This document shows, in pieces, positions 1 through 64,000 of a stretch of DNA of 64,000 nucleotides. Each line of letters begins with the position of its first letter. Position 1 is the stretch's first letter. Below the pieces are notes generated by a model. The model was not told where the DNA came from and made no database searches. It saw only the letters and a list, made by a program, of their open reading frames with translations. The translations under genes were made by a program, and so were the position numbers. This DNA comes from Parolsenella catena (GTDB lineage Bacteria > Actinomycetota > Coriobacteriia > Coriobacteriales > Atopobiaceae), in NCBI RefSeq assembly GCF_003966955.1, contig NZ_AP019367.1:496001-560000 (forward strand). Reading direction: 5' to 3'.

Positions 1-129
1 CTGGGGCAGGTGGTGCGCTACGTTGACCGCGCGGGCCTCAAGGACGAGCCCGAGGTGGACCTCGGCAAGGCCAACAACTACGCCCACAGGCTCGTGACCG
101 GAGATTGGAGGGTCGATGACCAAGGGTGA
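1..129 (+). CDS. DUF3310-like phage protein, C-terminal end (partial)
   Basis: The open frame enters from the left edge and stops with TGA, giving 42 visible residues. The stretch VVRYVDRAG followed by a DLGKANNYAHRLV helix resembles the C-terminal half of the small phage DUF3310 family, whose members pair an aromatic helix with an R/K-AG motif. Its stop overlaps the next start (ATG at 116), so it belongs to the same transcription unit. Family assignment is by motif only and the N-terminal half is missing. No function is claimed. Confidence 0.55.
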   Translation: MGQVVRYVDRAGLKDEPEVDLGKANNYAHRLVTGDWRVDDQG

Positions 130-628
130 GCGGGACCTCCGCGTCGTGCGCGACGACGGCAGGGCGTTCGCCTCGCTCGATGCCGCCGGCGCCGCCACCT
201 ACGGGAGGCTGAGGTGCGGGGCCGGGATCGCCCGGGCGATCAGGACGGGCGGCAAGGCCGGCGGGCACCGCTGGCGCTACGCGCGGGGCTGCGAGCCTCG
301 CGAGGAGGGGACCGACGCGTCCCGCGGGCGGTGGACGGAGCGCGAGCGGTGGAGGCTCGCGACGCTCTGGCCGCGGCACGGCCGGGACTGGGAAGGCTGG
401 GCCGAGGCGCTTCCGGGCCGCACGATCGACGCCATCGAGGCGATGGCCCGGAAGATGGGTCTTCGGCCCAAGCCGAGGAGGGGCGCGTGGACGAGGGCGG
501 AGGAGTCCGTCCTCCTGCGCGGCCTGATGGACATGGCGCGGGAGACGGGCAGGACGCCCGGCGCGATAGTGACGCGGCTGGGCCACCTCAGGTCCGCCGC
601 GAAGCGGGAGGAGAGGGGAGCTAGGTGA
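116..628 (+). CDS. NUMOD1 / SANT-Myb-like DNA-binding phage protein
   Basis: A 170-residue basic protein. Residues about 12-56 (DDGRAFASLDAAG ... GHRWRYA) look like a NUMOD1 module, a DNA-binding unit often attached to phage HNH or homing endonucleases. Residues about 72-115 and 123-158 each start with a tryptophan in a GxWT context and are rich in helices and spaced W/L residues, like two Myb/SANT repeats. No HNH or GIY-YIG nuclease core is visible, so it may be a free-standing DNA-binding relic of a homing protein or a regulator. It overlaps the upstream gene by 14 bp and the downstream start. Confidence 0.6.
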   Translation: MTKGERDLRVVRDDGRAFASLDAAGAATYGRLRCGAGIARAIRTGGKAGGHRWRYARGCEPREEGTDASRGRWTERERWRLATLWPRHGRDWEGWAEALPGRTIDAIEAMARKMGLRPKPRRGAWTRAEESVLLRGLMDMARETGRTPGAIVTRLGHLRSAAKREERGAR

Positions 629-1041
629 TGGAAGAGAAGGGGAACTGGTACGAGGGCGTCCCGGCACCCGTGGACAAGGACGGGAACGTGGTGCCTCTCG
701 CGACGAGGAAGCTCTACGACGGGACGGGCCATGAGATCGAGGTCGGGGAGATCGCCCTCGTCGACTCCAAGCTCAGCGGAGGCCTGGTGTGGCGCGTCAG
801 GGAGGTCGACGGGCCGATCTTGACGCTCAGCCTCCTCCACCTCGAGCGGCCCGACACCTGGGAGCGCGTCGAGGCGGACCTCATGGCCATGGCACGCGCG
901 GACTGCGCCTGCTACTACTTCGGGGCCGGCGCGGACCTCAATTGCGACGAGTGCCCGGCGGAGAGCTGCTCTGAGTCGTGCTTCGTGGAGGCCGCCCGCG
1001 ACGTCCTGCGCCGCTGCAAGGCCATCGCGGGGGTGGCGTAG
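628..1041 (+). CDS. hypothetical phage protein with cysteine cluster
   Basis: A 137-residue protein with no family I recognise. The first half is beta-rich and hydrophilic. The C-terminal third carries a dense cysteine cluster (CACYYFG, then CDECPAESCSESC), which could bind metal. The ATG at 628 shares a base with the TGA of the upstream gene; an in-frame GTG at 625 is an alternative start. A purine-rich GGGGAG lies 7 bases before the ATG. It is translationally coupled within the middle-gene operon. The protein is real by coding context; function unknown. Confidence 0.65.
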   Translation: MEEKGNWYEGVPAPVDKDGNVVPLATRKLYDGTGHEIEVGEIALVDSKLSGGLVWRVREVDGPILTLSLLHLERPDTWERVEADLMAMARADCACYYFGAGADLNCDECPAESCSESCFVEAARDVLRRCKAIAGVA

Positions 1042-1203
1042 GTGTCCGCCGCCGGAGTCTGCTGGTTCCTGGTCGCGGCGCTGGAGCTCGCCCGCTACGT
1101 GGCTGACCAGCCGGGCGGGGCAGACGCGTCGGGGCACGGGCTGTTCTTCATGCTGGCGCTGGTCCTGGTCTACCTGGACATGATCTACGAGAGAGGAAGA
1201 TGA
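1042..1203 (+). CDS. small two-helix membrane protein
   Basis: A 53-residue frame starting at GTG directly after the upstream TAG. Two hydrophobic segments (CWFLVAALELA and GLFFMLALVLVYLDM) are separated by a short polar loop and end in a basic tail, which suggests a small inner-membrane hairpin protein. Its stop overlaps the next start in an ATGA arrangement, which supports real translation. No family recognised; phage early operons often carry such peptides with unknown roles. Confidence 0.55.
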   Translation: MSAAGVCWFLVAALELARYVADQPGGADASGHGLFFMLALVLVYLDMIYERGR

Positions 1204-1838
1204 CGATGCGCCATGGGAGGGCCGTCGACGTGGCCTCGCCGCCGGAGCCGATGCCCGAGCTCAGGCCGATACCGTCGACGGGCGGGCTCTACCTCGCCGG
1301 GGCGGACGGCTCCGTGTGGCGGGCGGCGGGGTTCGATGCCCGCGGCGTGTGGCGGCCGCCCAAGCGCTGCGCCACGCGCGTCGAGGGAGGCGGCGCGGGC
1401 CGAAACCACCGGGGCAGGTACCTGCGGGTGAACACCACGGTCCGCGGGGTCCAGAAGGACCGCCCCGTGCACCGCCTGGTCGCGGAGGCGTGGCTCGACG
1501 GATACCACCCGCTGCTCGTGGTGCACCACGAGAACCACGACTGCCGCGACAACCGGCCGGAGAACCTCAGGTGCATGACGCGGGCCGAGCACGAGAGGCT
1601 CCACGGCCACGACGTCACGGACGTCGACGTGGCCAACGCGCGATACGACTTCGAGCTGCGTCGCGACGACCCATGGCCGGACCCCTACGCGCCAGAGCGC
1701 CGCGAGGCGCAGCTCGCCCGCCCGAGCCGGCGCGCCGGTCCCGAGGGCAGGAGGGACAGGGCCGCGGCGAGGCTCGACGCGCTCATCGGGATGTGTGTAA
1801 GCGTGAACGAAAGGGAGAACGAAGATGGACAGCGGTAA
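1200..1838 (+). CDS. HNH endonuclease with NUMOD4-like N-terminus
   Basis: A 212-residue protein. Residues about 28-60 resemble NUMOD4, and residues about 88-137 form an HNH_3 core: VHRLVAEAW, then VVHHENHDCRDNRPENL and RAEHERLHG, with the paired histidines at 109-110 and the N-x-P-E-N-L segment. Proteins of this type are free-standing phage nicking or homing endonucleases. The start ATG overlaps the preceding TGA. The C-terminal 70 residues are charged and of unknown role. One of three HNH genes in this prophage. Confidence 0.8.
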   Translation: MTMRHGRAVDVASPPEPMPELRPIPSTGGLYLAGADGSVWRAAGFDARGVWRPPKRCATRVEGGGAGRNHRGRYLRVNTTVRGVQKDRPVHRLVAEAWLDGYHPLLVVHHENHDCRDNRPENLRCMTRAEHERLHGHDVTDVDVANARYDFELRRDDPWPDPYAPERREAQLARPSRRAGPEGRRDRAAARLDALIGMCVSVNERENEDGQR

Positions 1839-2097
1839 CACCGGGCACGCGCCCACGCGATCGACGGACCTCGGGGCGCTCCAGGGCCTCATGTTCGAGG
1901 AGCTCGACAACCTCATGGCGCTCGACCTGTCGGGCGACCCCGACGTCATCGACGCCGAGATGCGCCGCGCCGAGGCGGTGAGCTCCATCGCGTCGACGGC
2001 CATCGACAACGCCAACACGGTGCTGCGCGTGGTGCAGCAGCAGTCGATGGCGGCCTCGACCGACCGCAGGCTGCCCCGCATGATCACGGCGGGCTAG
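1825..2097 (+). CDS. small helical phage protein
   Basis: A 90-residue acidic, helix-rich protein that overlaps the end of the HNH gene by 14 bp. The middle (LGALQGLMFEELDNLMAL, then SSIASTAIDNANTVLRVVQQQ) resembles short phage proteins with long amphipathic helices found near replication or regulatory genes, but I cannot name a family. The start has AAAGGGAGAACGAAG just upstream as ribosome-binding sequence. Function unknown. Confidence 0.55.
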   Translation: MDSGNTGHAPTRSTDLGALQGLMFEELDNLMALDLSGDPDVIDAEMRRAEAVSSIASTAIDNANTVLRVVQQQSMAASTDRRLPRMITAG

Positions 2098-2098
2098 C

Positions 2099-2782
2099 TT
2101 GCTGCCGGAGACGGTGCCCGTGCGCTGGTCGAAGGAGCCCGAGAAGGAGGCGTGGATGCTCGCCCACGCCTCCGACGGTTCCAGGGCCGACGTCGGCGCG
2201 GCGTTCGCGGAGAGGTTCGGCCACCCGCTGAGCCCGACGCAGGTGAGCCTGTTCCGCGCCGGGCACGGCATGCAGACCCGCCGGGCGAACGGCCACGGCG
2301 TCACGGTGCCGGTGGGAGCCGAGCGCGTGCGCAAGGGCTACGTGTGGGTGAAGGTGGCTGAGCGCCCGCGCGTCCCGTTGTCCAAGGACAACTGGCTGCC
2401 GAAGCAGGTGGACGTCTGGCAGCGCACCCGCGGGCTCGAGCTGCCGCGAGGATGGGTCGTGATCTTCTGCGACCACGACAGCCGGAACTTCGACCCGGCC
2501 AACCTCAAGGCGGTGCCGCGCTCGCTCTTCGGGCCCATGAACCAGCTCTGCTCGTGGCATGACAGGCGCTCGTGCGAGGCGGCGCTCGCCTTCGCGGCGC
2601 TCAGGTGCGGGATGGCCGCCGCGTGCGCCCGGCCGAGGCGGTGCGTGGTCTGCGGCCGCGAGTTCGTGCCGGATGTGAAGGGGATGGCCGCGGCGCACCA
2701 GGTGACCTGCCGCTCCTGCCTCGACGCCGGGCGCACGAGCTACGGGCGCCGGCGCGGCCAGGGTCGCGCTGGCGGCACGTGA
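2099..2782 (+). CDS. HNH endonuclease with N-terminal HTH-like region and zinc ribbon
   Basis: A 227-residue protein starting at TTG. The first 60 residues look like the helix-turn-helix of phage HNH proteins (ADVGAAFAERFGHPLSPTQVS). Residues about 94-143 are the HNH core (KQVDVWQRTRG, WVVIFCDHDSRNFDPANL). Four cysteines at about 182, 185, 204 and 207 form a C-terminal zinc ribbon. The fold matches phage-borne homing-type HNH proteins. It is the last gene before a palindrome-rich gap and the integrase. Confidence 0.75.
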   Translation: MLPETVPVRWSKEPEKEAWMLAHASDGSRADVGAAFAERFGHPLSPTQVSLFRAGHGMQTRRANGHGVTVPVGAERVRKGYVWVKVAERPRVPLSKDNWLPKQVDVWQRTRGLELPRGWVVIFCDHDSRNFDPANLKAVPRSLFGPMNQLCSWHDRRSCEAALAFAALRCGMAAACARPRRCVVCGREFVPDVKGMAAAHQVTCRSCLDAGRTSYGRRRGQGRAGGT

Positions 2783-2949
2783 GCCTGGCCTGGCCAAGAA
2801 TCCGGAAATCCCGATTCTTGGCCAGGGATGGGGACGCGAGCCGGGCGTTTGGCTCGCTCGCGTCCCCGCTTTGCCCGGATTCGGCCGTGTTTGGCCATAA
2901 GTGGTGACGCGAAGTCGCGATTTCGCGACTTCGGGGACTCGGAGGTTGC
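2783..2949. other. intergenic region with three perfect hairpins upstream of integrase
   Basis: 167 bp without a gene. It holds three perfect inverted repeats in series: 13-bp arms at 2790-2802/2813-2825 (CTGGCCAAGAATC), 12-bp arms at 2830-2841/2856-2867 (GGGGACGCGAGC) and 11-bp arms at 2910-2920/2923-2933 (CGAAGTCGCGA). None is followed by a U-run, so they are not classic terminators. They may be recombinase or repressor sites, or part of attP, since the integrase follows. This is inference. Confidence 0.6.
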
Positions 2950-3060
2950 ATGATCAGCTCTCTGCTCGAAATCATGGCGGTCGTCGGCCCGCTCGAGCTC
3001 GTCGTGGCCGTGGGCGAGGCCATCCTCATCGTCGCGACCCTGCGGTGGGTGCGCCCGTGA
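2950..3060 (+). CDS. tiny membrane peptide upstream of integrase
   Basis: A 36-residue frame with a strong GGAGG ribosome-binding site 4 bases before its ATG. Almost the whole peptide is one hydrophobic helix (LLEIMAVVGPLELVVAVGEAILIVATL) ending RWVRP. Its stop TGA overlaps the GTG start of the integrase, so it may couple integrase translation. No family recognised. It could be a leader peptide rather than a working protein. Confidence 0.5.
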   Translation: MISSLLEIMAVVGPLELVVAVGEAILIVATLRWVRP

Positions 3061-4280
3061 GGGCGCGGGGCCGCGAGGTGCCCGCCTTCTCCGTGAGGCG
3101 GGGGCGCGGCGGCGTGTGGGAGGCGAGGGCGTACATGGGGCGCGACCCGGTGACGGGCCGCGCCCTTCGGCCGTACCGGCGCCTGCCGGAGGCGTCCTCC
3201 GAGGAGGAGGCGCTCGAGTACGCCCGCGCCTGGGCCGAGGGCCTGGCGCCCGGCACCGCCGCGGGGCGCAGGCTCGACGAGATGCTCGCCGAGTACGTGG
3301 ACGGCCTGGCCGCCTACGGCCGGGCCGCGCAGACCGTCGAGACCTACCGCTCGACCATCCGCCACCAGGTGGCGCCCACCATCGGCTCGGTCCCGGTGGG
3401 CGAGCTGGAGGCGTGGGAGGTCTCGACCGCCTACCGAATGCTCATGGCGGGACGGTCCGGCGCGAGGCCCGTCGGCCCCTCGACCGTGCTCAAGATGCAC
3501 TCGCTCCTCTCCGGGGCCTACGAGCAGTGGAGCCGCGAGGGCCTGGTCTCGCGCGACCCGATGCCGAGCGTGACCAAGCCGCGGCGCCCGATGGGGTCGG
3601 CCCGCTCGATGGGCGAGGGGTCGTTCTCGGCGCTGTCGGCAGCGCTCGCCGAGGCCATGGCCAAGGGCGGCGCGGACGAGAGGGCCTGCGCCGCGGCGGC
3701 GTACGTCGCGCTCTCCACTGGCATGCGCGACGGCGAGGTCTGCGCCCTGGCGCGCTCGTCGCTGCGCCGCCTGACCCACGAGCTCAACGTCCACGCGACG
3801 ATGACGGAGCGGCCCAGGCTCGAGCGCAAGCCCATGGCCAAGAGCTCGGCGGGATGCCGCAACGTCGCGATCGACCCGGAGTGCGAGGAGCGGCTCGCCT
3901 GGCTCATGGCCCGCGAGGCCGGGGAGCTGGGCGGGCTGCCCGAGGACGCGCCGCTCGTCACGCGCGACGGCTCCTGGATGCGCCCGAGCGCGCAGAGCGC
4001 CGCCTTCTCCAGGCTCGCGAGGTCGCTCGGCCTGCCCGCCGGGACCACCATGCACACGCTCAGGCACACGCACGCGACGATGCTGCTCTACTCCGGCGTG
4101 CCGGTGGAGACGATCAGGCAGCGCCTGGGGCACGCGGACGTGGCCACGACGCTCAGGCTCTACGCCCACGCGCTCGAGGGCGCGGACAGGGCGGCGGCGG
4201 AGGCCTGGGAGGGCGTGAGGCTCGGCGTCGGCGGGTGTGCCACGGGTGAGCCACGCGGGGGTGGCCGCGATGGGCGGTAG
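3057..4280 (+). CDS. int: tyrosine-type site-specific integrase
   Basis: A 407-residue phage integrase. The N-terminal arm-binding region (FSVRRGRGGVWEARAYM, about 11-40) and SAM-like core-binding domain (about 70-165) precede the catalytic domain. Visible catalytic residues are R224 in TGMRDGE, K262 in AKSSAG, H333 and R336 in HTLRHTHAT, H359 in LGHADV and Y369 in LRLYAHA. GTG at 3057 was chosen because it overlaps the upstream stop; the frame stays open upstream but without coding character. The gene is internal, with phage genes on both sides, so it does not mark a prophage end; see findings. Confidence 0.9.
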   Translation: MRARGREVPAFSVRRGRGGVWEARAYMGRDPVTGRALRPYRRLPEASSEEEALEYARAWAEGLAPGTAAGRRLDEMLAEYVDGLAAYGRAAQTVETYRSTIRHQVAPTIGSVPVGELEAWEVSTAYRMLMAGRSGARPVGPSTVLKMHSLLSGAYEQWSREGLVSRDPMPSVTKPRRPMGSARSMGEGSFSALSAALAEAMAKGGADERACAAAAYVALSTGMRDGEVCALARSSLRRLTHELNVHATMTERPRLERKPMAKSSAGCRNVAIDPECEERLAWLMAREAGELGGLPEDAPLVTRDGSWMRPSAQSAAFSRLARSLGLPAGTTMHTLRHTHATMLLYSGVPVETIRQRLGHADVATTLRLYAHALEGADRAAAEAWEGVRLGVGGCATGEPRGGGRDGR

Positions 4281-4381
4281 GCGCAGGTGGCGGCGCGAAA
4301 GCGGGGCAGCGCGGCAAAGAACACCTAATTCTTTGAGAGTGCGTGAAAACGGGGGAAACGAGACGAGGACGGAGGCATCAC

Positions 4382-4888
4382 TTGGCTGAGCGCGACTACC
4401 TGACGACGCGTGACTTCCTGAGCGCCCGCGACTTCTTCGAGACGGTGCGAGACGCCGTGCTCGAGGGCGAGCGGGCGCAGCGGCAGATCAAGGCGATGAA
4501 GGCGGGGGAGGGCATCCGCCCGGCGTCCCTCTTCGGCGGGCGTGGCGGCGGCCGTGACGCGAGTGGCATGGCGAGGGTGGACGCCCGCATCGACCTCGAG
4601 TCGGTCTACGAGCGCAGGATCGCCGAGGCCGCGTCGCTCGTGGCAGCCGCGCGCGACGTGATCTACGGGCGCGACCAGGAGCCGGGCGGCGTCGCCGCGC
4701 TCGTCGGGCCCGTGGCCGCCGACGCCCTCTTCTGGCGCTTCTGCAAGGCCGAGAGCTGGCACGTGGTGATGGCCTCGTGCGGCGTGTCAGAGTCGACCTG
4801 CCGCCGGATGGTCGACGTGGGCATAGACGCGGTCCAGGCCTACGGCATCTCCCGCGCCATCGCCGGCGTGGGCGTCGCGGAGGGATGA
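4382..4888 (+). CDS. ArpU-like late transcription regulator
   Basis: A 168-residue protein with TTG start at 4382, chosen because GGAGG lies 6 bases upstream; a GTG at 4343 is the alternative. The C-terminal part (WRFCKAESWHVVMASCGVS ESTCRRMVDVGIDAV) resembles the sigma-70 region-4-like helix-turn-helix of the ArpU/RinA-type regulators that switch on phage packaging and structural genes. Its position directly before the promoter and the terminase block fits that role. The N-terminus is charged and helical. Assignment rests on the HTH and context. Confidence 0.65.
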   Translation: MAERDYLTTRDFLSARDFFETVRDAVLEGERAQRQIKAMKAGEGIRPASLFGGRGGGRDASGMARVDARIDLESVYERRIAEAASLVAAARDVIYGRDQEPGGVAALVGPVAADALFWRFCKAESWHVVMASCGVSESTCRRMVDVGIDAVQAYGISRAIAGVGVAEG

Positions 4889-4893
4889 GGAAT

Positions 4894-4925
4894 ATGGCCA
4901 CGGGTGCGCTGGCATCCGTGGCCAT
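4894..4925 (+). terminator. hairpin after the ArpU-like gene
   Basis: A perfect 10-bp inverted repeat (ATGGCCACGG / CCGTGGCCAT) with a 12-base loop begins 6 bases after the stop codon. There is no U-run, so it may be a weak terminator or processing signal separating the middle operon from the promoter that follows. Confidence 0.45.
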
Positions 4926-4953
4926 TATCCTGCGCAAATATATAGGAATGTGC

Positions 4954-4982
4954 TTGCAAGGTATAGCGGGGTGCTATATACT
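4954..4982 (+). promoter_or_regulatory. sigma-70-type promoter for the late region
   Basis: TTGCAA (4954-4959) and TATACT (4977-4982) are separated by 17 bp, close to consensus, inside an AT-rich island (4936-4984) that stands out in GC-rich DNA. Transcription would start near 4989 and run into the small peptides, the RHH gene and the packaging genes. It sits directly after the ArpU-like gene, its likely activator or co-regulator (inference). Confidence 0.7.
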
Positions 4983-5012
4983 ATAGGCGTCAGCTGAGGG
5001 AGAGGAGGAACG

Positions 5013-5144
5013 TTGGATGACCTGATAAATCAGCTGATAGCCACGACGTTCGGCGTGATACTCGCCAAGGTCGTGGACGTCGTCTGGGAGCGTCTAGAAG
5101 AGAAGACCTCCAGGCGCCGGGGAGACGGAGAGAGGAGGTCATAG
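5013..5144 (+). CDS. small membrane peptide, Fst-like in layout
   Basis: A 43-residue frame starting at TTG, with GAGAGGAGGAACG just upstream as a strong ribosome-binding site. After LDDLINQ comes one hydrophobic helix (LIATTFGVILAKVVDVVW) followed by a charged tail (ERLEEKTSRRRGDGERR). This layout of short polar start, single membrane helix and charged tail resembles Fst/Ldr-type toxins, but the residues are not clearly conserved, so this is a resemblance only. It is the first gene after the promoter. Confidence 0.5.
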   Translation: MDDLINQLIATTFGVILAKVVDVVWERLEEKTSRRRGDGERRS

Positions 5145-5206
5145 GCACGAGGGGCGCCCGGTGGCTCGGGCGCCCTGCCTGGCTTCGATTCTAGAAGGAG
5201 GCCGGA

Positions 5207-5275
5207 ATGGTCGCAACTTTCATTACCGCGTTCGTGGTGGCATTGGTGGCGTTCCGCATGTGGAGGAGGAAGTAA
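5207..5275 (+). CDS. 22-residue membrane peptide
   Basis: ATG preceded by AGAAGGAGGCCGGA, a very strong ribosome-binding site. The peptide is a single hydrophobic helix (MVATFITAFVVALVAF) ending RMWRRK. Its TAA overlaps the ATG of the RHH gene (TAATG), which suggests translational coupling. It is far below usual gene-calling size, but the start signal and coupling support it. Function unknown. Confidence 0.5.
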   Translation: MVATFITAFVVALVAFRMWRRK

Positions 5276-5490
5276 TGGCGTACAGCGAGGCGATGCGCAG
5301 GGCGCAGGCCGAGTACCGCAGGAAGAACGTGAGGCAGATCAGCGTGAGGTTCTACCCCGACACCGCCGAGCTCTACGAGTGGGCCAAGGCCCAGGGCAAC
5401 GCCCAGGCCTACATACGCGACCTCATCCGCGCGGACATGGAGGCGAGGCGCGATGCGTCTTCGTCGGTGGCGGACTCTGAACAGGTCTGA
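5275..5490 (+). CDS. ribbon-helix-helix DNA-binding protein
   Basis: A 71-residue protein. Basic residues (YRRKNVRQISVRFYPDTAEL) form the expected beta-strand, followed by two helices (LYEWAKAQGNAQAYIRDLIRADM), the pattern of Arc/MetJ-type ribbon-helix-helix proteins. The start is coupled to the upstream 22-residue peptide. The last six codons lie inside a 10-bp direct-repeat array that continues past the stop, and RHH proteins commonly bind such arrays. The role could be repressor, segregation protein or packaging-site factor. Confidence 0.75.
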   Translation: MAYSEAMRRAQAEYRRKNVRQISVRFYPDTAELYEWAKAQGNAQAYIRDLIRADMEARRDASSSVADSEQV

Positions 5491-5617
5491 CAGGTTGTGA
5501 ACAGGTCTGACAGGTTGTGAACAGGTGTGACAGACTCTGAACAGGTGTGAACAGGTCTGACAGACTCTGAACAGGTGTGACAGGTTGTGAACAGGTGTGA
5601 ACAGGTCTGACAGGGTT
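5471..5617. repeat. array of 10-bp direct repeats
   Basis: About fourteen consecutive 10-bp units of three kinds: ACAGGT(C/G)TGA (eight copies, at 5481, 5501, 5521, 5541, 5551, 5571, 5591 and 5601), CAGGTTGTGA (three) and C(A/G)GACTCTGA (three). The period equals one DNA turn, so bound proteins would line up on one face. The array starts inside the end of the RHH gene and ends before the HNH/TerS/TerL block. Centromere-like, operator or cos/pac functions are all possible. Confidence 0.85.
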
Positions 5618-5749
5618 GGCGCGTGTTATACCTATGATCGCGAAGCGTCGCGGGTCAGCGTGGAAACTAACCAATGTCACGCAGTCGCAGGCTCGGCATC
5701 CATCGGGTGTCGGGCCTTTTTCATACCCACTCACCACCATGGGGGCGCG
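5618..5749. other. non-coding stretch before packaging genes, possible cos region
   Basis: No convincing gene. A weak stem (GGCATCC / GGGTGTC, 5695-5711) followed by CCTTTTT could be a terminator near 5718. The position between the 10-bp repeats and the HNH-TerS-TerL genes is where HK97-like phages carry cos. The nicking site itself cannot be recognised by eye. Confidence 0.4.
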
Positions 5750-5956
5750 ATGGTCACACGTCAGGCGATGCTCGATATGGCTCTTAGGTACGACACGTCG
5801 ATGAGCCGCGCGATGCTCAGAGCCCTCGGCCACGACGCGCCCGAGACGCGCCGCCGCCCGTGCCCCGTCGCCCGCGTCGGGGCAACCGCCCGCGACGCCC
5901 GGCGCTACCGCGCGATGCGGTGGTGCTTCGAGAACCACGGAAGCCCGATGCGCTAG
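5750..5956 (+). CDS. small hypothetical phage protein
   Basis: A 68-residue basic protein starting at ATG with GGGGGCG before it. It contains MVTRQAMLDMALRYDTSMSRAM and an arginine-rich middle, ending in WCFENHGSPMR. The HNH gene begins 2 bases after its stop, which supports coupling. No family recognised; it might be a small DNA-binding packaging accessory. Confidence 0.45.
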   Translation: MVTRQAMLDMALRYDTSMSRAMLRALGHDAPETRRRPCPVARVGATARDARRYRAMRWCFENHGSPMR

Positions 5957-5958
5957 CC

Positions 5959-6273
5959 GTGGCGACGAAGTCACGCTACGCCAACGGCCACGCGCGGCGG
6001 CAGGTGCGCGCCTGGCTCAGGGCACAGGGGCTGCCGTGCCACATCTGCGGCAGGCCCATCGACTACTCGCTGCCGGCGGGCGACCCCATGAGCTTCGAGG
6101 TCGACGAGATCGTCCCGGTTTCCAAGGGCGGCTCGCCCATCGACCGCGGCAACGTCGCGGCCGCGCACCGCATCTGCAACGAGCGCAGAGGCAACAAGAG
6201 CATTACCGATATGAGGTCTGCAATGGGGCCAAGGCCCTGCGACGTCGGGTGCAGGACCAGCAGGAGCTGGTGA
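5959..6273 (+). CDS. HNH endonuclease of the packaging module
   Basis: A 104-residue HNH protein starting at GTG, 2 bases after the upstream stop. Zinc-binding CHICG (about 32-36), the histidine-lacking DEIVPVSKGG strand and the AAHRICNERRGNK helix are visible. HNH proteins beside TerS and TerL are required for cos cleavage and packaging in HK97-type phages, and this is the same arrangement. It implies a cos-type packaging system. The catalytic D/H positions deviate slightly from the classic DH pair (DE here). Confidence 0.8.
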   Translation: MATKSRYANGHARRQVRAWLRAQGLPCHICGRPIDYSLPAGDPMSFEVDEIVPVSKGGSPIDRGNVAAAHRICNERRGNKSITDMRSAMGPRPCDVGCRTSRSW

Positions 6274-6385
6274 CCCAGGGGGCATACCCCTCCCATGGGC
6301 CGAAAGGCTCGCCCGCCGGCATTGCGCCTTTTTTTCACCCGATGTTCCAGCTTACCCAGAGGAAAGGGGACGGAGGCGAACGGAG

Positions 6386-6793
6386 ATGGGCAAGGTCCGC
6401 AAGCTCAGCCCCTCGGAGCGCCGGGACATCGTGAGGATGTTCCCGCAGCTAGGGGTAACGGAGACCGCCCGCCGCATAGGCTGCTCCAAGTCGACGGTGC
6501 AGCGCGTCTGGGCCTCCGACGGCCCTCCGGAGGACGATGCCCAGAGAAGCGGCCCGAGACCCCCTGGCGGAGCCGAGCCGCAGACGAGAGCCGAGAGGCT
6601 CGTCGAGCTGCGCGGGATCCTCCGCGCAGCCATGAACGACGCCCCGCCGCAGGCGGTCGCCGGGCTCGCGAGGGAGTACCGCGCGACCATGGACGAGATT
6701 GAGAGGATGGAGGGCGGGGATGGCGGGGACAGCGTCGGGCGCGCCCTCGACTCCATCGCCGAGCGCATCGCGGCGAAGATGCCCGCCCCGTAG
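6386..6793 (+). CDS. terS: terminase small subunit
   Basis: A 135-residue protein with an N-terminal helix-turn-helix (SERRDIVRMFPQLGVTETARRIGCSKSTVQRVW, about 10-42), a proline-rich linker and a C-terminal helical region (RLVELRGILRAAMNDAPPQAV). Its place just before TerL and after the HNH protein identifies it as the DNA-recognition subunit. ATG is preceded by GGAGGCGAACGGAG. It probably binds the cos region upstream. Confidence 0.75.
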   Translation: MGKVRKLSPSERRDIVRMFPQLGVTETARRIGCSKSTVQRVWASDGPPEDDAQRSGPRPPGGAEPQTRAERLVELRGILRAAMNDAPPQAVAGLAREYRATMDEIERMEGGDGGDSVGRALDSIAERIAAKMPAP

Positions 6794-6797
6794 GCAT

Positions 6798-8225
6798 GTG
6801 CAGTCGCCGCGAGGCCGCGCCGACATGCTGGACGAGGTGCTGGACTTCGCGGCGCTCATCGGCTACGGGGTGGGCGAGTGGCAGATGACCCCGCTCGCGG
6901 ACTGGTCGCGCATAGACTCCCGCGGCAAATGGGTTCACAGGCGCTGCGGGCTGAGCGTGCCGCGGCAGGCCGGGAAGTCGCACGACGCGATCATATGGGT
7001 CGCCTTCCTCGTGCTCATCATGGGCTACTCGGTGCTGTGGACCGACCACAACTACTCGACCACCTGCGAGATGCTCGCGCGATTCCGCAAGATCCTCGGG
7101 AAGCGCGCCGGCGACCCCGACGCCCCGCGCGCCATAAACCGCCGCGTCAAGGACGCGAAGTCGAAGACTGCCCAGGAGAGCTTCGAATTCACCAATGGTG
7201 GCGTGCTGTGCTTCAGCACGCGCACCGATTCCGCCTCGCTCGGCTACAGCTTCGACGTGATCGTCTACGACGAGGCCCAGCTCCTCACAAAGGCGCAGGC
7301 CCAGACCCTGAACCCCACCACGACCCACTCTCCGCACAAGAACTCCCAGCTCATATACGTCGGCACGCCGACCCGCGCCGGCAGCGCCGCGGACCGCTTC
7401 GTCGAGCTGAGGGCCGAGGCGTGGTCTGACGCGCCGGACGACGACCTCTGTTGGCTCGAGTACGGGGCCGACGAGGTCGGGGACCCGATGGACGAGTCCA
7501 GGTGGTACGGGGTCAACCCGTCGCTCGCCGAGGGCCTAGTGGAGATAGAGGACGTGCGCACCGGCGTGCGCGGCATGAAGGGCGACACGCTGGGAATCGC
7601 GCAGGAGTACCTGGGCTACTGGCTGCCGCCCCAGGAGCAGGTCGAGCCGCCGCTCATCGGCGAGGACCTGTGGAGGGAGACCGAGATAAACCCCAGCGCC
7701 GCCGCATCCATGCCGCTCGGCAAGGTCGCGTTCGGCGTGAAGTTCAGCTCCGACGGCTCGTCGGTCTCGGTCGCGGTCGCCGCCGAGGGGCCAAGGTGCC
7801 CCCACGTCGAGCTGCCGTTCTGCGAGCCGACGTCCAAAGGGATCATGCAGCTCGTCGCATGGCTCGCGGTCAGGGCGTCGATGGCCTGCTCGGTCTGCGT
7901 CGACGGCAAGAGCGGGGCCGGCCTGCTGTGCAGCGAGCTGGAGGAGCTCGGCGTCCCAAAGGGCTACGTCATCAGGCCAACCGCCGCCGACGCCGTCACC
8001 GCAGCCTCGCTCGTCCACGACGCCGCCCGCGCGGGCAGGCTCACCCACATCCCGTGCCCAGCCCTGGACCTGTCGGCCGCGACGTCCACGAGGCGCGCCA
8101 TCGGCCATGCCGGGGGCTGGGGGTTCGGCGGGGAGAACTCGTCGCCCATAGAGGCGGCGGGGCTCGCGCTGTTCGCCCTCTCGTCATCAAGAAGGACTCC
8201 AGGAAGGAAGGCGACCGTCCATTGA
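6798..8225 (+). CDS. terL: terminase large subunit
   Basis: About 475 residues from GTG at 6798; an ATG at 6825 is an alternative, and neither has a strong ribosome-binding site. The ATPase centre shows Walker A VPRQAGKSH (about 54-62) and Walker B VIVYDEAQ (about 154-161) with the motif III-like YVGTPTRAG. The C-terminal half carries the RNase H-like nuclease (VKFSSDGSSVSVAVA, then VCVDGKSGAG and a late acidic region). It packages DNA into proheads with TerS and the HNH partner. Confidence 0.9.
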   Translation: MQSPRGRADMLDEVLDFAALIGYGVGEWQMTPLADWSRIDSRGKWVHRRCGLSVPRQAGKSHDAIIWVAFLVLIMGYSVLWTDHNYSTTCEMLARFRKILGKRAGDPDAPRAINRRVKDAKSKTAQESFEFTNGGVLCFSTRTDSASLGYSFDVIVYDEAQLLTKAQAQTLNPTTTHSPHKNSQLIYVGTPTRAGSAADRFVELRAEAWSDAPDDDLCWLEYGADEVGDPMDESRWYGVNPSLAEGLVEIEDVRTGVRGMKGDTLGIAQEYLGYWLPPQEQVEPPLIGEDLWRETEINPSAAASMPLGKVAFGVKFSSDGSSVSVAVAAEGPRCPHVELPFCEPTSKGIMQLVAWLAVRASMACSVCVDGKSGAGLLCSELEELGVPKGYVIRPTAADAVTAASLVHDAARAGRLTHIPCPALDLSAATSTRRAIGHAGGWGFGGENSSPIEAAGLALFALSSSRRTPGRKATVH

Positions 8226-9625
8226 TTTCCATCCCCTACGCCGCCGCGGCCGCGGACGGGCTTCTCGACGAGGACCGCGAGACGGTCCTCAGCCTCCTCA
8301 ACTGCTGGCAGAGGCACTACGGCGGCAACCTCCTGCGCTCCGACTACTACGAGGCGCGGAACATGCTCAAAGACCTCGGCATCGCCGTCCCGGACTCCCT
8401 TCGCGACCTCGAGGTCGCGTGCGGCTGGGGCTACAAGTGCGTGGAGGTCATGCGCGACCACATCGCCTTCGACGGGTTCACCTGCCAGGACGACGAGGAC
8501 TTCGACAGGCTCCTGTCCGCCGTCGCCAGGCGCAACAACATGGCCACGAGGGTCGGCAAGGCGGTGAACTCGGCCCTCAAGTACTGCTTCTCCATGCTCG
8601 TGGTGACGGCCGACGACGAAGGCCACGCCCGAATCTCGGCTTACCCCCCGACCCTGTGCACCGGCATCTGGGACGACGTCCACGAGCGGCTCTCCGCGGG
8701 GATGTTCGTGGTCTCGTTCGCCAAGGAGCGCGGCGTTCCCACGAACCGCCCGGACTGGGTGAACGTCATGCTGCCCGACCGGATGGTGCGCATCCGGGAG
8801 GTGCGCCGCAACGAGTGGGCCGCAGAGTACGTCGAGCACGGCCTGGGCGCCGTGCCCATGTTCGTCATGCCGCACAACCCCGACGACGACCGGCCGTTCG
8901 GCGTGTCGCGCATCAACCACGAGGTCCGCTGGCTCATCGACTGCGCCATGCGCGCCAACGTCAACGAGGAGGTCGCCGCCGCGTTCGCCGCGTCGACGCA
9001 GAAGTACCTGCTCGGAACCGACGGGGACGCCTTCGCCGACAAGAGCAAGTGGAGCGCCTTCATAGGCTCCATCTTCGAGGTCACGAAGAACTCCGACGGT
9101 GACATACCGCAGTTCGGCCAGCTCACCCAGCCGAGCATGCAACCAATGACCGAGCACTTCTCAAACCTCTGCAAGCGCATGAGCGCGGCCACCGGCATCC
9201 ACGTCGGCCAGTTCGGCATCATGAGCGACAACCCGAGCTCGGCGCAGGCGATCTACGCCGAGAACGAGCCGCTAATCCTGAAGTGCAAGAGCTTCATCCG
9301 AGAGGCCAAGGCCGCGTTGGCCAGGGCCGCGACCGCAGCCCTGGCGACAGAGCTCGGATGCTCCTACGAGGAGGCCGAGGACGCCTGCGCGGTGTCCGTC
9401 CACTTCCTGAACCCCGCCATGCCGACGCTCGCCCAGCAGACCGACAGCTCCATCAAGCTCGCCGCCGCCGTCGAGGGCTTCGCGGGCACGCCGACGTTCT
9501 GGCGCCTCAACGGCTTGGACGACGACGAGGTCAGGACCGTGGTGTCCGAGGTCAGGCGCAACGTCACCAAGGCGGCGGCGCTCGACCTGATGGCGGGCGT
9601 GCGCCAGGCGGCGGCGGATGATTAG
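8222..9625 (+). CDS. portal protein
   Basis: About 467 residues with TTG start overlapping the TerL stop. The order TerS-TerL-portal-MuF and the features DYYEARNMLKDLG, VNVMLPDRM, GVSRINHEVRWLIDCAMRANVNEEVAAAF and SDNPSSAQAIYAENEPL are typical of SPP1 gp6-like portals. It forms the dodecameric DNA gate of the capsid and the docking site for terminase. No truncation is seen. The TTG was chosen for coupling (ATTGA) and a purine-rich AGGAAGGAAGG upstream. Confidence 0.85.
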   Translation: MISIPYAAAAADGLLDEDRETVLSLLNCWQRHYGGNLLRSDYYEARNMLKDLGIAVPDSLRDLEVACGWGYKCVEVMRDHIAFDGFTCQDDEDFDRLLSAVARRNNMATRVGKAVNSALKYCFSMLVVTADDEGHARISAYPPTLCTGIWDDVHERLSAGMFVVSFAKERGVPTNRPDWVNVMLPDRMVRIREVRRNEWAAEYVEHGLGAVPMFVMPHNPDDDRPFGVSRINHEVRWLIDCAMRANVNEEVAAAFAASTQKYLLGTDGDAFADKSKWSAFIGSIFEVTKNSDGDIPQFGQLTQPSMQPMTEHFSNLCKRMSAATGIHVGQFGIMSDNPSSAQAIYAENEPLILKCKSFIREAKAALARAATAALATELGCSYEEAEDACAVSVHFLNPAMPTLAQQTDSSIKLAAAVEGFAGTPTFWRLNGLDDDEVRTVVSEVRRNVTKAAALDLMAGVRQAAADD

Positions 9626-10790
9626 CCGCAAGGAGTTCGACGCCTACAACCTCGAGGTGGCGAGGCTCGGCGACGAGGCCGCGTCAAACGTCGAGGAATC
9701 CATCATGGGATGGTGCAGGGCGCACGGAGACGCCACGGTCGCCGAGAAGCGCGAGGCCGCCAAGGTGATCATGGACGGCTTCGTGCAGGCGTACGACGAG
9801 GAGGCCGCGAGGTTCGCCGCCGACTGGTACGACTACAGGGCGGAGCTCGGCGGCGCGAGGCTCGACCAGGCGCTGACCATGACGACCTACAGCCCAGAGT
9901 CCGTCGACGAGGTCGCGCGCTACCAGGCGAAGAAGCTAGCGAAGAAGGGTGACGCGGCCTTCGCGAAGGCCTGCGGCGAGTACGCCAGGAACGACCTGTT
10001 CCGAAGCCTGAACGAGACGATCATCGTCAACGTGGGACGCGACAGGAAGAAGGGAGCGCGCTTCGCGCGCGTGCCCACCGGCACGGAGACGTGCACCTTC
10101 TGCCTCATGCTCGCCTCGCGCGGCGCCGTCTACCACACGAGGAAGACCGCCGGCGAGTTCAGACGGTTCCACCGCGGGTGCGACTGCAAGGTCATGGTGG
10201 GATTCGAGGACAATCCCGACGCCGAGCTCGTGGAGGGCGTGCGCCCCGAGGAGCTGCGCAGCCAGTTGGCCCAGTTCAAGGATATCGACGAGGACGAAAG
10301 CCTGACGAGTGCCGAGAAGGACGCGGCGAAGCGTGCCGTGCTCGGTTCGCCTGGGCCTCCAGTCGCGTACAAGAAGCCGAAAGAGGCCTTCGCGCACGAG
10401 CGCGGCGGCTCCTACGACCTCGCGGCGCACGAGGCGCTTCGGGCGGCCGGTCACGAGGTCGTCGTCCGCAAGGAGGACGCGCCGGAGGGCTTTTCCAATA
10501 TCGACCTGCTGCTCGACGGAAGGCTATGCGAGCTGAAGAGCCCGACAAGCGATGCGTCTGGCATCAACGGGCTTAGGTTCATCGAGCGCAATATAAGAAA
10601 GGCAGTGCGGCAGTTCGAAAAGGTGGAAGGTGGGCCGGTAAGGCCCTCTATCGTCGCGCTTAACTGCGAGGAAGTCCCTGTGACGAGAGAGGACGCGCTG
10701 AAGCGCGTGCGGCTCGAGATGTCGAGGCATGACATCGACCGCGTTATCTTGTTGACCAGGGGCGGGGCCATAGACGACATAAAGAAATAA
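9618..10790 (+). CDS. MuF-type minor capsid protein fused to a nuclease-like toxin domain
   Basis: A 390-residue two-part protein. Residues 1 to about 240 are a VG15/MuF-like minor head protein with the zinc-type motif TCTFC (158-162) and HRGCDC (185-190). Residues about 258-390 are unlike a capsid protein: a histidine-rich start (HERGGSYDLAAHEAL), then D296, E305 and K307 in NIDLLLDGRLCELKSP, the D...ExK signature of PD-(D/E)XK nucleases and of CdiA-CT-type tRNA nucleases. Base composition becomes more AT-rich here, suggesting a swapped-in domain. It overlaps the portal gene by 8 bp. No immunity gene is apparent downstream; two tRNA genes follow instead. Confidence 0.85.
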   Translation: MISRKEFDAYNLEVARLGDEAASNVEESIMGWCRAHGDATVAEKREAAKVIMDGFVQAYDEEAARFAADWYDYRAELGGARLDQALTMTTYSPESVDEVARYQAKKLAKKGDAAFAKACGEYARNDLFRSLNETIIVNVGRDRKKGARFARVPTGTETCTFCLMLASRGAVYHTRKTAGEFRRFHRGCDCKVMVGFEDNPDAELVEGVRPEELRSQLAQFKDIDEDESLTSAEKDAAKRAVLGSPGPPVAYKKPKEAFAHERGGSYDLAAHEALRAAGHEVVVRKEDAPEGFSNIDLLLDGRLCELKSPTSDASGINGLRFIERNIRKAVRQFEKVEGGPVRPSIVALNCEEVPVTREDALKRVRLEMSRHDIDRVILLTRGGAIDDIKK

Positions 10791-10843
10791 GCCCCAGGTT
10801 AGCTATCCAGCACGCCCAGGGCTTCTCAAATCAGATTATACAC

Positions 10844-10917
10844 ACCTGGCTAGCACAATGGCAGTGCGGCGGTCTCCAAAACCGCTTACCGGGGTTCGAT
10901 TCCTCGGCCAGGTGCCA
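10844..10917 (+). tRNA. tRNA-Trp (CCA)
   Basis: A complete cloverleaf: acceptor ACCTGGC/GCCAGGT, D stem GCAC/GTGC, anticodon stem GCGGT/ACCGC with loop CTCCAAA (anticodon CCA at 10876-10878), T stem CGGGG/CCTCG with TTCGATT, discriminator G and encoded CCA. It is phage-borne, inside the structural operon directly after the MuF-toxin gene, and one base from the next tRNA. Confidence 0.92.
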
Positions 10918-10918
10918 T

Positions 10919-11000
10919 CGGGGCGTGGCGGAACGGCAGACGCGCGTGCCTCAGGAGCACGCGGGCATCGCCCGTGCGGGTTCGAGTCCCGCCGCCCCGA
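10919..11000 (+). tRNA. tRNA-Leu (CAG)
   Basis: A class II tRNA: acceptor CGGGGCG/CGCCCCG, anticodon loop CTCAGGA in stem CGCGTGC/GCACGCG (anticodon CAG), a long variable arm, and T arm GCGGG-TTCGAGT-CCCGC. The 3' end reads A-CCG, so the final A of CCA must be added after transcription. CUG is a dominant codon in this GC-rich phage. Confidence 0.9.
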
Positions 11001-11014
11001 CCGAAACGTTGAAC

Positions 11015-11041
11015 CAGGCCATCCGCACGGGTGGCCTTTTT
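11015..11041 (+). terminator. rho-independent terminator after the tRNA pair
   Basis: GGCCATCC-GCAC-GGGTGGCC followed by TTTTT. It ends the packaging/tRNA transcript before the scaffold-capsid genes, so the latter need read-through or their own promoter. Confidence 0.85.
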
Positions 11042-11054
11042 CATGCCGAAAAGC

Positions 11055-11090
11055 GCCCCGCACGGGGCAAGACGATGCCCCGCACGGGGC
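11055..11090. repeat. tandem pair of identical hairpins in the scaffold leader
   Basis: The 14-mer palindrome GCCCCGCACGGGGC occurs twice, at 11055-11068 and 11077-11090, just before the ribosome-binding site of the scaffold gene. Twin hairpins in a 5' leader could protect mRNA or tune translation. Confidence 0.75.
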
Positions 11091-11105
11091 GGAAATGGAG
11101 GGAGC

Positions 11106-11624
11106 ATGGCCCAGGAGACCACGCCCACCGGGACCAAGCCGACCGAACCTGCACAGGACGGAGACGCCGGTCAGGAGCCCGACTACAAGGCGCTCTACGA
11201 GAACGCGCTGAAGGAGTCGCGCAAGTGGGAGAGCCGCTCGAAGGCGAACCTCAAGGAGCTCGACGAGCTCAAGGCCGCGGCACCCAAGGCTGACCCGACC
11301 GTGGAGGAGCGCCTGAGCGCGCTGGAGAGCGAGAACGCCTCGCTGAAGGCGAGCGCCGCCCGCTCCGAGCTCGTCGACTCCGTGGCCAAGGCCACCGGAC
11401 TCGACCGCTCCATCGTGGCGACGCTCAACGGTGAGGACGAGGACGCCCTCACCGAGCAGGCCAAGGCCGTGGCGGCCATCACGAAACCGACGGGCGGCGC
11501 GCCGAAGGTGCCCGAGGCAGGCGGCAAGCCCAAGCCCGGCAAGCCCTCCAAGAAGGACGTCCTCGGCATCGAGGACAAGAAGGAACGCCTGGCCGCCATC
11601 GCGGCCAACATCGACCTCTTCTAA
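11106..11624 (+). CDS. phage capsid scaffold protein
   Basis: A 172-residue highly charged, alanine/lysine/glutamate-rich protein with a long coiled-coil stretch (ENALKESRKWESRSKANLKE, then VEERLSALESENASLKASAA). This is the usual layout of DUF4355/phage scaffold proteins, encoded directly before the major capsid gene. It would line the prohead interior and be lost on maturation. Start at ATG 11106 after GGAGGGAGC. Confidence 0.8.
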   Translation: MAQETTPTGTKPTEPAQDGDAGQEPDYKALYENALKESRKWESRSKANLKELDELKAAAPKADPTVEERLSALESENASLKASAARSELVDSVAKATGLDRSIVATLNGEDEDALTEQAKAVAAITKPTGGAPKVPEAGGKPKPGKPSKKDVLGIEDKKERLAAIAANIDLF

Positions 11625-11646
11625 GGAAGAAGAAAGGGGCTGGAAC

Positions 11647-12492
11647 ATGCCCGACATCAAGACCCTCGCGGCCGCCCGCAACGTCGACCTCGTGAACACC
11701 TTCACCAAGTCGCTCAACAAGCTGACCGCCATGCTCTCCACCTGCGCCCCCATCCAGGCGGCCGTCGGCGAGACCCTGCACCAGAAGAAGATCACCGGCA
11801 AGCTCTCGGAGGCGGAGTACACGGAGGGGCAGGACATCCCCCTCTCCACCTACGCCTTCCAGGACGTCAAGACCTACGAGGTCGAGCTGAAGCCCTACCG
11901 CAAGCAGACCACCCTGCAGGAGGTCAAGAAGCGCGGCTACGACGCCGCCGTCGACAAGACCGACGCCGCCATGCTCTCCGACATCCAGCGCGGAATCAAG
12001 AAGGACTTCGTGGCCGCCCTGGGCGCCGAGGGCACCACCGCGGCGACGGGCAAGTCCCTCGTCGCCACCGCAGCGAACGCCTGGGCCGCCCTCTCCAACC
12101 TCGTTGAGGACTACGGCTTCGGCGACGCTCAGGTCGTCTACTTCGCGAATCCCGTCGACTTCGCCAAGCAGATCGGCGAGTCCGAGGTCTTCTCCGCCTT
12201 CGGCATCTCCTACATCGAGAACTGGGCGGGCCTCGGCACGCTCGTCTCCACCGGAAGCGTCGCAGCGGGCACCATCTACGCCACCGTCAAGGACAACGTC
12301 AAGGTCTACGTCGCCCCGACCGACGGCGACGAGCTGTTCGGCTGCTACACCGACGAGTCCGGCTACATCGCCGTCTCGCACTCCGCCGAGCTGAAGAGCC
12401 TCACCTACGACACCGTGGCCTACGTCGGCCTCGTGTTCTTCGCCGAGTACATCGACTTCGTGGTCAAGGGCACCATCGCCCCGACCGCTTAG
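11647..12492 (+). CDS. major capsid protein
   Basis: A 281-residue protein with ATG after AAGGGGCTGGAAC. Motifs such as IPLSTYAFQDVKTYEVELKP, a linker of repeated turn-rich segments (VEDYGFGDAQVVYFANPVDFAKQIGES) and a beta-rich C-terminus match HK97-fold capsid proteins of siphoviruses of Gram-positive hosts. Position after the scaffold and before connector genes confirms it. It lacks an obvious N-terminal delta domain, consistent with a separate scaffold. Confidence 0.85.
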   Translation: MPDIKTLAAARNVDLVNTFTKSLNKLTAMLSTCAPIQAAVGETLHQKKITGKLSEAEYTEGQDIPLSTYAFQDVKTYEVELKPYRKQTTLQEVKKRGYDAAVDKTDAAMLSDIQRGIKKDFVAALGAEGTTAATGKSLVATAANAWAALSNLVEDYGFGDAQVVYFANPVDFAKQIGESEVFSAFGISYIENWAGLGTLVSTGSVAAGTIYATVKDNVKVYVAPTDGDELFGCYTDESGYIAVSHSAELKSLTYDTVAYVGLVFFAEYIDFVVKGTIAPTA

Positions 12493-12514
12493 CAAAATCC
12501 CCTAAGGAGACGAA

Positions 12515-12823
12515 ATGCTTGCCTTGGTAACCTACCCATACCGCGACCGCGAGACGCTCGCGGTCCACCTCGCAGGCGAGGAGGTGGAGCTGGCAGACGC
12601 GCGCTTCGCGGAGCTCTGCGCAGGCGGCTACGTCGACGTCCCGGCCGAGAAGCCCGCCGAGCCCACGGAGCCCGCCGCTGAGCAGGAGGTCGCGCCGCGG
12701 CCCGTGAGCGCCCCTGTCGAAATGACGGTGGCTGAGCTCCGGGCCGTCATCGAGTCCAAGGGCGGCTTCGCGCCGCGGAAGGCCACCAAGGCCGAGCTGC
12801 AGGCGATGCTGGCGGCCCTCTGA
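12515..12823 (+). CDS. small head protein with C-terminal HeH/LEM-like motif
   Basis: A 102-residue protein. A beta-rich N-terminus (MLALVTYPYRDRETLAVHLAGEEVEL) is joined by a proline/glutamate linker to a helix-extended loop-helix motif (TVAELRAVIESKGG ... KATKAELQAMLAAL), as seen in small phage head-decoration or assembly proteins. ATG follows AAGGAGACGAA. The stop overlaps the next start (TGATG-type coupling). Exact role unknown. Confidence 0.65.
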   Translation: MLALVTYPYRDRETLAVHLAGEEVELADARFAELCAGGYVDVPAEKPAEPTEPAAEQEVAPRPVSAPVEMTVAELRAVIESKGGFAPRKATKAELQAMLAAL

Positions 12824-13224
12824 TGGCCGCCAATCTCACCGTCACGCTCGAGGAGTACGCGGCCCGCTACGGCACGCCGCCAGACCCCGAGCGCGTCTCC
12901 GCGCTGCTCTCCGACGCCTGCGACATGCTGCTCACGGCCTACGAGGGCCGCTTTGGCTGCTACGTGGAGGGCGCCTACCCGGCGTTCGACCGCGGCTACA
13001 AGGCCGTGGCCTGCTCCGTCGTGAGCCGCGCCGTGAGCGTGCCCGACTGCTTCGCCGGCGCGACGCAGTACAGCCAGACGGCGGGCAGCTACAACGCCTC
13101 CGTGACCTTCGCCAACCCCACCGCCGACCTCTGGCTCGGCAAGTCCGACCTGAGGCGGCTCGGGCTGGCGGGCACGCGCATCGGCTCCATCGCACCGATG
13201 ATCGGGGATGAGGACCGTGCTTAG
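12823..13224 (+). CDS. head-tail connector protein, Gp15/Gp19 type
   Basis: A 133-residue protein with helix-rich N-terminus (LEEYAARYGTPPDPERVSALLSDACDML), a cysteine-containing loop and the typical closing segment (GSYNASVTFANPTADLWLGKSDLRRLGL). This is the Gp19/Gp15/Gp42 adaptor family that binds under the portal. It overlaps its upstream neighbour by one base and its downstream neighbour by 17 bp, as expected in a connector operon. Confidence 0.75.
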   Translation: MAANLTVTLEEYAARYGTPPDPERVSALLSDACDMLLTAYEGRFGCYVEGAYPAFDRGYKAVACSVVSRAVSVPDCFAGATQYSQTAGSYNASVTFANPTADLWLGKSDLRRLGLAGTRIGSIAPMIGDEDRA

Positions 13225-13555
13225 CCTCATCCCCACGGAGGTGGTCACAGTAGTCCGTCCCACTGTGGAGCGCGACGACCTCGGTGAGCCGACGCTCGGA
13301 GAGCCTACACGCGAGGCGGTGCGCTGCGTCGTGTGCCCGGGGACGACCTCGGACATGGACGCGCCGCGCCCCGAGGGCGTCACCGTGGCCTACACGCTGC
13401 ACTTCCCGAAGACCTATTCCGGGAGCCTGCGCGGCTGCTCGGTCGAGGTGCGCGGCGAGACCTACGACGTGGTGGGCGACCCACGGCGCACGACCGACGC
13501 CGCCACGCCCGGCCCCTGGAACCTGGCCGTGGAGGTGACCCGCGCTGATGGCTAG
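13208..13555 (+). CDS. head closure (stopper-type) protein
   Basis: A 115-residue beta-rich protein (PTEVVTVVRPTVERDDLGEP, VTVAYTLHFPKTYSGSLRGCSVEVRGETYDVVGDP). The short beta-barrel pattern with V-x-G-D-P near the end and its place after the connector match head-closure proteins that stop DNA leaking after packaging. It overlaps both neighbours. Confidence 0.65.
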   Translation: MRTVLSLIPTEVVTVVRPTVERDDLGEPTLGEPTREAVRCVVCPGTTSDMDAPRPEGVTVAYTLHFPKTYSGSLRGCSVEVRGETYDVVGDPRRTTDAATPGPWNLAVEVTRADG

Positions 13556-13904
13556 CAACGTCAAGTTCGGAAAATTCAAGGCCAACAAGGCAGGTTACAG
13601 CGCCGTCAAGAACTCAAGCGCCGTCCAGAGCATGCTCCGCGGCAAGGCCGACCGCGTGCGCTCCCAGGCCGTAAGCATGGCCGGGGGCAACGGTGAGGTC
13701 CGCGGCCCGGCGAGACACCACCCAAAGGACACCATCGCCTACCCGGGGTCCGAGTACCGCAAGCCGCCGTTCGTGACGAAACCCGTCGTGCTCCCGATAG
13801 CAGGCGACCACGCTTACATCGTGGCCACGGGCACGAACCACGGGCGATACAGCGAGGCGAAGCACAAGGTTCTCTCGAAGGCGCTCGGCGCGGCGAACGG
13901 ATAG
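13548..13904 (+). CDS. HK97 gp10-like neck/tail-completion protein
   Basis: A 118-residue basic protein (KFGKFKANKAGYSAVKNSSAVQSMLRGKADRVRSQA, ending ATGTNHGRYSEAKHKVLSKALG). The single alpha-helix with basic residues followed by a small beta sheet and an xHxRY segment fits the gp10-like family found between stopper and tail terminator. Role assigned by order and shape. Confidence 0.65.
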   Translation: MASNVKFGKFKANKAGYSAVKNSSAVQSMLRGKADRVRSQAVSMAGGNGEVRGPARHHPKDTIAYPGSEYRKPPFVTKPVVLPIAGDHAYIVATGTNHGRYSEAKHKVLSKALGAANG

Positions 13905-13914
13905 GAGAAGGCGC

Positions 13915-14259
13915 ATGGACATCGAGGCCGTTGTGGCTAGAAGGATCTCGAAAGCCGTGGGCGTGCCGGGGCGCGTGGAGGTCACCGCGGACGCTCCGGA
14001 AAGCTTCATAAGCGTCGAGCGGCTGGGCGGGGGAGGCTCCATGTTCGAGCCCGTCCAGCTCGCCGTCGACTGCTGGGCCGGGAAGAAGCGGCGCAAGGTC
14101 GCTCAGGCCCTCTCCGAGAGGGTGAAGGCGGCCGTCTGCGACCTCGACGAGGAGCCGAACTTCTTCCATCCAGAAGTGACGAACTGCTACCGGCAGAACG
14201 ACCCGGACACGGGCCGCTCAAGATACATCGTGCAGGCCCAGCTGTGGGTCTGCGAGTAG
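13915..14259 (+). CDS. tail terminator / minor capsid-type protein
   Basis: A 114-residue protein preceding the major tail gene. MDIEAVVARRISKAVGVPGRVEV, SMFEPVQLAVDCWAG and YRQNDPDTGRSRYIVQAQLWV match the alpha/beta layout of tail-terminator proteins (gpU-like) that cap the tail tube. ATG is preceded by GGAGAAGGCGC. Assigned by synteny and fold pattern. Confidence 0.65.
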   Translation: MDIEAVVARRISKAVGVPGRVEVTADAPESFISVERLGGGGSMFEPVQLAVDCWAGKKRRKVAQALSERVKAAVCDLDEEPNFFHPEVTNCYRQNDPDTGRSRYIVQAQLWVCE

Positions 14260-14278
14260 ACAAGGAAGGGGCCTGCCA

Positions 14279-14854
14279 ATGGCCGAAACCAACACCAACA
14301 ACCAGGCGAACGTAAGCTCCGCCAAGGGCGTGAAGGGCGGGTACATCTTCTCCGCCCCCGTGGGAACGGAGCTGCCGACCGACATCAAGACCAAGCTCGA
14401 CCCGGCCTTCAAGTGCCTCGGCTTCATCTCCGAGGACGGCTACGTCGAGTCGATCGACGAGGACGCCGACGACATCAACGACATGAACGGCGACGTCATG
14501 GACTCCACCAACTCAAAGCGCGTGGAGTCCGCCCAGGTCACCTTCGCCGAGGTCAAGGCCTCCACGCTGAAGCGCCAGTACGGCGACGCCAACGTCACCG
14601 ACGAGAACGGTCTCATCACCGTCAAGCACAACGCCGACAGCCACGACGTCTTCTCCTACATCCTCGAGCTGGTCCTCAAGAACGGCCGCCGCTGGCGCAA
14701 GGTCGTGCCCAAGGGCAAGTCCTCCGAGCTGGACGAACTCACCATCGCCAGCTCCGAGCTGTGCCAGCGCGCGCTGACCATGAAGTACCTCACCGACGAG
14801 CAGGGAAACACCTGCTACGACTACTACGAGTCCACGGAGACCCAGGCCGCCTAG
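14279..14854 (+). CDS. major tail protein
   Basis: A 191-residue acidic beta-rich protein (GGYIFSAPVGTELPTDIKTKL, GFISEDGYVES, VTFAEVKASTLKRQYGDANVT, ELTIASSELCQRALTMKYL). The order and pattern are those of siphovirus tail-tube subunits. AAGGAAGGGGCC precedes the ATG. A strong terminator follows it, which would raise the level of tube protein relative to downstream genes. Confidence 0.8.
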   Translation: MAETNTNNQANVSSAKGVKGGYIFSAPVGTELPTDIKTKLDPAFKCLGFISEDGYVESIDEDADDINDMNGDVMDSTNSKRVESAQVTFAEVKASTLKRQYGDANVTDENGLITVKHNADSHDVFSYILELVLKNGRRWRKVVPKGKSSELDELTIASSELCQRALTMKYLTDEQGNTCYDYYESTETQAA

Positions 14855-14866
14855 GCAATCCGATGC

Positions 14867-14897
14867 GGCGCGGGGCGACACGGCCCCGCGCCCTTTT
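14867..14897 (+). terminator. terminator after major tail gene
   Basis: GGCGCGGGG (14867-14875) pairs with CCCCGCGCC (14884-14892), followed by CTTTTT. It probably attenuates transcription between abundant virion proteins and the tail chaperone and tape measure genes. Confidence 0.85.
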
Positions 14898-14931
14898 TAA
14901 GCAAATGACCGGACAGTAAGGAGCGGCGAGA

Positions 14932-15225
14932 ATGCCCACCAAGAAGAAGCGCGAGACCACGAAGTTCGAGTTCAGGGGCCAGGAGTTCGAGATGGACAAG
15001 ACGGCGTTCGCGTCGCTCAAGGTCCAGACCGCGCTCAGCCTCGGCGACAAGGACCCGCGCGCGGCGAACGAGGCCATGAACCTCGTCTGCTGCGGCCGTC
15101 TCGTCGAGTACATCGGGCGAGTCCCGGACGCCGACGGCAACGCCCCGGACGAGCTTGGCTGCTCGACCGAGGACTGGTTGGCCTTCACCGGCGCCATGGC
15201 GGAGGCCGCCTCGGCAAAAAACTAG
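14932..15225 (+). CDS. tail assembly chaperone, short form (gpG-like)
   Basis: A 97-residue protein (TTKFEFRGQEFEMDKTAFAS, VQTALSLGDKDP, CGRLVEYIGRVPDADG) in the place of lambda gpG. Its last codons are GCA AAA AAC TAG, a perfect A-AAA-AAC slippery heptamer at 15216-15222. A -1 slip there skips the stop and continues through CTA GCC GGC into the next frame, giving a longer chaperone. Both products coat the tape measure protein before tube assembly. Confidence 0.85.
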   Translation: MPTKKKRETTKFEFRGQEFEMDKTAFASLKVQTALSLGDKDPRAANEAMNLVCCGRLVEYIGRVPDADGNAPDELGCSTEDWLAFTGAMAEAASAKN

Positions 15226-15620
15226 CCGGCTTCGCCCGCGACTGGCTCGGCCACCGCGAGGACACGGTGGCGGACTTCAGGCAGTTCTACGGCATCGACC
15301 TCCCCCTGGAGGCCGGGGACGAGGACTGCCGCCGCTGGGCGATGCTGTGGCACGCGCTGCCGCGCGAGTCGAGGACGGCGAGGCGGCAGAGCCCGGCGCT
15401 CGAGTGGAGCGAGGGCGAGTACATGCTCAACCAGGTGGTCTACTACCTCAACCTCCTCGCGTGGAGGCAGTGCACCAAGGACGGCCAGAAGGGGCGGCGC
15501 GCCCCGCAGCCGCCGAAGACCCCCGGCGAGAGGGCGGACGCCGAGCGGCGACGCGCCAACGCCGAGGCGGCGCGCGGCGAGATAGACAGAATCCTCGGCA
15601 TCCCGGAAGGGGGTGCGTAA
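15222..15620 (+). CDS. tail assembly chaperone, -1 frameshift extension (gpT-like)
   Basis: The -1 frame is open from the slippery site (CTA at 15222) to TAA at 15620 and adds about 132 residues, giving a gpGT-like fusion of about 229 residues. KLAGFARDWLGHREDTVADF leads into FYGIDLPLEAGDEDCRRWAMLW, the typical T-domain motif. An internal GTG at 15267 could start a separate protein, but it lacks a ribosome-binding site, which favours frameshifting. Adjacent to the tape measure gene, as in most siphoviruses. Confidence 0.85.
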   Translation, partial: LAGFARDWLGHREDTVADFRQFYGIDLPLEAGDEDCRRWAMLWHALPRESRTARRQSPALEWSEGEYMLNQVVYYLNLLAWRQCTKDGQKGRRAPQPPKTPGERADAERRRANAEAARGEIDRILGIPEGGA

Positions 15621-18269
15621 ATGGCGGTCAACGTTGGCTCGGCTTCGGTCACCATCATGCCGACCATGAACGGCTTCGCGGCCAAGATGGACAAGGAGCT
15701 GGGCGGCGCGGGCAAGACGGGCGGCTCGGCCTTCTCCAAGGCGTTCGGCACGGCGGCGCAGCCGGGGACCGGCTTCCTCGGGAGGTTCCGCACCGCCGGC
15801 ACCAGCGCCGGCTCGGCCATGGGCGAGTCCGTGGGCAAGGGCATCAGCGCCAAGGGCGCGGCAATCGCCGGGGCCATGGGCGGCCTCGCCGCGTCCATCG
15901 GCTCGAAGCTCGTGGGGACCATCCAGGGCCTGATGGGCGAGATAACGGGCGCCAGCGACTCGGCGCAGAAGTTCGCGAACACGCTGTCCTTCGCGAACAT
16001 CGACGACTCGACCATCAAGCAGCTCACGTCCTCGACGCAGGCCTACGCGGACGAGACGGTCTACGACCTCTCCGACATCCGCAACACCACGGCGCAACTC
16101 GCCGCGAACGGCGTGGACAACTACGCCCAGCTCGCAGAGGCGGCGGGCAACCTGAACGCCGTCGCTGGCGGCAACGCCGACACGTTCAAGTCCGTGGCCA
16201 TGGTCATGACCCAGACCGCCGGCGCGGGCAAGCTCACCACCGAGAACTGGAACCAGCTCTCCGACGCCATCCCGGGCGCGTCCGGCAAGCTCCAGGAGGC
16301 CCTGAAGGCCAACGGGGCCTATACGGGCAACTTCCGCGAGGCGCTGGAGAAGGGCCAGGTCTCCGCCGAGGAGTTCAACAAGGCGGTCATGGACCTCGGC
16401 ATGACCGACGCGGCCAAGGAGGCGGCCACCTCCACCGCCACCATCGAGGGCGCCATGGGCAACCTCGAGGCCGCGGGCGTCACGGCCGGCGCGAAGGTCC
16501 TCGACGCGTTCAAGCCGCTCCTCACCGGCGGCATCAACGGCGCGACCGACGCCATCACCGCCGTCACGGATGGCGTGTCGGCCTTCATCGACTCGTGCGC
16601 GCAGAATGGCGCGGCCCAGACTCTATCGGACATCATCGGGCAGCTGGGCACCGCCGCGGGCAACGTGGGCGGCGCGCTGGGGAGCCTCGCGCTCGCCGTG
16701 CTCGGCATCCAGCCAAGCGGTGACGCCGCGACGGACGCGGCCAACGGCCTCAAGGACGCCCTCGGCGCGGCCCAGCCGGTCATCCAGGGCGTCTCCGACG
16801 CGACCGGATGGCTCAGGGACCACGCGGCGGAGGCCGCGCCCTACGTCCAGGGACTGGCCCTCGCCTTCGCGGCCGTGCGCGCGGCCCAGGGCATCGCCGG
16901 GTTCGTGACGGCCTTCTCGGCGGCGGTCGGCGGCGTGTCCGTCACCGCCCCGGTCGCCACGGCTGGCACCACCGCGCTCGCGGGCGGCGAGACGGCCGCA
17001 GGCACCGCCGCCGGCGTCTCCGCCGCGCAGATGCTCGCCTTCGGTGCCGCCGTGCTCATGGTCGGCGCGGGCGTGCTGCTCGCCGCCGCCGGCATGCTCG
17101 TCATCGCCACGGCGGCAATCCAGGTGGCGTCGGCGGGCCCGACGGCCGCCGTCGGGATGCTCGCCATGGTTGGCGCGGTCGCCGGCCTCGCCGTCGGTGC
17201 CGCCGCCCTGGGTCCCGCGCTCACCGCCGGGGCCGTCGGCATGCTCGCCTTCGGCGGCGCGGTGGCCCTCGTCGGCGCGGGCGTCCTCTTGGCGTCCGCC
17301 GGCCTGATGCTGCTCGGCGCGGCGCTCCCCGGCATCTCCGCCTATGGGATGACGGCGGCGGTCGGCATCCTCGCGCTCGGCGCGTCGATGCTCGTGCTCG
17401 GCCCTGGCGCCATCGTGGCCGCCGCTGGCCTCACGGTGCTCGGCGCGGGCGTTGCCGTGGCCGCGGCGGGCGTGACGCTGCTCGCGGCCGGAGCCATGCT
17501 CCTCGGCGCCGGGCTCGCCCTCGTTGCGGGCTCGGTGGTCGTGGCCTCCGCCGGAATCGTCGCCATGGGCGTGGCCATGCCCATGGTGTCGTCCTCCGCG
17601 CCGGGCGCGGCTGCCGGGCTCGCCGCCCTCGCGGCGGCGGCGCTCGCGGCATCGCCAGGGCTGCTCGCGGCGGTGCCCGCCATGAGCGCGTTCTCCTCCG
17701 CGTGCTCCACCGCCTCGTCCGCCTCCTCGCAGGCGCGCTCCGGCATCGACCAGGTCAAGCTCGCGAGCCAGTCCATGGCCACGGCGGCCAAGGCCTCCTT
17801 CCGGGACTTCGCAAACTCGGCGAAGAGCGCTGCCTCGACCGCTTCTAACGCTGTCATGGGCGCCTGCCGCCAGATGTCAGCAGAGGTCGGGTCGCTCAGG
17901 CTCACGCTCCCGCGCATCCAGGTTGGCGCGCTGCCGCACTTCTCCATGAGCGGGAGCTTCGACGCCCAGACCGGTTCCGTGCCCTCCGTGCACGTGAATT
18001 GGTATAAGAGCGGCGGCGTCTTTGCCGCGAACAGCCCGCAGCTCATCGGCGTGGGCGACAACCGGCGCTACGACGAGGCGGTGGTCCCGCTGAGCCCGAG
18101 AGTCCTGCGCGGCATCGGCGAGGGCATTGATGTCGAGCGAGGCGGCGACGACGCGTCCGTCATCGCGTGGCTCGAGCGCAACCTGCCGGCGATCATCCAG
18201 AGGTACACACCGGTCACGCTCGAGCGCGACCTCGACCGGCACGTGAGGGCGGTGATTGCTGGTGCATAG
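15621..18269 (+). CDS. tape measure protein
   Basis: An 882-residue protein whose length sets the tail length. The N-terminus carries glycine-rich repeats (GGAGKTGGSAFSKAFGTAAQ), followed by the TP901-type tape measure region with TSSTQAYADETVYDLSDIRNTTAQLAANG and FNKAVMDLGMTD. Residues about 400-690 form a long series of hydrophobic alanine/glycine helices (for example ALMVGAGVLLAAAGML), which would insert into the host membrane during DNA delivery. The C-terminus has NSPQLIGVGDNRRYDEAVVPL. ATG follows GGAAGGGGGTGCGTAA. Confidence 0.9.
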   Translation: MAVNVGSASVTIMPTMNGFAAKMDKELGGAGKTGGSAFSKAFGTAAQPGTGFLGRFRTAGTSAGSAMGESVGKGISAKGAAIAGAMGGLAASIGSKLVGTIQGLMGEITGASDSAQKFANTLSFANIDDSTIKQLTSSTQAYADETVYDLSDIRNTTAQLAANGVDNYAQLAEAAGNLNAVAGGNADTFKSVAMVMTQTAGAGKLTTENWNQLSDAIPGASGKLQEALKANGAYTGNFREALEKGQVSAEEFNKAVMDLGMTDAAKEAATSTATIEGAMGNLEAAGVTAGAKVLDAFKPLLTGGINGATDAITAVTDGVSAFIDSCAQNGAAQTLSDIIGQLGTAAGNVGGALGSLALAVLGIQPSGDAATDAANGLKDALGAAQPVIQGVSDATGWLRDHAAEAAPYVQGLALAFAAVRAAQGIAGFVTAFSAAVGGVSVTAPVATAGTTALAGGETAAGTAAGVSAAQMLAFGAAVLMVGAGVLLAAAGMLVIATAAIQVASAGPTAAVGMLAMVGAVAGLAVGAAALGPALTAGAVGMLAFGGAVALVGAGVLLASAGLMLLGAALPGISAYGMTAAVGILALGASMLVLGPGAIVAAAGLTVLGAGVAVAAAGVTLLAAGAMLLGAGLALVAGSVVVASAGIVAMGVAMPMVSSSAPGAAAGLAALAAAALAASPGLLAAVPAMSAFSSACSTASSASSQARSGIDQVKLASQSMATAAKASFRDFANSAKSAASTASNAVMGACRQMSAEVGSLRLTLPRIQVGALPHFSMSGSFDAQTGSVPSVHVNWYKSGGVFAANSPQLIGVGDNRRYDEAVVPLSPRVLRGIGEGIDVERGGDDASVIAWLERNLPAIIQRYTPVTLERDLDRHVRAVIAGA

Positions 18270-19098
18270 GCTCACCTACACGTCATCGACGGGCAAGGTA
18301 ATCGAGCTAGACGCCGCTGGGGCCTACGTCGGCACCGCGCCGAAGCTCAGGAGCCGCGAGTGGTCCTACGAGCTGTCGTGGAGGGGCGCATACGGCATCT
18401 CCCGCGACGCCCGCGAGGCCACGGTAGACGCCCACCTCAGCCCGGAGGCGGCCGACGCCCTGCGCGAGCAGGCCGACCGCGACATGGCCGACTCGTCCCC
18501 CGGCAGGCTCACCTTCGACGGCGAGTGGTGCCAGAGGGCCTACCTGGCCAAGTCCGACGTGTCGGAGGTGTACGGCAGGCGCGGCATAAAGACCGAGCTG
18601 ACCTTCCTGCTGCTCGACGGCGCCTGGAGCCGCGAGGTCACGACGGGCTTCTACGCCAACGAGGTCTCGGACGGCTCCGCGCTCGACTTCCCGCACGATT
18701 ACGAATACGACTACGGCGGCAGCGGCGCGAACCGCACGATCACCGTAGCCGGGCTGGTCCCGGCCGATTGCAAGCTGACGATCTACGGACCCGCGACGGA
18801 CCCGCGCGTGACCGTGACGCAGGGCGAGTTCTCGAACACCTACAGCGTAAAGGTCGCGGTGCCGGGCGGCTCGCGCCTCGTCATCGACGGGTCGAGCCAT
18901 CCGAAGGGCATCCAGCTCATCGGTACCTACGGTGAGGTGGAGGACCGGTTCGCCGACGGCGTGCGCGGGGAGGGCGCGGGCTCCGGCTCGTACTGCTTCG
19001 AGCCGCTGCGCCCCGGCACCTCGACCGTGTCGTGGGACGGCTCGTTCGGCTTCGACATCACGCACTACCAGGAGGAGGGCGAGCCGCCGTGGAGCTGA
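18256..19098 (+). CDS. distal tail (Dit-like) protein
   Basis: A 280-residue protein with beta-sandwich pattern: HRLTYTSSTGKVIELDAAG, then SWELS-like REWSYELSWRGAYGI, and a C-terminal galectin-like half. This matches the siphovirus distal tail family that forms the hub ring at the tube end. TTG at 18256 overlaps the tape measure stop; GTG at 18262 is an equally likely start. Confidence 0.75.
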   Translation: MLVHRLTYTSSTGKVIELDAAGAYVGTAPKLRSREWSYELSWRGAYGISRDAREATVDAHLSPEAADALREQADRDMADSSPGRLTFDGEWCQRAYLAKSDVSEVYGRRGIKTELTFLLLDGAWSREVTTGFYANEVSDGSALDFPHDYEYDYGGSGANRTITVAGLVPADCKLTIYGPATDPRVTVTQGEFSNTYSVKVAVPGGSRLVIDGSSHPKGIQLIGTYGEVEDRFADGVRGEGAGSGSYCFEPLRPGTSTVSWDGSFGFDITHYQEEGEPPWS

Positions 19099-20078
19099 TA
19101 GTCGCTGACAGCGCGGGCAAGACCCTCTTCCCGCTCGCCGACTTCGAGCTGGACATGGACGCGGGCTGGGGCGACGGCGTGGACAACACGTTCGACCTCA
19201 TAGTCCGCGACCCCGACGCGCCGCTCCCCGAGGCCGCCTGGCGAGTGTTCGCCGACGGCACCGAGATGGGCGGGCGCGTCGAGGGCTTCGAGCTCAAGAC
19301 GGGCCGCGCGTCCTCCGAGCTGCACTGGAAAGGCTCCACATGGACTGGCGTGCTCGCCAAGCGGCTGCTATGGCCGGACGCCGGGCAGGACTGGCTCACG
19401 CTATCCGGCGACGCGAACGCCGTGCTCAGGCGGGCAATCGAGCGCCTGGGGCTGAGGTCGTTCTTCTCCGTGCCCGACGGGGACGCGGGCGTGGCCGTGA
19501 GTCACAGGTGCTCGCGCGACGTGCCGGACGCCTGGACGAACCTCCGCCTTGCCATGAAGTCTGCTGGTCTGCGCCTCGACGCAAAGTGGGTCGACGGCTC
19601 GTGCGAGCTCCAGGCCTTGCCCGTCACCGACTGGCGCGGCCGCGTGGACTCGGACCTCGTGGGCTTCGACCTGACGAGCGACCTGCTCGTCACCAACCAT
19701 TTGAAGGCGGCAGGCAAGGGCGAGCTGGCGTCCCGTCAGGTCGTGGACGTCTACGCCGACAACAAGGGCAACGCGGGCACGTCAAAGGCCATGGCGGGCG
19801 TCTTCGAGCTGGAGGAGTACTACGACGCCAACAACTCCGAGGGCGACGACCTGCGAGACCAAGCCATGGACCGCCTGAAGGACATGCAGGCCGAGGGCGG
19901 CGTCAAGGTCACCGTCGGCGAGGGCGTGAGCTTCGGCCTAGGCGACATCGTGGAGGCCCGGCACTACTCGCCGAACGTCACGGTGAGCGTCGAGATATCG
20001 AGCCGTGTCACCGCGGCGACCGGCGCGGGCGTCGCGGTCACCTACGGGGCCTCGCCCGGCACGACGAAGATAGGTTAG
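19089..20078 (+). CDS. tail hub / baseplate protein (Gp37-like)
   Basis: A 329-residue protein from GTG 19089, overlapping the Dit stop. LIVADSAGKTLFPLADFELDMDAGWGDGVDN at the start and WKGSTWTGVLAKRLLWPDAG, NLRLAMKSAGLRLDAKWVDG and VTVGEGVSFGLGDIVEARH later match the ReqiPepy6 Gp37-like tail family of actinobacterial siphoviruses, the tail-associated hub that carries receptor-binding fibres. No peptidase motif is visible. Confidence 0.7.
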   Translation: MELIVADSAGKTLFPLADFELDMDAGWGDGVDNTFDLIVRDPDAPLPEAAWRVFADGTEMGGRVEGFELKTGRASSELHWKGSTWTGVLAKRLLWPDAGQDWLTLSGDANAVLRRAIERLGLRSFFSVPDGDAGVAVSHRCSRDVPDAWTNLRLAMKSAGLRLDAKWVDGSCELQALPVTDWRGRVDSDLVGFDLTSDLLVTNHLKAAGKGELASRQVVDVYADNKGNAGTSKAMAGVFELEEYYDANNSEGDDLRDQAMDRLKDMQAEGGVKVTVGEGVSFGLGDIVEARHYSPNVTVSVEISSRVTAATGAGVAVTYGASPGTTKIG

Positions 20079-20087
20079 GAGCATCAC

Positions 20088-20858
20088 ATGGAACTGGTAA
20101 CCGGCAAGGCGGGAACCCCGCACGTCAGCTCTGCGGACGACGGCCGCCGCATCGCGGGCGAGGTCGGCACGGGCAGCTACGTCTTGCAGACGGGCGGCAG
20201 GCTCGCGCCGTCGCTCGTTGACGCGAACACAGTGAGGTTCGCCACGGGCGACATGATCGTGCAGGGCCGCCACATCGGCCTCACGGCCCCCGAGGACGTG
20301 AAGGTGGCCTCCGGTACGCAGGGAAAGAAGCGCACCGACTACGTCTGCGTGCACTACAAGCGCGACGTGAGCGGCGCGAACCCCACGCTCGTGGAAACTG
20401 TGGAGTGGACCGTGCTGCAAGGCACGCCGGGCACGGAAGCGACCGCTCCGAGCGTGCCCGCCGGGTCAATCCTGGACGGCGACGCCGACGTGACCGTGCC
20501 GATCGCGAGTGTGTCCTTCGACGGCCTCGCGACGGGGGAGCCTAAGCTGCTCGTCCCGGTCCTCACCCCACTCGCCACCCTCGGGGATTCCGTATCCCAG
20601 ACGGCTTCTCAGCCGTTTCCGGGCGGCTACCTGTACCGCATCGGCTCGCTGTGTGTCTTGCAAATCCAGAACATGACCATCCAGGCCGGCGTGGTCCGCA
20701 CAGCCGGAAAGCTGACGACAAAGCCCACGCGCGAGGTCGTCGGGGCCATCTCCTACGGAAGCTCGGCGGGCTACGTGTCCGTCCACGCGGACGGCACCGT
20801 CTACTGCACCAGCAAGGCTTCCGGCGACTTCTCCGGCCAGGTCTGCTTCGTCGCCTAG
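20088..20858 (+). CDS. receptor-binding tail protein, active form of an invertible locus
   Basis: A 256-residue protein. Residues 1-166 are a constant N-terminal part starting ELVTGKAGTPHVSSADDGRR, typical of phage baseplate/BppU-like attachment domains. At residues 167-171 (DSVSQ) the DNA contains recombination site 1, and everything after it is exchangeable. The current tip (FPGGYLYRIGSLCVLQIQNM ... GDFSGQVCFVA) is closely similar to silent cassette D-plus. Its TAG at 20856-20858 overlaps the stop of the oppositely oriented cassette A-minus (shared CTAG). It probably sets adsorption specificity. Confidence 0.85.
   Translation: MELVTGKAGTPHVSSADDGRRIAGEVGTGSYVLQTGGRLAPSLVDANTVRFATGDMIVQGRHIGLTAPEDVKVASGTQGKKRTDYVCVHYKRDVSGANPTLVETVEWTVLQGTPGTEATAPSVPAGSILDGDADVTVPIASVSFDGLATGEPKLLVPVLTPLATLGDSVSQTASQPFPGGYLYRIGSLCVLQIQNMTIQAGVVRTAGKLTTKPTREVVGAISYGSSAGYVSVHADGTVYCTSKASGDFSGQVCFVA
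20585..20598 (+). repeat. shufflon recombination site 1 (expression site)
   Basis: GGATTCCGTATCCC within the tail gene, reading in the plus direction. The 12-base core ATTCCGTATCCC is shared by all five sites; only this one lacks the GC before the core. Recombination here attaches any cassette in frame (codons GAT TCC GTA TCC). Confidence 0.85.
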
Positions 20859-21169
20859 ACGGCGTAGGTGACAGAGAACGACATCAGCGTGGTCTTGGTG
20901 ATCGTCACGGCCCGCGTCAAGATCTTGACGGCGCCGCCGTGTTCGACGTCGATTGGCACGATCATATTCGTGTCGGTCTCGACGAACGCGGAGGCGCCTA
21001 CCGTCGTTGACGGCCTCATGCCTTCCGGGAGTGTGGCAACGACGCCAGACGACCAGGCTGGAATGGCGACCGAGGCAGCAGACAGCGTCGCCGAGACGGT
21101 GCAGACCCGCCCGACGCGGGTCGCCGAGACCCCGCCTGACGAAAACGATTGAGTCTGGGATACGGAATG
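20855..21169 (-). CDS. silent tail-tip cassette A-minus
   Basis: A 104-codon open frame without a start, beginning at site 2 with CAT TCC GTA TCC, in the same frame as the constant gene's GAT TCC GTA TCC. It reads HSVSQTQSFSSGG, then VCTVSATLSAASVAIPAW and ends KTTLMSFSVTYAV. It is unlike the plus cassettes. Inversion between sites 1 and 2 would fuse it to the constant part. Its stop shares the bases CTAG with the active gene's stop. Confidence 0.8.
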   Translation of the reverse strand, partial: HSVSQTQSFSSGGVSATRVGRVCTVSATLSAASVAIPAWSSGVVATLPEGMRPSTTVGASAFVETDTNMIVPIDVEHGGAVKILTRAVTITKTTLMSFSVTYAV

Positions 21170-21170
21170 C
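21157..21170 (-). repeat. shufflon recombination site 2
   Basis: GCATTCCGTATCCC on the minus strand, at the head of cassette A-minus and directly abutting the TAG stop of cassette B-minus. Inverted relative to site 1, so recombination with it inverts the intervening 0.6 kb. Confidence 0.85.
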
Positions 21171-21499
21171 TAGCCGTATATCGCGACGATCGTCTCGGCG
21201 TCGCCCGCGCCGAAAATCAGCGCGCTGCCGAGACCAGACGACACGTATCTGTTGTATATGACGTCCTTGAAGGTCACCTGTTCGCCTGATATCGACGCCG
21301 TCGCGTATGCGGTCACGACCGAGGAGCCGCCTCCGTCAGCCGCCGCAGCGACGACGTGCGTCCCGTCCGAGGTCGGCATGACGCCGCTCGCGCCGCTCCC
21401 GAAGGCGACGGTCACCGCCGCGCGGCCTTTGAGGCCGGGGATGGTGACCGTGCCGTCATGTTTGATTCCCGGCCTCGCCAAGACACGGGATACGGAATG
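21170..21499 (-). CDS. silent tail-tip cassette B-minus
   Basis: A 109-codon frame without a start, beginning at site 3. It reads HSVSRVLARPGIKHDGTVTI, contains GLKGRAAVTVAFGSGASG and ends DAETIVAIYG. Its TAG touches site 2. Inversion between sites 1 and 3 would express it; sites 2 and 3 are in direct orientation, so recombination between them could also delete it. Sequence unrelated to the other tips by eye. Confidence 0.8.
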   Translation of the reverse strand, partial: HSVSRVLARPGIKHDGTVTIPGLKGRAAVTVAFGSGASGVMPTSDGTHVVAAAADGGGSSVVTAYATASISGEQVTFKDVIYNRYVSSGLGSALIFGAGDAETIVAIYG

Positions 21500-21500
21500 C
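21487..21500 (-). repeat. shufflon recombination site 3
   Basis: GCATTCCGTATCCC on the minus strand at the head of cassette B-minus. A 37-bp spacer (21501-21537) separates it from divergently oriented site 4; neither cassette reads into that spacer. Confidence 0.85.
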
Positions 21501-21537
21501 TATGCCGTGTGGATGCCACGTTTCCGGCAGCTTAGTA

Positions 21538-21551
21538 GCATTCCGTATCCC
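21538..21551 (+). repeat. shufflon recombination site 4
   Basis: GCATTCCGTATCCC on the plus strand, preceded by TAGTA and followed by cassette D-plus. Same orientation as site 1, so recombination with site 1 would be deletional unless segments are first inverted. Confidence 0.85.
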
Positions 21552-21814
21552 ACGGCGGCGAGCAGCCGTTCGCGGGAGGCTACCTGTACCGCTTCGGGCC
21601 GCTGCGCGTGCTCCAGATCCAGAACATGACGCTTCAGGCAAACGTGCCGCGAACGGTGGGCAAGCTGCCGGTGAAGCCGACGCGCGAGGTGGTCGGCGCG
21701 ATCTCCTACGGCACCTCGGCGGGATACGTTTCCGTCCACACCGACGGGACCGTAATCTGCATGGCCAAGGCCGGAGGCGACTTCTCCGGTCAGGTCTGCT
21801 TCCTGGCCGGCTAG
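21539..21814 (+). CDS. silent tail-tip cassette D-plus
   Basis: A 91-codon frame without a start, beginning CAT TCC GTA TCC. It reads HSVSHGGEQPFAGGYLYRFG, then VLQIQNMTLQANVPRTVGK and ends GDFSGQVCFLAG. It is a clear paralogue of the currently expressed tip, with most differences at surface-type residues. Its TAG overlaps the stop of cassette D-minus in CTAG (21811-21814), the same design as cassette pair A. Confidence 0.8.
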   Translation, partial: HSVSHGGEQPFAGGYLYRFGPLRVLQIQNMTLQANVPRTVGKLPVKPTREVVGAISYGTSAGYVSVHTDGTVICMAKAGGDFSGQVCFLAG

Positions 21815-22122
21815 GCGGCGAACGTGACGCTCACGTCAACCTTGCTCCACACGATCTCGTCCTGTACGTACATGTGCATTAGAAAGACGCTTCCGTCGGT
21901 ATCGACGCGGACCATGCCCCAGGCCTGGTCGTTGACGCCGAACAGCGCCATGACCCGCACGCGCGGAGCGCAACCGTCGGCGAGCTCCGCGACCTTGATT
22001 GGGTTCACCGCACGCGTGAGCGACTTGCTTCCGCTGATGTGGATTGTCACGCACCCGCCGCGCTTGAAGCCCTCGACGATGAGGTCGTTGAAGACCTGCT
22101 TTTTGACGGGGGATACGGAATG
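21811..22122 (-). CDS. silent tail-tip cassette D-minus
   Basis: A 103-codon frame without a start, beginning at site 5. It reads HSVSPVKKQVFNDLIVEGF, contains CVTIHISGSKSLTRAVN and ends KVDVSVTFAA. Inversion between sites 1 and 5 would express it. With A-plus, A-minus, B-minus and D-plus it makes five possible C-termini for one fibre. Confidence 0.8.
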   Translation of the reverse strand, partial: HSVSPVKKQVFNDLIVEGFKRGGCVTIHISGSKSLTRAVNPIKVAELADGCAPRVRVMALFGVNDQAWGMVRVDTDGSVFLMHMYVQDEIVWSKVDVSVTFAA

Positions 22123-22123
22123 C
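22110..22123 (-). repeat. shufflon recombination site 5
   Basis: GCATTCCGTATCCC on the minus strand, one base beyond the stop codon of the recombinase gene. It closes the invertible region; the recombinase itself lies outside it. Confidence 0.85.
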
Positions 22124-22124
22124 C

Positions 22125-22994
22125 CTATCCGTTGAGGAGCAACCGCTCGACCTCGCGTTGCGCGTCCTTGCAGATGCGCGGCCTCGGCACGATGTAATGC
22201 TCGTAGGCCGTGCCGATGTCGGTGTGGCCGAGCATCATGGCCACAGTCTCGATTCCCACGCCCGCCTCGACCGCGAGCGTCGCCCACGTGTGGCGGCACT
22301 CCGTCATCGAGGTCCAGGCCGCGCCCGCGCGGCGGCAGGCCGACCGGATGCGCCGCGCGACCGCGTCGGGCGACAGCTCGCAGAGCCAGCCGGAGCGGCC
22401 CCTGCGCAGCGCGCGCAGCCGCCTCACGGCGAAGCGGGGGAGCCAGCAGGACCGCGCCGAGCGCTCCGTCTTCGGCGCCTCCACGACCTCGTGGCCATGG
22501 ACCACCTGACGCGAGCGCCTGACGCGGACCTCGCCCGTGCGCAGGTCGATGTCGGACCACTTGAGGCCGCACGCCTCGCCGCGCCGAAGGCCGAGCGTCA
22601 CCGAGCAGATGGCGACGGCCTCGCACTCGTGGCCCCACAGGGCGCGGAGGTAGGAGCGCACCTGACCCGCCTCCATCGTGCGCGGGCGGCGCGCGGCCTT
22701 GCGCGGCAGCTCGACGCCGGCGGCGGTGGGGTCGTACATCCGCACGCCCAGGCGGCGAATCGCCCAACGGACGACCTGCCGCAGTGTCTTGTACGCCTTC
22801 TCGGCGGCACCCGGCAGCTCGAACCCGTCCACCCAGGCCTGGACGTCCTCGGGCGCGATGGACTCCAGCTCGACCCCTCCCCACCTCGGCAGCACGTGCA
22901 GCGCGAGCGCGGACTCGTAGCCCGCGAGGGTGCAGGCGCGCAGGCGCCTCGCCTTGTCGTCCATGTACTCGCGCGCGGCGGTTTCAAACAACAT
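22125..22994 (-). CDS. tyrosine recombinase, probable shufflon invertase
   Basis: A 289-residue recombinase; ATG at 22994 was chosen for GAGG 5 bases upstream. The SAM-like core-binding domain (about 1-95) precedes the catalytic domain. R137 in LGLRRGE, K175 in APKT, R234 in CRHTW, H257 in LGHTD and Y264 in AYEHY are present. The usual His of the HxxR box is Thr231 (TECR), a deviation. The gene is antisense to the tail operon and directly abuts site 5, as Rci abuts plasmid R64 shufflons, so it is the likely enzyme. It is clearly distinct from the integrase at 3 kb. Confidence 0.85.
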   Translation of the reverse strand: MLFETAAREYMDDKARRLRACTLAGYESALALHVLPRWGGVELESIAPEDVQAWVDGFELPGAAEKAYKTLRQVVRWAIRRLGVRMYDPTAAGVELPRKAARRPRTMEAGQVRSYLRALWGHECEAVAICSVTLGLRRGEACGLKWSDIDLRTGEVRVRRSRQVVHGHEVVEAPKTERSARSCWLPRFAVRRLRALRRGRSGWLCELSPDAVARRIRSACRRAGAAWTSMTECRHTWATLAVEAGVGIETVAMMLGHTDIGTAYEHYIVPRPRICKDAQREVERLLLNG

Positions 22995-23012
22995 TTCGAC
23001 CTCGATTCGAGA

Positions 23013-23061
23013 AGAAATCCCAGACGTTGTGACGGACGGAACCCGCCACCATGCCTGGGAT
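23013..23061. other. inverted repeat between divergent recombinase and tail genes
   Basis: AAATCCCAG and CTGGGATTT form 9-bp arms about 30 bases apart in the 94-bp gap between the recombinase start (22994, leftward) and the next tail gene (23089, rightward). It could be a terminator for transcripts arriving from the shufflon or a shared operator. Confidence 0.5.
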
Positions 23062-23088
23062 TTTTCCCGCGAGAGAAAGGAGCGGCGC

Positions 23089-23496
23089 ATGGCTTTGAGG
23101 GGAGTTTCGGTCGGGCCCTCCGTCCGGCTCGTCACGGACGGCGGCGGAAAGCCGGTCACGGAGACCGACCAGCCCGAGGTGCCCGTGGGCTTCGCAGCGA
23201 GCTACACGCTGGTCGACGTCGGCGAGCGCATCGAGCAGGTATGGAGCGTCGAGCCTAGGTCGCGCGGGGAGGATGCGCTCACCGTCGCGACGATGGCGGC
23301 AAAGTCCCTGCCGGACGCGGACGCGGCCATGGTGCCGCTGCTCTACCCCTCCTGGTATGTGGGAATGGCCGAGTACCGCGCCGGGGAGCGCGTCGAACGC
23401 GGCGGCTCGCTCTACCGCTGCCTGCAGACGCACCAGCCGAGACTCGGCACCGAGCCGGAGGCCACGACCTCGCTCTGGGAAGCAATCGAAGGATAA
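23089..23496 (+). CDS. tail protein with carbohydrate-binding-like module
   Basis: A 135-residue protein; ATG chosen after GAGAAAGGAGCGGCGC. The N-terminal half (VRLVTDGGGKPVTE ... ASYTLVDVGERIEQVWSVEP) is paralogous to the next gene. The C-terminal half (YVGMAEYRAGERVERGGSLYRCLQTHQ ... TTSLWEAI) has the aromatic spacing of CBM5/12 chitin-binding-type modules found on phage fibres and endolysins. Likely a tail accessory or adhesion protein. Confidence 0.65.
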   Translation: MALRGVSVGPSVRLVTDGGGKPVTETDQPEVPVGFAASYTLVDVGERIEQVWSVEPRSRGEDALTVATMAAKSLPDADAAMVPLLYPSWYVGMAEYRAGERVERGGSLYRCLQTHQPRLGTEPEATTSLWEAIEG

Positions 23497-23505
23497 GGAG
23501 AACGC

Positions 23506-24072
23506 ATGTTACATGGACAGTTTATTAGCGGCTCGGTCTACCTGACCACGGACGGCAGCGGACTGCCAATCCGCGAGGCCGCCGAGCCGATGCCTGGCGC
23601 GGGCTACCACACCTCGCTCGCCTACGAGCAGCACGACGGGGCCATCTGGCAGGTCTGGACGATCGTGCCGGACGCCGGGACCGCCCAGGACGCCGCGCTC
23701 ATGCTCGCGCAGATCCAGGCGGGCAAGCTGAGCGACGACGACGCACTCAAGGTGCCGGCGCTCTTCCCGCGCTACGAGAAGGGCCATGTCTACGCCCAGG
23801 GCGATCGCGCGCTCTGGCAGGGGACGCTCTACAAGGCCATCAGCGGCCACACCGCCACGGCAGACGACCCGACCGTCGACCCGCAGCATTGGACCAAGGT
23901 CGTGCCGTCCGCGAGCGGCGATACGCCCGCCGAGTGGGTCAGCGGCGAGTCCTACGCAAAGGGCGACCGCGTCACCAAGTACGGCCAGGTCTACGAGTCG
24001 CTGATGGACGGCAACACAATCGAGCCGGGCACGTTCGGCAGCGAGTCTGCATGGAAGCAGCTGACGGCTTAG
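23506..24072 (+). CDS. tail protein with two carbohydrate-binding-like modules
   Basis: A 188-residue paralogue of the preceding protein. After the shared N-terminal domain (VYLTTDGSGLPIREAAEPMPG ... AIWQVWTIVPDAG) it carries two CBM5/12-like repeats: YEKGHVYAQGDRALWQGTLYKAI...DPQHWTKV and WVSGESYAKGDRVTKYGQVYESL...ESAWKQL. Each has the W/Y-x-G-D pattern and closing tryptophan. Likely binds surface glycans, complementing the switching fibre. Confidence 0.7.
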   Translation: MLHGQFISGSVYLTTDGSGLPIREAAEPMPGAGYHTSLAYEQHDGAIWQVWTIVPDAGTAQDAALMLAQIQAGKLSDDDALKVPALFPRYEKGHVYAQGDRALWQGTLYKAISGHTATADDPTVDPQHWTKVVPSASGDTPAEWVSGESYAKGDRVTKYGQVYESLMDGNTIEPGTFGSESAWKQLTA

Positions 24073-24085
24073 TGGGGGCGCGCGA

Positions 24086-24394
24086 ATGGAAGAACTAGCC
24101 CGCGCGGCCGTCCAGTGGGCCGTGCCGGTTGTCCTCGCGGCCCTCGCGGCCTCGCTCATGCGCCTGTACCGGCTCATGGACGCCATGCAGGAGGGTACTC
24201 GGACGATGCTGCGCAGCCGTCTCGTTGACCTCCACGAGCGGTACGTGGTCAGCGGCAAGGGTTGCCCCGACTGGGTCAAGCAGGAGGCCTCGCAGGTCTA
24301 CGGTGCCTACCACGGCATGGGCGGAAACGGCACCGGCACCCATTACTACCAGGAAATCGTCAATGCCCCCATCAGGGGAGATTCGGAGGACTAG
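24086..24394 (+). CDS. membrane-anchored phage protein of the lysis cassette
   Basis: A 102-residue protein with one N-terminal membrane helix (VQWAVPVVLAALAASLMRLY) and a soluble tail (LVDLHERYVVSGKGCPDWVKQEASQVYGAYHGMGGNGTGTHYYQEI). The H-x-R-Y...G-x-N-G pattern recurs in small phage proteins encoded just before holins. It may be a holin partner or antiholin; that role is inference from position. Confidence 0.6.
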   Translation: MEELARAAVQWAVPVVLAALAASLMRLYRLMDAMQEGTRTMLRSRLVDLHERYVVSGKGCPDWVKQEASQVYGAYHGMGGNGTGTHYYQEIVNAPIRGDSED

Positions 24395-24398
24395 CATC

Positions 24399-24638
24399 AT
24401 GGAGAAGTACGAGGAATGGGCAATCGCGGCCCTCACCCGCGCAGTCAAGACGGCTGCTCAGACGGCGGTGGCGCTCATCGGAACCGGTGCTGTCGGCTTC
24501 ACCGACCTCGACTGGCTGCAGATCGCGTCCGTGTCCGGCGTGGCCGCCGTCGTGTCGCTGCTTACTAGTGTCGCGACCGACCTGCCCGAGGTTGGCGGCG
24601 CGCAGCCGGGACCGTCTCACGAGGGCGGTGAGGACTAG
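24399..24638 (+). CDS. holin (r1t type)
   Basis: A 79-residue protein with two membrane-prone segments (AVKTAAQTAVALIGTGAV and WLQIASVSGVAAVVSLLTSVA) and a charged tail (PGPSHEGGED). Size, segment spacing and place before the endolysin match the phage r1t holin family, which makes the lesions that release endolysin. Confidence 0.8.
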   Translation: MEKYEEWAIAALTRAVKTAAQTAVALIGTGAVGFTDLDWLQIASVSGVAAVVSLLTSVATDLPEVGGAQPGPSHEGGED

Positions 24639-24639
24639 T

Positions 24640-25452
24640 ATGGCCAAGCTCTTCGTCATCTGCGGCCACGGCGCGGGCGACCCCGGCGCAGACGGAGGCG
24701 GCTACACCGAGGCCGAGCGTGTGCGCACCCTCGCCGCCCGCATCAAGGCGCACGGCGGCTCAGGGGTCGAGCTTGGCGACACGTCGCGCAACTGGTACCG
24801 CGACGGCGGTATCAGCCGCCTCAATACCTCCGCGCCCGTGGTCGAGCTGCACATGGACGCCTCCGGCGTGCCGGGTGCGCACGGCGCCCACGTCATCATC
24901 AAGTCCGGCTTCGCGGCGGACGAGTACGACCGCGCCCTGGCCGACAGGCTCTCGGCCATGATGCCGGGCCGCGCCGAGAAGATCGTGCACCATTCAGAGC
25001 TCGCCAACGTCAACCGTGCCGCTCGCCGCGGCATCAACTACCGCCTCGTCGAGAACGGCTTCATCGACAGCCCCATCGACCTCGCCTACTTCAACTCGCA
25101 CGTGGACGACATCGCGAGGGTCTACCTCGAGGTCTTCGGCATCACCGCGTCGAGCGCCCCGTCCGAGCCCGGGGCCGGCGCGTCCGGCTCCGGCTCCACG
25201 GGCTTCGAGGGCGGCACCTACCGCTGCACGGTCGACACGCTCAACGTCCGGGACGAGCCGGGGCTTTCCGGCTCCGTCGTGGCCAAGTACCACAAGGGCC
25301 AGACCGTCGTGCTCGACAGCTGGTACAAGGTCGCCGACGGCTACGTGTGGGGCCGCTACATCGGCGCGTCTAGCGGCAAGGAGCGCTACGTCGCCGTCGG
25401 CAGGGCCACGGGCAAGCCAGAGGCCGACGACTACCTCGTGAGGGTTGGCTAG
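24640..25452 (+). CDS. endolysin: N-acetylmuramoyl-L-alanine amidase with SH3b domain
   Basis: A 270-residue two-domain enzyme. Residues 1 to about 170 are an amidase_3 domain: FVICGHGAGDPGADGGG with the first zinc histidine, VVELHMDASG with the next, and RLVENGFIDSP with the catalytic glutamate. After a glycine/serine linker, residues about 188-245 are an SH3b wall-binding domain (CTVDTLNVRDEPGLSGSVVAKY). The ATG sits 1 base after the holin stop. It cleaves the amide bond between MurNAc and the stem peptide. Confidence 0.9.
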   Translation: MAKLFVICGHGAGDPGADGGGYTEAERVRTLAARIKAHGGSGVELGDTSRNWYRDGGISRLNTSAPVVELHMDASGVPGAHGAHVIIKSGFAADEYDRALADRLSAMMPGRAEKIVHHSELANVNRAARRGINYRLVENGFIDSPIDLAYFNSHVDDIARVYLEVFGITASSAPSEPGAGASGSGSTGFEGGTYRCTVDTLNVRDEPGLSGSVVAKYHKGQTVVLDSWYKVADGYVWGRYIGASSGKERYVAVGRATGKPEADDYLVRVG

Positions 25453-25637
25453 TGCGCCGCGCGATCGGGGCGCTGCTCGCCCTCCTGGCGCTCGAGCTCG
25501 CGCTGTGGGCCGTCATGCTCGCCGACACAATGTCGGCGGGAGCGTCAGGCCCCGACTCCGACCTCAGGCCAGTCGTGACGGACAAGCCTGCGACCGAGGC
25601 GACCACCCACATCGTCATCGAGGGCGCGCTGCCCTAG
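25452..25637 (+). CDS. small membrane-anchored protein at prophage end
   Basis: A 61-residue protein starting at GTG that overlaps the endolysin stop by one base. One signal/anchor helix (AIGALLALLALELALWAVML) is followed by a polar tail ending TTHIVIEGALP. It could be a spanin-like or superinfection protein, but nothing identifies it. It is the last phage gene before the terminator. Confidence 0.5.
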   Translation: MRRAIGALLALLALELALWAVMLADTMSAGASGPDSDLRPVVTDKPATEATTHIVIEGALP

Positions 25638-25705
25638 GTGCGACATAGGTGCGACACCTGCGCCCCGAATTCTTAGCTCGAACCTTACTCGAACCAACTG
25701 CGACA

Positions 25706-25741
25706 AGCCTCTCCTCGCCTTCGGGCGGGGAGGGGCTTTTC
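25706..25741 (+). terminator. terminator of the prophage late operon
   Basis: AGCCTCTCCTCGCC-TTCG-GGCGGGGAGGGGCT followed by TTTTC: a long stem with a stable tetraloop and U-run after the last phage gene. Confidence 0.9.
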
Positions 25742-25934
25742 TTGTGCTCATGAGGCGTGCGGCGGTGCTGTTGGCGGCCCTGGAAGTTGCTACTAATAAG
25801 TGTTAGTTCAGCTGTTCCTGTTTGCCCTACGCGATTTTGAGCACATTTCTAATTTTTGTCCGCAAACGAATTCAAGCCCGTAACTCGTGATATATAGTTC
25901 AAGCGGGCACCCTTTTTGCCCACCAAATTGTCGA

Positions 25935-25966
25935 GAGGCCGGGACCAAGTGGTTCCGGCCTCTTTT
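25935..25966 (+). terminator. rho-independent terminator at the junction
   Basis: GAGGCCGG, a 12-base loop, CCGGCCTC and TTTT. No gene ends just before it, so it may belong to a host gene cut off by prophage insertion, or guard the degV promoter. Confidence 0.8.
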
Positions 25967-26179
25967 GCTATGCGGCGAGGGCGTCGCACCAGATGGAAGC
26001 CGGGTCCCTGGCCACTCGCCGGGTGATGGCGACGAATATCAGGTTTACATCTCCTTATCGACAGACGGGCGCGTTCGCGTGTGAAACAATGGCGCGTACG
26101 TGACCGCAGTGTGCCTTTGGGCCGTCGTCGCGTACATCAGCCGCGCGGGCCGCGCCCGCCATCGACAGGGGGAACAACC

Positions 26180-27034
26180 ATGGCCAACATCGTCATCGTC
26201 ACGGAGACGGGCAGCGACATCACCGCGGCCGAGGCCGCCGAGCTTGGCGTCGAGCTCGTGCCCATGCACGTTGCGATAGGCGACGTCACGATCGACGACG
26301 GGACGCTCGACCCCGCCGAGATGCTCGAGCAGTGCCGCCAGCTCGGCGTGCTCCCGCACACGAGCGGCTCCACGCCCGCGGACTTCTCGGCCGTGTTCGA
26401 CCGCATCCACGAGGAGAGGCCCGAGGTGCAGATCCTCTACATCGCCTACTCCGCGGTCACGACGTGCTCGTACCAGAGCGCCTGCGCGGCGGCCGAGGGG
26501 CGCGACTACGTCTCGATGCTCGACACGGGCCACGTGACGATCGGCCTGGCGCTCGTCGTGCGCAAGACGGTCGAGCACCTGCGCGAGAACCCCGACATCA
26601 CGGTCGAGGGGCTCCTCGAGTGGTCGCTGGCCTTTGCCAAGCGCGTGCGCATGGGCTTTCTGCCCGGTGACCTGGGCTACCTGCGCGCCGGTGGCCGCCT
26701 GTCGAACGCTGCGTTCGTGGGTGCCACGCTGCTGCGCATCAAGCCGGTCGTCGAGCTTCTCGACGGGCGTCTCGTGGCCACGAGGAAGCTGCGGGGCAAG
26801 ATGGCCGCCTGCTCGCTCGACTTCATGGACCACATGCTCGCTGGCGCGCCGGCCGACACCTCCACGCTGTTCTTTGTGCGCTCGTGCGGGCTTCCGCTCG
26901 CCATCCAGCAGGCGGCCGAGCGGCGCGCCCGCGAGCTGGGCTTTGCGGAGCTTCGCTGGTATGACACGCAGGACGTCATCACGTCCCACTGCGGGCCGGG
27001 CTCCTTTGGCGTTGCGTTTGCCGTTGATGAGTAG
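26180..27034 (+). CDS. DegV family fatty-acid-binding protein
   Basis: A 284-residue protein; ATG 26180 follows AGGGGGAACAACC. DegV hallmarks are ETGSDITAAEA at the start, HTSGSTPADF (about residues 55-64), GHVTIGLAL, FLPGDLGYLRAGGRLSNAAF and GPGSFGVAF at the end. DegV proteins bind a fatty acid in a deep pocket and, in FakB proteins, present it to the kinase FakA. No FakA partner is adjacent. It is the first clear host gene after the prophage. Confidence 0.85.
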   Translation: MANIVIVTETGSDITAAEAAELGVELVPMHVAIGDVTIDDGTLDPAEMLEQCRQLGVLPHTSGSTPADFSAVFDRIHEERPEVQILYIAYSAVTTCSYQSACAAAEGRDYVSMLDTGHVTIGLALVVRKTVEHLRENPDITVEGLLEWSLAFAKRVRMGFLPGDLGYLRAGGRLSNAAFVGATLLRIKPVVELLDGRLVATRKLRGKMAACSLDFMDHMLAGAPADTSTLFFVRSCGLPLAIQQAAERRARELGFAELRWYDTQDVITSHCGPGSFGVAFAVDE

Positions 27035-27116
27035 GGCCGAGAGGCGCTGAGGGCGCGCGTGAGGGGCGTTTGGTGCGCGTGGCGCTTGCTTGGGCGTTGG
27101 GCCGGAGCCTTGCGCT

Positions 27117-27250
27117 ATGAGACGCCGCAGAGCGTCTCCCAGCTCTGGAAGAGGTCCCCTCTGAGCATGCGCCCAGCGGCGAGGTGGCGACTGCCGTCGG
27201 GCGACTCGAGGTAGATGTCCGCGACGCAGTAGCCGCGGCGCGCCGCAAAA
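27117..27250 (-). pseudogene. possible gene remnant behind the PTS terminator
   Basis: On the minus strand a frame without a start, ending TAG at 27117, reads RRGYCVADIYLESPDGSRHLAAG, then RMLRGDLFQSWETLCGVS. Its residue pattern looks like a real protein C-terminus, but it begins inside the terminator of the PTS gene. It may be the tail of a gene lost by deletion. I do not recognise the family. Confidence 0.3.
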
Positions 27251-27282
27251 AAAGGAGGGCACCCGTTGCCGGGTGCCCTCCT
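27247..27282 (-). terminator. terminator downstream of PTS IIA
   Basis: AGGAGGGCACCC-loop-GGGTGCCCTCCT, followed on the minus strand by seven U residues (AAAAAAA at 27247-27253). A strong end for the minus-strand PTS operon. Confidence 0.92.
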
Positions 27283-27309
27283 TGAGGTGCCTGTTATGCG
27301 CGTGCGCGC

Positions 27310-27765
27310 TTACGCCACGAGCTCCACGTTGAGCGTGGCGGCGAGGTCGGCGGCGTCGTCGCTCTCGCGCAGCTTGGACTTGAAGTTGTCGTCCATGAGC
27401 AGCATGGCGGCCTTCGAGAGCAGGCGCAGGTGCGTGGTGCCGGCCTCGGAGTCGGGGATGAGCAGCGCCATGGCGATGTCGACGGGCTTGTCGTCGAGGC
27501 TGGGCCACTCGACGGGCTGGGCGTTCTTGAAGATGATGACGGCGGCGCTCTTCACGGCGTCGGTCTTGCAGTGCGGCACGGCGAAGCCGTCGACCATGCC
27601 GGTCTTGTCGATCTCCTCGCGGGCGAGGAAGGCGGCGTAGACGGCGTCGGCGTCGTCGGCGACGCCGATCCTGGCCGCGGCGTCGGAGATCGTGCGCAGC
27701 GCCTCCTCCTTGGTGGTGGCCTGCTGGTTGAGGAGGATGTTCTCCTCGCTGACGAATCCGCTCAT
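27310..27765 (-). CDS. PTS fructose-type IIA component
   Basis: A 151-residue PTS_EIIA_2 protein; ATG at 27765 preceded by AAAGGA. The phosphorylated histidine is H65 in GFAVPHCKTD, and LLIPDSEAGTTHLRLLSKAAML is typical of the family. It receives phosphate from HPr and passes it to the IIB domain encoded upstream. A hairpin lies between it and the IIBC gene, so the two may be expressed at different levels. Confidence 0.88.
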   Translation of the reverse strand: MSGFVSEENILLNQQATTKEEALRTISDAAARIGVADDADAVYAAFLAREEIDKTGMVDGFAVPHCKTDAVKSAAVIIFKNAQPVEWPSLDDKPVDIAMALLIPDSEAGTTHLRLLSKAAMLLMDDNFKSKLRESDDAADLAATLNVELVA

Positions 27766-27825
27766 GGCGAGTCCTTTCTGTGGTGGCGCGCCGTCCTGTC
27801 TTGCGGCGCGTGGGGTAAACGAGAA

Positions 27826-27858
27826 GGCCCCGTGCGAAGCGCTTTCTCGCACGGGGCC
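27826..27858 (-). terminator. intercistronic hairpin between IIBC and IIA
   Basis: GGCCCCGTGCGA and TCGCACGGGGCC form 12-bp arms with a 9-base loop. The following minus-strand sequence (TTCTCGTTT) is only partly U-rich, so this may attenuate rather than stop transcription, or protect the upstream mRNA. Confidence 0.75.
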
Positions 27859-27879
27859 TATGTCAGTGCAAAGCGAGTG

Positions 27880-29361
27880 CTACTTGGAGGCGTTCTCCAG
27901 CTTCGGCTTCATGACGACGAGGATGGCGGCGCCAACGAGCGCGCCGATCACGATGTCGAGGCAGAACAGGCCGACGTTGCTCGTGGCGAGGGCGACGATG
28001 AAGCCACCGTGCGGGACGTAGCAGTCGATGCCCTGAAAGGCGGCCAGGCCGGCGCCCACGGCGGAGCCGATGCAGATGCCCGGCAGGGTGTGGGCGAGGT
28101 CCTTGACGGCGAACGGGATGGCGCCCTCGGTGATGCCGATGCAGCCCATGAAGATGGCGGAGACGCCCATCTGACGGTCGGCGTCATCGAACTTGTTGCG
28201 GGCGATCAGGGAAGCGATGCCGCAGGCCAGGGGCGGGACGGCGACGGCGACGCGGAACATGCCGTTGGGGCCGTAGATGCTGGAGGCCATGAGGGCCATC
28301 GTGAACGTGGAGGCAGTCTTGTTGATGGGGCCGCCCATGTCGAACGCGGTCATGACGCCGATGACGAGGCCGAGGACGACGGCGGAGCCACCCTGGAGGC
28401 TACCGAGGACGGCAGTGAGCCAGTCCATCACGAAGCCGAGCGGCGTGGCCAGGACGTAGATGTAGGCCATGCCCAGGACGAGCGAGGTGAGGATCGGGAT
28501 GACCAGGATCGGCATGATCGTGTTGATCGTGTCGTTGACCTTCCAGGTCTTCATCCAGCGGACGAAGTAGCCGCAGATGACGGCCATGATCATGGCGCCC
28601 AGGAAGCCGGTGGAGACCGCAGAGCCGTTCGGCGTGGTCACCGCGTTGTTAACCAGGTAACCAAGGACGAAGCCGGGGGCGAGGGCGGGCTTGCCGGCCA
28701 TCGAGTAGGCGATGTAGGCGGCGAGCACCGGGATCATCATGGAGATGCCGGCCATGCCGATGGTGTTCAGCGACACCATGAAGGGGTTCGTGACCTCCAT
28801 GCCGTTGGCGCCGGCGGTGCCGGAGGCCAGCGAGAAGGCCAGGAACACGCCGCCGATGACGACGATGGGGATGAAGTAGCTCACGCCGGTGTTGAAGGCG
28901 TTGAGCAGCGTCTTGCCGGGCTCGGCGAAGATGGACTTCTTCTCAGCGGGCTTGGGGCCGCCGGGGGCGGCGCTGGCCTTGGCGACGGGCTGCTCGGCAA
29001 CCTCGGCCTTGGCGGGCTCGGCGGCGGCAACGGCCTCGGCGCCACCGATGAGCGCGAGGGCGCGGTCAAGGACGTCGGCGGCGTTCGAGATGGCGTCGGC
29101 GGTGCCGACCTTCAGAAGACGGCCCTCGGCCACCTTGGCCTCGAAGCGGTCCTCGCCCTCGATGCCCACGTCGATCGTCTCGATGACGAGGTCTGCGGAA
29201 TCGACGTCCTCCTGCGAGAGCTCGTCCTCGATGCCCATGCCACCCTGGGCCTCGATCTTGCACTCGAAGCCGCGCTTGGCGCACTCCTCCTCCACGGCCT
29301 TCTTGGCCATGTAGGTGTGCGCGATGCCGACGGTGCAGGCGCTCACTCCTACGATCTTCAC
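27880..29361 (-). CDS. PTS fructose-type IIBC component
   Basis: A 493-residue permease. GTG at 29361, after GGAGGAGAAC, gives VKIVGVSACTVGIAHTYMA with the IIB phosphocysteine C9. IIB covers residues 1 to about 100, an alanine/proline linker runs to about 145, and the IIC domain (about 150-493) has eight or more membrane segments, with GGPINKTAS and GAIPFAVKDL as family motifs. It imports and phosphorylates fructose or a related sugar. The substrate is not certain from sequence. Confidence 0.88.
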   Translation of the reverse strand: MKIVGVSACTVGIAHTYMAKKAVEEECAKRGFECKIEAQGGMGIEDELSQEDVDSADLVIETIDVGIEGEDRFEAKVAEGRLLKVGTADAISNAADVLDRALALIGGAEAVAAAEPAKAEVAEQPVAKASAAPGGPKPAEKKSIFAEPGKTLLNAFNTGVSYFIPIVVIGGVFLAFSLASGTAGANGMEVTNPFMVSLNTIGMAGISMMIPVLAAYIAYSMAGKPALAPGFVLGYLVNNAVTTPNGSAVSTGFLGAMIMAVICGYFVRWMKTWKVNDTINTIMPILVIPILTSLVLGMAYIYVLATPLGFVMDWLTAVLGSLQGGSAVVLGLVIGVMTAFDMGGPINKTASTFTMALMASSIYGPNGMFRVAVAVPPLACGIASLIARNKFDDADRQMGVSAIFMGCIGITEGAIPFAVKDLAHTLPGICIGSAVGAGLAAFQGIDCYVPHGGFIVALATSNVGLFCLDIVIGALVGAAILVVMKPKLENASK

Positions 29362-29645
29362 GTTCTCCTCCTTTGAACGCTTGGTCCTTCGTCGCTTCGC
29401 TCGCGCCGGGCGCTGCGGTGCCTCCATGTCGCGAGGCGAGCGAACATTTCGTCGCCGCTTTTGTACCTCAGCAAATGGGAGATTCGCAATGCGTTATCGG
29501 TAAACGTGCAGATAGAACGTTTGTTATCATGGAATGGTTAAGGGATTAACCAACGCGAAAAGCTCACAAAATGATTCAATCATTATTTGTCAAGAATAAT
29601 CTTCATTATTCGATAAAAGAGCACCGTGGCGTGCCTGTGGCCCGG
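29362..29645. promoter_or_regulatory. regulatory region with three palindromes upstream of the PTS operon
   Basis: An AT-rich region between the PTS genes and the PanE-like gene. It contains three perfect palindromes: GGTTAA-GGGA-TTAACC (29536-29551), AATGATT-C-AATCATT (29570-29584) and GAATAAT-CTTC-ATTATTC (29594-29611). They lie upstream of the PTS operon on its own strand and are good candidate operators for a sugar-responsive regulator. No regulator gene is adjacent. Confidence 0.6.
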
Positions 29646-30563
29646 CTAGCCCCGCCAGCTGGCCTCGATCTGGCGCACGCGCTCGTGCAGCCAGGCGTTC
29701 TGCGGGGTGAGGACGTGGTGCTTTTGTCCCAGTCGGCAGATCGTGCCGGAGAACTCCTCGACCTCGGTGGGACGGCGCGCGACGCGGTCCTGCGCCATGG
29801 AGGGCATGCCGTCGGGCGCCATGGACGCGCAGAGCTCGAACATGCCCGTGAGCTCCTCCTCCGTGAGCGTCACGCCCTCGGCCGCCGCCACGGCGCGCAC
29901 CTCTCGCATGGCCGCGACGAAGCAGCGCACCTGCTCGGGGTCGGTCGTGACGGAACCGTACGTGCCGCCAAAGACCATGGTGGTCTGGTTGACGCCCACG
30001 TTGAGCATGAGCTTTGCCCACAGGCGGTGGCGGATATCTTGCTCGACGATGTGGGGAACGCCCGCGCGCTCGAAGAAATCCGCGATGTCGTCGACGACGC
30101 CTGCGGCCGTGCCCTCGGCGGCTCCCAAGTGGATGTGGCCCGCGCAGCTGTAGCGCAGCTCGCCGGACAGGAAGGTGGCGTCGAGGCCCTGGGCGGTTGC
30201 GAGCACGACGTTGTCCCAGCCAAAGCGCTCGGCGATGCGCTGCTCGCTCGTGACGCCGTTCAGCAGCGACACGATGCGCGTGTTGGGGCCAACGAGCGCG
30301 GTCGCCTCGTCGAGCGCGGCATCCAGGCCGGTGGCCTTGACGGCAAAGACGAGAAGCTCGGCCGTGCGCGCCTCGCCTGCGCGGACGCTGGCGAGCTCGC
30401 AGGGGCTTCCGTTGATCTTGAGCCTGTCGTGGGCGTGGCGCTCGAAGCGCGCGTCGTCCATGACGTACTCCACGGCATCTGCGCCGAGCGTCTCGGCCGC
30501 AATGCTGCCGTAGAGCAGCCCGATGGCCCCCTTGCCCATGATCGTCATCCTGCTGATCGCCAT
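29646..30563 (-). CDS. 2-dehydropantoate 2-reductase (PanE/ApbA family)
   Basis: A 305-residue NADP-dependent ketopantoate reductase-like enzyme. The dinucleotide-binding loop is GKGAIGLLYG (about 10-19), VKATGL follows the Rossmann fold, and RLWAKLMLNVGVNQTT contains the catalytic lysine and asparagine region. It would reduce 2-dehydropantoate to pantoate for CoA, although many paralogues act on other 2-oxoacids. No pan genes are adjacent, so the specific substrate is uncertain. Confidence 0.8.
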   Translation of the reverse strand: MAISRMTIMGKGAIGLLYGSIAAETLGADAVEYVMDDARFERHAHDRLKINGSPCELASVRAGEARTAELLVFAVKATGLDAALDEATALVGPNTRIVSLLNGVTSEQRIAERFGWDNVVLATAQGLDATFLSGELRYSCAGHIHLGAAEGTAAGVVDDIADFFERAGVPHIVEQDIRHRLWAKLMLNVGVNQTTMVFGGTYGSVTTDPEQVRCFVAAMREVRAVAAAEGVTLTEEELTGMFELCASMAPDGMPSMAQDRVARRPTEVEEFSGTICRLGQKHHVLTPQNAWLHERVRQIEASWRG

Positions 30564-30646
30564 GCGCGCCTCCTTGGTCGTCCGCTCATTTCCGATGAAG
30601 GATTGTAGCAGCGGCCCCGTGGTGGCGGTGACATGTGGTGACAGGT

Positions 30647-30678
30647 GGGGACCAAACGAACCCGTCCCCTTTGGTCCG
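30647..30678 (-). repeat. 3'-end palindromic repeat (GGACCAAA type)
   Basis: A hairpin with arms GGACCAAA/TTTGGTCC and a conserved GGGGACGGGTTCG loop region, 4 bases past the stop of the FAD oxidoreductase. Related copies follow the M20 peptidase and the cysteine desulfurase, always in the same orientation relative to the upstream gene. It probably acts as a terminator-like or mRNA-end structure. Confidence 0.75.
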
Positions 30679-30681
30679 GCG

Positions 30682-32349
30682 TCAGAGGGAGTCGACGATC
30701 GCCTGGGCCACGCGCAGGCCGTCGGTGGCGGCGCTCATGATGCCGCCCGCGTATCCCGCGCCCTCGCCGGTGGGGTAGAGGCCCGCGTGACTCACGCTCT
30801 GCAGGTCTGCCCCACGCGTGACGCGCACCGGCGAGCTCGAGCGGCTCTCGACACCCGTGAGCACGGCCTCGGCGTCGTCGAACCCTCGCAGGTGGCGGGC
30901 CATGTCGGGGATGGCGGCGCGCAGCGTCTCGGCCACGTAGGGCGGCAGACACCCCTCGACAGATCCCCAGGCCACGCCGCGCGGGTACGTGGGCTCTACG
31001 CGCCCGCCCGTGCTCGACGGCTGGTGGGCGAGGAAGTCTCCCACGAGCTGCGCGGGCGCCACATAGGCCCCGCCGCCCAGCTCGAACGCCGCCCGTTCGC
31101 AGGCGCGCTGCAGCTCGATGCCGGCAAGCGGGTCGTCCCCGGGCAGGTCGCTCGGCAAGACGTTGGCGAGAAGGCCGGAGTTGGCGTTCGTGCCGGCGCG
31201 CGCCGCGAGGCTCATGCCGTTCGTGACCACGCCGCCCTCCTCGCTCGCCGCCGCCACCACGTAGCCGCCCGGGCACATGCAGAACGAGTAGGCGGAGCGG
31301 CCGTTTGGCAGGTGGCTCACGAGCTTGTAGGGGGCAGCGCCCAGCGCCGGGTGGCCGGCGGACGGTCCGTACTGGGCGCGGTCCACGTCTGCCTGCAGGT
31401 GCTCGATGCGCACGCCCATCGCAAATGTCTTGCGCTCGAGCGTGACGCCGAGCTCGCGCAGCAGCTCGAACACGTCCCGGGCGGAGTGGCCGCACGCGAG
31501 CACGAGCCTGCTGCACGCAAGGCGCTCCTGGACGAGAAGGCCGCCCTCCTCGCGTCGCTCGAGCACCACGGCGCTCACGCGCGGCGCCGTGGTGCCCCCC
31601 GTGACCTCGATGCCCGTGAGCCTCGTGCGGAAGCGCACCTCGCCGCCGAGCTCGGTGATGCGCGCGCAGATGTGGTCCACGACGCCGGGCAAGACGTCCG
31701 AGCCGATGTGGGGCTTGGCGTCCCACGCGATGTCCTCGGCCGCGCCGGCCTCGACGAACGTGTCGAGCACGAGGCGGTGCAGCGGGCTCTTCGTGCCGGT
31801 GGTGAGCTTGCCGTCCGAGAACGTGCCGGCCCCTCCCGCACCGAACTGGATGTTGCTCTCGACGTCGAGCTCGCCCGTCTCGTTGAAGCGCGCCACGGCC
31901 CGGCTGCGGTGATGGGCGTCGTCTCCGCGCTCGACGAGCAGCGGCTCGAGGCCGGCGTTGGCGAGTGCCAGCGCGCAGAAGAGTCCCGCGCAGCCCGCGC
32001 CCACGACGACGGGACGGCTTGCGGGCGCATGGTTTGTGCGGCTGGGCAGCGTGGGCGTGGAGGCCACGACCTGGCGGATGCCGCGGCCGTCCTTGCGGCG
32101 GGCGAGGCGCGCGAGAAGCGCCCGCTCGGCGTTCGCGCCCCCTCGCAGCGTGACGCGCGCGGTGCACGTGAGGTGCACGTCGCTCTTCTTGCGCGCGTCG
32201 ATGGAGCGACGGCGAAGCTCCACGCCCGTGACGTCGTCCGGCGCGGCGTGGAGGCGCCGCAGGACCGCCCGGCGCAGGGCGCGTCGCTCGGCCTCGGGCG
32301 TGCCGTCGAGCTTGTCGAGCGAGAGCTTGAGGTTGGAGATCTCGATCAC
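30682..32349 (-). CDS. FAD-dependent oxidoreductase (NAD(P)/FAD-type)
   Basis: A 555-residue flavoprotein; GTG start overlaps the stop of the upstream gene. The N-terminal 100 residues form a small alpha/beta domain; then VVVGAGCAGLFCALALANAGLEPLLVERG (about 113-141) is the FAD Rossmann fold, with GKLTTGTKSPLHRL and the closing GLYPTGEGAGYAGGIMSAATDGLRVAQAI. This is the uncharacterised YccK/NAD(FAD)-utilising dehydrogenase family common in anaerobes. It is the last gene of the mrp operon. Substrate unknown. Confidence 0.8.
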   Translation of the reverse strand: MIEISNLKLSLDKLDGTPEAERRALRRAVLRRLHAAPDDVTGVELRRRSIDARKKSDVHLTCTARVTLRGGANAERALLARLARRKDGRGIRQVVASTPTLPSRTNHAPASRPVVVGAGCAGLFCALALANAGLEPLLVERGDDAHHRSRAVARFNETGELDVESNIQFGAGGAGTFSDGKLTTGTKSPLHRLVLDTFVEAGAAEDIAWDAKPHIGSDVLPGVVDHICARITELGGEVRFRTRLTGIEVTGGTTAPRVSAVVLERREEGGLLVQERLACSRLVLACGHSARDVFELLRELGVTLERKTFAMGVRIEHLQADVDRAQYGPSAGHPALGAAPYKLVSHLPNGRSAYSFCMCPGGYVVAAASEEGGVVTNGMSLAARAGTNANSGLLANVLPSDLPGDDPLAGIELQRACERAAFELGGGAYVAPAQLVGDFLAHQPSSTGGRVEPTYPRGVAWGSVEGCLPPYVAETLRAAIPDMARHLRGFDDAEAVLTGVESRSSSPVRVTRGADLQSVSHAGLYPTGEGAGYAGGIMSAATDGLRVAQAIVDSL

Positions 32350-33722
32350 GAGAGGGTCCTTTCGGGAGAGGACGGGGCGTCCTTGCGCGGCGTCGGCGCG
32401 CCTGCGCGGGCTGCTCGGGCGTCCTTGCTCGGCGCCGTCGCGTTTGCGTGGGCCGTCGCTGCGTGGCGTGCGGCGGACGCTCCGCAGGTCATGCCGCTTG
32501 CCCAGGCCCAGGCGAGGTTGTAGCCGCCGCAGGCGCCGTCAACGTCGAGCGCCTCGCCGCATGCGAACAGGCCGTCATGCCCGCGGGCGGCGAGCGTGCG
32601 CGCGTCGAGCGCGGCCACGTCGATGCCGCCGCGCGTGACCTGGGCGTGCGCGGTGTCCGCCAAGCCCTCCACCCGGAAGGGCAGCCCCTTCACGAGCGGG
32701 GCCACGCGCCAGGCGAGTCCGCCCGCCTGCGCGCCGCCGGCAAGGCCGACGAGCGCCTCGGCGGTCGCGGGGTCGAGGATGCCGTCGAGCGCGTGGGCGT
32801 CTCCGGGACGGTCCGCGACGAGCTTGTCGACCTCCCAGGCGTCCACCTCTGGGGCGAGGTCGAGCTCGATGGCGTCCCCGGGCCGGACGTGCCTCGAGAG
32901 GTTGAACGAGACGATGCCGGACAGCCCATACTCGCGGAAGAGCACCTCGCCGGCCTCGCGCATGACCACGCGGCCCGCCCGCGTGAGCGTGGCCACGCAG
33001 TGCGCGCGCCGGCCGCTCAGGCGCTCGAGAAGGCCCGGGGCCGGCGCCGTGGCGGCCACGCCGCACAGCACGGGGGAGTCGGGGACCAGCGCAAGGCCGA
33101 GCGCGTCCGCCACGGCGCCGCTCGCCCCGCCGCTCGCGATGACGAGCGTGGCGGCGTCGAGCTCGCGCTCCTCGCCGTCCCACGTCTGGGATAGGCGGAC
33201 GTGCCAGCCGCTGCGCTGCCGCGTGGCGCCAATGGCCTCGCGGCCGCACGCGAGCGCGGCGCCCGCACGCCTCGCGCGCGCGAGCAGGACGTTTCTCACG
33301 CTCGCGGCCTGGCGGCTGCGCGGGTAGAGCCTGCCGTCCTCCTCGGCCCATGACAGGCCGCAGCCTCGCCAGAAGCCCAGGATGCGCTCGAGCGCCACGC
33401 CGGGCTCGCCCATGGAGGCGGCCACGAACTCGGGGTGGTTGTAGTTGTTCGCCGCGAGGTCGGCGTTGCAGAAGTTGCAGCGGCCGTTGCCCGTGGCAAG
33501 GATCGTGCGGCCGCACTCGAGCGAGCGCTCGAGCACGAGGACGCTCGCGCCGGCCTCGGCGGCCGTGACGGCGCACGCGAGCCCCGCCGCGCCGCCGCCG
33601 ACGACGCACACGTCCGCGCGCGCCGGCAGCGCGGTGGCCGCGGCCATGCGCTCGAGCTGCTCGCGCTCGCGTGCCCGCGACCCGCCGCGCTGCTGGGCCT
33701 GCCTCTTGCGGCCGCCCGCCAC
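32346..33722 (-). CDS. HI0933/BaiN-like flavoprotein
   Basis: A 458-residue flavoprotein; GTG 33722 begins 2 bases after the mrp stop, and ATG at residue 26 is an alternative. VCVVGGGAAGLACAVTAAEAG is the FAD-binding loop, GRTILATGNGRCNFCNADL the hallmark of the HI0933 family, and GLFACGEALDVDGACGGYNLAWAWASG the C-terminal FAD motif. Members such as BaiN are proposed to reduce steroid or enoate substrates, but most are uncharacterised. Coupled to both neighbours. Confidence 0.8.
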   Translation of the reverse strand: MAGGRKRQAQQRGGSRAREREQLERMAAATALPARADVCVVGGGAAGLACAVTAAEAGASVLVLERSLECGRTILATGNGRCNFCNADLAANNYNHPEFVAASMGEPGVALERILGFWRGCGLSWAEEDGRLYPRSRQAASVRNVLLARARRAGAALACGREAIGATRQRSGWHVRLSQTWDGEERELDAATLVIASGGASGAVADALGLALVPDSPVLCGVAATAPAPGLLERLSGRRAHCVATLTRAGRVVMREAGEVLFREYGLSGIVSFNLSRHVRPGDAIELDLAPEVDAWEVDKLVADRPGDAHALDGILDPATAEALVGLAGGAQAGGLAWRVAPLVKGLPFRVEGLADTAHAQVTRGGIDVAALDARTLAARGHDGLFACGEALDVDGACGGYNLAWAWASGMTCGASAARHAATAHANATAPSKDARAARAGAPTPRKDAPSSPERTLS

Positions 33723-33723
33723 G

Positions 33724-34653
33724 CTAGACCTCGCGCGGGGTGACGTCGACGGTGCCGTCGCTCTCCTCGGCGGCCTTCTTGGCCTTGTAGGCGGCAGCCG
33801 CGGCGGCGGCGCGCTCGGCCATCGTGGGCTCTGGGCCCTGGGGCTCCTGCTGCTCCACCTCGAGCTCGGGCAGGTCGAGGGCAAGCGCCACGGCGTCGGG
33901 CAGCAGGCCCTCGGGAAGGTCGTCCTCGAACGTGCCCTTGTCGCACGCGGCGGCGATGGCCGGGTCGATGGGCAGCGTGCCCAGGACGGGCAGGCCGTAG
34001 CCGGCGGCCACCTCGGCGAGCTTGCTCTCGCCAAAGACGTGGATGTGCTCGCCGCAGTGCGGGCACACGGCGTAGCTCATGTTCTCCACGAGGCCCAGCA
34101 CCGGGATCTGCATCTGGGCGGCCATGTTCACGGCCTTGCCCACGATCATGCTCACGAGGTCCTGCGGGCTCGTGACGATGACGATCCCCTCGATGGGCAG
34201 GCTCTGGAACACGGTGAGCGCCACGTCGCCCGTTCCGGGAGGCATGTCGACGAGCATGTAGTCGATGTCGCCCCAGGCGGTGTCGCCCCAGAACTGGCGG
34301 ATGGCGCCGCCCAGCACGGGACCGCGCCACAGCACGGGCTGCGTCTCGTCTGCCAGGACGAGGTTGGCGCTCATGACCTTGATGCCGTGCTTGGACTCCA
34401 CGGGGATGAGATGCTCGTCGGCCGCGGTGGCGTGGGCGTCTGCCATGCCGAACATGTGGGGGATGGACGGACCGGTGATATCCGCGTCCAGGATGCCGAC
34501 GCTCTTGCCGGCGCGGTTGAGCTCGCGAGCGAGGATGCCCGTGACGAGCGACTTGCCCACGCCGCCCTTGCCGGACACGACGCCGATGAGGTGATGCACG
34601 CGCGACAGCTCGCCCAGTTCGAACTGGGGGATGCCGCTGCTCTGGTCTGCCAT
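33724..34653 (-). CDS. mrp: Mrp/NBP35-type P-loop ATPase (Fe-S carrier)
   Basis: A 309-residue protein; ATG 34653. Deviant Walker A GKGGVGKS (residues 28-35), the SPQDLVSMIV switch, DMPPGTGD and the C-terminal CPHC pair (YAVCPHCGEHI) identify an Mrp/ApbC Fe-S cluster carrier. It transfers 4Fe-4S clusters to apo-proteins. It leads a three-gene operon with two flavoproteins; the C-terminal 60 residues are an acidic, alanine-rich extension. First gene of the operon, with the promoter upstream of 34653. Confidence 0.88.
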   Translation of the reverse strand: MADQSSGIPQFELGELSRVHHLIGVVSGKGGVGKSLVTGILARELNRAGKSVGILDADITGPSIPHMFGMADAHATAADEHLIPVESKHGIKVMSANLVLADETQPVLWRGPVLGGAIRQFWGDTAWGDIDYMLVDMPPGTGDVALTVFQSLPIEGIVIVTSPQDLVSMIVGKAVNMAAQMQIPVLGLVENMSYAVCPHCGEHIHVFGESKLAEVAAGYGLPVLGTLPIDPAIAAACDKGTFEDDLPEGLLPDAVALALDLPELEVEQQEPQGPEPTMAERAAAAAAAYKAKKAAEESDGTVDVTPREV

Positions 34654-35253
34654 GTTCTCTCCGATCACATATATGTGTGACGGCCGCCGCGTATTCCCGC
34701 GCCGCGGCCGTGCGTTCGCATGCCTCATTCTACCCGCGCGCCGGCCAGCCGCCATTCTCGGCCGCGTTTTGGGCGCCGGCCTCTCGCGCGCCGTGCGCTC
34801 GCGGGGCGATATTGCACGCCGCTCGCATTGGTGGGGCGATTCTGCACGCCGCTCGCATCGGTGGGGCGATTTTGCACGCTCGGGAGGCTTCTGGCGTGCA
34901 ATATCGCTCCGTCAACGTTTGGAGCGTTCAGAAACGCTATGCGAATGGCCGGGATCGGCCGCGCCTGGCCGCGAGCGGCTGCGAACGTGCGGAAGCACGC
35001 CGTGTGCGAGAAAAGTTGACCGCCCAACTCTGTACAACTCGCGGTCTACGTGGGCAAACGTTCGCAATTGCTTACTTGGGAAGCCTGTGGAGACGGCCCG
35101 TTCGCGCTATCATGGGGCCGTCTGTGGAAGCGTCTGCCCGTCCGGGCGGCGCAACCCATAAGGGACGCCGTGGCGCCGGGGAAAGCGCCGTGGCACGCAT
35201 GTGCGGGCGCGCAGGGGTGCGCGTCGGCATCTACGCAAACAGAAAGGAGAGGC
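34654..35253. other. intergenic region with repeat array, no gene
   Basis: 600 bp between divergent mrp and the NifU-like gene. The core is FFFRR array 1 (34803-34937). The right half is GC-rich with no convincing frame; the ribosome-binding site AGAAAGGAGAGGC marks the next start. Promoters for both divergent genes must lie here but are not clear. Confidence 0.55.
34803..34937. repeat. FFFRR 30-bp unit array, copy 1
   Basis: Three direct 30-bp units begin at 34803, 34833 and 34863 (core GGCGATnTTGCACGC). Two inverted units follow in the same 30-bp register at 34893 (GGCGTGCAATATCGC) and 34923 (AGCGTTCAGAAACGC). The first inverted arm is a perfect complement of unit 1. Same layout as copies 2 and 3. 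Confidence 0.85.
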
Positions 35254-35988
35254 ATGCAGTATTCACAGGAAGTGGAGAACATGTGCCCCGTCGCCAAGGG
35301 TGCCTACCACGGCCCCGCGCCCATCCCCGAGGAGGGCAAGTGGGTCCAGGCCAAGGAGATCTCTGACATCTCCGGCCTCACGCACGGTGTGGGCTGGTGC
35401 GCCCCGCAGCAGGGTGCCTGCAAGCTGACGCTCAACGTCAAGGAGGGTGTCATCGAGGAGGCCCTCGTCGAGACGATCGGCTGCTCCGGCATGACCCACT
35501 CCGCCGCCATGGCTTCCGAGATCCTTCCCGGCAAGACCATCCTTGAGGCCCTCAACACCGACCTCGTCTGCGATGCCATCAACGTCGCCATGCGCGAGAT
35601 CTTCCTGCAGATCGTCTACGGTCGCAGCCAGACCGCGTTCTCCGAGGGCGGTCTGCCCGTCGGCGCCTCCCTCGACGACCTCGGCAAGGGCCTTCGCTCC
35701 CAGGTCGGCACCATGTTCGGCACCAAGGCCAAGGGCGCTCGTTACCTCGAGCTCGCCCAGGGTTACGTCACCCGCATGGCGCTCAACGACAAGAACGAGA
35801 TCATCGCGTTCGAGTTCCTGAACCTCGGCAAGTTCACCGACGCCCTCAAGGCTGGCAAGTCCGCTGAGGACGCCATCGCCGGCGCCATGGGCCACTACGG
35901 CCAGTGGGACAACGCCGCCAAGTACATCGATCCGCGCACTGACGAGGAGACCCACTCCGTCGCCAGCACGTTCCCGGTTCACGAGTAG
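35254..35988 (+). CDS. NifU-like iron-sulfur cluster assembly scaffold paired with GGGtGRT protein
   Basis: A 244-residue protein; ATG 35254 after AGAAAGGAGAGGC. Cysteines in GWCAPQQGAC and in ETIGCSGMTHSAAM sit where IscU/NifU scaffolds hold cluster ligands, and ILPGKTILEALNTDLVCDAIN resembles the following helix. It ends well beyond classic IscU length, with an extra C-terminal domain (LELAQGYVTRMALNDKNEI). It is followed after 18 bp by the GGGtGRT gene, an arrangement conserved in anaerobes. Precise function unknown. Confidence 0.75.
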   Translation: MQYSQEVENMCPVAKGAYHGPAPIPEEGKWVQAKEISDISGLTHGVGWCAPQQGACKLTLNVKEGVIEEALVETIGCSGMTHSAAMASEILPGKTILEALNTDLVCDAINVAMREIFLQIVYGRSQTAFSEGGLPVGASLDDLGKGLRSQVGTMFGTKAKGARYLELAQGYVTRMALNDKNEIIAFEFLNLGKFTDALKAGKSAEDAIAGAMGHYGQWDNAAKYIDPRTDEETHSVASTFPVHE

Positions 35989-36006
35989 AAAGGGAGGGAT
36001 ATAACC

Positions 36007-37011
36007 ATGGCTGTTACGTTCGAAGGTTACGAGCGCCGCGTTGAGAAGATCAACAAGTGCCTCGCCGACAGCGGCATCGCCTCCCTCGAGGAGGCCCTGC
36101 AGATCTGCACCGACAAGGGCTTCAACCCGCGTGAGATCGTCCACAACACGCAGTCCATCGCCTTCCAGAACGCCGAGTGGGCCTACACCCTGGGCTGCGC
36201 CCTGGCTGTCAAGCGCGGCGTCAAGTCCGCTTCCGAGGCCGCTTCCGTGATCGGCGAGGGCATCCAGGCCTTCACCGTCCCCGGTTCCGTCGCTGAGGAC
36301 CGCAAGGTCGGTCTCGGCCACGGCAACCTCGGCGCCATGCTGCTCTCCGACGACACCGAGTGCTTCGCGTTCCTCGCCGGCCACGAGTCCTTCGCCGCCG
36401 CTGAGGGCGCCATCGGCCTGGCCCTCAACGCCAACAAGGCCCGTCAGAAGCCGCTCCGCGTCATCCTGAACGGCCTTGGCAAGGACGCCGCCCAGATCAT
36501 CGCCCGCATCAACGGCTTCACCTACGTGAAGACGCAGTTCGACTACTACACGGGCGAGCTCAAGGTTGTCGAGACCATCCCGTACTCCGATGGCCCGCGT
36601 GCCGCCGTCAACTGCTACGGCGCCGATGACGTCCGCGAGGGCGTTGCCATCATGTGGCACGAGAACGTCGACATCTCGATCACCGGTAACTCCACCAACC
36701 CGACGCGCTTCCAGCACCCCGTTGCTGGCACCTACAAGAAGGAGCGCCTCGAGGCTGGCAAGAAGTACTTCTCCGTCGCTTCTGGTGGCGGCACTGGTCG
36801 TACCCTGCACCCGGACAACATGGGCGCCGGCCCCGCCTCCTACGGCATGACCGACACCATGGGCCGCATGCACTCCGACGCCCAGTTCGCCGGCTCCTCC
36901 TCCGTGCCTGCGCACGTCGACATGATGGGTCTCATCGGCATGGGCAACAACCCCATGGTCGGTGCCACCGTCGCCTGCGCCGTCGCCGTGAACGCCGCGC
37001 TGAACGCGTAG
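36007..37011 (+). CDS. GGGtGRT protein
   Basis: A 334-residue protein that carries the family signature ASGGGTGRTLHPDNMGAGPA (about residues 259-278). It also has HGNLGAMLLSDDTECFAFLAGHESFAAAEGA and GMGNNPMVGATVACAVA. The family is common in Clostridia and Coriobacteriia and named only by its motif. Conserved histidines and glycine-rich loops suggest a nucleotide- or cofactor-binding enzyme (inference). Codon use is strongly biased to preferred codons, suggesting high expression. Confidence 0.85.
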   Translation: MAVTFEGYERRVEKINKCLADSGIASLEEALQICTDKGFNPREIVHNTQSIAFQNAEWAYTLGCALAVKRGVKSASEAASVIGEGIQAFTVPGSVAEDRKVGLGHGNLGAMLLSDDTECFAFLAGHESFAAAEGAIGLALNANKARQKPLRVILNGLGKDAAQIIARINGFTYVKTQFDYYTGELKVVETIPYSDGPRAAVNCYGADDVREGVAIMWHENVDISITGNSTNPTRFQHPVAGTYKKERLEAGKKYFSVASGGGTGRTLHPDNMGAGPASYGMTDTMGRMHSDAQFAGSSSVPAHVDMMGLIGMGNNPMVGATVACAVAVNAALNA

Positions 37012-37060
37012 GGACAACCTTACAGAATCATTCTCGTGCTAGGTTTCTGGCGTGAGATGA

Positions 37061-37101
37061 GACCGCTGCTCGGGCTTCTCGGGCAGCGGTTTTCTTTTTT
37101 T
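37061..37101 (+). terminator. terminator after GGGtGRT gene
   Basis: CCGCTGC (37063-37069) pairs with GCAGCGG (37083-37089), followed by TTTTCTTTTTTTC. Ends the two-gene operon. Confidence 0.9.
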
Positions 37102-37262
37102 CTGAACTTGGCAAACGGTAGCAAATTTGTCGTGGATGGTAGTTCTCGCGCGGTGTACCCTAGGCAGCGCCCAAGCGGCACCCCGTTGCAACGCGGTATC
37201 TACACCACAGGGCACGCCTTACATAAGGCGCGTCTGCAAGGAAAAGGGAAGCGATTCGAACC

Positions 37263-38540
37263 ATGTTCGAAACCGAACTGCCGTATGACCACAAGACGAT
37301 GACCATTCGTCTCGAGGACAAGAACTTCGCCGGCCTCATGCAGGGCCACCAGAATGACTTCAAGCCGTCCGAGAGCCAGGAGCAGCTCGTCGAGGACTCC
37401 CTCGACAACCCCTACGGCTCCCCCAAGCTCGAGGAGCTTTGCGCGGGCAAGCGTGACATCGTCATCATCAGCTCCGACCACACGCGTCCCGTGCCCTCGC
37501 GCGTGACGATGCCCATCCTGCTTCGCCGCATCCACGCCGCGGCGCCTGAGGCACGCGTGCGCATCCTCGTGGCCACGGGCATGCACCGTCCCTCCACGCA
37601 CGAGGAGCTCGTCAACAAGTACGGCGAGGACATCGTCGCCAACGAGGAGATCGTCATGCACGTTGCCACCGACGACAGCATGATGGAGAAGATCGGCACG
37701 CTGCCCTCCGGTGGCGAGTGCATCATCAACAAGGTCGCGGCCGATGCCGACCTGCTGCTTGCGGAGGGCTTCATCGAGCCGCACTTCTTCGCGGGCTTCT
37801 CGGGCAGCCGCAAGTCCGTGCTGCCGGGCGTGGCCAGCTACAAGACGATCATGTACAACCACAACGGTCAGTTCGTGAACGACTCTCACTCCCGTGCCGG
37901 CAACCTGTGCCACAACCACATCAGCGAGGATATGTTCGCCGCCGCCGAGATGGCGCACCTCGCCTTCGTGCTCAACGTGGTGCTTAACGGCAAGCATGAG
38001 GTCATCGGCTCGTTTGCCGGCGACATCCACGAGGCCCACGAGGCCGGCTGCGACTTTGTGAGGAAGCTTGCCGGCGTGGAGCCCGTGGCGTGCGACATCG
38101 CCGTGACCACGAACGGCGGCTACCCGCTTGACCAGAACATCTACCAGGCCGTGAAGGGCATGTGCGCCGCCGAGGCCACGCTTCCCGAGGGTGGCGTGAT
38201 CATCGACGTGGCCGGCTGCGCGGACGGTCACGGCGGCGAGGGCTTCTACAAGAACATCGCCGAGAACGACCCGGCTGAGTTTGAGCGCGCCTGCATCGAG
38301 CGCCCCAAGGACGAGACCCTGCCTGACCAGTGGACGAGCCAGATCTTTGCCCGCATCCTGGCGCATCACCCGGTCATCCTCGTCACCGACCTGTGCGACC
38401 ACCAGATGATCCGCGACATGCACATGACGCCGGTAAACACCGTGGAAGAGGCGCTTGCGCTGGCGTTCGAGATGAAGGGCGCTGACGCCAAGGTCGCCGT
38501 CATCCCGGACGGCCTGGGCGTGGTCGTTGCCCAGCACTAG
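37263..38540 (+). CDS. larA: LarA-like nickel-dependent lactate racemase
   Basis: A 425-residue protein of the LarA family: ISSDHTRPVPS (about 69-79), PHFFAGFSGSRKSVLPG (about 178-194), HNGQFVNDSHSRAGN and the C-terminal segment VAVIPDGLGVV. LarA uses a nickel pincer nucleotide to interconvert D- and L-2-hydroxyacids by hydride transfer. The cofactor genes larB, larC and larE are not in the window. Paralogues act on substrates other than lactate. The next gene, a channel, supports a hydroxyacid role. Confidence 0.82.
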   Translation: MFETELPYDHKTMTIRLEDKNFAGLMQGHQNDFKPSESQEQLVEDSLDNPYGSPKLEELCAGKRDIVIISSDHTRPVPSRVTMPILLRRIHAAAPEARVRILVATGMHRPSTHEELVNKYGEDIVANEEIVMHVATDDSMMEKIGTLPSGGECIINKVAADADLLLAEGFIEPHFFAGFSGSRKSVLPGVASYKTIMYNHNGQFVNDSHSRAGNLCHNHISEDMFAAAEMAHLAFVLNVVLNGKHEVIGSFAGDIHEAHEAGCDFVRKLAGVEPVACDIAVTTNGGYPLDQNIYQAVKGMCAAEATLPEGGVIIDVAGCADGHGGEGFYKNIAENDPAEFERACIERPKDETLPDQWTSQIFARILAHHPVILVTDLCDHQMIRDMHMTPVNTVEEALALAFEMKGADAKVAVIPDGLGVVVAQH

Positions 38541-38610
38541 CCTATGCGGCCGCGGGGGCGCGGTCTGTCGATGGGGAACAGAAGGAAGTACGTTCGAAGG
38601 AGTTTTGCAC

Positions 38611-39357
38611 GTGATCAGCAACGATCTGCTTTTCCATATGCTGTGCGAGTTTGGTAGCACGGCACTCATGATCGTCTTTGGCGTGGGTGTCCACTGCGAC
38701 ACCGTGCTCAAGGGCACGAAGTACCAGGGTTCCGGCCACATGTTCGCCATCACGACGTGGTCGTTCGGCATCTCCGTGTGCCTGTTCGTCTTTGGCGGTG
38801 CCGTGTGCATGAACCCGGCCATGGTGCTTGCGCAGTGCATCGTGGGTCTCGTCCCCTGGGCGAGCTGCATCCCCTACATGGTGGCCGACATGCTCGGTGG
38901 CTTCGCGGGCGCCTGCATCGCCTGGCTCATGTACGCCGACGAGTTCAAGGCCTCCGAGGGCGTCGTTGACCCCGTCGCGCAGCGCAACATCTTCTCGACG
39001 AACCCCACCAGTGAGGGAACCAACTACGCCCGCAACTTCTTCTGCGAGGCCATCTGCACCTTCGTGTTCATCTCCGCGATCCTTGCCGCCGCGAGCCGCG
39101 CCGGCGAGAACGTCCTCATGCTCGCCATCTGCGTCGGCCTGATCGTCTGGGCCGTCGGCATGGGCATGGGCGGTATCACGGGATTCGCCATGAACCAGGC
39201 CCGTGACCTCGGCCCACGCATGGCCTACCAGGTGCTCCCCATCGCGCACAAGGCCGACAACAACTGGAAGTACGGCCTGCTCGTTCCCGGCATCGCGCCC
39301 TTCGTGGGTGCCGCGGTGGCCGCGCTCTTCGTCCACGGCTTCCTCGGCATGTTCTAG
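38611..39357 (+). CDS. aquaporin-like (MIP) channel, LarD-like context
   Basis: A 248-residue membrane protein starting at GTG after GAAGGAG. Six membrane segments and two MIP half-helix motifs are visible: canonical NPA at 68-70 (VCMNPAMVLAQ) and an altered NQA at 195-197 (AMNQARDLGPR), where Pro is replaced by Gln. Position behind larA matches larD, a lactic-acid channel in lactobacilli. Substrate is inferred from context only. Confidence 0.78.
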   Translation: MISNDLLFHMLCEFGSTALMIVFGVGVHCDTVLKGTKYQGSGHMFAITTWSFGISVCLFVFGGAVCMNPAMVLAQCIVGLVPWASCIPYMVADMLGGFAGACIAWLMYADEFKASEGVVDPVAQRNIFSTNPTSEGTNYARNFFCEAICTFVFISAILAAASRAGENVLMLAICVGLIVWAVGMGMGGITGFAMNQARDLGPRMAYQVLPIAHKADNNWKYGLLVPGIAPFVGAAVAALFVHGFLGMF

Positions 39358-39381
39358 CGCTTGTTTGCGTGACGCTTCGTG

Positions 39382-39415
39382 GCGCCGCTACCCCTTGCGG
39401 GTGGCGGCGCTTTTT
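39382..39415 (+). terminator. terminator after the MIP channel
   Basis: GCGCCGCTACCCC-TTGC-GGGTGGCGGCGC followed by TTTTT. Confidence 0.9.
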
Positions 39416-39460
39416 GTTGCGCGCGAGGGTTGGCGCGAGGCGCGTGCGGGCTGGTGCGTG

Positions 39461-39544
39461 GCGCGTGCGGGCGGCCGGCGGGTACGTTGCGCGTGCGGGC
39501 GGCCGGCGGGTACGTTGCGCGTGCGGGCGGCCGACGGATACGTT
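39461..39544. repeat. 28-bp tandem repeat, three copies
   Basis: Units at 39461-39488, 39489-39516 and 39517-39544. The first two are identical and the third has two changes. Each begins GCGCGTGCGGGCGGCCG and ends TACGTT. A partial fourth unit precedes at 39440. It directly adjoins FFFRR array 2. Confidence 0.85.
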
Positions 39545-39547
39545 GTT

Positions 39548-39682
39548 GGGGCGTTATTGCACGCCGGTTCCATTGCTGCGGCGTTTCTGCGTGCCGGATT
39601 CATTGCCGTGGCGTTATTGCACGCTGGGGAGCCGTTGAACGTGTAATAGCGCTACGCGAGTGATGATGACGTGCATAAACGC
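39548..39682. repeat. FFFRR 30-bp unit array, copy 2
   Basis: Direct units start at 39548, 39578 and 39608 (core GGCGTTnTTGCACGC or close), inverted units at 39638 (AACGTGTAATAGCGC) and 39668 (GACGTGCATAAACGC). It ends 18 bases before the stop codon of the AbiEi/Vsr-like gene. Confidence 0.85.
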
Positions 39683-39700
39683 CACACCATTCCCGGGATG

Positions 39701-40675
39701 CTACGCGACATGCGGGATGCCGAAGCGCTCTAGCAGCGCTACGAGGCGTGCCTCGTTGGCCACGTCCGAGAACGTGAAGCGCATGACGCGATCGACGGCG
39801 AGCGTCATGCCAGACTCGCGAAGCCGCTCATCGCGCATTACCTGCAGCACGTCTCGGCCATGCGTCATGGCTGGGTTGACGTACTTCTCGCCACCGTCCA
39901 GCTCGCCGACGACGATCGTGCCGTCTGGCAGCTCCCAGAAGAAGTCGCAGCGCCAGGGATGACCGGGGTTGTCGGGGTTCTCGATGAGGACCTGCAGCTC
40001 GGGAAGCATGAAACCATGCTCAATCATGATGGCGCGCGCCATGGACTCACCGCCGCTCTCGCTGCGCGCATCAGCGTGACGCGCGGTTTCGAGCGCGTGC
40101 CGCACGCCGGGACGATGGCGTCCCCGTTCGCTGATAAAAGTGCCAAGCTCGGCAGCGTCGATTCCCAGGCGCGCGAGGCCCGCGTCTGCGATTGCGAGGC
40201 CCTCTCGAAAGCCGAGCTCGAGGAGGCAGTCGACTATGGTGTCCTCAAGCGAGGTGACGAGAATGCCATCGAGCCGCTCCACCATTGGACTGGTTGCTTC
40301 GGTGCGCCTGTGACGTGTGACGCGGCCCGCGCTGCGTGTCGACGGCCAGCGTTCGCCTGACAGCACGTGGACGCTCGCAAGGCGTCGAAACGATACAGGC
40401 AGCCCGTGCAGCAGCGCAGCGCTTGCGTGGCAGAGGACGAGTTCGGGGCGAAGCATGGCCTCGGCTCGCAGGATGTGTTCCTCACGCTGCCGGCGACCAA
40501 GGCCGTCCCAGTAGCCCTTTCGCGCATAGAGGTGACTGCGCGGGCACACGAGCTGGTTGGGCGTTCGGCGGTCGAGTGCGGCCTTGAGCTTGCGGTCATG
40601 CGCCGCGAGGCATCGATGTGCCCCCTGGGCCTGGTCAAGCAAGATGCCTATCTCGACGTCCCGTTTTGTGCCCAT
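39701..40675 (-). CDS. AbiEi-like wHTH / Vsr-type nuclease-fold protein
   Basis: A 324-residue protein. The N-terminus (LKAALDRRTPNQLVCPRSHLYARKGYWDGL) resembles the winged-helix of AbiEi-type antitoxins. The C-terminus (MLPELQVLIENP ... WRCDFFWELPDGTIVVGELDGGEKY) has the D...E-x-D-G...K pattern of DUF559/Vsr-like PD-(D/E)XK folds. No AbiEii partner toxin is adjacent. Coriobacteria carry several such solitary genes, possibly defence or regulatory. The gene is bracketed by FFFRR arrays 2 and 3. Confidence 0.65.
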   Translation of the reverse strand: MGTKRDVEIGILLDQAQGAHRCLAAHDRKLKAALDRRTPNQLVCPRSHLYARKGYWDGLGRRQREEHILRAEAMLRPELVLCHASAALLHGLPVSFRRLASVHVLSGERWPSTRSAGRVTRHRRTEATSPMVERLDGILVTSLEDTIVDCLLELGFREGLAIADAGLARLGIDAAELGTFISERGRHRPGVRHALETARHADARSESGGESMARAIMIEHGFMLPELQVLIENPDNPGHPWRCDFFWELPDGTIVVGELDGGEKYVNPAMTHGRDVLQVMRDERLRESGMTLAVDRVMRFTFSDVANEARLVALLERFGIPHVA

Positions 40676-40836
40676 GTCTCCTCCGTTCGTCTCGTGCAGG
40701 GTAACAGGGGCGACGTCGAGAAAACCTGACGGGAATCTAACGGAGATCTAACAGCCCGGGTCAGGGCGCAATGCTTGTGACGTCCGTTTCGCCAGCGGCT
40801 CATATGCATCGGCGGGCGGCCCGTGATGACGTTGCT

Positions 40837-40971
40837 GCGGCGTTTCTACACGCTGGCTCCGTTGCTGCGGCGTTGTTGCACACCGGTTCCATTGCTGCGG
40901 CGTTATTGCGCGCTGCGCGGGCTCTGAGCGTGCAGAAACGCTATGTCAACGAGTGGGATATGCAAAAGCGC
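40837..40971. repeat. FFFRR 30-bp unit array, copy 3
   Basis: Direct units at 40837, 40867 and 40897; inverted units at 40927 (AGCGTGCAGAAACGC, 14 of 15 complementary to unit 1) and 40957 (GATATGCAAAAGCGC). Register is exactly 30 bp throughout. Lies 160 bp upstream of the AbiEi/Vsr-like gene's start, so the gene is flanked by two arrays in the same orientation. Confidence 0.85.
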
Positions 40972-41324
40972 CACGGTAGCGAGCAGGGCGGCGGACGGTG
41001 CGGTGCCCGCGGCGTATCGGCGGCGGGCGGTGCGGTACCCGCGGTGGCACGGCGAGGGGGAACGGCGCGGCGAGCAGGACGGCACAGCGCGGCGAGCGGC
41101 TCAGCGAAACGCGGCGTATCGGCAGCGAAAAGCGCCCGCGTGCGGGGACACGCGGACGCCTGGGGAGCGCGTGCGGGGACACGACGCTCCGGGTTGAGAC
41201 TCGCGCGCGGGGACGCACGGCCTCGTGGACGACGTGCTGGAACACGACCGCCCGGAGGTTTTAGTTCGCGGGGGAGAGGGCCCACGAACATCGGGTAAAG
41301 CAAGGCTCACGGAGCTGTTTGGCC

Positions 41325-41412
41325 CCTTGGGAGACGAGTCGGAGCCGAGTTCGCCCGACCGAGTCTATGCGGGAGAGATGTGACATCTCTGCTTTCGACT
41401 CGGCTCCCAAGG
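41325..41412. repeat. large inverted repeat with nested hairpin
   Basis: 17-bp arms (CCTTGGGAGACGAGTCG at 41325-41341 and its complement at 41396-41412, one mismatch) enclose 54 bp, within which AGAGATGT-G-ACATCTCT (41374-41390) is a second perfect hairpin. It sits beyond the 3' end of enolase. Confidence 0.85.
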
Positions 41413-41414
41413 GA

Positions 41415-41443
41415 CCTCTGCGGCGGTGAGCGCGCCGCAGAGG
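41415..41443 (-). terminator. hairpin downstream of enolase
   Basis: CCTCTGCGGCG and CGCCGCAGAGG form 11-bp arms with a 7-base loop, 10 bases past the enolase stop on the minus strand. No U-run follows, so termination may be assisted by the larger structure beyond it. Confidence 0.65.
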
Positions 41444-41453
41444 CGAAAAGCCG

Positions 41454-42818
<1,365 letters not shown>

Positions 42819-42893
42819 TTAACTCTAGAATTGAGAAAAAGTTAACTTAGGTTGTCGGGTTTGTGATTTGCCGAGGTGGGCGGCGCGGTTGCC

Positions 42894-43001
42894 GTGGCGT
42901 TATTGCACGCTGGAGCGGTTGGCGCGGCGTTTTTGCACGCCGGCGCGAACGCTGTGGCGTTTTTGCACGCTGGAGAGCCGCTGAGCGTGTATAAACGCCA
43001 C
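42894..43001. repeat. FFFRR-type array, copy 4 (three forward, one reverse)
   Basis: Direct 30-bp units at 42894, 42924 and 42954, all with core GGCGTTnTTGCACGC. One inverted unit follows immediately at 42984-43001 (16 of 18 bases complementary to unit 3). The second inverted unit seen in other copies is replaced by an 18-bp repeat array. Confidence 0.85.
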
Positions 43002-43073
43002 AGCAATGGCGATATCGCTGCGAATGGCGGTGTTGTTGCGAATGGCGGTGTCGCTACGAATGGCGGTGTCGTT
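43002..43073. repeat. 18-bp tandem repeat, four copies
   Basis: Units start at 43002, 43020, 43038 and 43056, with consensus GCGAATGGCGGTGTCGTT; the first unit is more diverged. It abuts array 4 with no gap. The phrase GCGAATGGC also follows array 1. Confidence 0.85.
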
Positions 43074-43142
43074 GCGACATGGTCGGCAATGGCCTCGTGC
43101 TACAATGCGTCGAGAAATGAACGCTCAAGTGGGGGGTTGCTC

Positions 43143-44336
43143 GTGGACGCGACGTTCAGGCGGCTTGTCGCAGCATGTTTTCTCAACCAGTTGGGGTTCC
43201 AGGCGGCCTACTTTGTGGGCATCATCGGCTGTGCCACCTACGTGCTGGATGCGGGCGCGGCAGAGGTCTCGGCGCTCGTGTTCGTGATGAATGTCGTGAT
43301 GCTTGTGGGGTACTCGGCTGCCGGCGCCCTCATTGACGCTGTGGGGCCGAAGATCGTGCTCGTGGCGTCTTTGGCGCTGCCGCTCGTCGCGGCCGCCGTT
43401 GTGCTCGCCATGCCCGTCTGCATGGTGTCGCTGCTGGTTGTGGCAATCGTGATGGGGCTTGCCGGCGCCGCGGCATCGACAGCCGTCGAGACATTTCCTC
43501 GCTATCTCACGAACGATGAGGTCCTGCTCGCGCGCGTGAACTCGCTCAACAGCGTGGCGACGTTCGTTGCCGTCATCGCAGGACCGCTGCTTGCCGGCGC
43601 TATCGCCGGCGTGACCGATAACCGCTTCGTGTTTGCCGCGCTGCCCGTGACGTCCGTCCTCGGCGTGCTCGTTGCGTTGCGCCTTCGCGAACGCATTCGT
43701 CCCGAGCACCAACAGGACAGCGGGCAGACCACGTCCTCCCTGCTCGCGCGCGTGGCGAATGGCGTGCGCGCCACGGTGGCGAGCCCGGCGCTCATCGTGC
43801 TGTTTGCCGTGTGTTTCCTCGGTAACCTCGGCTTTGGCGCGTTCGATTCGCTCGAGAGCCTCTTCTACCGAGACGTGCTTCGCGTTGGTGCCGAGTGGAT
43901 GGGATGGCTCACGGCAATCGTGGGCGTGGGTGCCACGGTGGGGTCTCTCCTTGCCGGCCGCGTGCCCACGCGCCGCGTGACGCTGCCGGCGCTGTGCGGC
44001 CTGCTTGTGGTGGAGGGCCTGGGGGCGGTGCTCTACACGGCGACGCCGTTCGTGTGGTGCGCTGCCGCCGGTCAGCTCGTCCTCGGGGCAGCGAACGGCA
44101 TGATCATGCCCCTGCGTGTGACGCTCACGCAGCGCAACTGCGAGCTGGGCCACCTCGGCAGCGTGAGCGCGCTCATGCGCGCGGGCATCAGCGTGTCGGG
44201 TACGCTGCCGCTGCTCGTGGCGCCGTTGCTTGCGGATGCGTTTGGCGTGCAGGCGGTGCTCGTCTCGGCGGCAGCTCTCGTCGCGCTTACGGGCGCTGCG
44301 CTGGTGGCCGCAGCCAGGCGCGTGCACGCAAGCTAG
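43143..44336 (+). CDS. MFS transporter
   Basis: A 397-residue membrane protein with about twelve hydrophobic segments and the short basic loops of the major facilitator superfamily (GYSAAGALIDAVGPKIVLV between segments 2 and 3, and a central loop LRLRERIRPEHQQD). GTG 43143 was chosen after GGGGGG; the TTG at 43137 is an alternative. The frame stays open upstream through the repeat arrays, but that part is not protein-like. Substrate unknown; drug or metabolite efflux is likely. Confidence 0.8.
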   Translation: MDATFRRLVAACFLNQLGFQAAYFVGIIGCATYVLDAGAAEVSALVFVMNVVMLVGYSAAGALIDAVGPKIVLVASLALPLVAAAVVLAMPVCMVSLLVVAIVMGLAGAAASTAVETFPRYLTNDEVLLARVNSLNSVATFVAVIAGPLLAGAIAGVTDNRFVFAALPVTSVLGVLVALRLRERIRPEHQQDSGQTTSSLLARVANGVRATVASPALIVLFAVCFLGNLGFGAFDSLESLFYRDVLRVGAEWMGWLTAIVGVGATVGSLLAGRVPTRRVTLPALCGLLVVEGLGAVLYTATPFVWCAAAGQLVLGAANGMIMPLRVTLTQRNCELGHLGSVSALMRAGISVSGTLPLLVAPLLADAFGVQAVLVSAAALVALTGAALVAAARRVHAS

Positions 44337-44451
44337 GACGTGCCACCCTCCGCCGCACTGTTACCGTCCTGACACAATCGCGCCCGCTCGTGCTTGACGT
44401 CCGCAACCTGCCATAAAATGACAGGGTTAACCACTTTGCATGGGAGGCCAC

Positions 44452-44754
44452 ATGGCACTAAGCGAACGCGACGTGCGCGGCATCGCGGACTACGCCCGCG
44501 TCGCCCTCACGGACGAAGAGCTCACCGAGATGACGGCGTATATGAACGGCGCCATCACGGGCGTGCTCGAGCCCGTCCTTCAGTATGGCGAGGCGGACGT
44601 CCCGCCCACGTTCCACCCCATCGGAGACCTGTCGAACGTCATGGCGGCAGACGTGCCGGAGCCGGGCCTGTCCATCGACGACGCCCTGCTCGACGCGCCC
44701 AGCCCGCGCGACCGCTACTTCCGTGTCCCGTCCATCCTTGGAGGCGAGGAGTAA
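44452..44754 (+). CDS. gatC: Asp-tRNA(Asn)/Glu-tRNA(Gln) amidotransferase subunit C
   Basis: A 100-residue GatC: LSERDVRGIADYARVALTDEEL, then DVPPTFHPIGDLSNVMAADVP and the final DRYFRVPSILGGEE. GatC wraps GatA and stabilises the GatAB complex. The ATG follows TGGGAGGCCAC. Its TAA overlaps the gatA ATG. Confidence 0.92.
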   Translation: MALSERDVRGIADYARVALTDEELTEMTAYMNGAITGVLEPVLQYGEADVPPTFHPIGDLSNVMAADVPEPGLSIDDALLDAPSPRDRYFRVPSILGGEE

Positions 44755-46265
44755 TGGCCTCACTCGATACCCTCTCTGCCGCCCAGATCGCCGCCGGCGT
44801 CGCCGCCGGTGACTTCACGGCCACCGAGGTCGCCCGCGCCGCGCTCGATGCCGTCGAGGCGCGCGAGGGCGCCGTCCAGGCGTTTCTCCAGGTGGCGCCC
44901 GAGCTCGCGCTCGCAGCCGCCGCGCGCATCGACGCGGACCGCGCCGCCGGCAAGCCCCTGCCTGCGCTCGCTGGTGTGCCGCTGGCCGTCAAGGACAACA
45001 TGATGCTTACGGGCACGCGCACCACCTGCGCCTCCCGCATGCTCGAGAACTACGAGAGCGTCTACACCGCCACCTGCGTCCAGCGCATGCTCGACGCGGG
45101 CTGCCTGCCCGTGGGCAAGGCCAACATGGACGAGTTTGCGTTTGGCTCGTCCACGGAGAGCTCAGCGTTCCACCGCACGAACAACCCGTGGGACCTCGAG
45201 CGCGTGCCCGGCGGCTCCTCGGGCGGCTCTGCTGCCGCGGTGGCCGCCGGCGAGGTCACGCTCGCACTGGGTTCCGACACTGGCGGCTCCATCCGCCAGC
45301 CGGCCGCGCTGTGCGGCGTCGTGGGCATGAAGCCCACGTACGGCGCCGTGAGCCGCTACGGCGTCGTGGCGTTTGGTTCCTCGCTTGACCAGGTGGGGCC
45401 GTTCGGCCGCAGTGTGGCAGACGTGGCGCTTGCGATGAACGCGCTCACGGGCCCCGGTCGCGACCCGCGCGACTCCACGAGCCAGGACTGCCCGGTTGAC
45501 TTCCTCGAGCACCTCGAGGACGGCGTAGCCGGCAGGCGCGTGGGCATCGTGCCGGCGCTCATGGACGCCGAGGGCCTCACGCCCGAGGTCCGCGCCGCCG
45601 TCACCGCCGCCGCCAAGTCGCTCGAGGCGCAGGGCGCCGAGCTCGTCGAGGTGGAGCTTCCCAACCTCGACGCCGCCATCGCCGCCTACTACGTGCTGGG
45701 CCCGTGCGAGGCCTTCTCGAACCTCGCGCGTTTCGATGGCGTGCGCTATGGCTACCAGGAGCCGGGCTGCGCGTCGCTGGCCGAGCAGAGCTCGCTGTCG
45801 CGCGCGCACGGCTTCGGCGCGGAGGCCAAACGTCGCCAGATGCTTGGCGCCTGGCTGCTCTCGAGCGGCGTGTACGAGAAGTACTACCTTGCCGCGCAGA
45901 AGGCGCGCACGCTCATCACACGCGACTACGCCGCCGCCTACGAGAAGGCCGACGTCATCCTGATGCCGGCCAGCCCGCGTACGGCGTTCAAGTTTGGCGA
46001 GATGAGCGACCCCACGCAGATGTACCTCGCGGACCTGTACACCATCAGCATCAACATCGCCGGCAACGGTGGCGTCTCGGTGCCGCTGGGCCTGGGCGCG
46101 GACTCCGGCCTGCCCGTCTCGGCCCAGCTCGTGGGCCCGGCGTTCAAGGACCGCGACCTGCTCACGTTCGCGCGCGCCGTGGAGCGCGGCGCCGCCTCTG
46201 CCGACGGCTCGCCCGCGCTCGCCGTCGCTCCTGACTTCGCCGGGAAGGGGGGTGAGCTCGCATGA
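44754..46265 (+). CDS. gatA: Asp-tRNA(Asn)/Glu-tRNA(Gln) amidotransferase subunit A
   Basis: A 503-residue amidase-signature enzyme. The Ser-cisSer-Lys triad is in VPLAVKDNMM (Lys), GSDTGGSIRQPAALCG (cis-Ser and Ser), after the glycine-rich VPGGSSGGSAAAVAAG. It releases ammonia from glutamine, which is channelled to GatB. Start overlaps gatC stop, and the stop overlaps the gatB start. Confidence 0.95.
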   Translation: MASLDTLSAAQIAAGVAAGDFTATEVARAALDAVEAREGAVQAFLQVAPELALAAAARIDADRAAGKPLPALAGVPLAVKDNMMLTGTRTTCASRMLENYESVYTATCVQRMLDAGCLPVGKANMDEFAFGSSTESSAFHRTNNPWDLERVPGGSSGGSAAAVAAGEVTLALGSDTGGSIRQPAALCGVVGMKPTYGAVSRYGVVAFGSSLDQVGPFGRSVADVALAMNALTGPGRDPRDSTSQDCPVDFLEHLEDGVAGRRVGIVPALMDAEGLTPEVRAAVTAAAKSLEAQGAELVEVELPNLDAAIAAYYVLGPCEAFSNLARFDGVRYGYQEPGCASLAEQSSLSRAHGFGAEAKRRQMLGAWLLSSGVYEKYYLAAQKARTLITRDYAAAYEKADVILMPASPRTAFKFGEMSDPTQMYLADLYTISINIAGNGGVSVPLGLGADSGLPVSAQLVGPAFKDRDLLTFARAVERGAASADGSPALAVAPDFAGKGGELA

Positions 46266-47923
46266 AGAAGCTCGCCGACGTTCTCCAGGACTGGGAGGCC
46301 GTGATCGGCCTCGAGATCCACACCGAGCTCACCACGCTCGACACGAAGATGTTCTGTAACTGCCGCCTGTCCCATGACGACGAGCCCAACACCAACGTGT
46401 GCCCCGTCTGCCTGGGTCTTCCGGGTGCGCTGCCCGTGCCCAACCGCCGCGCCATCCAGTCGATCGTGAAGGCGGGCCTGGCCACGAACTGCGAGATCAT
46501 GCGCCACAGCATGTTCTACCGCAAGCACTACTTCTACCCGGACATGGCCAAGAACTTCCAGACCACGCAGGGCCCCGTCGCCTTCTGCATGCACGGCCAC
46601 CTCGACCTCGAGGTCGCGGGCCGTGGCGCGGCGGAGCGCCCGGAGTGCGCCTTCGGCGAGGCCGAGGCCCAGAGCCTCGCGAGCGCCAGCGCCAACGCCG
46701 TGGGGCTCTCCACCGCCATGAGCGACCACCTGCCCGAGGGAGGCGCCGCACGCCCCAAGGCCTCGAGCCAGGGCACCTACGACACTGCCAACCTCGTGCT
46801 TCCCGAGCGCGCGGAGGACGGCTCCTACACCGTGCCCATCCGCATCCTGCGCATCCACATGGAGGAGGACGCCGCCAAGATGGTCCACGTGGGCGGCGAG
46901 GAGGGCCGTATCGGCGGCGCCACCGAGAGCCTCGTGGACTACAACCGCTGCGGCACGCCGCTCATCGAGCTCGTGACCGAGCCAGACCTCCGCACGCCCG
47001 AGGAGGCGCGCCTGTTCATGGAGAAGCTCCGCCGCGTGTTCCTGACGCTGGGCATCTCTGACTGCTCGATGGAGAAGGGCTCCATGCGCTGCGACGGCAA
47101 CGTCAGCCTGCGCCGCCGTGGCGAGACGAAGCTCGGCACGAAGACCGAGCTCAAGAACCTCAACTCCTTCAAGGCCCTGCACGACGGCCTCGAGTACGAG
47201 ATCTGCCGCCAGGCCGAGGTCCTCGAGGAGGGCGGCGTCATCTACCAGGAGACGCGCCACTGGGAGCCCAGCCGCAAGCGCACCGTCGTCATGCGCGTGA
47301 AGGAGACGGCGGATGACTACCGTCTCTTCCCGGACCCGGACCTCGCCCCGTTCGACCTCACGGACGAGTTCATCGACGAGTGCCGCGCGGAGATTCCGGA
47401 GCTGCCGGACGCCAAGCGCGACCGCTTCTGCGAGCAGTACGGACTCAAGCGCGCGGACGCCGAGCAGATCGCCGGCGACCCCGTGACGGCGGAGTTCTTC
47501 GAGCAGGCCTGCAGGCTCGCGCCCGAGAAGGCGGCGCTCACGGTGGGCAACGTGGTGGTGAACCTGCTGCCGGCCTACGACGCGCTCACGCCCGCCCAGG
47601 TCGCGGGGATCAGCGCCCTGCTCGCGGGCGACGCCATCTCGTTCGCGCAGGCGCGCGAGGTGCTCGACGCGGTCAACGGCACCGACCTCGACCCCGAGAA
47701 GGTCGTCGACGAGCGTGGCATGCGCCAGGTGAGCGACACCGGCGCGCTCGAGCCCGTGGTCGATGCCGTGCTCGCGCGTTGTGGCGAGCAGGTCGAGCAG
47801 TACCGCGGTGGCAACCGCAAGGTCGTGGGCTTCCTCGTGGGCCAGTGCATGAAGGAGAGTCGCGGCAAGGGCAACCCCAAGCTCTTCAACCAGCTGCTGA
47901 GCGAGAAGCTCTCCCAGATGTAG
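46262..47923 (+). CDS. gatB: Asp-tRNA(Asn)/Glu-tRNA(Gln) amidotransferase subunit B
   Basis: A 553-residue protein. WEAVIGLEIHTELTT and CPVCLGLPGALPVPN, then FYRKHYFYPDMAKNFQ and RCDGNVSLR, are GatB hallmarks; the C-terminal YqeY-like helical tail ends NPKLFNQLLSEKL. It phosphorylates misacylated Glu-tRNA(Gln) or Asp-tRNA(Asn) and amidates it. The N-terminal extension of about 20 residues is slightly longer than usual. Overlaps gatA by 4 bases. Confidence 0.96.
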   Translation: MKKLADVLQDWEAVIGLEIHTELTTLDTKMFCNCRLSHDDEPNTNVCPVCLGLPGALPVPNRRAIQSIVKAGLATNCEIMRHSMFYRKHYFYPDMAKNFQTTQGPVAFCMHGHLDLEVAGRGAAERPECAFGEAEAQSLASASANAVGLSTAMSDHLPEGGAARPKASSQGTYDTANLVLPERAEDGSYTVPIRILRIHMEEDAAKMVHVGGEEGRIGGATESLVDYNRCGTPLIELVTEPDLRTPEEARLFMEKLRRVFLTLGISDCSMEKGSMRCDGNVSLRRRGETKLGTKTELKNLNSFKALHDGLEYEICRQAEVLEEGGVIYQETRHWEPSRKRTVVMRVKETADDYRLFPDPDLAPFDLTDEFIDECRAEIPELPDAKRDRFCEQYGLKRADAEQIAGDPVTAEFFEQACRLAPEKAALTVGNVVVNLLPAYDALTPAQVAGISALLAGDAISFAQAREVLDAVNGTDLDPEKVVDERGMRQVSDTGALEPVVDAVLARCGEQVEQYRGGNRKVVGFLVGQCMKESRGKGNPKLFNQLLSEKLSQM

Positions 47924-47931
47924 CGCTTTGG

Positions 47932-47959
47932 GCGCCCGTCTTTCGCGGCGGGCGCTTTT
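47932..47959 (+). terminator. terminator of the gatCAB operon
   Basis: GCGCCCG-loop-CGGGCGC followed by TTTTC, 9 bases after the gatB stop. Confidence 0.88.
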
Positions 47960-48039
47960 CTTGGCCCGTCGCCCGTCCGTCCGGACGCGTCGACAAACGC
48001 CCGTCCTCGCGACGGGCGTCCTCATAAGGAGACGATCGA

Positions 48040-48996
48040 ATGAAGGTATCCCTGCTCGAGCCGCTCGGCATCCCCGAGGCGCGCGTCCGCAAGCTCGCGC
48101 ACCCCATCGAGGAGGCCGGCCACGAGTTCGTCTACTGGCCCGAGAAGACGACGGACGCCTCCGAGCTCGCTCGTCGCTCTGCCGGCGCCGACGTGGTCAT
48201 GATCGCCAACAACCCCTATCCGGCCGAGGTCGTGCGCGGCGCCGACGCGCTCAAGATGATTGCCGTGGCGTTCACGGGCATCGACCACGTGGGCCTCGAC
48301 GCGGCCCGCGAGCGTGGCGTCACCGTGTGCAACTGCGCCGGCTACTCTGACGTGAGCGTGGCGGAGCTCGCGGTGGGCCTCGCGATCGACGTGCTGCGCC
48401 ACGTAGTCCCGGCCGATGCGGCGACGCGTGCGGGCGGCACCTCCGCCGGCCTCATGGGGCGCGAGATCTCTGGCAAGACCGTGGGCATCGTGGGCACGGG
48501 CCACATCGGGTGCGCCGCGGCGAGGCTGTTTGGCGCGTTTGGCGCCCGCGTGCTTGGCTATGCGCGCCACGAGAGCGAGGCGGCGCGTGCGGCGGGCATC
48601 GAGTTCGTGGGACTGGGCGAGCTGCTGGCGAACTCCGACATCGTGTCTTTGCACCTGCCGCTCAATGACGAGACACGCGGCTGGTTCGATGCAGACAAGA
48701 TTGGCGCCATGCGCGACGGCGCCGTGCTCGTGAACTGCGCTCGCGGCGCCATCGTGGACAACGACGCGCTTGCCGCCGCGCTAAACGGCGGCAAGCTGGC
48801 CGGTGCGGGCATCGACGTGTTCGACATGGAGCCGCCGCTGCCCGAGGGCTATGCGCTGGCGGGAGCCAAGAACTGCGTGCTCACGCCCCATGTGGCGTTC
48901 CTCACCGAGGAGGCCATGGAGCGCAGGGCGGTCATCGAGTTCGACAACGTTCGCGCGTGGCTCGAGGGGCATCCGCAGAACGTCTGCGCGCTGTAG
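48040..48996 (+). CDS. NAD-dependent D-2-hydroxyacid dehydrogenase
   Basis: A 318-residue enzyme. The NAD-binding loop is VGIVGTGHIGCAAARLFGAFGARV (about 148-171); catalytic Arg lies in VNCARGAIVDNDAL, Glu in DVFDMEPPLP and His in TPHVAFLTEEAM. This is the D-3-phosphoglycerate dehydrogenase/D-lactate dehydrogenase superfamily; the short form here lacks an ACT domain. AAGGAGACGATCGA precedes the ATG. Substrate not determined. Confidence 0.85.
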   Translation: MKVSLLEPLGIPEARVRKLAHPIEEAGHEFVYWPEKTTDASELARRSAGADVVMIANNPYPAEVVRGADALKMIAVAFTGIDHVGLDAARERGVTVCNCAGYSDVSVAELAVGLAIDVLRHVVPADAATRAGGTSAGLMGREISGKTVGIVGTGHIGCAAARLFGAFGARVLGYARHESEAARAAGIEFVGLGELLANSDIVSLHLPLNDETRGWFDADKIGAMRDGAVLVNCARGAIVDNDALAAALNGGKLAGAGIDVFDMEPPLPEGYALAGAKNCVLTPHVAFLTEEAMERRAVIEFDNVRAWLEGHPQNVCAL

Positions 48997-49578
48997 GGGG
49001 GAGGCTCGCGAGCGTTCGCGGGGCCGAACTTGCAAAAACAGGGGCAGGTTTGTGCGATGGGGGCGGCTTCGTGGGCGCGAAGCCGCCCCATCTTGCGCTC
49101 CCACGCCGTCTGGGTGCGCCCTGGAGCCAATATTTGTGCGTTTTGGGCGACCGCCGGGCCATGGTGGGGGTTCCGGGGCCGTTCGCACCGCACAGACCTC
49201 TGGTGATTTTTGCAACAGACGGTCTGCGAACGGGTTTTGGCGGTTTTTGCCCTTGAGAGTGCGACGTGATCGGGCAGCGTGAGGCTTCGCGACTGGCTTT
49301 CTGTCACAAAACCAATCGTGTGTGCGATGGCTTTGGCGATTTGGATCGCCGTGGGGCCATTTGGGCGCCCAAAAGGGTGCTCCGAAGGCCAGCGGGCTCT
49401 CGTCAGTGCGCTCTCGAGGGGCAAAACTGCCATCAAAGCGTCGTCGAGCGCACAAACGTTTGGATTTGTGACAGTTTCCGTAGGTTGGAACCGTTTTGTG
49501 GTGTTCCGCAACTTCGAAACCCTACCCCCCAGGGGGAGGGGTAAACTGCCATTGAGAAGAATCGAACGGGAGGTTCCG
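48997..49578. other. intergenic region before the copper operon
   Basis: 580 bp. A strong hairpin (GGGGCGGCTTCG/CGAAGCCGCCCC, 49060-49089) ends the dehydrogenase transcript. The rest is non-coding in both strands by composition; frames are open but have no family resemblance. The right end carries the copper operator at 49523-49543 and the ribosome-binding site of the ATPase. Confidence 0.6.
49523..49543 (+). promoter_or_regulatory. candidate CsoR operator
   Basis: A pseudo-palindrome with arms TACCCC (49523-49528) and GGGGTA (49538-49543) around a C/G-tract, 35 bp before the copper ATPase start. G/C-tract palindromes flanked by TA are typical CsoR-binding sites. The csoR gene lies in the same locus, supporting autoregulation by copper. 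Confidence 0.65.
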
Positions 49579-51897
49579 ATGGCACATGGCAAGTTTGACG
49601 TGGGTGGCATGACGTGCGCGGCGTGCCGGGCCCATGTGGAGAAGGCGGTGGCGGGCGTCGACGGCGTGTCCGCCGTCACGGTCAACCTGCTCTCCGGCTC
49701 GATGGCAGTGGACTATGACGAGTCATCTACCTCGCCAGATGCCATCTGCCAGGCCGTTGACCGCGCCGGCTACACCGCCGCGCTCGTCGGTGGCCCGAGC
49801 TCGGCCGCCGGCACATCCGCGTCGGGCCGCGCCGCGGCCCTCGAGAACCCCACCGCAAAGCTCGAGGCCACGGCAGACGCCATGCGCCGCCGCCTCGTCG
49901 TCTCGATCGTATTCCTCGTTCCGCTGTTCTACATCGGGATGGGCCACATGCTCGGCTGGCCGCTGCCCGCCATCTTCACGGACCACACGCACTCCATGAC
50001 GCTCGCGCTCACCGAGCTTCTGCTCGTGCTGCCCATCGTCTACGAGAACCGCGCCTACTTCATGAACGGCTTCAAGAGCCTGTGGCACCGCGCCCCCACG
50101 ATGGACGCGCTCATCGCCATCGGCGCTACGGCGAGCCTCGCGTGGAGCGTCTACGCCATGTTCGTCATGGCCGACCAACTGGCCGCCGGAGATGTCCACG
50201 CCGCGATGATGACGGGCATGGACAACCTCTACTTCGAGAGCGCCGGCACCATCCTGGCGCTCGTGACCGTGGGCAAGTACCTCGAGACGCGCAGCAAGGC
50301 CAAGACGGGCGGCGCGCTGGAGAAGCTCATCGACCTCGCGCCCAAGACTGCCCGCGTGGTGGACGCGGACGGCGGCGAGCGCGAGGTGGCCGCCGAGGCC
50401 ATCGCGGTGGGCGACGTCATCCGCATCCGTCCCGGCGAGAGCCTGCCGGTGGACGGCGTGGTGCTCGAGGGCGCGAGCTCCATCGACGAGAGTGCGCTCA
50501 CCGGCGAGTCCATCCCCGTGGAGAAGGGCCCCGGCGACGCCGTGAGCGCCGCCACGATCAACCGCACGGGCACGTTCACGTTCCGCGCCACGCGCGTGGG
50601 CGCCGACACGAGCCTGGCCAAGATCGTGCAGCTCGTGGAGGACGCCAACGCCACCAAGCCGCCCATCGCGCGCCTGGCCGACAAGGTGGCCGGCGTGTTC
50701 GTGCCGGCGGTCATCGGCATCGCGCTCGTGACGTTTGCCGTGTGGCTGGTCATGACCGGCAGCGTGACCGAGGCCATCACCTCGGGCGTCGCCGTGCTCG
50801 TGATCAGCTGCCCGTGCGCGCTGGGGCTGGCCACGCCCGTTGCCATCATGGTGGGCACGGGCCGCGGCGCCGAGATGGGCGTGCTGTTCAAGAGTGCCGA
50901 GGCGCTGGAGGCCCTGCGCGGGGTCGATGCCGTGGTACTCGACAAGACCGGCACCATCACGCGAGGAAAGCCGCAGGTCACAGACGTGCTTCCGGCACCT
51001 GGCGTGACCGAGAAGGCCCTGCTCAAGCTCGCGGCCACGCTCGAGGCGGGCTCCGAGCACCCGCTGGCCGAGGCCGTCATGGCGCATACGGGCGAACTGG
51101 GCATCGTGCCGCGTTCCGCGAGCGACTTCGTGGCGGTGCCGGGCCGCGGCGTCACGGCGCGCGAAGGCGCCAACGCCGTGGCCGCCGGCAACGCCCGTCT
51201 CATGGCCGAGCTTGGCGTGGACGTTGACGCCGAGGCGCTGGACGGCCTTGCCCGCGACGGCAAGACGCCGCTCATGTTTGCCAAGAACGGGCGGCTCATG
51301 GGCATCGTGGCCGTGGCAGACCAGGTGAAGCCCACGAGTGTGGCGGCCATCGCGGCGCTGCGCACGCTTGGCGTGAGCCCCGTCATGCTCACGGGAGACA
51401 ACGACGTCACGGCCGCGGCCATTGCCCGCGAGGTGGGGCTTGCCAGCGACGAGGTCATTGCCAACGTCCTGCCGGCCGACAAGGAACGCCACGTGCGCGA
51501 GCTGCAGGAGGCGGGCCACAGGGTCGCCATGGTGGGCGACGGCATCAACGACTCGCCGGCGCTCGCGCGCGCCGACGTGGGCCTCGCGATAGGTGCCGGC
51601 GCGGACATCGCCAAGGAGGGCGCGGACGTGGTGCTCATGCACTCCGACCTTCTCGACGTGGCGCGCTCCGTCGAGCTGTCGCGCGCGGTGATTCGCAACA
51701 TCAAGCAGGACCTCTTCTGGGCGCTGTGCTACAACGCCTGCGGCATTCCGCTGGCGGCGGGCGTGTTCTTCCCGCTGCTGGGCTGGCAGCTCTCGCCGAT
51801 GTTCGGCGCGGCGGCCATGAGCCTGTCGAGCGTGTGCGTGGTGAGCAACGCGCTGCGGCTGCGCGGCTTCCGCCCGCGCGTGGCGCCGGAGGAGTAG
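49579..51897 (+). CDS. copA: copper-exporting P1B-type ATPase
   Basis: A 772-residue heavy-metal ATPase; ATG 49579 after CGGGAGG. One N-terminal HMA domain ([14 protein letters not shown], about 11-24), then membrane helices, the actuator LTGES, the transport motif SCPCALG, phosphorylation motif DKTGTIT, the SEHPLA motif and the hinge [10 protein letters not shown]. The CPC motif and neighbouring CopZ and CsoR make Cu(I) the substrate. It pumps copper out across the membrane. Confidence 0.95.
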
Positions 51898-52001
51898 GGG
51901 GCGTCGAGGCGGGCCCGGGCGTGCCCGCGCGCGACCCTTTGGGCCGTCGGGGCGGCGATTGCGCCGCTGGCGCGAACGATAACATCGAGAAAGGATGCAT
52001 C

Positions 52002-52220
52002 ATGAACTACACCATTAAGACGCAGGGAATCATGTGCGGCCACTGCGAGGCCAAGGTCGAGAGCGCGCTGCTCGCCGTTGCGGGCGTGACGGACGCCGAG
52101 GCGGACCACGAGACCAACGTCGTCACCGTGGAGGCGGAGGGCGTGGAGCCCGAGCAGCTCAAGGCCGCCATCGAGGGCGCGAGCGACACGTACAAGGTAC
52201 TCGAGGTCGCGGCGCAGTAG
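52002..52220 (+). CDS. copZ: copper chaperone CopZ
   Basis: A 72-residue HMA protein with the metal-binding loop GIMCGHCEAKV. It carries Cu(I) to the ATPase. ATG follows GAGAAAGGATGCATC. Located 104 bp after copA in the same operon. Confidence 0.9.
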   Translation: MNYTIKTQGIMCGHCEAKVESALLAVAGVTDAEADHETNVVTVEAEGVEPEQLKAAIEGASDTYKVLEVAAQ

Positions 52221-52328
52221 CGAGCGCGCGTGCGGGCCGGTGCGGCGGGCGGGGACCTGCGGCGCCGGCCGCGCGCTCGGGTGCGGCCGCGTTGGCGGCG
52301 CGCCCGCACATACGGAGAGGGGAGAGCC

Positions 52329-52601
52329 ATGCAGGCAGACTCCAAGACGGTCCTCAACCTGCTCAAGACGGCGCGCGGCCAGCTGGACGGCGTCATTCGC
52401 ATGGTCGAGGAGGACCGCTACTGCATCGACATATCCAACCAGCTCATGGCCATCGAGAGCCTCGTGGCAAAGACGAACGCCACCGTGCTCAAGGCCCATG
52501 TCGAGGGCTGCGTGCGCTGTGCGTGCGCGAGCGGCGACGCCTCCACCCGGGACGAGAAGCTCCGAGAGATCGAGGGCGTCATCGACAAGCTGTCGAGGTA
52601 G
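52329..52601 (+). CDS. csoR: CsoR-family copper-sensing repressor
   Basis: A 90-residue all-helical repressor. The ligand set C (RYCIDI), H and C (KAHVEGCVRC) matches the Cys-His-Cys Cu(I) site of CsoR; the N-terminal TARGQLDGVIRMVEED is the DNA-binding helix. Copper binding releases it from the operator. ATG follows GGAGAGGGGAGAGCC. Last gene of the copper operon. Confidence 0.92.
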   Translation: MQADSKTVLNLLKTARGQLDGVIRMVEEDRYCIDISNQLMAIESLVAKTNATVLKAHVEGCVRCACASGDASTRDEKLREIEGVIDKLSR

Positions 52602-52606
52602 CGAAA

Positions 52607-52626
52607 GGGGCTCCCGCGGGAGCCCC
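52607..52626 (+). terminator. hairpin after csoR
   Basis: GGGGCTCCC-GC-GGGAGCCCC 5 bases after the stop, followed by GATTTG. A probable terminator, with a poor U-run; it also lies just beyond the converging release-factor gene. Confidence 0.7.
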
Positions 52627-52640
52627 GATTTGTGACGAAG

Positions 52641-53027
52641 CTATTCCCCGCTCACGCGGCCGCGGAGCTGCTTGACCTGGGAGCGGTGGCGCTTGTCGGC
52701 CAGACGGCGCATGCGCTGGCCGCGCGAGGGCTTGGTCTTGTGGCGGACCTTGGGCGGCACGGCGCGGCGGGCGAACTCGTCGCGCAGCTTGGAGAGGCAC
52801 AGCTGGCGGTTGCGATACTGGCTGCGGCTCTCGCGGCTCACCACCACGATGCCCGTCCCGCGATGCGTCGTGCGCACGGCGGAGTCGGTGGTGTTGACGC
52901 ACTGGCCGCCCGGGCCCGTGGCGTGGAAGGTCTGTACGTCGCACTGCTCGGCAAGCTTGTCGAGCGGCAGGCGCGCCAGCTGGGCGTACTCGCGGTATGT
53001 CAGGCGTCTCTCGGTCATGCCGTTCAT
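52641..53027 (-). CDS. class I release-factor-domain protein (ArfB-like)
   Basis: About 128 residues. The GGQ loop is intact in [18 protein letters not shown] (about 35-52), and the tail is rich in basic residues ([26 protein letters not shown]), the part that enters the mRNA channel in ArfB/YaeJ. It probably hydrolyses peptidyl-tRNA on stalled ribosomes. Neither ATG (53027 or 53018) has a strong ribosome-binding site, so the start may differ by three codons. Confidence 0.8.
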
Positions 53028-53101
53028 GATAGCGCGCGCTCGGCGCGGCCGCGGCGGCGACAGTTGACCCCGGCACCACGCCCGGCGCGGCCGCGGCGGG
53101 G

Positions 53102-53177
53102 CGGGACCAAACGAACCCGTCCCCTTTGGTCCCGATACGGCGGGGCGGGACCAAACGAACCCGTCCCCTTTGGTCCG
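53102..53177 (-). repeat. 3'-end palindromic repeat, two tandem copies
   Basis: Two copies of the GGACCAAA/TTTGGTCC hairpin at 53102-53132 and 53147-53177, right after the M20 peptidase stop (minus strand). Same sequence family as the copy at 30647. Confidence 0.8.
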
Positions 53178-53178
53178 G

Positions 53179-54396
53179 CTAGCGGCAGAGGGTCTCGGCG
53201 AGGCGGGTGAGGACGGCCTGGGCGCGGCGGACGTCGGTGTGGGGCACGAACTCGTTGGGCTTGTGGGCAAGGGCCAGCGACCCCGGCCCGTAGCTCATGC
53301 AGTTGTGGTTGCCGCAGCGCCCGGCGATGACGGCCGTGTCCGTGTAGCCGGTGAAGATGCCAACCTCGGCGGGCTCGCCGCAGACCTCGCGCGTGGCGTC
53401 GAGCACGGCGGCGGCAAGCGGCGAGGCCGGGTCGCGCTCGATGGCGGGGCGGTCGCCGGTGATCACGTAGGAGCCGTGGCAGCCCGGCACCTGCTCCTCG
53501 GCCTGCCCGATGGCGCGCTCCACGATGCGCGTGGCAACCTCGGTCGTGCATGGCGGCACGAGGCGCATGTCGATCCACACCTTGCACGAGTCTGGCACCA
53601 CGTAGGGGCGGTACCCTCCCTCCACCTGGCCAAACGTCACCGTTGAGGGGCCAAGCTCGTCGTGGGCGGGCTGGGCGAGAATGGCCGTGCGGATGCGGCT
53701 CACGCACTCGGCCATCGCGGCGATGGCGTCTGCGCCCTTCCACGGCTGGCTTGCGTGGGCCGTGACGCCTGCCATCGTGACCTCGAACCACGTGCGTCCC
53801 TTGTGCGCGATCTGCAGCTGGCCGTCCGTGGGCTCGGTGTCGAGCACCCACTCGCGGCTGCCCACCCAACCGGTCTCGATGGCGCGCTCCACGCCGCGCA
53901 TGAAGTCCTCCTCGTCCACGCTGCAGATGATCGAGAAGCCGCGGTGGGGCAGCTCGCCGGCCTGGGCCGTGTGCTCAAGCTGCGTGGCGAAGGCCACGAG
54001 GGCGCTTGCCAGGCCGCTCTTCATGTCGCAGGCGCCGCGGCCGTAGAGGCGGTCGTCGCGGATGAGGCCGCCGAGAGGGTCGATGTCGGCGTCCCAGCCG
54101 TCGCCGAGCGTCACGGTGTCCATGTGGCAGATGTAGACCAGGCGCGGCTCGTCGCCGGTGCCGGGGATGGTGGCCATGAGCTCGGTGCGGCCGGGAAGGG
54201 CCTCGAGCTCCTCGATGCTCACGCGGCCCTTGAGGGCGGCCGGCAGCCGTGCGATGCGCTCCTCGAGCCAGCCCTTGATGAATCGCTCGATCTGCCCCTC
54301 GTAGGCGCCGGGGTCAGACGAGTCGATTCGAACGAGCTCTCGCGCGAGCTCCCACGCCTCGTCGCCCGTGGCCTGTACCCTGTCCTGCGTGCCCAT
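53179..54396 (-). CDS. M20-family metallopeptidase (ArgE/DapE type)
   Basis: A 405-residue zinc enzyme. [14 protein letters not shown] supplies the first histidine and aspartate, [12 protein letters not shown] the bridging aspartate, [10 protein letters not shown] the catalytic glutamate pair, and [15 protein letters not shown] the final histidine. The dimerisation domain lies at about 195-300. ATG 54396 was chosen over 54408 because it is better spaced from AAGGAG. The substrate (N-acyl amino acid or dipeptide) is uncertain. Confidence 0.87.
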
Positions 54397-54698
54397 GCGC
54401 GCCCCCATCTCCTTGCGGTGACACTTGGGGAGGGGGCCGTTCTGTCACCGTGACGGATTGGCCCCGTCCCCAAGTGCCACCATCTTGTTTGACGGCCCCA
54501 TGATAGGCCCGCGCACGCCGTGTGCGGGCAAAACCTAACGATTTGTTTGACGGATGCCGCAGCTCAACCGTTGTAATTTTCGCGAACAACGCTTTTGCCA
54601 GAAATAACCGCTGGCCGAACGTTGTTTGCAGAGAGATTTAACGCTACCTAACAGTTTGTTAGGCTAGTTGCATAAGACGATGAAGACGGGAGGGGCCG
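54397..54698. promoter_or_regulatory. regulatory region of the glycosyltransferase-ABC operon
   Basis: 300 bp between divergent peptidase and glycosyltransferase genes. A long imperfect hairpin (TGACACTTGGGG ... CCCCAAGTGCCA, about 54419-54479) lies on the left. On the right, palindrome CCTAACA-GTT-TGTTAGG (54648-54664) overlaps a possible -10 (TACCTA) placed 17 bp from TTGTTT. Its shape recalls DtxR/IdeR-type iron boxes (inference). Confidence 0.55.
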
Positions 54699-55910
54699 TT
54701 GCGAATCCTCAACATCAGCGCCCAGAAGCCAGATGGCACGGGCAGCGGCACGTTCCTGTCCCAGACGGTTGCCGCTCAGGTGCGCGCCGGTCACGAGGCG
54801 GCCGTCATCTGCGGCGTCGATGCCGGGGACGAGACGTCCGCGCTTCCCGCGGCCGCGCGCGTCTACGACGTGCGCTTCAACACGGAGGCGCTGCCGTTCC
54901 ACGTCTGCGGCATGTCAGACGAGATGCCCTATGCCGCCACGCGCTATCGCGACCTCACGCCCCCGATGGAGGCCGCCTTCGAGCGCGCGTTTGCCGCCAG
55001 TCTTGCCCGGGCGCTCGACGAGTTCTCGCCCGACGTCGTGGTCTGCCACCACCTCTACCTGCTCGCGAGTATCGTGCGCGAACGCGTGGGGGGAATCCCC
55101 GTCGTGGCCGTCTGCCACGCCACGGACCTGCGGCAGATGGCCATGCACGGCCTGGAGCGGCAGCGCATCGTTGCCGCCATGCGCCGCATGGACGCGATCT
55201 TTGCCCTGCACCACGCCCAGGTGGACCAGATCGTGGCCGCCTACGGCGTGGACCCGGCGCGCGTTCACGTCACCGGGACGGGCTATGACCAGCGCGTCTT
55301 CAACCAGGCGGGCACTGCTCCGCGGCGCGTGGCCGGCCAGATCTGCTTCGTGGGCAAGGTGAGCTTCAAGAAGGGCGTCGAGTCGCTGCTCGCGGCCCTT
55401 GACCTCATCGTGCCCGAGAGCGTCCCCTGTCCGCTGTCGCTCACGCTCGTGGGCGGCCACGACCCGGCCTCCGAGGACTACAAGAGGATCGCGGCCCGCG
55501 TGCCGGAGTGCCGCTGGCCCGTGCGGCTGGCCGGCCGCGTCTCCACTGCCGAGCTCGTGCGCGCGTATCGCACGAGCGACGTCTTCTGCCTGCCAAGCTT
55601 CTACGAGGGGCTGCCGCTCGTGGGCATCGAGGCGCTGGCCTGCGGCGCCAAGCCCGTCATGACGTCGCTTCCCGGCGTGCGCGAGGGCATGGAGTCGCTG
55701 CTGCCGAGAAACCCCATGCGCTGGGTGGAGCCGCCGGCCATGCTCGCCGTGGACACGCCCGACCCCGCGTCGCTGCCCGCGTTCGAGCGCCGCCTCGCCG
55801 ACGCCATCGTGGATGCCGTGGTGTCCCCTCGCGAGGAGTTCGACACCACGCACGCCTCGTGGGACATGGTTGTGGACCGCATACTCTCGCACGTGGGGGA
55901 GTTGCGATGA
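54699..55910 (+). CDS. GT4-family glycosyltransferase
   Basis: A 403-residue GT-B glycosyltransferase starting at TTG after GGGAGGGGCCG. The N-terminal domain starts MRILNISAQKPDGTGSGTFL; the C-terminal nucleotide-sugar domain has FVGKVSFKKGVESLLAAL, CLPSFYEGLPLVGIEALACG (the E-x7-E motif), and a final helix. Its stop overlaps the ABC permease start, so it is cotranslated with an iron-type transporter, an unusual pairing. Acceptor unknown. Confidence 0.82.
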   Translation: MRILNISAQKPDGTGSGTFLSQTVAAQVRAGHEAAVICGVDAGDETSALPAAARVYDVRFNTEALPFHVCGMSDEMPYAATRYRDLTPPMEAAFERAFAASLARALDEFSPDVVVCHHLYLLASIVRERVGGIPVVAVCHATDLRQMAMHGLERQRIVAAMRRMDAIFALHHAQVDQIVAAYGVDPARVHVTGTGYDQRVFNQAGTAPRRVAGQICFVGKVSFKKGVESLLAALDLIVPESVPCPLSLTLVGGHDPASEDYKRIAARVPECRWPVRLAGRVSTAELVRAYRTSDVFCLPSFYEGLPLVGIEALACGAKPVMTSLPGVREGMESLLPRNPMRWVEPPAMLAVDTPDPASLPAFERRLADAIVDAVVSPREEFDTTHASWDMVVDRILSHVGELR

Positions 55911-57580
55911 GCGCCGGCACGACCGCTTCCGCCGGTGGAGCCAGTGGGCTTGCCTCCCGCGCACGCCGCGCGCGCCTGCTCGATGCCGTCCTGCTCGCCG
56001 TGCTCGTGGGCTTCTGCGCGCTGTTCGTGGTGTGGCCCATTGCCTGCTTCGTGTGGCAGGGGCTCGTGCCCGCCGCGGACGGCTCGACGTTTGCCTCCGT
56101 GCTTGCCGACAACGCGGGGCTGCTCGCGAACAGCGCGCTCGTGGGCGTGCTCGCGAGCGTGCTGTCGTGCGTCGTGGCGCTTGCCGTGGCGCTCGTCATC
56201 ACGTTTGGGCCGCGCCTGTGGTCCCGCGTGGTCACGGGCCTCGTGGCCGTGAGCATGATCAGCCCGCCGTTCGTGGCCTCGCTCGCCTACGTGGAACTCT
56301 TTGGCCGCCGCGGCCTCATCACGCACGGCATCCTCGGCCTGTCCGTGAGCCCGTACGGCTGGCAGGGCGTCGTGCTCATGCAGGCGCTGTTCTTCGCCGC
56401 CATCAACGTCATCCTGTTCACGAGCGTGCTCGGGCGCGTGGACAGGGCCTCCATCCAGGCGGCCCTTGACCTGGGCGCTCCCATGCGCCGCGTGTTCTCC
56501 GACATCATCGTGCCGCTCGTGCGGCCCGCCACCTACGTGTGCCTTCTGCTCACGTTCGTGCGCTCCGTCTCAGACTACGCCACGCCCGTGGTCATCGGCG
56601 GCAAGTTCGACACCGTGGCGACGCAGATCTACGTGCGCGTCGTGGGCTACTCGGACCTGCGGGGCGCGGCGATGCTCAATGTCTTGCTGTTCGCCGTGTC
56701 GGTCGCTGCGTTTCTGGCGTACCGCAGGCTCGACGCCGGCGTCTCGGCGGCCTCCGGGTCGCTGGGCGTCTCGGCACGCCCGGCGCCGGACGAGGCGGGG
56801 TTCAGGCTCACCGGGCCCGTGGGCGTGGCGGCCCACGCCATCTGCGCGCTGTTCTCGGCGTTTCTGGCCGTGCTCTACCTCACGATCGCGCATGCCGCGT
56901 TCACGAGGGGCATGGGCTGGTCTGCCCCGTTCACGCTCGAGAACCTCGAGCACCTCATGACGTTTGACCTGGGGTCGCTGCGCCGCAGCATCGTCTTCTC
57001 GCTGGCCACGGCGCTCGTCTCGACTGCGCTGGGGCTGCTCGCCGCCTACTACGCGCACCGTCGCCGCGTGCGCGCCTCCGTTGCGCTGGACTTCGTGACC
57101 ACGGTGGCCTACACGCTGCCGGGCATCTGCCTGGGCCTTGGCTACATCCTTGCGTTCAACCGCCCGCCCGTGGAGCTCGTGGGGACGTCCGCCATCCTCA
57201 TCGCCGTGCTTGCTGCAAAGGAGCTCGCCATCTCCACGAGGGCGTTCTCCTCGGCGCTTGCCCAGGTGCCCGCGGAGCTCGACATGGCCGCGGCGGACCT
57301 GGGCACGCCGGCCGTTGGCATTCTGGGCCGCGTGCTCGCCCCCAACCTGCTCGAGGCCGCAGGCGTGAGCCTCGTCAACGGCTTCTCGAGCGCCATGGTG
57401 AGCTACTCGGCCGTTCTGTTCCTCGTGACGCCCGCCAACAAGACGGCCGTCTTCGAGCTGTTCGACGCGCTCTCGGGCGGGAAGTACGGCGATGCGGCCA
57501 TGGTGTCGCTTGCGATCATCGTCGTGACGACGCTTGTGAACGTCATCTTCTACAAGTTCCTGCTCAAGGGGAGGAAGTAG
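55907..57580 (+). CDS. iron-type ABC transporter permease (fused double permease)
   Basis: A 557-residue permease with two copies of the BPD_transp_1 domain, each with about six helices. The EAA loops are AALDLGAPMRRVFSDIIVPL and AAADLGTPAVGILGRVLAPN. This FbpB/AfuB-like layout is typical of Fe(III), thiamine or phosphonate importers. ATG overlaps the upstream stop. The order permease-ATPase-binding protein follows. Confidence 0.87.
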   Translation: MSAGTTASAGGASGLASRARRARLLDAVLLAVLVGFCALFVVWPIACFVWQGLVPAADGSTFASVLADNAGLLANSALVGVLASVLSCVVALAVALVITFGPRLWSRVVTGLVAVSMISPPFVASLAYVELFGRRGLITHGILGLSVSPYGWQGVVLMQALFFAAINVILFTSVLGRVDRASIQAALDLGAPMRRVFSDIIVPLVRPATYVCLLLTFVRSVSDYATPVVIGGKFDTVATQIYVRVVGYSDLRGAAMLNVLLFAVSVAAFLAYRRLDAGVSAASGSLGVSARPAPDEAGFRLTGPVGVAAHAICALFSAFLAVLYLTIAHAAFTRGMGWSAPFTLENLEHLMTFDLGSLRRSIVFSLATALVSTALGLLAAYYAHRRRVRASVALDFVTTVAYTLPGICLGLGYILAFNRPPVELVGTSAILIAVLAAKELAISTRAFSSALAQVPAELDMAAADLGTPAVGILGRVLAPNLLEAAGVSLVNGFSSAMVSYSAVLFLVTPANKTAVFELFDALSGGKYGDAAMVSLAIIVVTTLVNVIFYKFLLKGRK

Positions 57581-57581
57581 C

Positions 57582-58553
57582 GTGTTTCTCGAGCTCAGCG
57601 GCTTGAAAAAGTCATTCTCGGGGCATGAGGTCATCCACGACGTGTCGCTGTCGGTGCAGCGCGGCGAGATCGTGTGCCTGCTGGGCGCCTCCGGCTGCGG
57701 CAAGACCACGACGCTTCGCCTCGTGGGAGGCTTCCTTGTGCCAGACGCCGGGTCGGTGACGCTCGACGGCACGGACGTGACGCGCATGCCGCCCGAGGTG
57801 AGGCCCACCTCAACGGTGTTCCAGTCCTACGCGCTGTTCCCGCACCTCACGGTTGCGGGCAACGTGGCCTACGGCCTGCGCCAGGCCGGCGTCGGCCGTG
57901 CCGAGGCCGAGGAGCGCGCCCGCCAGATGCTTGACGCCGTGGGCCTGGAGGACCAGGCGGACGCGGGCGTGGCAGACATCTCGGGCGGGCAGCGCCAGCG
58001 CGTGGCCCTCGCGCGCTCGCTCGTGCTGGGCCCCAAGGTCCTTCTGCTTGACGAGCCGTTCAGCAACCTCGACGCCAACCTGCGCCTGCGCATGCGTCGC
58101 GAGGTGCGCGACATCCAGCGCCGCTTTGGCGTCACGATGCTGTTCGTGACGCATGACCGCGAGGAGGCCATGGCGTTTGGCGACCGCATCGCCGTCATGC
58201 ACGAGGGGAGGCTCGTCCAGGTGGGGACGCCGCGCGAGGTCTACCGCCACCCGGCAGACCTGTACTGCGCGCGCTTCCTCGGCCATGTCAACGAGCTTGA
58301 CCTGCCCGGCGGTCATGCGCTGTTCCGTGCCGAGGACGTCGTGGTGGGGCGCGAGGGCGGCCTTGCGGCAACCGTGGAGGAGTCGGTGTTCCTCGGCGGC
58401 ACCTGCGAGCTGCGCCTGCTCGTGGACGCCCCCGGCTCGCCGGAGATTCTCGCCCGCGTGCCGGGTGACCAACAGTATGCGAGGGGCGCGCGTGTGCCCC
58501 TTGACATAGCACGTACGTTCCAGATCAAAGGGAAGGAAAGCACGAATGACTAG
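57582..58553 (+). CDS. ABC transporter ATP-binding protein, FbpC-like
   Basis: A 323-residue ATPase. Walker A is LGASGCGKTTTLR, Q-loop FQSYALFPHLTV, signature DISGGQRQRVALARSL, Walker B VLLLDEPFSNLD, and switch histidine VTHDREEAM. A C-terminal TOBE-like domain (RAEDVVVGREGGLAATVEESV) follows. GTG start 1 base after the permease stop. Energises the iron-type importer. Confidence 0.93.
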   Translation: MFLELSGLKKSFSGHEVIHDVSLSVQRGEIVCLLGASGCGKTTTLRLVGGFLVPDAGSVTLDGTDVTRMPPEVRPTSTVFQSYALFPHLTVAGNVAYGLRQAGVGRAEAEERARQMLDAVGLEDQADAGVADISGGQRQRVALARSLVLGPKVLLLDEPFSNLDANLRLRMRREVRDIQRRFGVTMLFVTHDREEAMAFGDRIAVMHEGRLVQVGTPREVYRHPADLYCARFLGHVNELDLPGGHALFRAEDVVVGREGGLAATVEESVFLGGTCELRLLVDAPGSPEILARVPGDQQYARGARVPLDIARTFQIKGKESTND

Positions 58554-59643
58554 ACAGATCTCAAGAAGGGACTTCCTGCGTCTCATGGCCGCGGCCGCCG
58601 GTACGGGGGCGCTCGGCCTCACCGCGTGCGGCGGCTCGGGCACCCAGGCCGCGACCACGGCTGCCGCCACGGGTGCGGCCCTCACGTCCACCTCGGGCAA
58701 GACGCTCAAGGCCCTGTGCACGAACGAGTCCTACAAGACCCTGTTCGACAAGTTCACCGCCGAGGTCGGCGCTCCCGTCGAGTTCGTGTCGATGTCGTCG
58801 GGCGAGGTCCTCTCCAAGCTCAAGGCCGAGGGCGGCAAGCCCGCGGCCGACCTGTGGTTTGGCGGCGGCATCGACTCGTTCATGAGCGCCGCTGACTCGG
58901 GGCTTCTCGAGAAGGTCGACTTCGACCGCGCCTCGTCGTTCGCCGACGGCTTCAAGAGCCCGGACAACTACTGGTTCTCCAAGGGCGCCACGGTCGTGGG
59001 CTTCATCGTCAACAACGACATCCTGTCCGAGATCGGCGCCGAGGCCCCCAAGAGCTGGGCGGACCTCACCAACCCCGTCTTCAAGGACGAGATCATGATG
59101 TCGAGCCCGGCCGTCTCCGGCACGAACTACGCCGCCGTGGCCGCGCTGCTGCAGACGATGGGCGAGGACAAGGGCTGGGAGTACCTCGCGCAGCTCAACA
59201 ACAACATCCCGTTCTACACCAAGCGCGGCAGCGACCCCTCGACGCGCGTCGCCGCCGGCGAGGCCGCCGTGGGCATCACCTACATCGACAACACGCTCGA
59301 TGACATCCTGGCAGACGGCACGCTGAGCATCGTCTATCCCGAGGAGGGCATGCCCTACATCCCCGACGGCGTGGCCGCCTTCGCCGGTGCCGACGACGTG
59401 GAAGACTCCAAGCTCTTCATCGAGTGGCTCTTCTCGAGCGACGAGAACCTCAAGGAGCTTGCCGACATCGACAAGAAGACGACGATGCTGCTCGCCCTGC
59501 CCGACGTCTCTGGCCTGACGCTTGACTTCGACACCTCGCAGCTCATGGACGAGGACCTCACGAAGTTTGGTAGCGCCCGCGAGGCGACGCTCGCCAAGTG
59601 GGACGAGGTCACGAGCGGCAAGGAGATCGTCTCCAACTCGTAG
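58546..59643 (+). CDS. extracellular solute-binding lipoprotein (iron-type)
   Basis: A 365-residue binding protein. The signal peptide has a twin-arginine motif SRRDFLRL and a lipobox LTAC (Cys about 28), so it is probably Tat-exported and lipid-anchored. The mature part (KTLKALCTNESYKTLFDKFTAE, LWFGGGIDSFMSA, GITYIDNTLDDI) is the bacterial Fe(III)/spermidine-type extracellular-binding family 6. No clear iron-binding tyrosine pair is visible, so the ligand is open. Confidence 0.85.
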   Translation: MTRQISRRDFLRLMAAAAGTGALGLTACGGSGTQAATTAAATGAALTSTSGKTLKALCTNESYKTLFDKFTAEVGAPVEFVSMSSGEVLSKLKAEGGKPAADLWFGGGIDSFMSAADSGLLEKVDFDRASSFADGFKSPDNYWFSKGATVVGFIVNNDILSEIGAEAPKSWADLTNPVFKDEIMMSSPAVSGTNYAAVAALLQTMGEDKGWEYLAQLNNNIPFYTKRGSDPSTRVAAGEAAVGITYIDNTLDDILADGTLSIVYPEEGMPYIPDGVAAFAGADDVEDSKLFIEWLFSSDENLKELADIDKKTTMLLALPDVSGLTLDFDTSQLMDEDLTKFGSAREATLAKWDEVTSGKEIVSNS

Positions 59644-59869
59644 GGAGGCGAGACGTTCCGTCCTCGGTCGGCGCGTACGTGCTGGGGCGCGCCGTGGCGC
59701 CGGGCGTTGTTCGATTCTCGGATAACGTCCGGCGCTTCCTCGAGGTCATGGCGGACAGGCTGGGTGTCTCGCAGGGGCCGCCGAGCGCGCGTTGGCGCTC
59801 ATGGGGTAGAACGAAAACGTTGGCAATCGCGCACGGGCCGGCGGCCGACTGCGCGGAGAGGAGAGTCAC
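59644..59869. other. intergenic region before selD
   Basis: 226 bp with no gene seen and no clear terminator. The last part holds GGAGAGGAGAGTCAC, the selD ribosome-binding site. Confidence 0.5.
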
Positions 59870-60913
59870 ATGGACATGACGGGCGTCAGGCTCACGGAGC
59901 TCGTGGAAGCGGCCGGGTGCGCGGCGAAGCTCGCGCCGGGCTACCTCTCGCAGGTGCTCGCCGACCTGCCGCGCCTTGAGGACTCGCGCCTGCTCGTGGG
60001 CTTCGACGCCTCGGACGACGCCTACGTCTACGACCTGGGGGACGGTCGCGGCCTTGTGGGGACCACGGACTTCTTCCCGCCCATGGTGGACGACCCGTAC
60101 CTGTTTGGCCAGGTTGCGGCCGCCAACGCCCTCTCGGACGTCTGGGCCATGGGCGGGCGTCCCGTGCTCGCGCTCAACCTGCTGTGCTTTCCCAACTGCC
60201 TGGGCCTGGAGGTGGCCGGCCAGATCCTGGCCGGAGGCGCTGACAAGTGTCGCGAGGCGGGCGTCATCGTGGCCGGCGGCCATTCCATCAACGATCACGA
60301 GCCCAAGTTCGGCCTGGCCGTCACGGGCTTCGTGGAGATCGACCACATGCTCACCAACGGTGGCGCGCGTCCCAGAGACGCGCTCATACTCACGAAGGCG
60401 CTCGGCACGGGCGTCCTCACGACGGCCCACAAGGCCGAGCTGCTCGACGACGCCGGCGTGAAGGTCGCCACGGACTCGATGATCACGCTCAACAAGTACG
60501 GCGCCGAGGCGCTGCGCGGCTTGCACGCCCACGCCGCCACCGACGTCACGGGCTTCTCGCTCATGGGCCACGGCTGCGAGATGGCCGAGGCAAGCGGCGT
60601 CACGCTCGAGGTCCACGCGCCCGACGTGCCCGTCATGGCCCGCGCCCGCGAGATGGCGGCCATGGGCCTCATCCCGGCCGGCGCCTACCGCAACCGCGAC
60701 TTCTTTGGCCCGCGCGTGGACGTGGCGCCCGACGTGCCGCTCGACCTGTCCGACGTGCTCTTTGATCCGCAGACTTCCGGCGGCCTTCTCGTGGCCCTGC
60801 CGGCGGCCGAGGCTGATGAGTACGTTGGCCGCCTGCGCGAGTTGGGCCAGCCCGCCACCGTGGTTGGCCAGGCGGTGCCTCGCGCAGGGCACTCCGTGCG
60901 CGTGACGATGTAA
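59870..60913 (+). CDS. selD: selenophosphate synthetase (selenide, water dikinase)
   Basis: A 347-residue SelD. The catalytic position is a cysteine (AAGCAAKLAPGYL, residue 17) rather than selenocysteine, with Lys 20 nearby. ATP/Mg motifs are LVGTTDFFPPMVDDPYLFG, GGHSINDHEPKFGLAVTG and TDVTGFSLMGHG; FDPQTSGGLLVAL ends the fold. It makes selenophosphate for selenoproteins, selenouridine or the labile selenium cofactor. Confidence 0.95.
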   Translation: MDMTGVRLTELVEAAGCAAKLAPGYLSQVLADLPRLEDSRLLVGFDASDDAYVYDLGDGRGLVGTTDFFPPMVDDPYLFGQVAAANALSDVWAMGGRPVLALNLLCFPNCLGLEVAGQILAGGADKCREAGVIVAGGHSINDHEPKFGLAVTGFVEIDHMLTNGGARPRDALILTKALGTGVLTTAHKAELLDDAGVKVATDSMITLNKYGAEALRGLHAHAATDVTGFSLMGHGCEMAEASGVTLEVHAPDVPVMARAREMAAMGLIPAGAYRNRDFFGPRVDVAPDVPLDLSDVLFDPQTSGGLLVALPAAEADEYVGRLRELGQPATVVGQAVPRAGHSVRVTM

Positions 60914-60985
60914 GAGGCCCGCAAACCTGCAACAGGGCCCGCGAGAGGGGGCGTCCCCTCTCGCGGGAACGAGAAAGGAACCAAC

Positions 60986-61612
60986 ATGTCCGAGAACAAG
61001 CTCGTCATCGACGCGCGCGGCGACGCGTGCCCCATCCCCGTCGTGAAGACACTCAAGGCGCTGGGCGCGCTTGCGGGCCCCGGCGAGGTCGAGACGATCG
61101 TTGACAACAAGGTGGCCGTCGAGAACCTCACGCGCATGGCCTCCTCCAAGGGCTGCGCGAGCGCGGCCGAGCAGACGGCCGAGAAGGAGTGGCACGTCAC
61201 GACGACGGCGTCTAAGGCCGTCGCGGTTGCCGCCGGCGAGCCCGAGGCCGCCACGTGCGAGGTTCCGGCCGCCAAGAGAAACGTCACGGTGCAGATCAGC
61301 GCCGAGACCATGGGCACGGGTGACGACCTCCTGGGCAAGAAGCTCATGAAGGCGTTCATCTTCTCGCTTACGCAGCTCGAGGAGCTGCCGCAGACCATCC
61401 TGTTCTACAACGGCGGCGCGCACCTCACCTGCGAGGGCTCCGACTCGCTCGAGGACCTGAAGAACCTCGCGGACGCCGGTGTGGAGATCCTCACCTGCGG
61501 CACGTGCACGGACTTCTACGGCATCACCGACAAGCTCGCCGTGGGCGAGGTCACGAACATGTACGTCATCGCCGAGAGGCTCTCGGGCGCCTCGGTCGTC
61601 GTGAGGCCGTAG
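60986..61612 (+). CDS. yedF: YedF-type sulfurtransferase-like selenium metabolism protein
   Basis: A 208-residue fusion: an N-terminal TusA domain (VIDARGDACPIPVVKTLKAL, with the CPxP cysteine) and a C-terminal DsrE-like domain (GDDLLGKKLMKAFIFSLTQLEELPQT, ILTCGTCTDFYG). Members of this family travel with selD in organisms with selenium-dependent molybdenum hydroxylases. Likely a selenium relay protein. Confidence 0.9.
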   Translation: MSENKLVIDARGDACPIPVVKTLKALGALAGPGEVETIVDNKVAVENLTRMASSKGCASAAEQTAEKEWHVTTTASKAVAVAAGEPEAATCEVPAAKRNVTVQISAETMGTGDDLLGKKLMKAFIFSLTQLEELPQTILFYNGGAHLTCEGSDSLEDLKNLADAGVEILTCGTCTDFYGITDKLAVGEVTNMYVIAERLSGASVVVRP

Positions 61613-61613
61613 C

Positions 61614-61868
61614 GTGCCGCGCGTGCGCAGGCCCGCGCTCGTGCTCACGTTCCCCACGACGGCCGCGGCCATGGCATGCGAGGAGCTGTGCAGGCACGCA
61701 GGGCTGCCAGGGCGCATGATTCCCGTGCCCGGGCAGATCAGCGCCGGCTGCGGGCTGGCCTGGAAGGCGGCGCCGCAGGACCAAGACGCGCTCGTCTCGG
61801 CCCTGGCCGAGGCTGGCGTTGCGGTCGAGGGCGCCGACGTCATCGAGATGCTCGAGTTCGTAAGGTGA
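61614..61868 (+). CDS. DUF3343 protein, putative selenium/sulfur carrier
   Basis: An 84-residue protein starting at GTG, 1 base after the yedF stop. LVLTFPTTAAAMACEELCRHAGLPGRMIPVPGQISAGCGLAWK has the two cysteines (CEELC region and GC at about 45) seen in DUF3343. It usually accompanies yedF and cysteine desulfurase genes and probably ferries persulfide or selenide. Note that the family has no confirmed biochemical role that I can cite. Confidence 0.85.
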   Translation: MPRVRRPALVLTFPTTAAAMACEELCRHAGLPGRMIPVPGQISAGCGLAWKAAPQDQDALVSALAEAGVAVEGADVIEMLEFVR

Positions 61869-61895
61869 GACAAGGGGACAGTCCCCTTGTCTCAT
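61866..61895 (+). repeat. palindrome after DUF3343 gene
   Basis: GAGACAAGGGGACTGTCCCC-type hairpin (arms GAGACAAGGGGAC / GTCCCCTTGTCTC) overlapping the stop codon of the DUF3343 gene. No U-run; it may be an mRNA processing or attenuation structure ahead of the desulfurase gene. Confidence 0.75.
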
Positions 61896-61935
61896 TGGAG
61901 CGGGGCAGGCACCTGTTCCATGCTTGGAGGATGCC

Positions 61936-63096
61936 ATGATCTACCTGGACAACGCCGCGACGACGATGCGCAAGCCGCAGGCGGTCATCGACGCCGTCGT
62001 GGGGGCGATGGGCTCGCTCGGCAACGCCGGGCGCGGTGCGGGCACGGGCGCCATGGGCGCGGCGCGCGTGATCCACGAGTGCCGTGAGCGCGTGGCGGGC
62101 CTTCTCGGCTGCCCGAGCGCGGACCACGTGGCGTTTGCCCCCAACTCGACCGAGGCGCTCAACTGCGTCATCAACGGCATCGTGGGTGCCGGCGACCGCG
62201 TGGTCACCACGGTGCTCGAGCACAACTCGGTGCTGCGGCCGCTCAACCGCCTTGCCGCCGAGCGCGGCGTCTCCGTGGCCCACGCGGGGTGCGACGCGTT
62301 GGGGCGCCTTGACATGGACGAGCTCTCCCGGCTCGTGGTGCCGGGCACGCGCGCCGTCGTGGTGACGGCGGCCTCCAACGTCACGGGAAACGTCGTTGAC
62401 GTGGCGGCGGTTGCGCGCATTGCCCACGCGGCCGGGGCCCTGTGCGTGGTGGACGCGTCCCAGGCGGCGGGTCTCGTCCCCATCGACATGGCCGAGCAGG
62501 GCCTGGACGTCGTGTGCTTCACGGGCCACAAGGCGCTCATGGGGCCGCAGGGCACGGGCGGCGCCGCCGTGATGCCGGGCGTGGACGTGGCCCCGTGGAA
62601 CGTGGGTGGCACGGGCGTCCATAGCTTTGACGAGCAGCAGCCGCTCGGGTGGCCCACGCGCCTTGAGGCCGGTACGCTCAACGGCCACGGGCTTGCGGGC
62701 CTGGCCGCCGGCCTGCGCTTTATTGCCGAGAACGGCGGCGTGGCGGCCATGGGGGAGCATGAGCTCTCCATGGCGCGGCGCCTGTACGAGGGCGTGGCAG
62801 ACGTGCCCGGCGTCACCGTCTACGGCGACTGGCCTGCGCTGGAGCTGGGCGAGGCGAGCGCGCGCACGGGCGTCGTGGCGCTGAACGTCTCGGGCCTGGA
62901 CTCTGCCGAGGTCTCGGATGCCCTCATGGACGGCTGGGACATCGCGACGCGCCCCGGCGCCCACTGCGCCCCGCTCATGCACCGCGCGCTCGGCACCGAG
63001 CGCCAGGGCATCGTGCGCCTCTCCACCAGCTGGTTCACCACGCCCGAGGAGATCGACGTGGCCATCGGCGCCATCCGAGAGATCGCGGTGGGCTAG
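61936..63096 (+). CDS. cysteine desulfurase-like aminotransferase class V
   Basis: A 386-residue PLP enzyme; ATG 61936 has GGAGG 5 bases upstream. YLDNAATTMRKP at the start, the PLP lysine in CFTGHKALMGPQGTGG and the catalytic cysteine in TRPGAHCAPLMHRALG are present. It resembles the SufS/CsdB class and the selenium-cluster paralogue; it would release sulfur or selenium from cysteine or selenocysteine and hand it to its neighbours. Confidence 0.9.
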   Translation: MIYLDNAATTMRKPQAVIDAVVGAMGSLGNAGRGAGTGAMGAARVIHECRERVAGLLGCPSADHVAFAPNSTEALNCVINGIVGAGDRVVTTVLEHNSVLRPLNRLAAERGVSVAHAGCDALGRLDMDELSRLVVPGTRAVVVTAASNVTGNVVDVAAVARIAHAAGALCVVDASQAAGLVPIDMAEQGLDVVCFTGHKALMGPQGTGGAAVMPGVDVAPWNVGGTGVHSFDEQQPLGWPTRLEAGTLNGHGLAGLAAGLRFIAENGGVAAMGEHELSMARRLYEGVADVPGVTVYGDWPALELGEASARTGVVALNVSGLDSAEVSDALMDGWDIATRPGAHCAPLMHRALGTERQGIVRLSTSWFTTPEEIDVAIGAIREIAVG

Positions 63097-63100
63097 CCGC

Positions 63101-63139
63101 GGGACCATCGGGGACGGGTTCGTTTGGTCCCCGCTCCGT
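63101..63139 (+). repeat. 3'-end palindromic repeat, third locus
   Basis: A copy of the GGACCA.../GTTTGGTCC hairpin with the conserved GGGGACGGGTTCG loop region, 4 bases after the desulfurase stop and in the same orientation relative to the gene as the other copies. Confidence 0.75.
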
Positions 63140-63153
63140 TGCCCTGCCTTGAG

Positions 63154-63289
63154 CGCCCGTTTGTACAAAATGGACGCAGATTGCACGTATATTTTGACCC
63201 CGCACATGTGGCAACTGCGGTTATGCCGATAAAAACGAAGTGCTGCCCCGAATTCCCGACATTCTCGGTCCGTTTTGTACAAACGGGCC
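63154..63289. repeat. 136-bp element with 22-bp terminal inverted repeats
   Basis: The left end (63154-63175) and right end (63268-63289) are inverted copies matching at 20 of 22 bases around the palindrome TTTGTACAAA. The AT-richer interior has no gene. It lies between the convergent desulfurase and yqeC genes. MITE-like insertion or paired operator sites are both possible. Confidence 0.75.
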
Positions 63290-63331
63290 CAAATCGCTGG
63301 TATTCAGCCGCCCACCCCGTCGTCGCGGCCG

Positions 63332-64000
63332 CTATGCACGCACGAGCCGCTCGTCACGGACGCTGCCGAGAAGGACGGGCGTCTTGCACCCGAGTCCGCG
63401 CAGCGCGGCGGCGAAGCGGCGGGCGGCGGCAGCGCGTTCGGGCGTCTCGGCCTGGTTCACGACGATGACGTCCGGCGCGATGAGCCCGCGGGCCATCTCG
63501 TCTGCCATGCCACGGGCCACGAGCTCGGGCGTTGCCGTGTCATAGACGCCGCATCCGACGCGCTCGCACAGCAGGGCGGCGCGGTGGACCCTCTCGCCCA
63601 CGAGGCCGCCAAAGCCACTTGCGCCCACGACGCACGCCGTGAGGTCGGCGCAGGCGGGCACGACCGGCTCGTGCGAGGCGTGCGCCTTGAGCGGCAGCCG
63701 CTTGGAGCCGTCAGCCTCGACCACGAGCAGGTCTGCCGCACCCGCGAGCTCCTCGAGCGGCATCGCCGGCGCCGCGAGCCTGCCCAGGTCGTCGGCGGTG
63801 GGCGTGCCCACGCACGCCAGGCCGCGGTCGTCGAGCGCCCGCGTGAGCTCGCGCATGTCGCCCGAGGTCACGAGTGGCATCCCCCCAAACGGCAGGAAGT
63901 GCGTCGTCGTGGCGAGCACGACGCGTCCGCCTCGCGCCGCGGCGTCCTCGCCCAGCGCACGCAGGAGCGTGGACTTGCCGCCGCTGCCGATGACGGCCAC
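63332..64000 (-). CDS. yqeC: YqeC-type selenium cofactor biosynthesis protein (5' end cut)
   Basis: 222 codons are visible on the minus strand; the window cuts the 5' end. A P-loop (VIGSGGKSTLLRAL) begins the visible part, followed by LATTTHFLPF, VVEADGSKRLPLKAH and GFGGLVGERVHR, the signatures of YqeC, which accompanies selenium-dependent molybdenum hydroxylases. It converges on the desulfurase gene and supports the reading of this region as a selenium cofactor locus. Confidence 0.9.
   Translation of the reverse strand: MAVIGSGGKSTLLRALGEDAAARGGRVVLATTTHFLPFGGMPLVTSGDMRELTRALDDRGLACVGTPTADDLGRLAAPAMPLEELAGAADLLVVEADGSKRLPLKAHASHEPVVPACADLTACVVGASGFGGLVGERVHRAALLCERVGCGVYDTATPELVARGMADEMARGLIAPDVIVVNQAETPERAAAARRFAAALRGLGCKTPVLLGSVRDERLVRA

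Follow-up and report, generated by a model that had tools for sequence, protein, structure and literature searches.

A probable Rin-family shufflon for receptor-binding heads in the tail module of a Parolsenella catena prophage

Background

Why is a prophage tail gene followed by several C-terminal reading frames that lack a start, begin at one and the same short motif, and end beside a recombinase gene? This question is raised by the locus at 20088-22994 of the window, that is, of the whole stretch of 64,000 nucleotides from Parolsenella catena that was analyzed. A preliminary description of the sequence had seen here the design of Rci shufflons. The shufflon-like inversion layout in that proposal stands, while the family is Rin instead of Rci. 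The best reading, and a supported one, is an inversion system that exchanges the heads at the C-terminus of a siphovirus receptor-binding protein (RBP); predicted folds, selection on the silent tips, rearrangements in relatives and exact breakpoints agree independently. Specifically, the locus is very probably a Rin-family shufflon in the prophage tail module, swapping RBP heads in frame by inversion.

Rin shufflons were described in 2018 in the Bifidobacterium prophages Bb423phi1, Bl157phi1 and Bl30698phi1, with the site TTCCCTAACCC, a constant part of ~167-168 residues, heads of 95-100 residues and sequencing reads showing inversion (PMC6109161). In 2022 a Rin shufflon with the repeat ttccgtat was reported in prophages of Eggerthella lenta clade 1 (PMC8778435). 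The locus in the window is a new and very clear instance of this system, already known from phages of those two genera. With it, Rin reaches another coriobacterial lineage, and loci from Bifidobacterium, Collinsella, Enteroscipio and other genera come together as one recombinase family. Quick exchange of heads could be part of the reason why the host range of such phages and their plaque formation are hard to pin down.

Organization of the array

Five exact copies of ATTCCGTATCCC lie within 1.6 kb, two facing right (20587+ and 21540+) and three facing left (21157-, 21487- and 22110-), as first described. A search of the whole 1,796,691-bp genome found the motif nowhere outside the array, and its base composition predicts 0.09 copies against the 5 observed. 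The constant N-terminal part of the RBP (Rc; 20088-20588, + strand), assigned by its modelled fold and by phrog_9994/13141, which it has in common with the PMBT6 protein, comprises 166 residues and the junction codon. It runs into rix site 1, the junction site (20587-20598, +), whose left flank CTCGGGG is common to relatives, and into the active tip, an RBP head by its modelled fold (20589-20858, +). Then follow the silent tip A-minus, also modelled as an RBP head (20855-21166, -), rix site 2 (21157-21168, -), the silent tip B-minus (21170-21496, -) and rix site 3 (21487-21498, -). A spacer of 41 bases (21499-21539) separates the latter from rix site 4 (21540-21551, +), with which it stands back to back. 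The silent tips D-plus (21542-21814, +) and D-minus (21811-22119, -) and rix site 5 (22110-22121, -) complete the array. The recombinase gene is full length and abuts this last site, as had been stated, with its stop codon (22125-22127) 3 bases away. Two tip pairs overlap at their stop codons through the bases CTAG (20855-20858 and 21811-21814); the back-to-back pairing once ascribed to the cassettes in general applies to these two, B being single and not half of a pair.

Read on from the 166-residue constant part in the junction frame, all five tips, of ~90-110 codons each, are open and give fusion proteins of 256, 270, 275, 257 and 269 aa. This bears out the proposal of one N-terminus with five tips starting from one motif in one frame; a loss of frame on joining, the outcome named beforehand as telling against it, was found in none of the five. 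In random frames of the prophage, ~9% stop at 85-115 codons, which puts five out of five by chance at ~6e-6. Chance repeats and chance open frames are both ruled out by these counts.

The active and D-plus tips are close paralogues, as proposed (76% identical), and the remaining comparable tip pairs share 17-24% identity. A-minus, B-minus and D-minus had been called unrelated, which is true of their sequences alone: the predicted fold of A-minus is the RBP-head fold predicted for the active tip. The dN/dS ratio is ~0.23 both for active against D-plus (dN 0.185, dS 0.79) and for A-minus against its relative in locus L018 (dN 0.21, dS 0.90), and for pairs of silent tips in the family at large the median ratios lie at 0.08-0.44. 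The silent tips, although they have no start codon of their own, are thus under purifying selection as protein sequences, as would suit tips that are expressed once recombination has joined them to the constant part.

Predicted structure and tail context of the receptor-binding protein

The active protein was modelled with AlphaFold (mean pLDDT 78), and the folds and Z-scores given here rest on predicted models. The model has two domains joined by a low-confidence linker at residues 165-171, the very stretch encoded by the recombination site. Its N-domain matches that of the RBP of lactococcal phage 1358 (4l92, Z 10.8, rmsd 3.4 over 134 residues), and the active tip matches the RBP head of TP901-1 (2f0c, Z 8.3, rmsd 3.3 over 87 residues). 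Translated directly from the present sequence, A-minus gives a predicted match to the TP901-1 head as well (4v96/3hg0, Z 10.8-10.9, rmsd 2.4, 97/103 residues). The tips thus model as TP901-1/p2-type RBP heads on a phage 1358-type N-domain, and the earlier assignment to the host-range protein of a siphovirus agrees with these siphophage domains.

The RBP gene comes after genes for a tape measure protein (15621-18269, +; PF20155, 8e-33), a distal tail protein (Dit; 18256-19098, +; phrog_33, 7e-8) and a minor tail protein (19035-20078, +; phrog_538, 8e-25). A further protein of the tail module (23506-24072) carries the carbohydrate-binding module CBM_5_12 and is a possible second binder of the host surface.

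The recombinase and its family

The rin gene (22125-22994, -) encodes a tyrosine recombinase of 289 aa (PF00589). Tyrosine-recombinase domains are present without an arm-binding domain, and the core-binding domain begins at residue 3. Residues R137, K175, R234, H257 and Y267 are invariant among 16 aligned recombinases. The HxxR box of this Rin opens with T, and none of the 16 has His there, which makes this a family trait and not damage. Relatives of the recombinase occur in viral contigs, in Collinsella aerofaciens (88% identity), in Enteroscipio rubneri (61%) and, at 41-43%, in Bifidobacterium phage PMBT6 and phage ctl617.

In a maximum likelihood tree, 15 Rin proteins, among them the one from L065, a locus with the published site TTCCCTAACCC, form one group with branch support of 100/99; these relatives are not independent samples, and long branches make the deeper order unsafe without affecting the Rin split. 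Outside this clade fall Rci of R64, the prophage's own integrase, the genome's other recombinases and other phage integrases. The probable prophage integrase is a separate tyrosine recombinase (2901-4280, +; phrog_1). A serine invertase of the Min/Gin/Cin kind is ruled out by the domain search, which gives the tyrosine family PF00589.

Membership of the Rin family, and not of Rci, is well supported. The recombinase is arm-less, lies beside the array, is distinct from the integrase and shares its ancestry exclusively with Rin proteins. A short asymmetric site, rare elsewhere, precedes each head, the domains are of the 1358 and TP901-1 types, and the fusions are in frame. The Bifidobacterium systems likewise have a constant part related to the phage 1358 RBP, TP901-1-like heads, an asymmetric 11-bp site before each head with inversion between opposed sites, and an array that ends in a separate tyrosine recombinase with no arm-binding domain. 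They differ in their site, TTCCCTAACCC against TTCCGTATCCC in the window (9/11 bases the same), and in their recombinases, ~42% identical to that of the window, which has five heads, another set and order of them, and a coriobacterial host. According to the published description, the E. lenta system occurs in the same host class, its ttccgtat repeat is contained in the site of the window, and its Rin gene lies apart from the integrase with small Rv genes after it; those prophages differ in being integrated in a tRNA-Leu gene.

The R64 shufflon also combines a tyrosine recombinase, several asymmetric sites and swapped adhesin C-termini. Its Rci has a C-terminal extension and acts on sites of 31 bp; their asymmetry is considered to limit the enzyme to inversion (PMC11852207). 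The two systems are nonetheless distinct: Rci has 384 aa with that extension, while the protein in the window ends ~22 residues past the catalytic Tyr; the 31-bp sfx sites have a 7-bp core, against a conserved core of 12 bp here; and the target of Rci is the PilV pilin, a type IV pilin gene, instead of a phage RBP gene. Size, sites and the position of Rci outside the Rin clade rule out membership of that family.

Recombination sites

The rix core of the window, TTCCGTATCCC, differs from the published rix TTCCCTAACCC at 2/11 bases. With TTCTGTATCCC, TTCCCTATCCC and TTCCGTAACCC, these make up the sites found in the family, and compared with one another they indicate a site that is slowly changing across the recombinase family, TTC[CT][GCT]TA[AT]CCC. 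The left flank of the junction site is TGTGGGATTCC in 18 sites of the Bifidobacterium type and CTCGGGGATTCC in the coriobacterial ones (n=11, of which only five, including that of the window, are independent, because the other six were found with that pattern). The junction site is partly palindromic (GGGAT..ATCCC), and silent sites have the stop codon of the preceding tip in place of this left flank. This arrangement recalls that of Rci sites, in which one arm is conserved, and by analogy it may help suppress deletion. In L069, L070 and L077, Rin arrays were observed on a different protein stub of 47-58 residues with the same junction CTCGGGGATTCCGTATCCC, and the system therefore appears portable between unrelated tail proteins.

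Evidence for inversion

Recombination by Rin would take place between two rix sites (core TTCCGTATCCC) that face opposite ways, and would invert the DNA in between. One site would always lie within the RBP gene, at the linker between the virion-anchoring domain and the receptor-binding head, so that each inversion would exchange the head in frame. From the present arrangement all five heads should be reachable, three silent ones by one inversion and D-plus by two, and an inversion model started from this state yields 32 arrangements in which every tip can be reached. Activity of Rin on the five sites in this strain, and recognition of different receptors by the heads, are inferences. Some sites share an orientation and could yield deletions, which counts against the inversion reading.

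Comparison with relatives places the edges of the variable region exactly at the sites. Blast homology to L017 and L019 runs up to 20598, where site 1 has its last base; to L018 and L019 it starts at 22110, on the edge of site 5 that faces the cassettes. Relatives have the same site with other heads, at 2-8 sites per relative. L049 and L050 have flanks that are 100% identical and permuted tips, two inversions apart, and two copies within one contig (L046 and L047) are likewise separated by two inversions. Nearer to the group of the window, L076 and L078 hold one cassette (96% identical) in opposite orientations. L059 and L061 were rejected as a simple inversion pair; they share a cassette set, and their difference cannot be reached by inversions alone.

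Among public contigs no rearranged copy of this strain's locus was found, the only near-identical record being L011, identical over 5,500 bp. That both records show one arrangement would fit a former Rin shufflon that no longer inverts in this strain, and frozen relatives are known: L017 is decayed, with rin truncated and fused by deletion to the remnant of a downstream gene (3960-4500), and L071, L074 and L082 are decayed loci with a lone site and no rin. We regard such a relic as improbable here, given that rin is full length with five other catalytic residues present and is under strong purifying selection (dN 0.10, dS 0.65 against L018), and that every silent tip is intact. The strongly different cassette sets of relatives could also suggest a hot spot for head exchange between phages, at which the repeats mark cassette gain and Rin is mainly a cassette integrase, but this is hardly credible in view of the same cassettes lying opposite or permuted in near-identical phages and of the published reads of inversions in the Bifidobacterium family (PMC6109161).

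A hairpin upstream of rin

Just upstream of the rin start lies a hairpin, AAATCCCAG..31 nt..CTGGGATTT (23015-23063, no strand assigned), whose spacing and pairing are kept across the family. A hairpin of 53-56 nt occupies this place in 36/37 loci, a count not made up of independent cases, since it includes some copies and close relatives. The pattern A(A/T)CCC, 33-39 bases, GGG(A/T)T occurs exactly once in 31 of the 32 loci first examined, 12-27 bases upstream of the rin start; the exception, L068, differs by one base. All five further loci, found by another route, carry the hairpin 14-31 bases upstream of rin, and the gap from CCC to GGG is always 35-38 bases. The inner stem positions 4, 6, 8, 10, 12 and 16 covary, with up to five pair types (19 divergent sequences, permutation p <=0.001), and in a test of covariation over the whole hairpin (16 sequences) none of 10,000 shuffles reached the observed value. 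The element occurs once in the genome of the window and was not found at relatives in which rin is lost or truncated. It is unmentioned in the main texts of PMC6109161 and PMC8778435, and is possibly a new feature of Rin loci.

A known RNA family was rejected, as Rfam gave no relevant match (its sole match, mir-2766, scored below gathering and is located elsewhere), and so was an RNA made from one particular strand, as wobble pairs favour neither strand (12 vs 9). The simpler explanation is a transcription terminator that works in both directions and limits rin expression; the oligo-U ends on both strands fit this. The outer arms look like one half of a recombination site, and their conservation, together with that of the spacing, fits binding by a protein. 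More speculatively, and on balance doubtfully, the hairpin might be a third component of the Rin shufflon, bound by Rin as an operator or folded site and setting its own dose or steering inversion. Such a role, if true, would bear on a point left open in the 2018 paper (PMC6109161), namely what makes a recombinase without an arm-binding domain prefer inversion to deletion. The hairpin and the special junction site offer testable handles on the control of inversion.

Prophage surroundings

Repeats of a prophage attachment site were sought, and none was convincing. Adjacent tRNA-Trp and tRNA-Leu genes (10844-11002) lie within the block of prophage structural genes. A VG15 (MuF-like) head protein (9618-10790) has a C-terminus that weakly matches the CdiA C-terminal domain, below the curated cut-off, and is perhaps a polymorphic-toxin-like tail.
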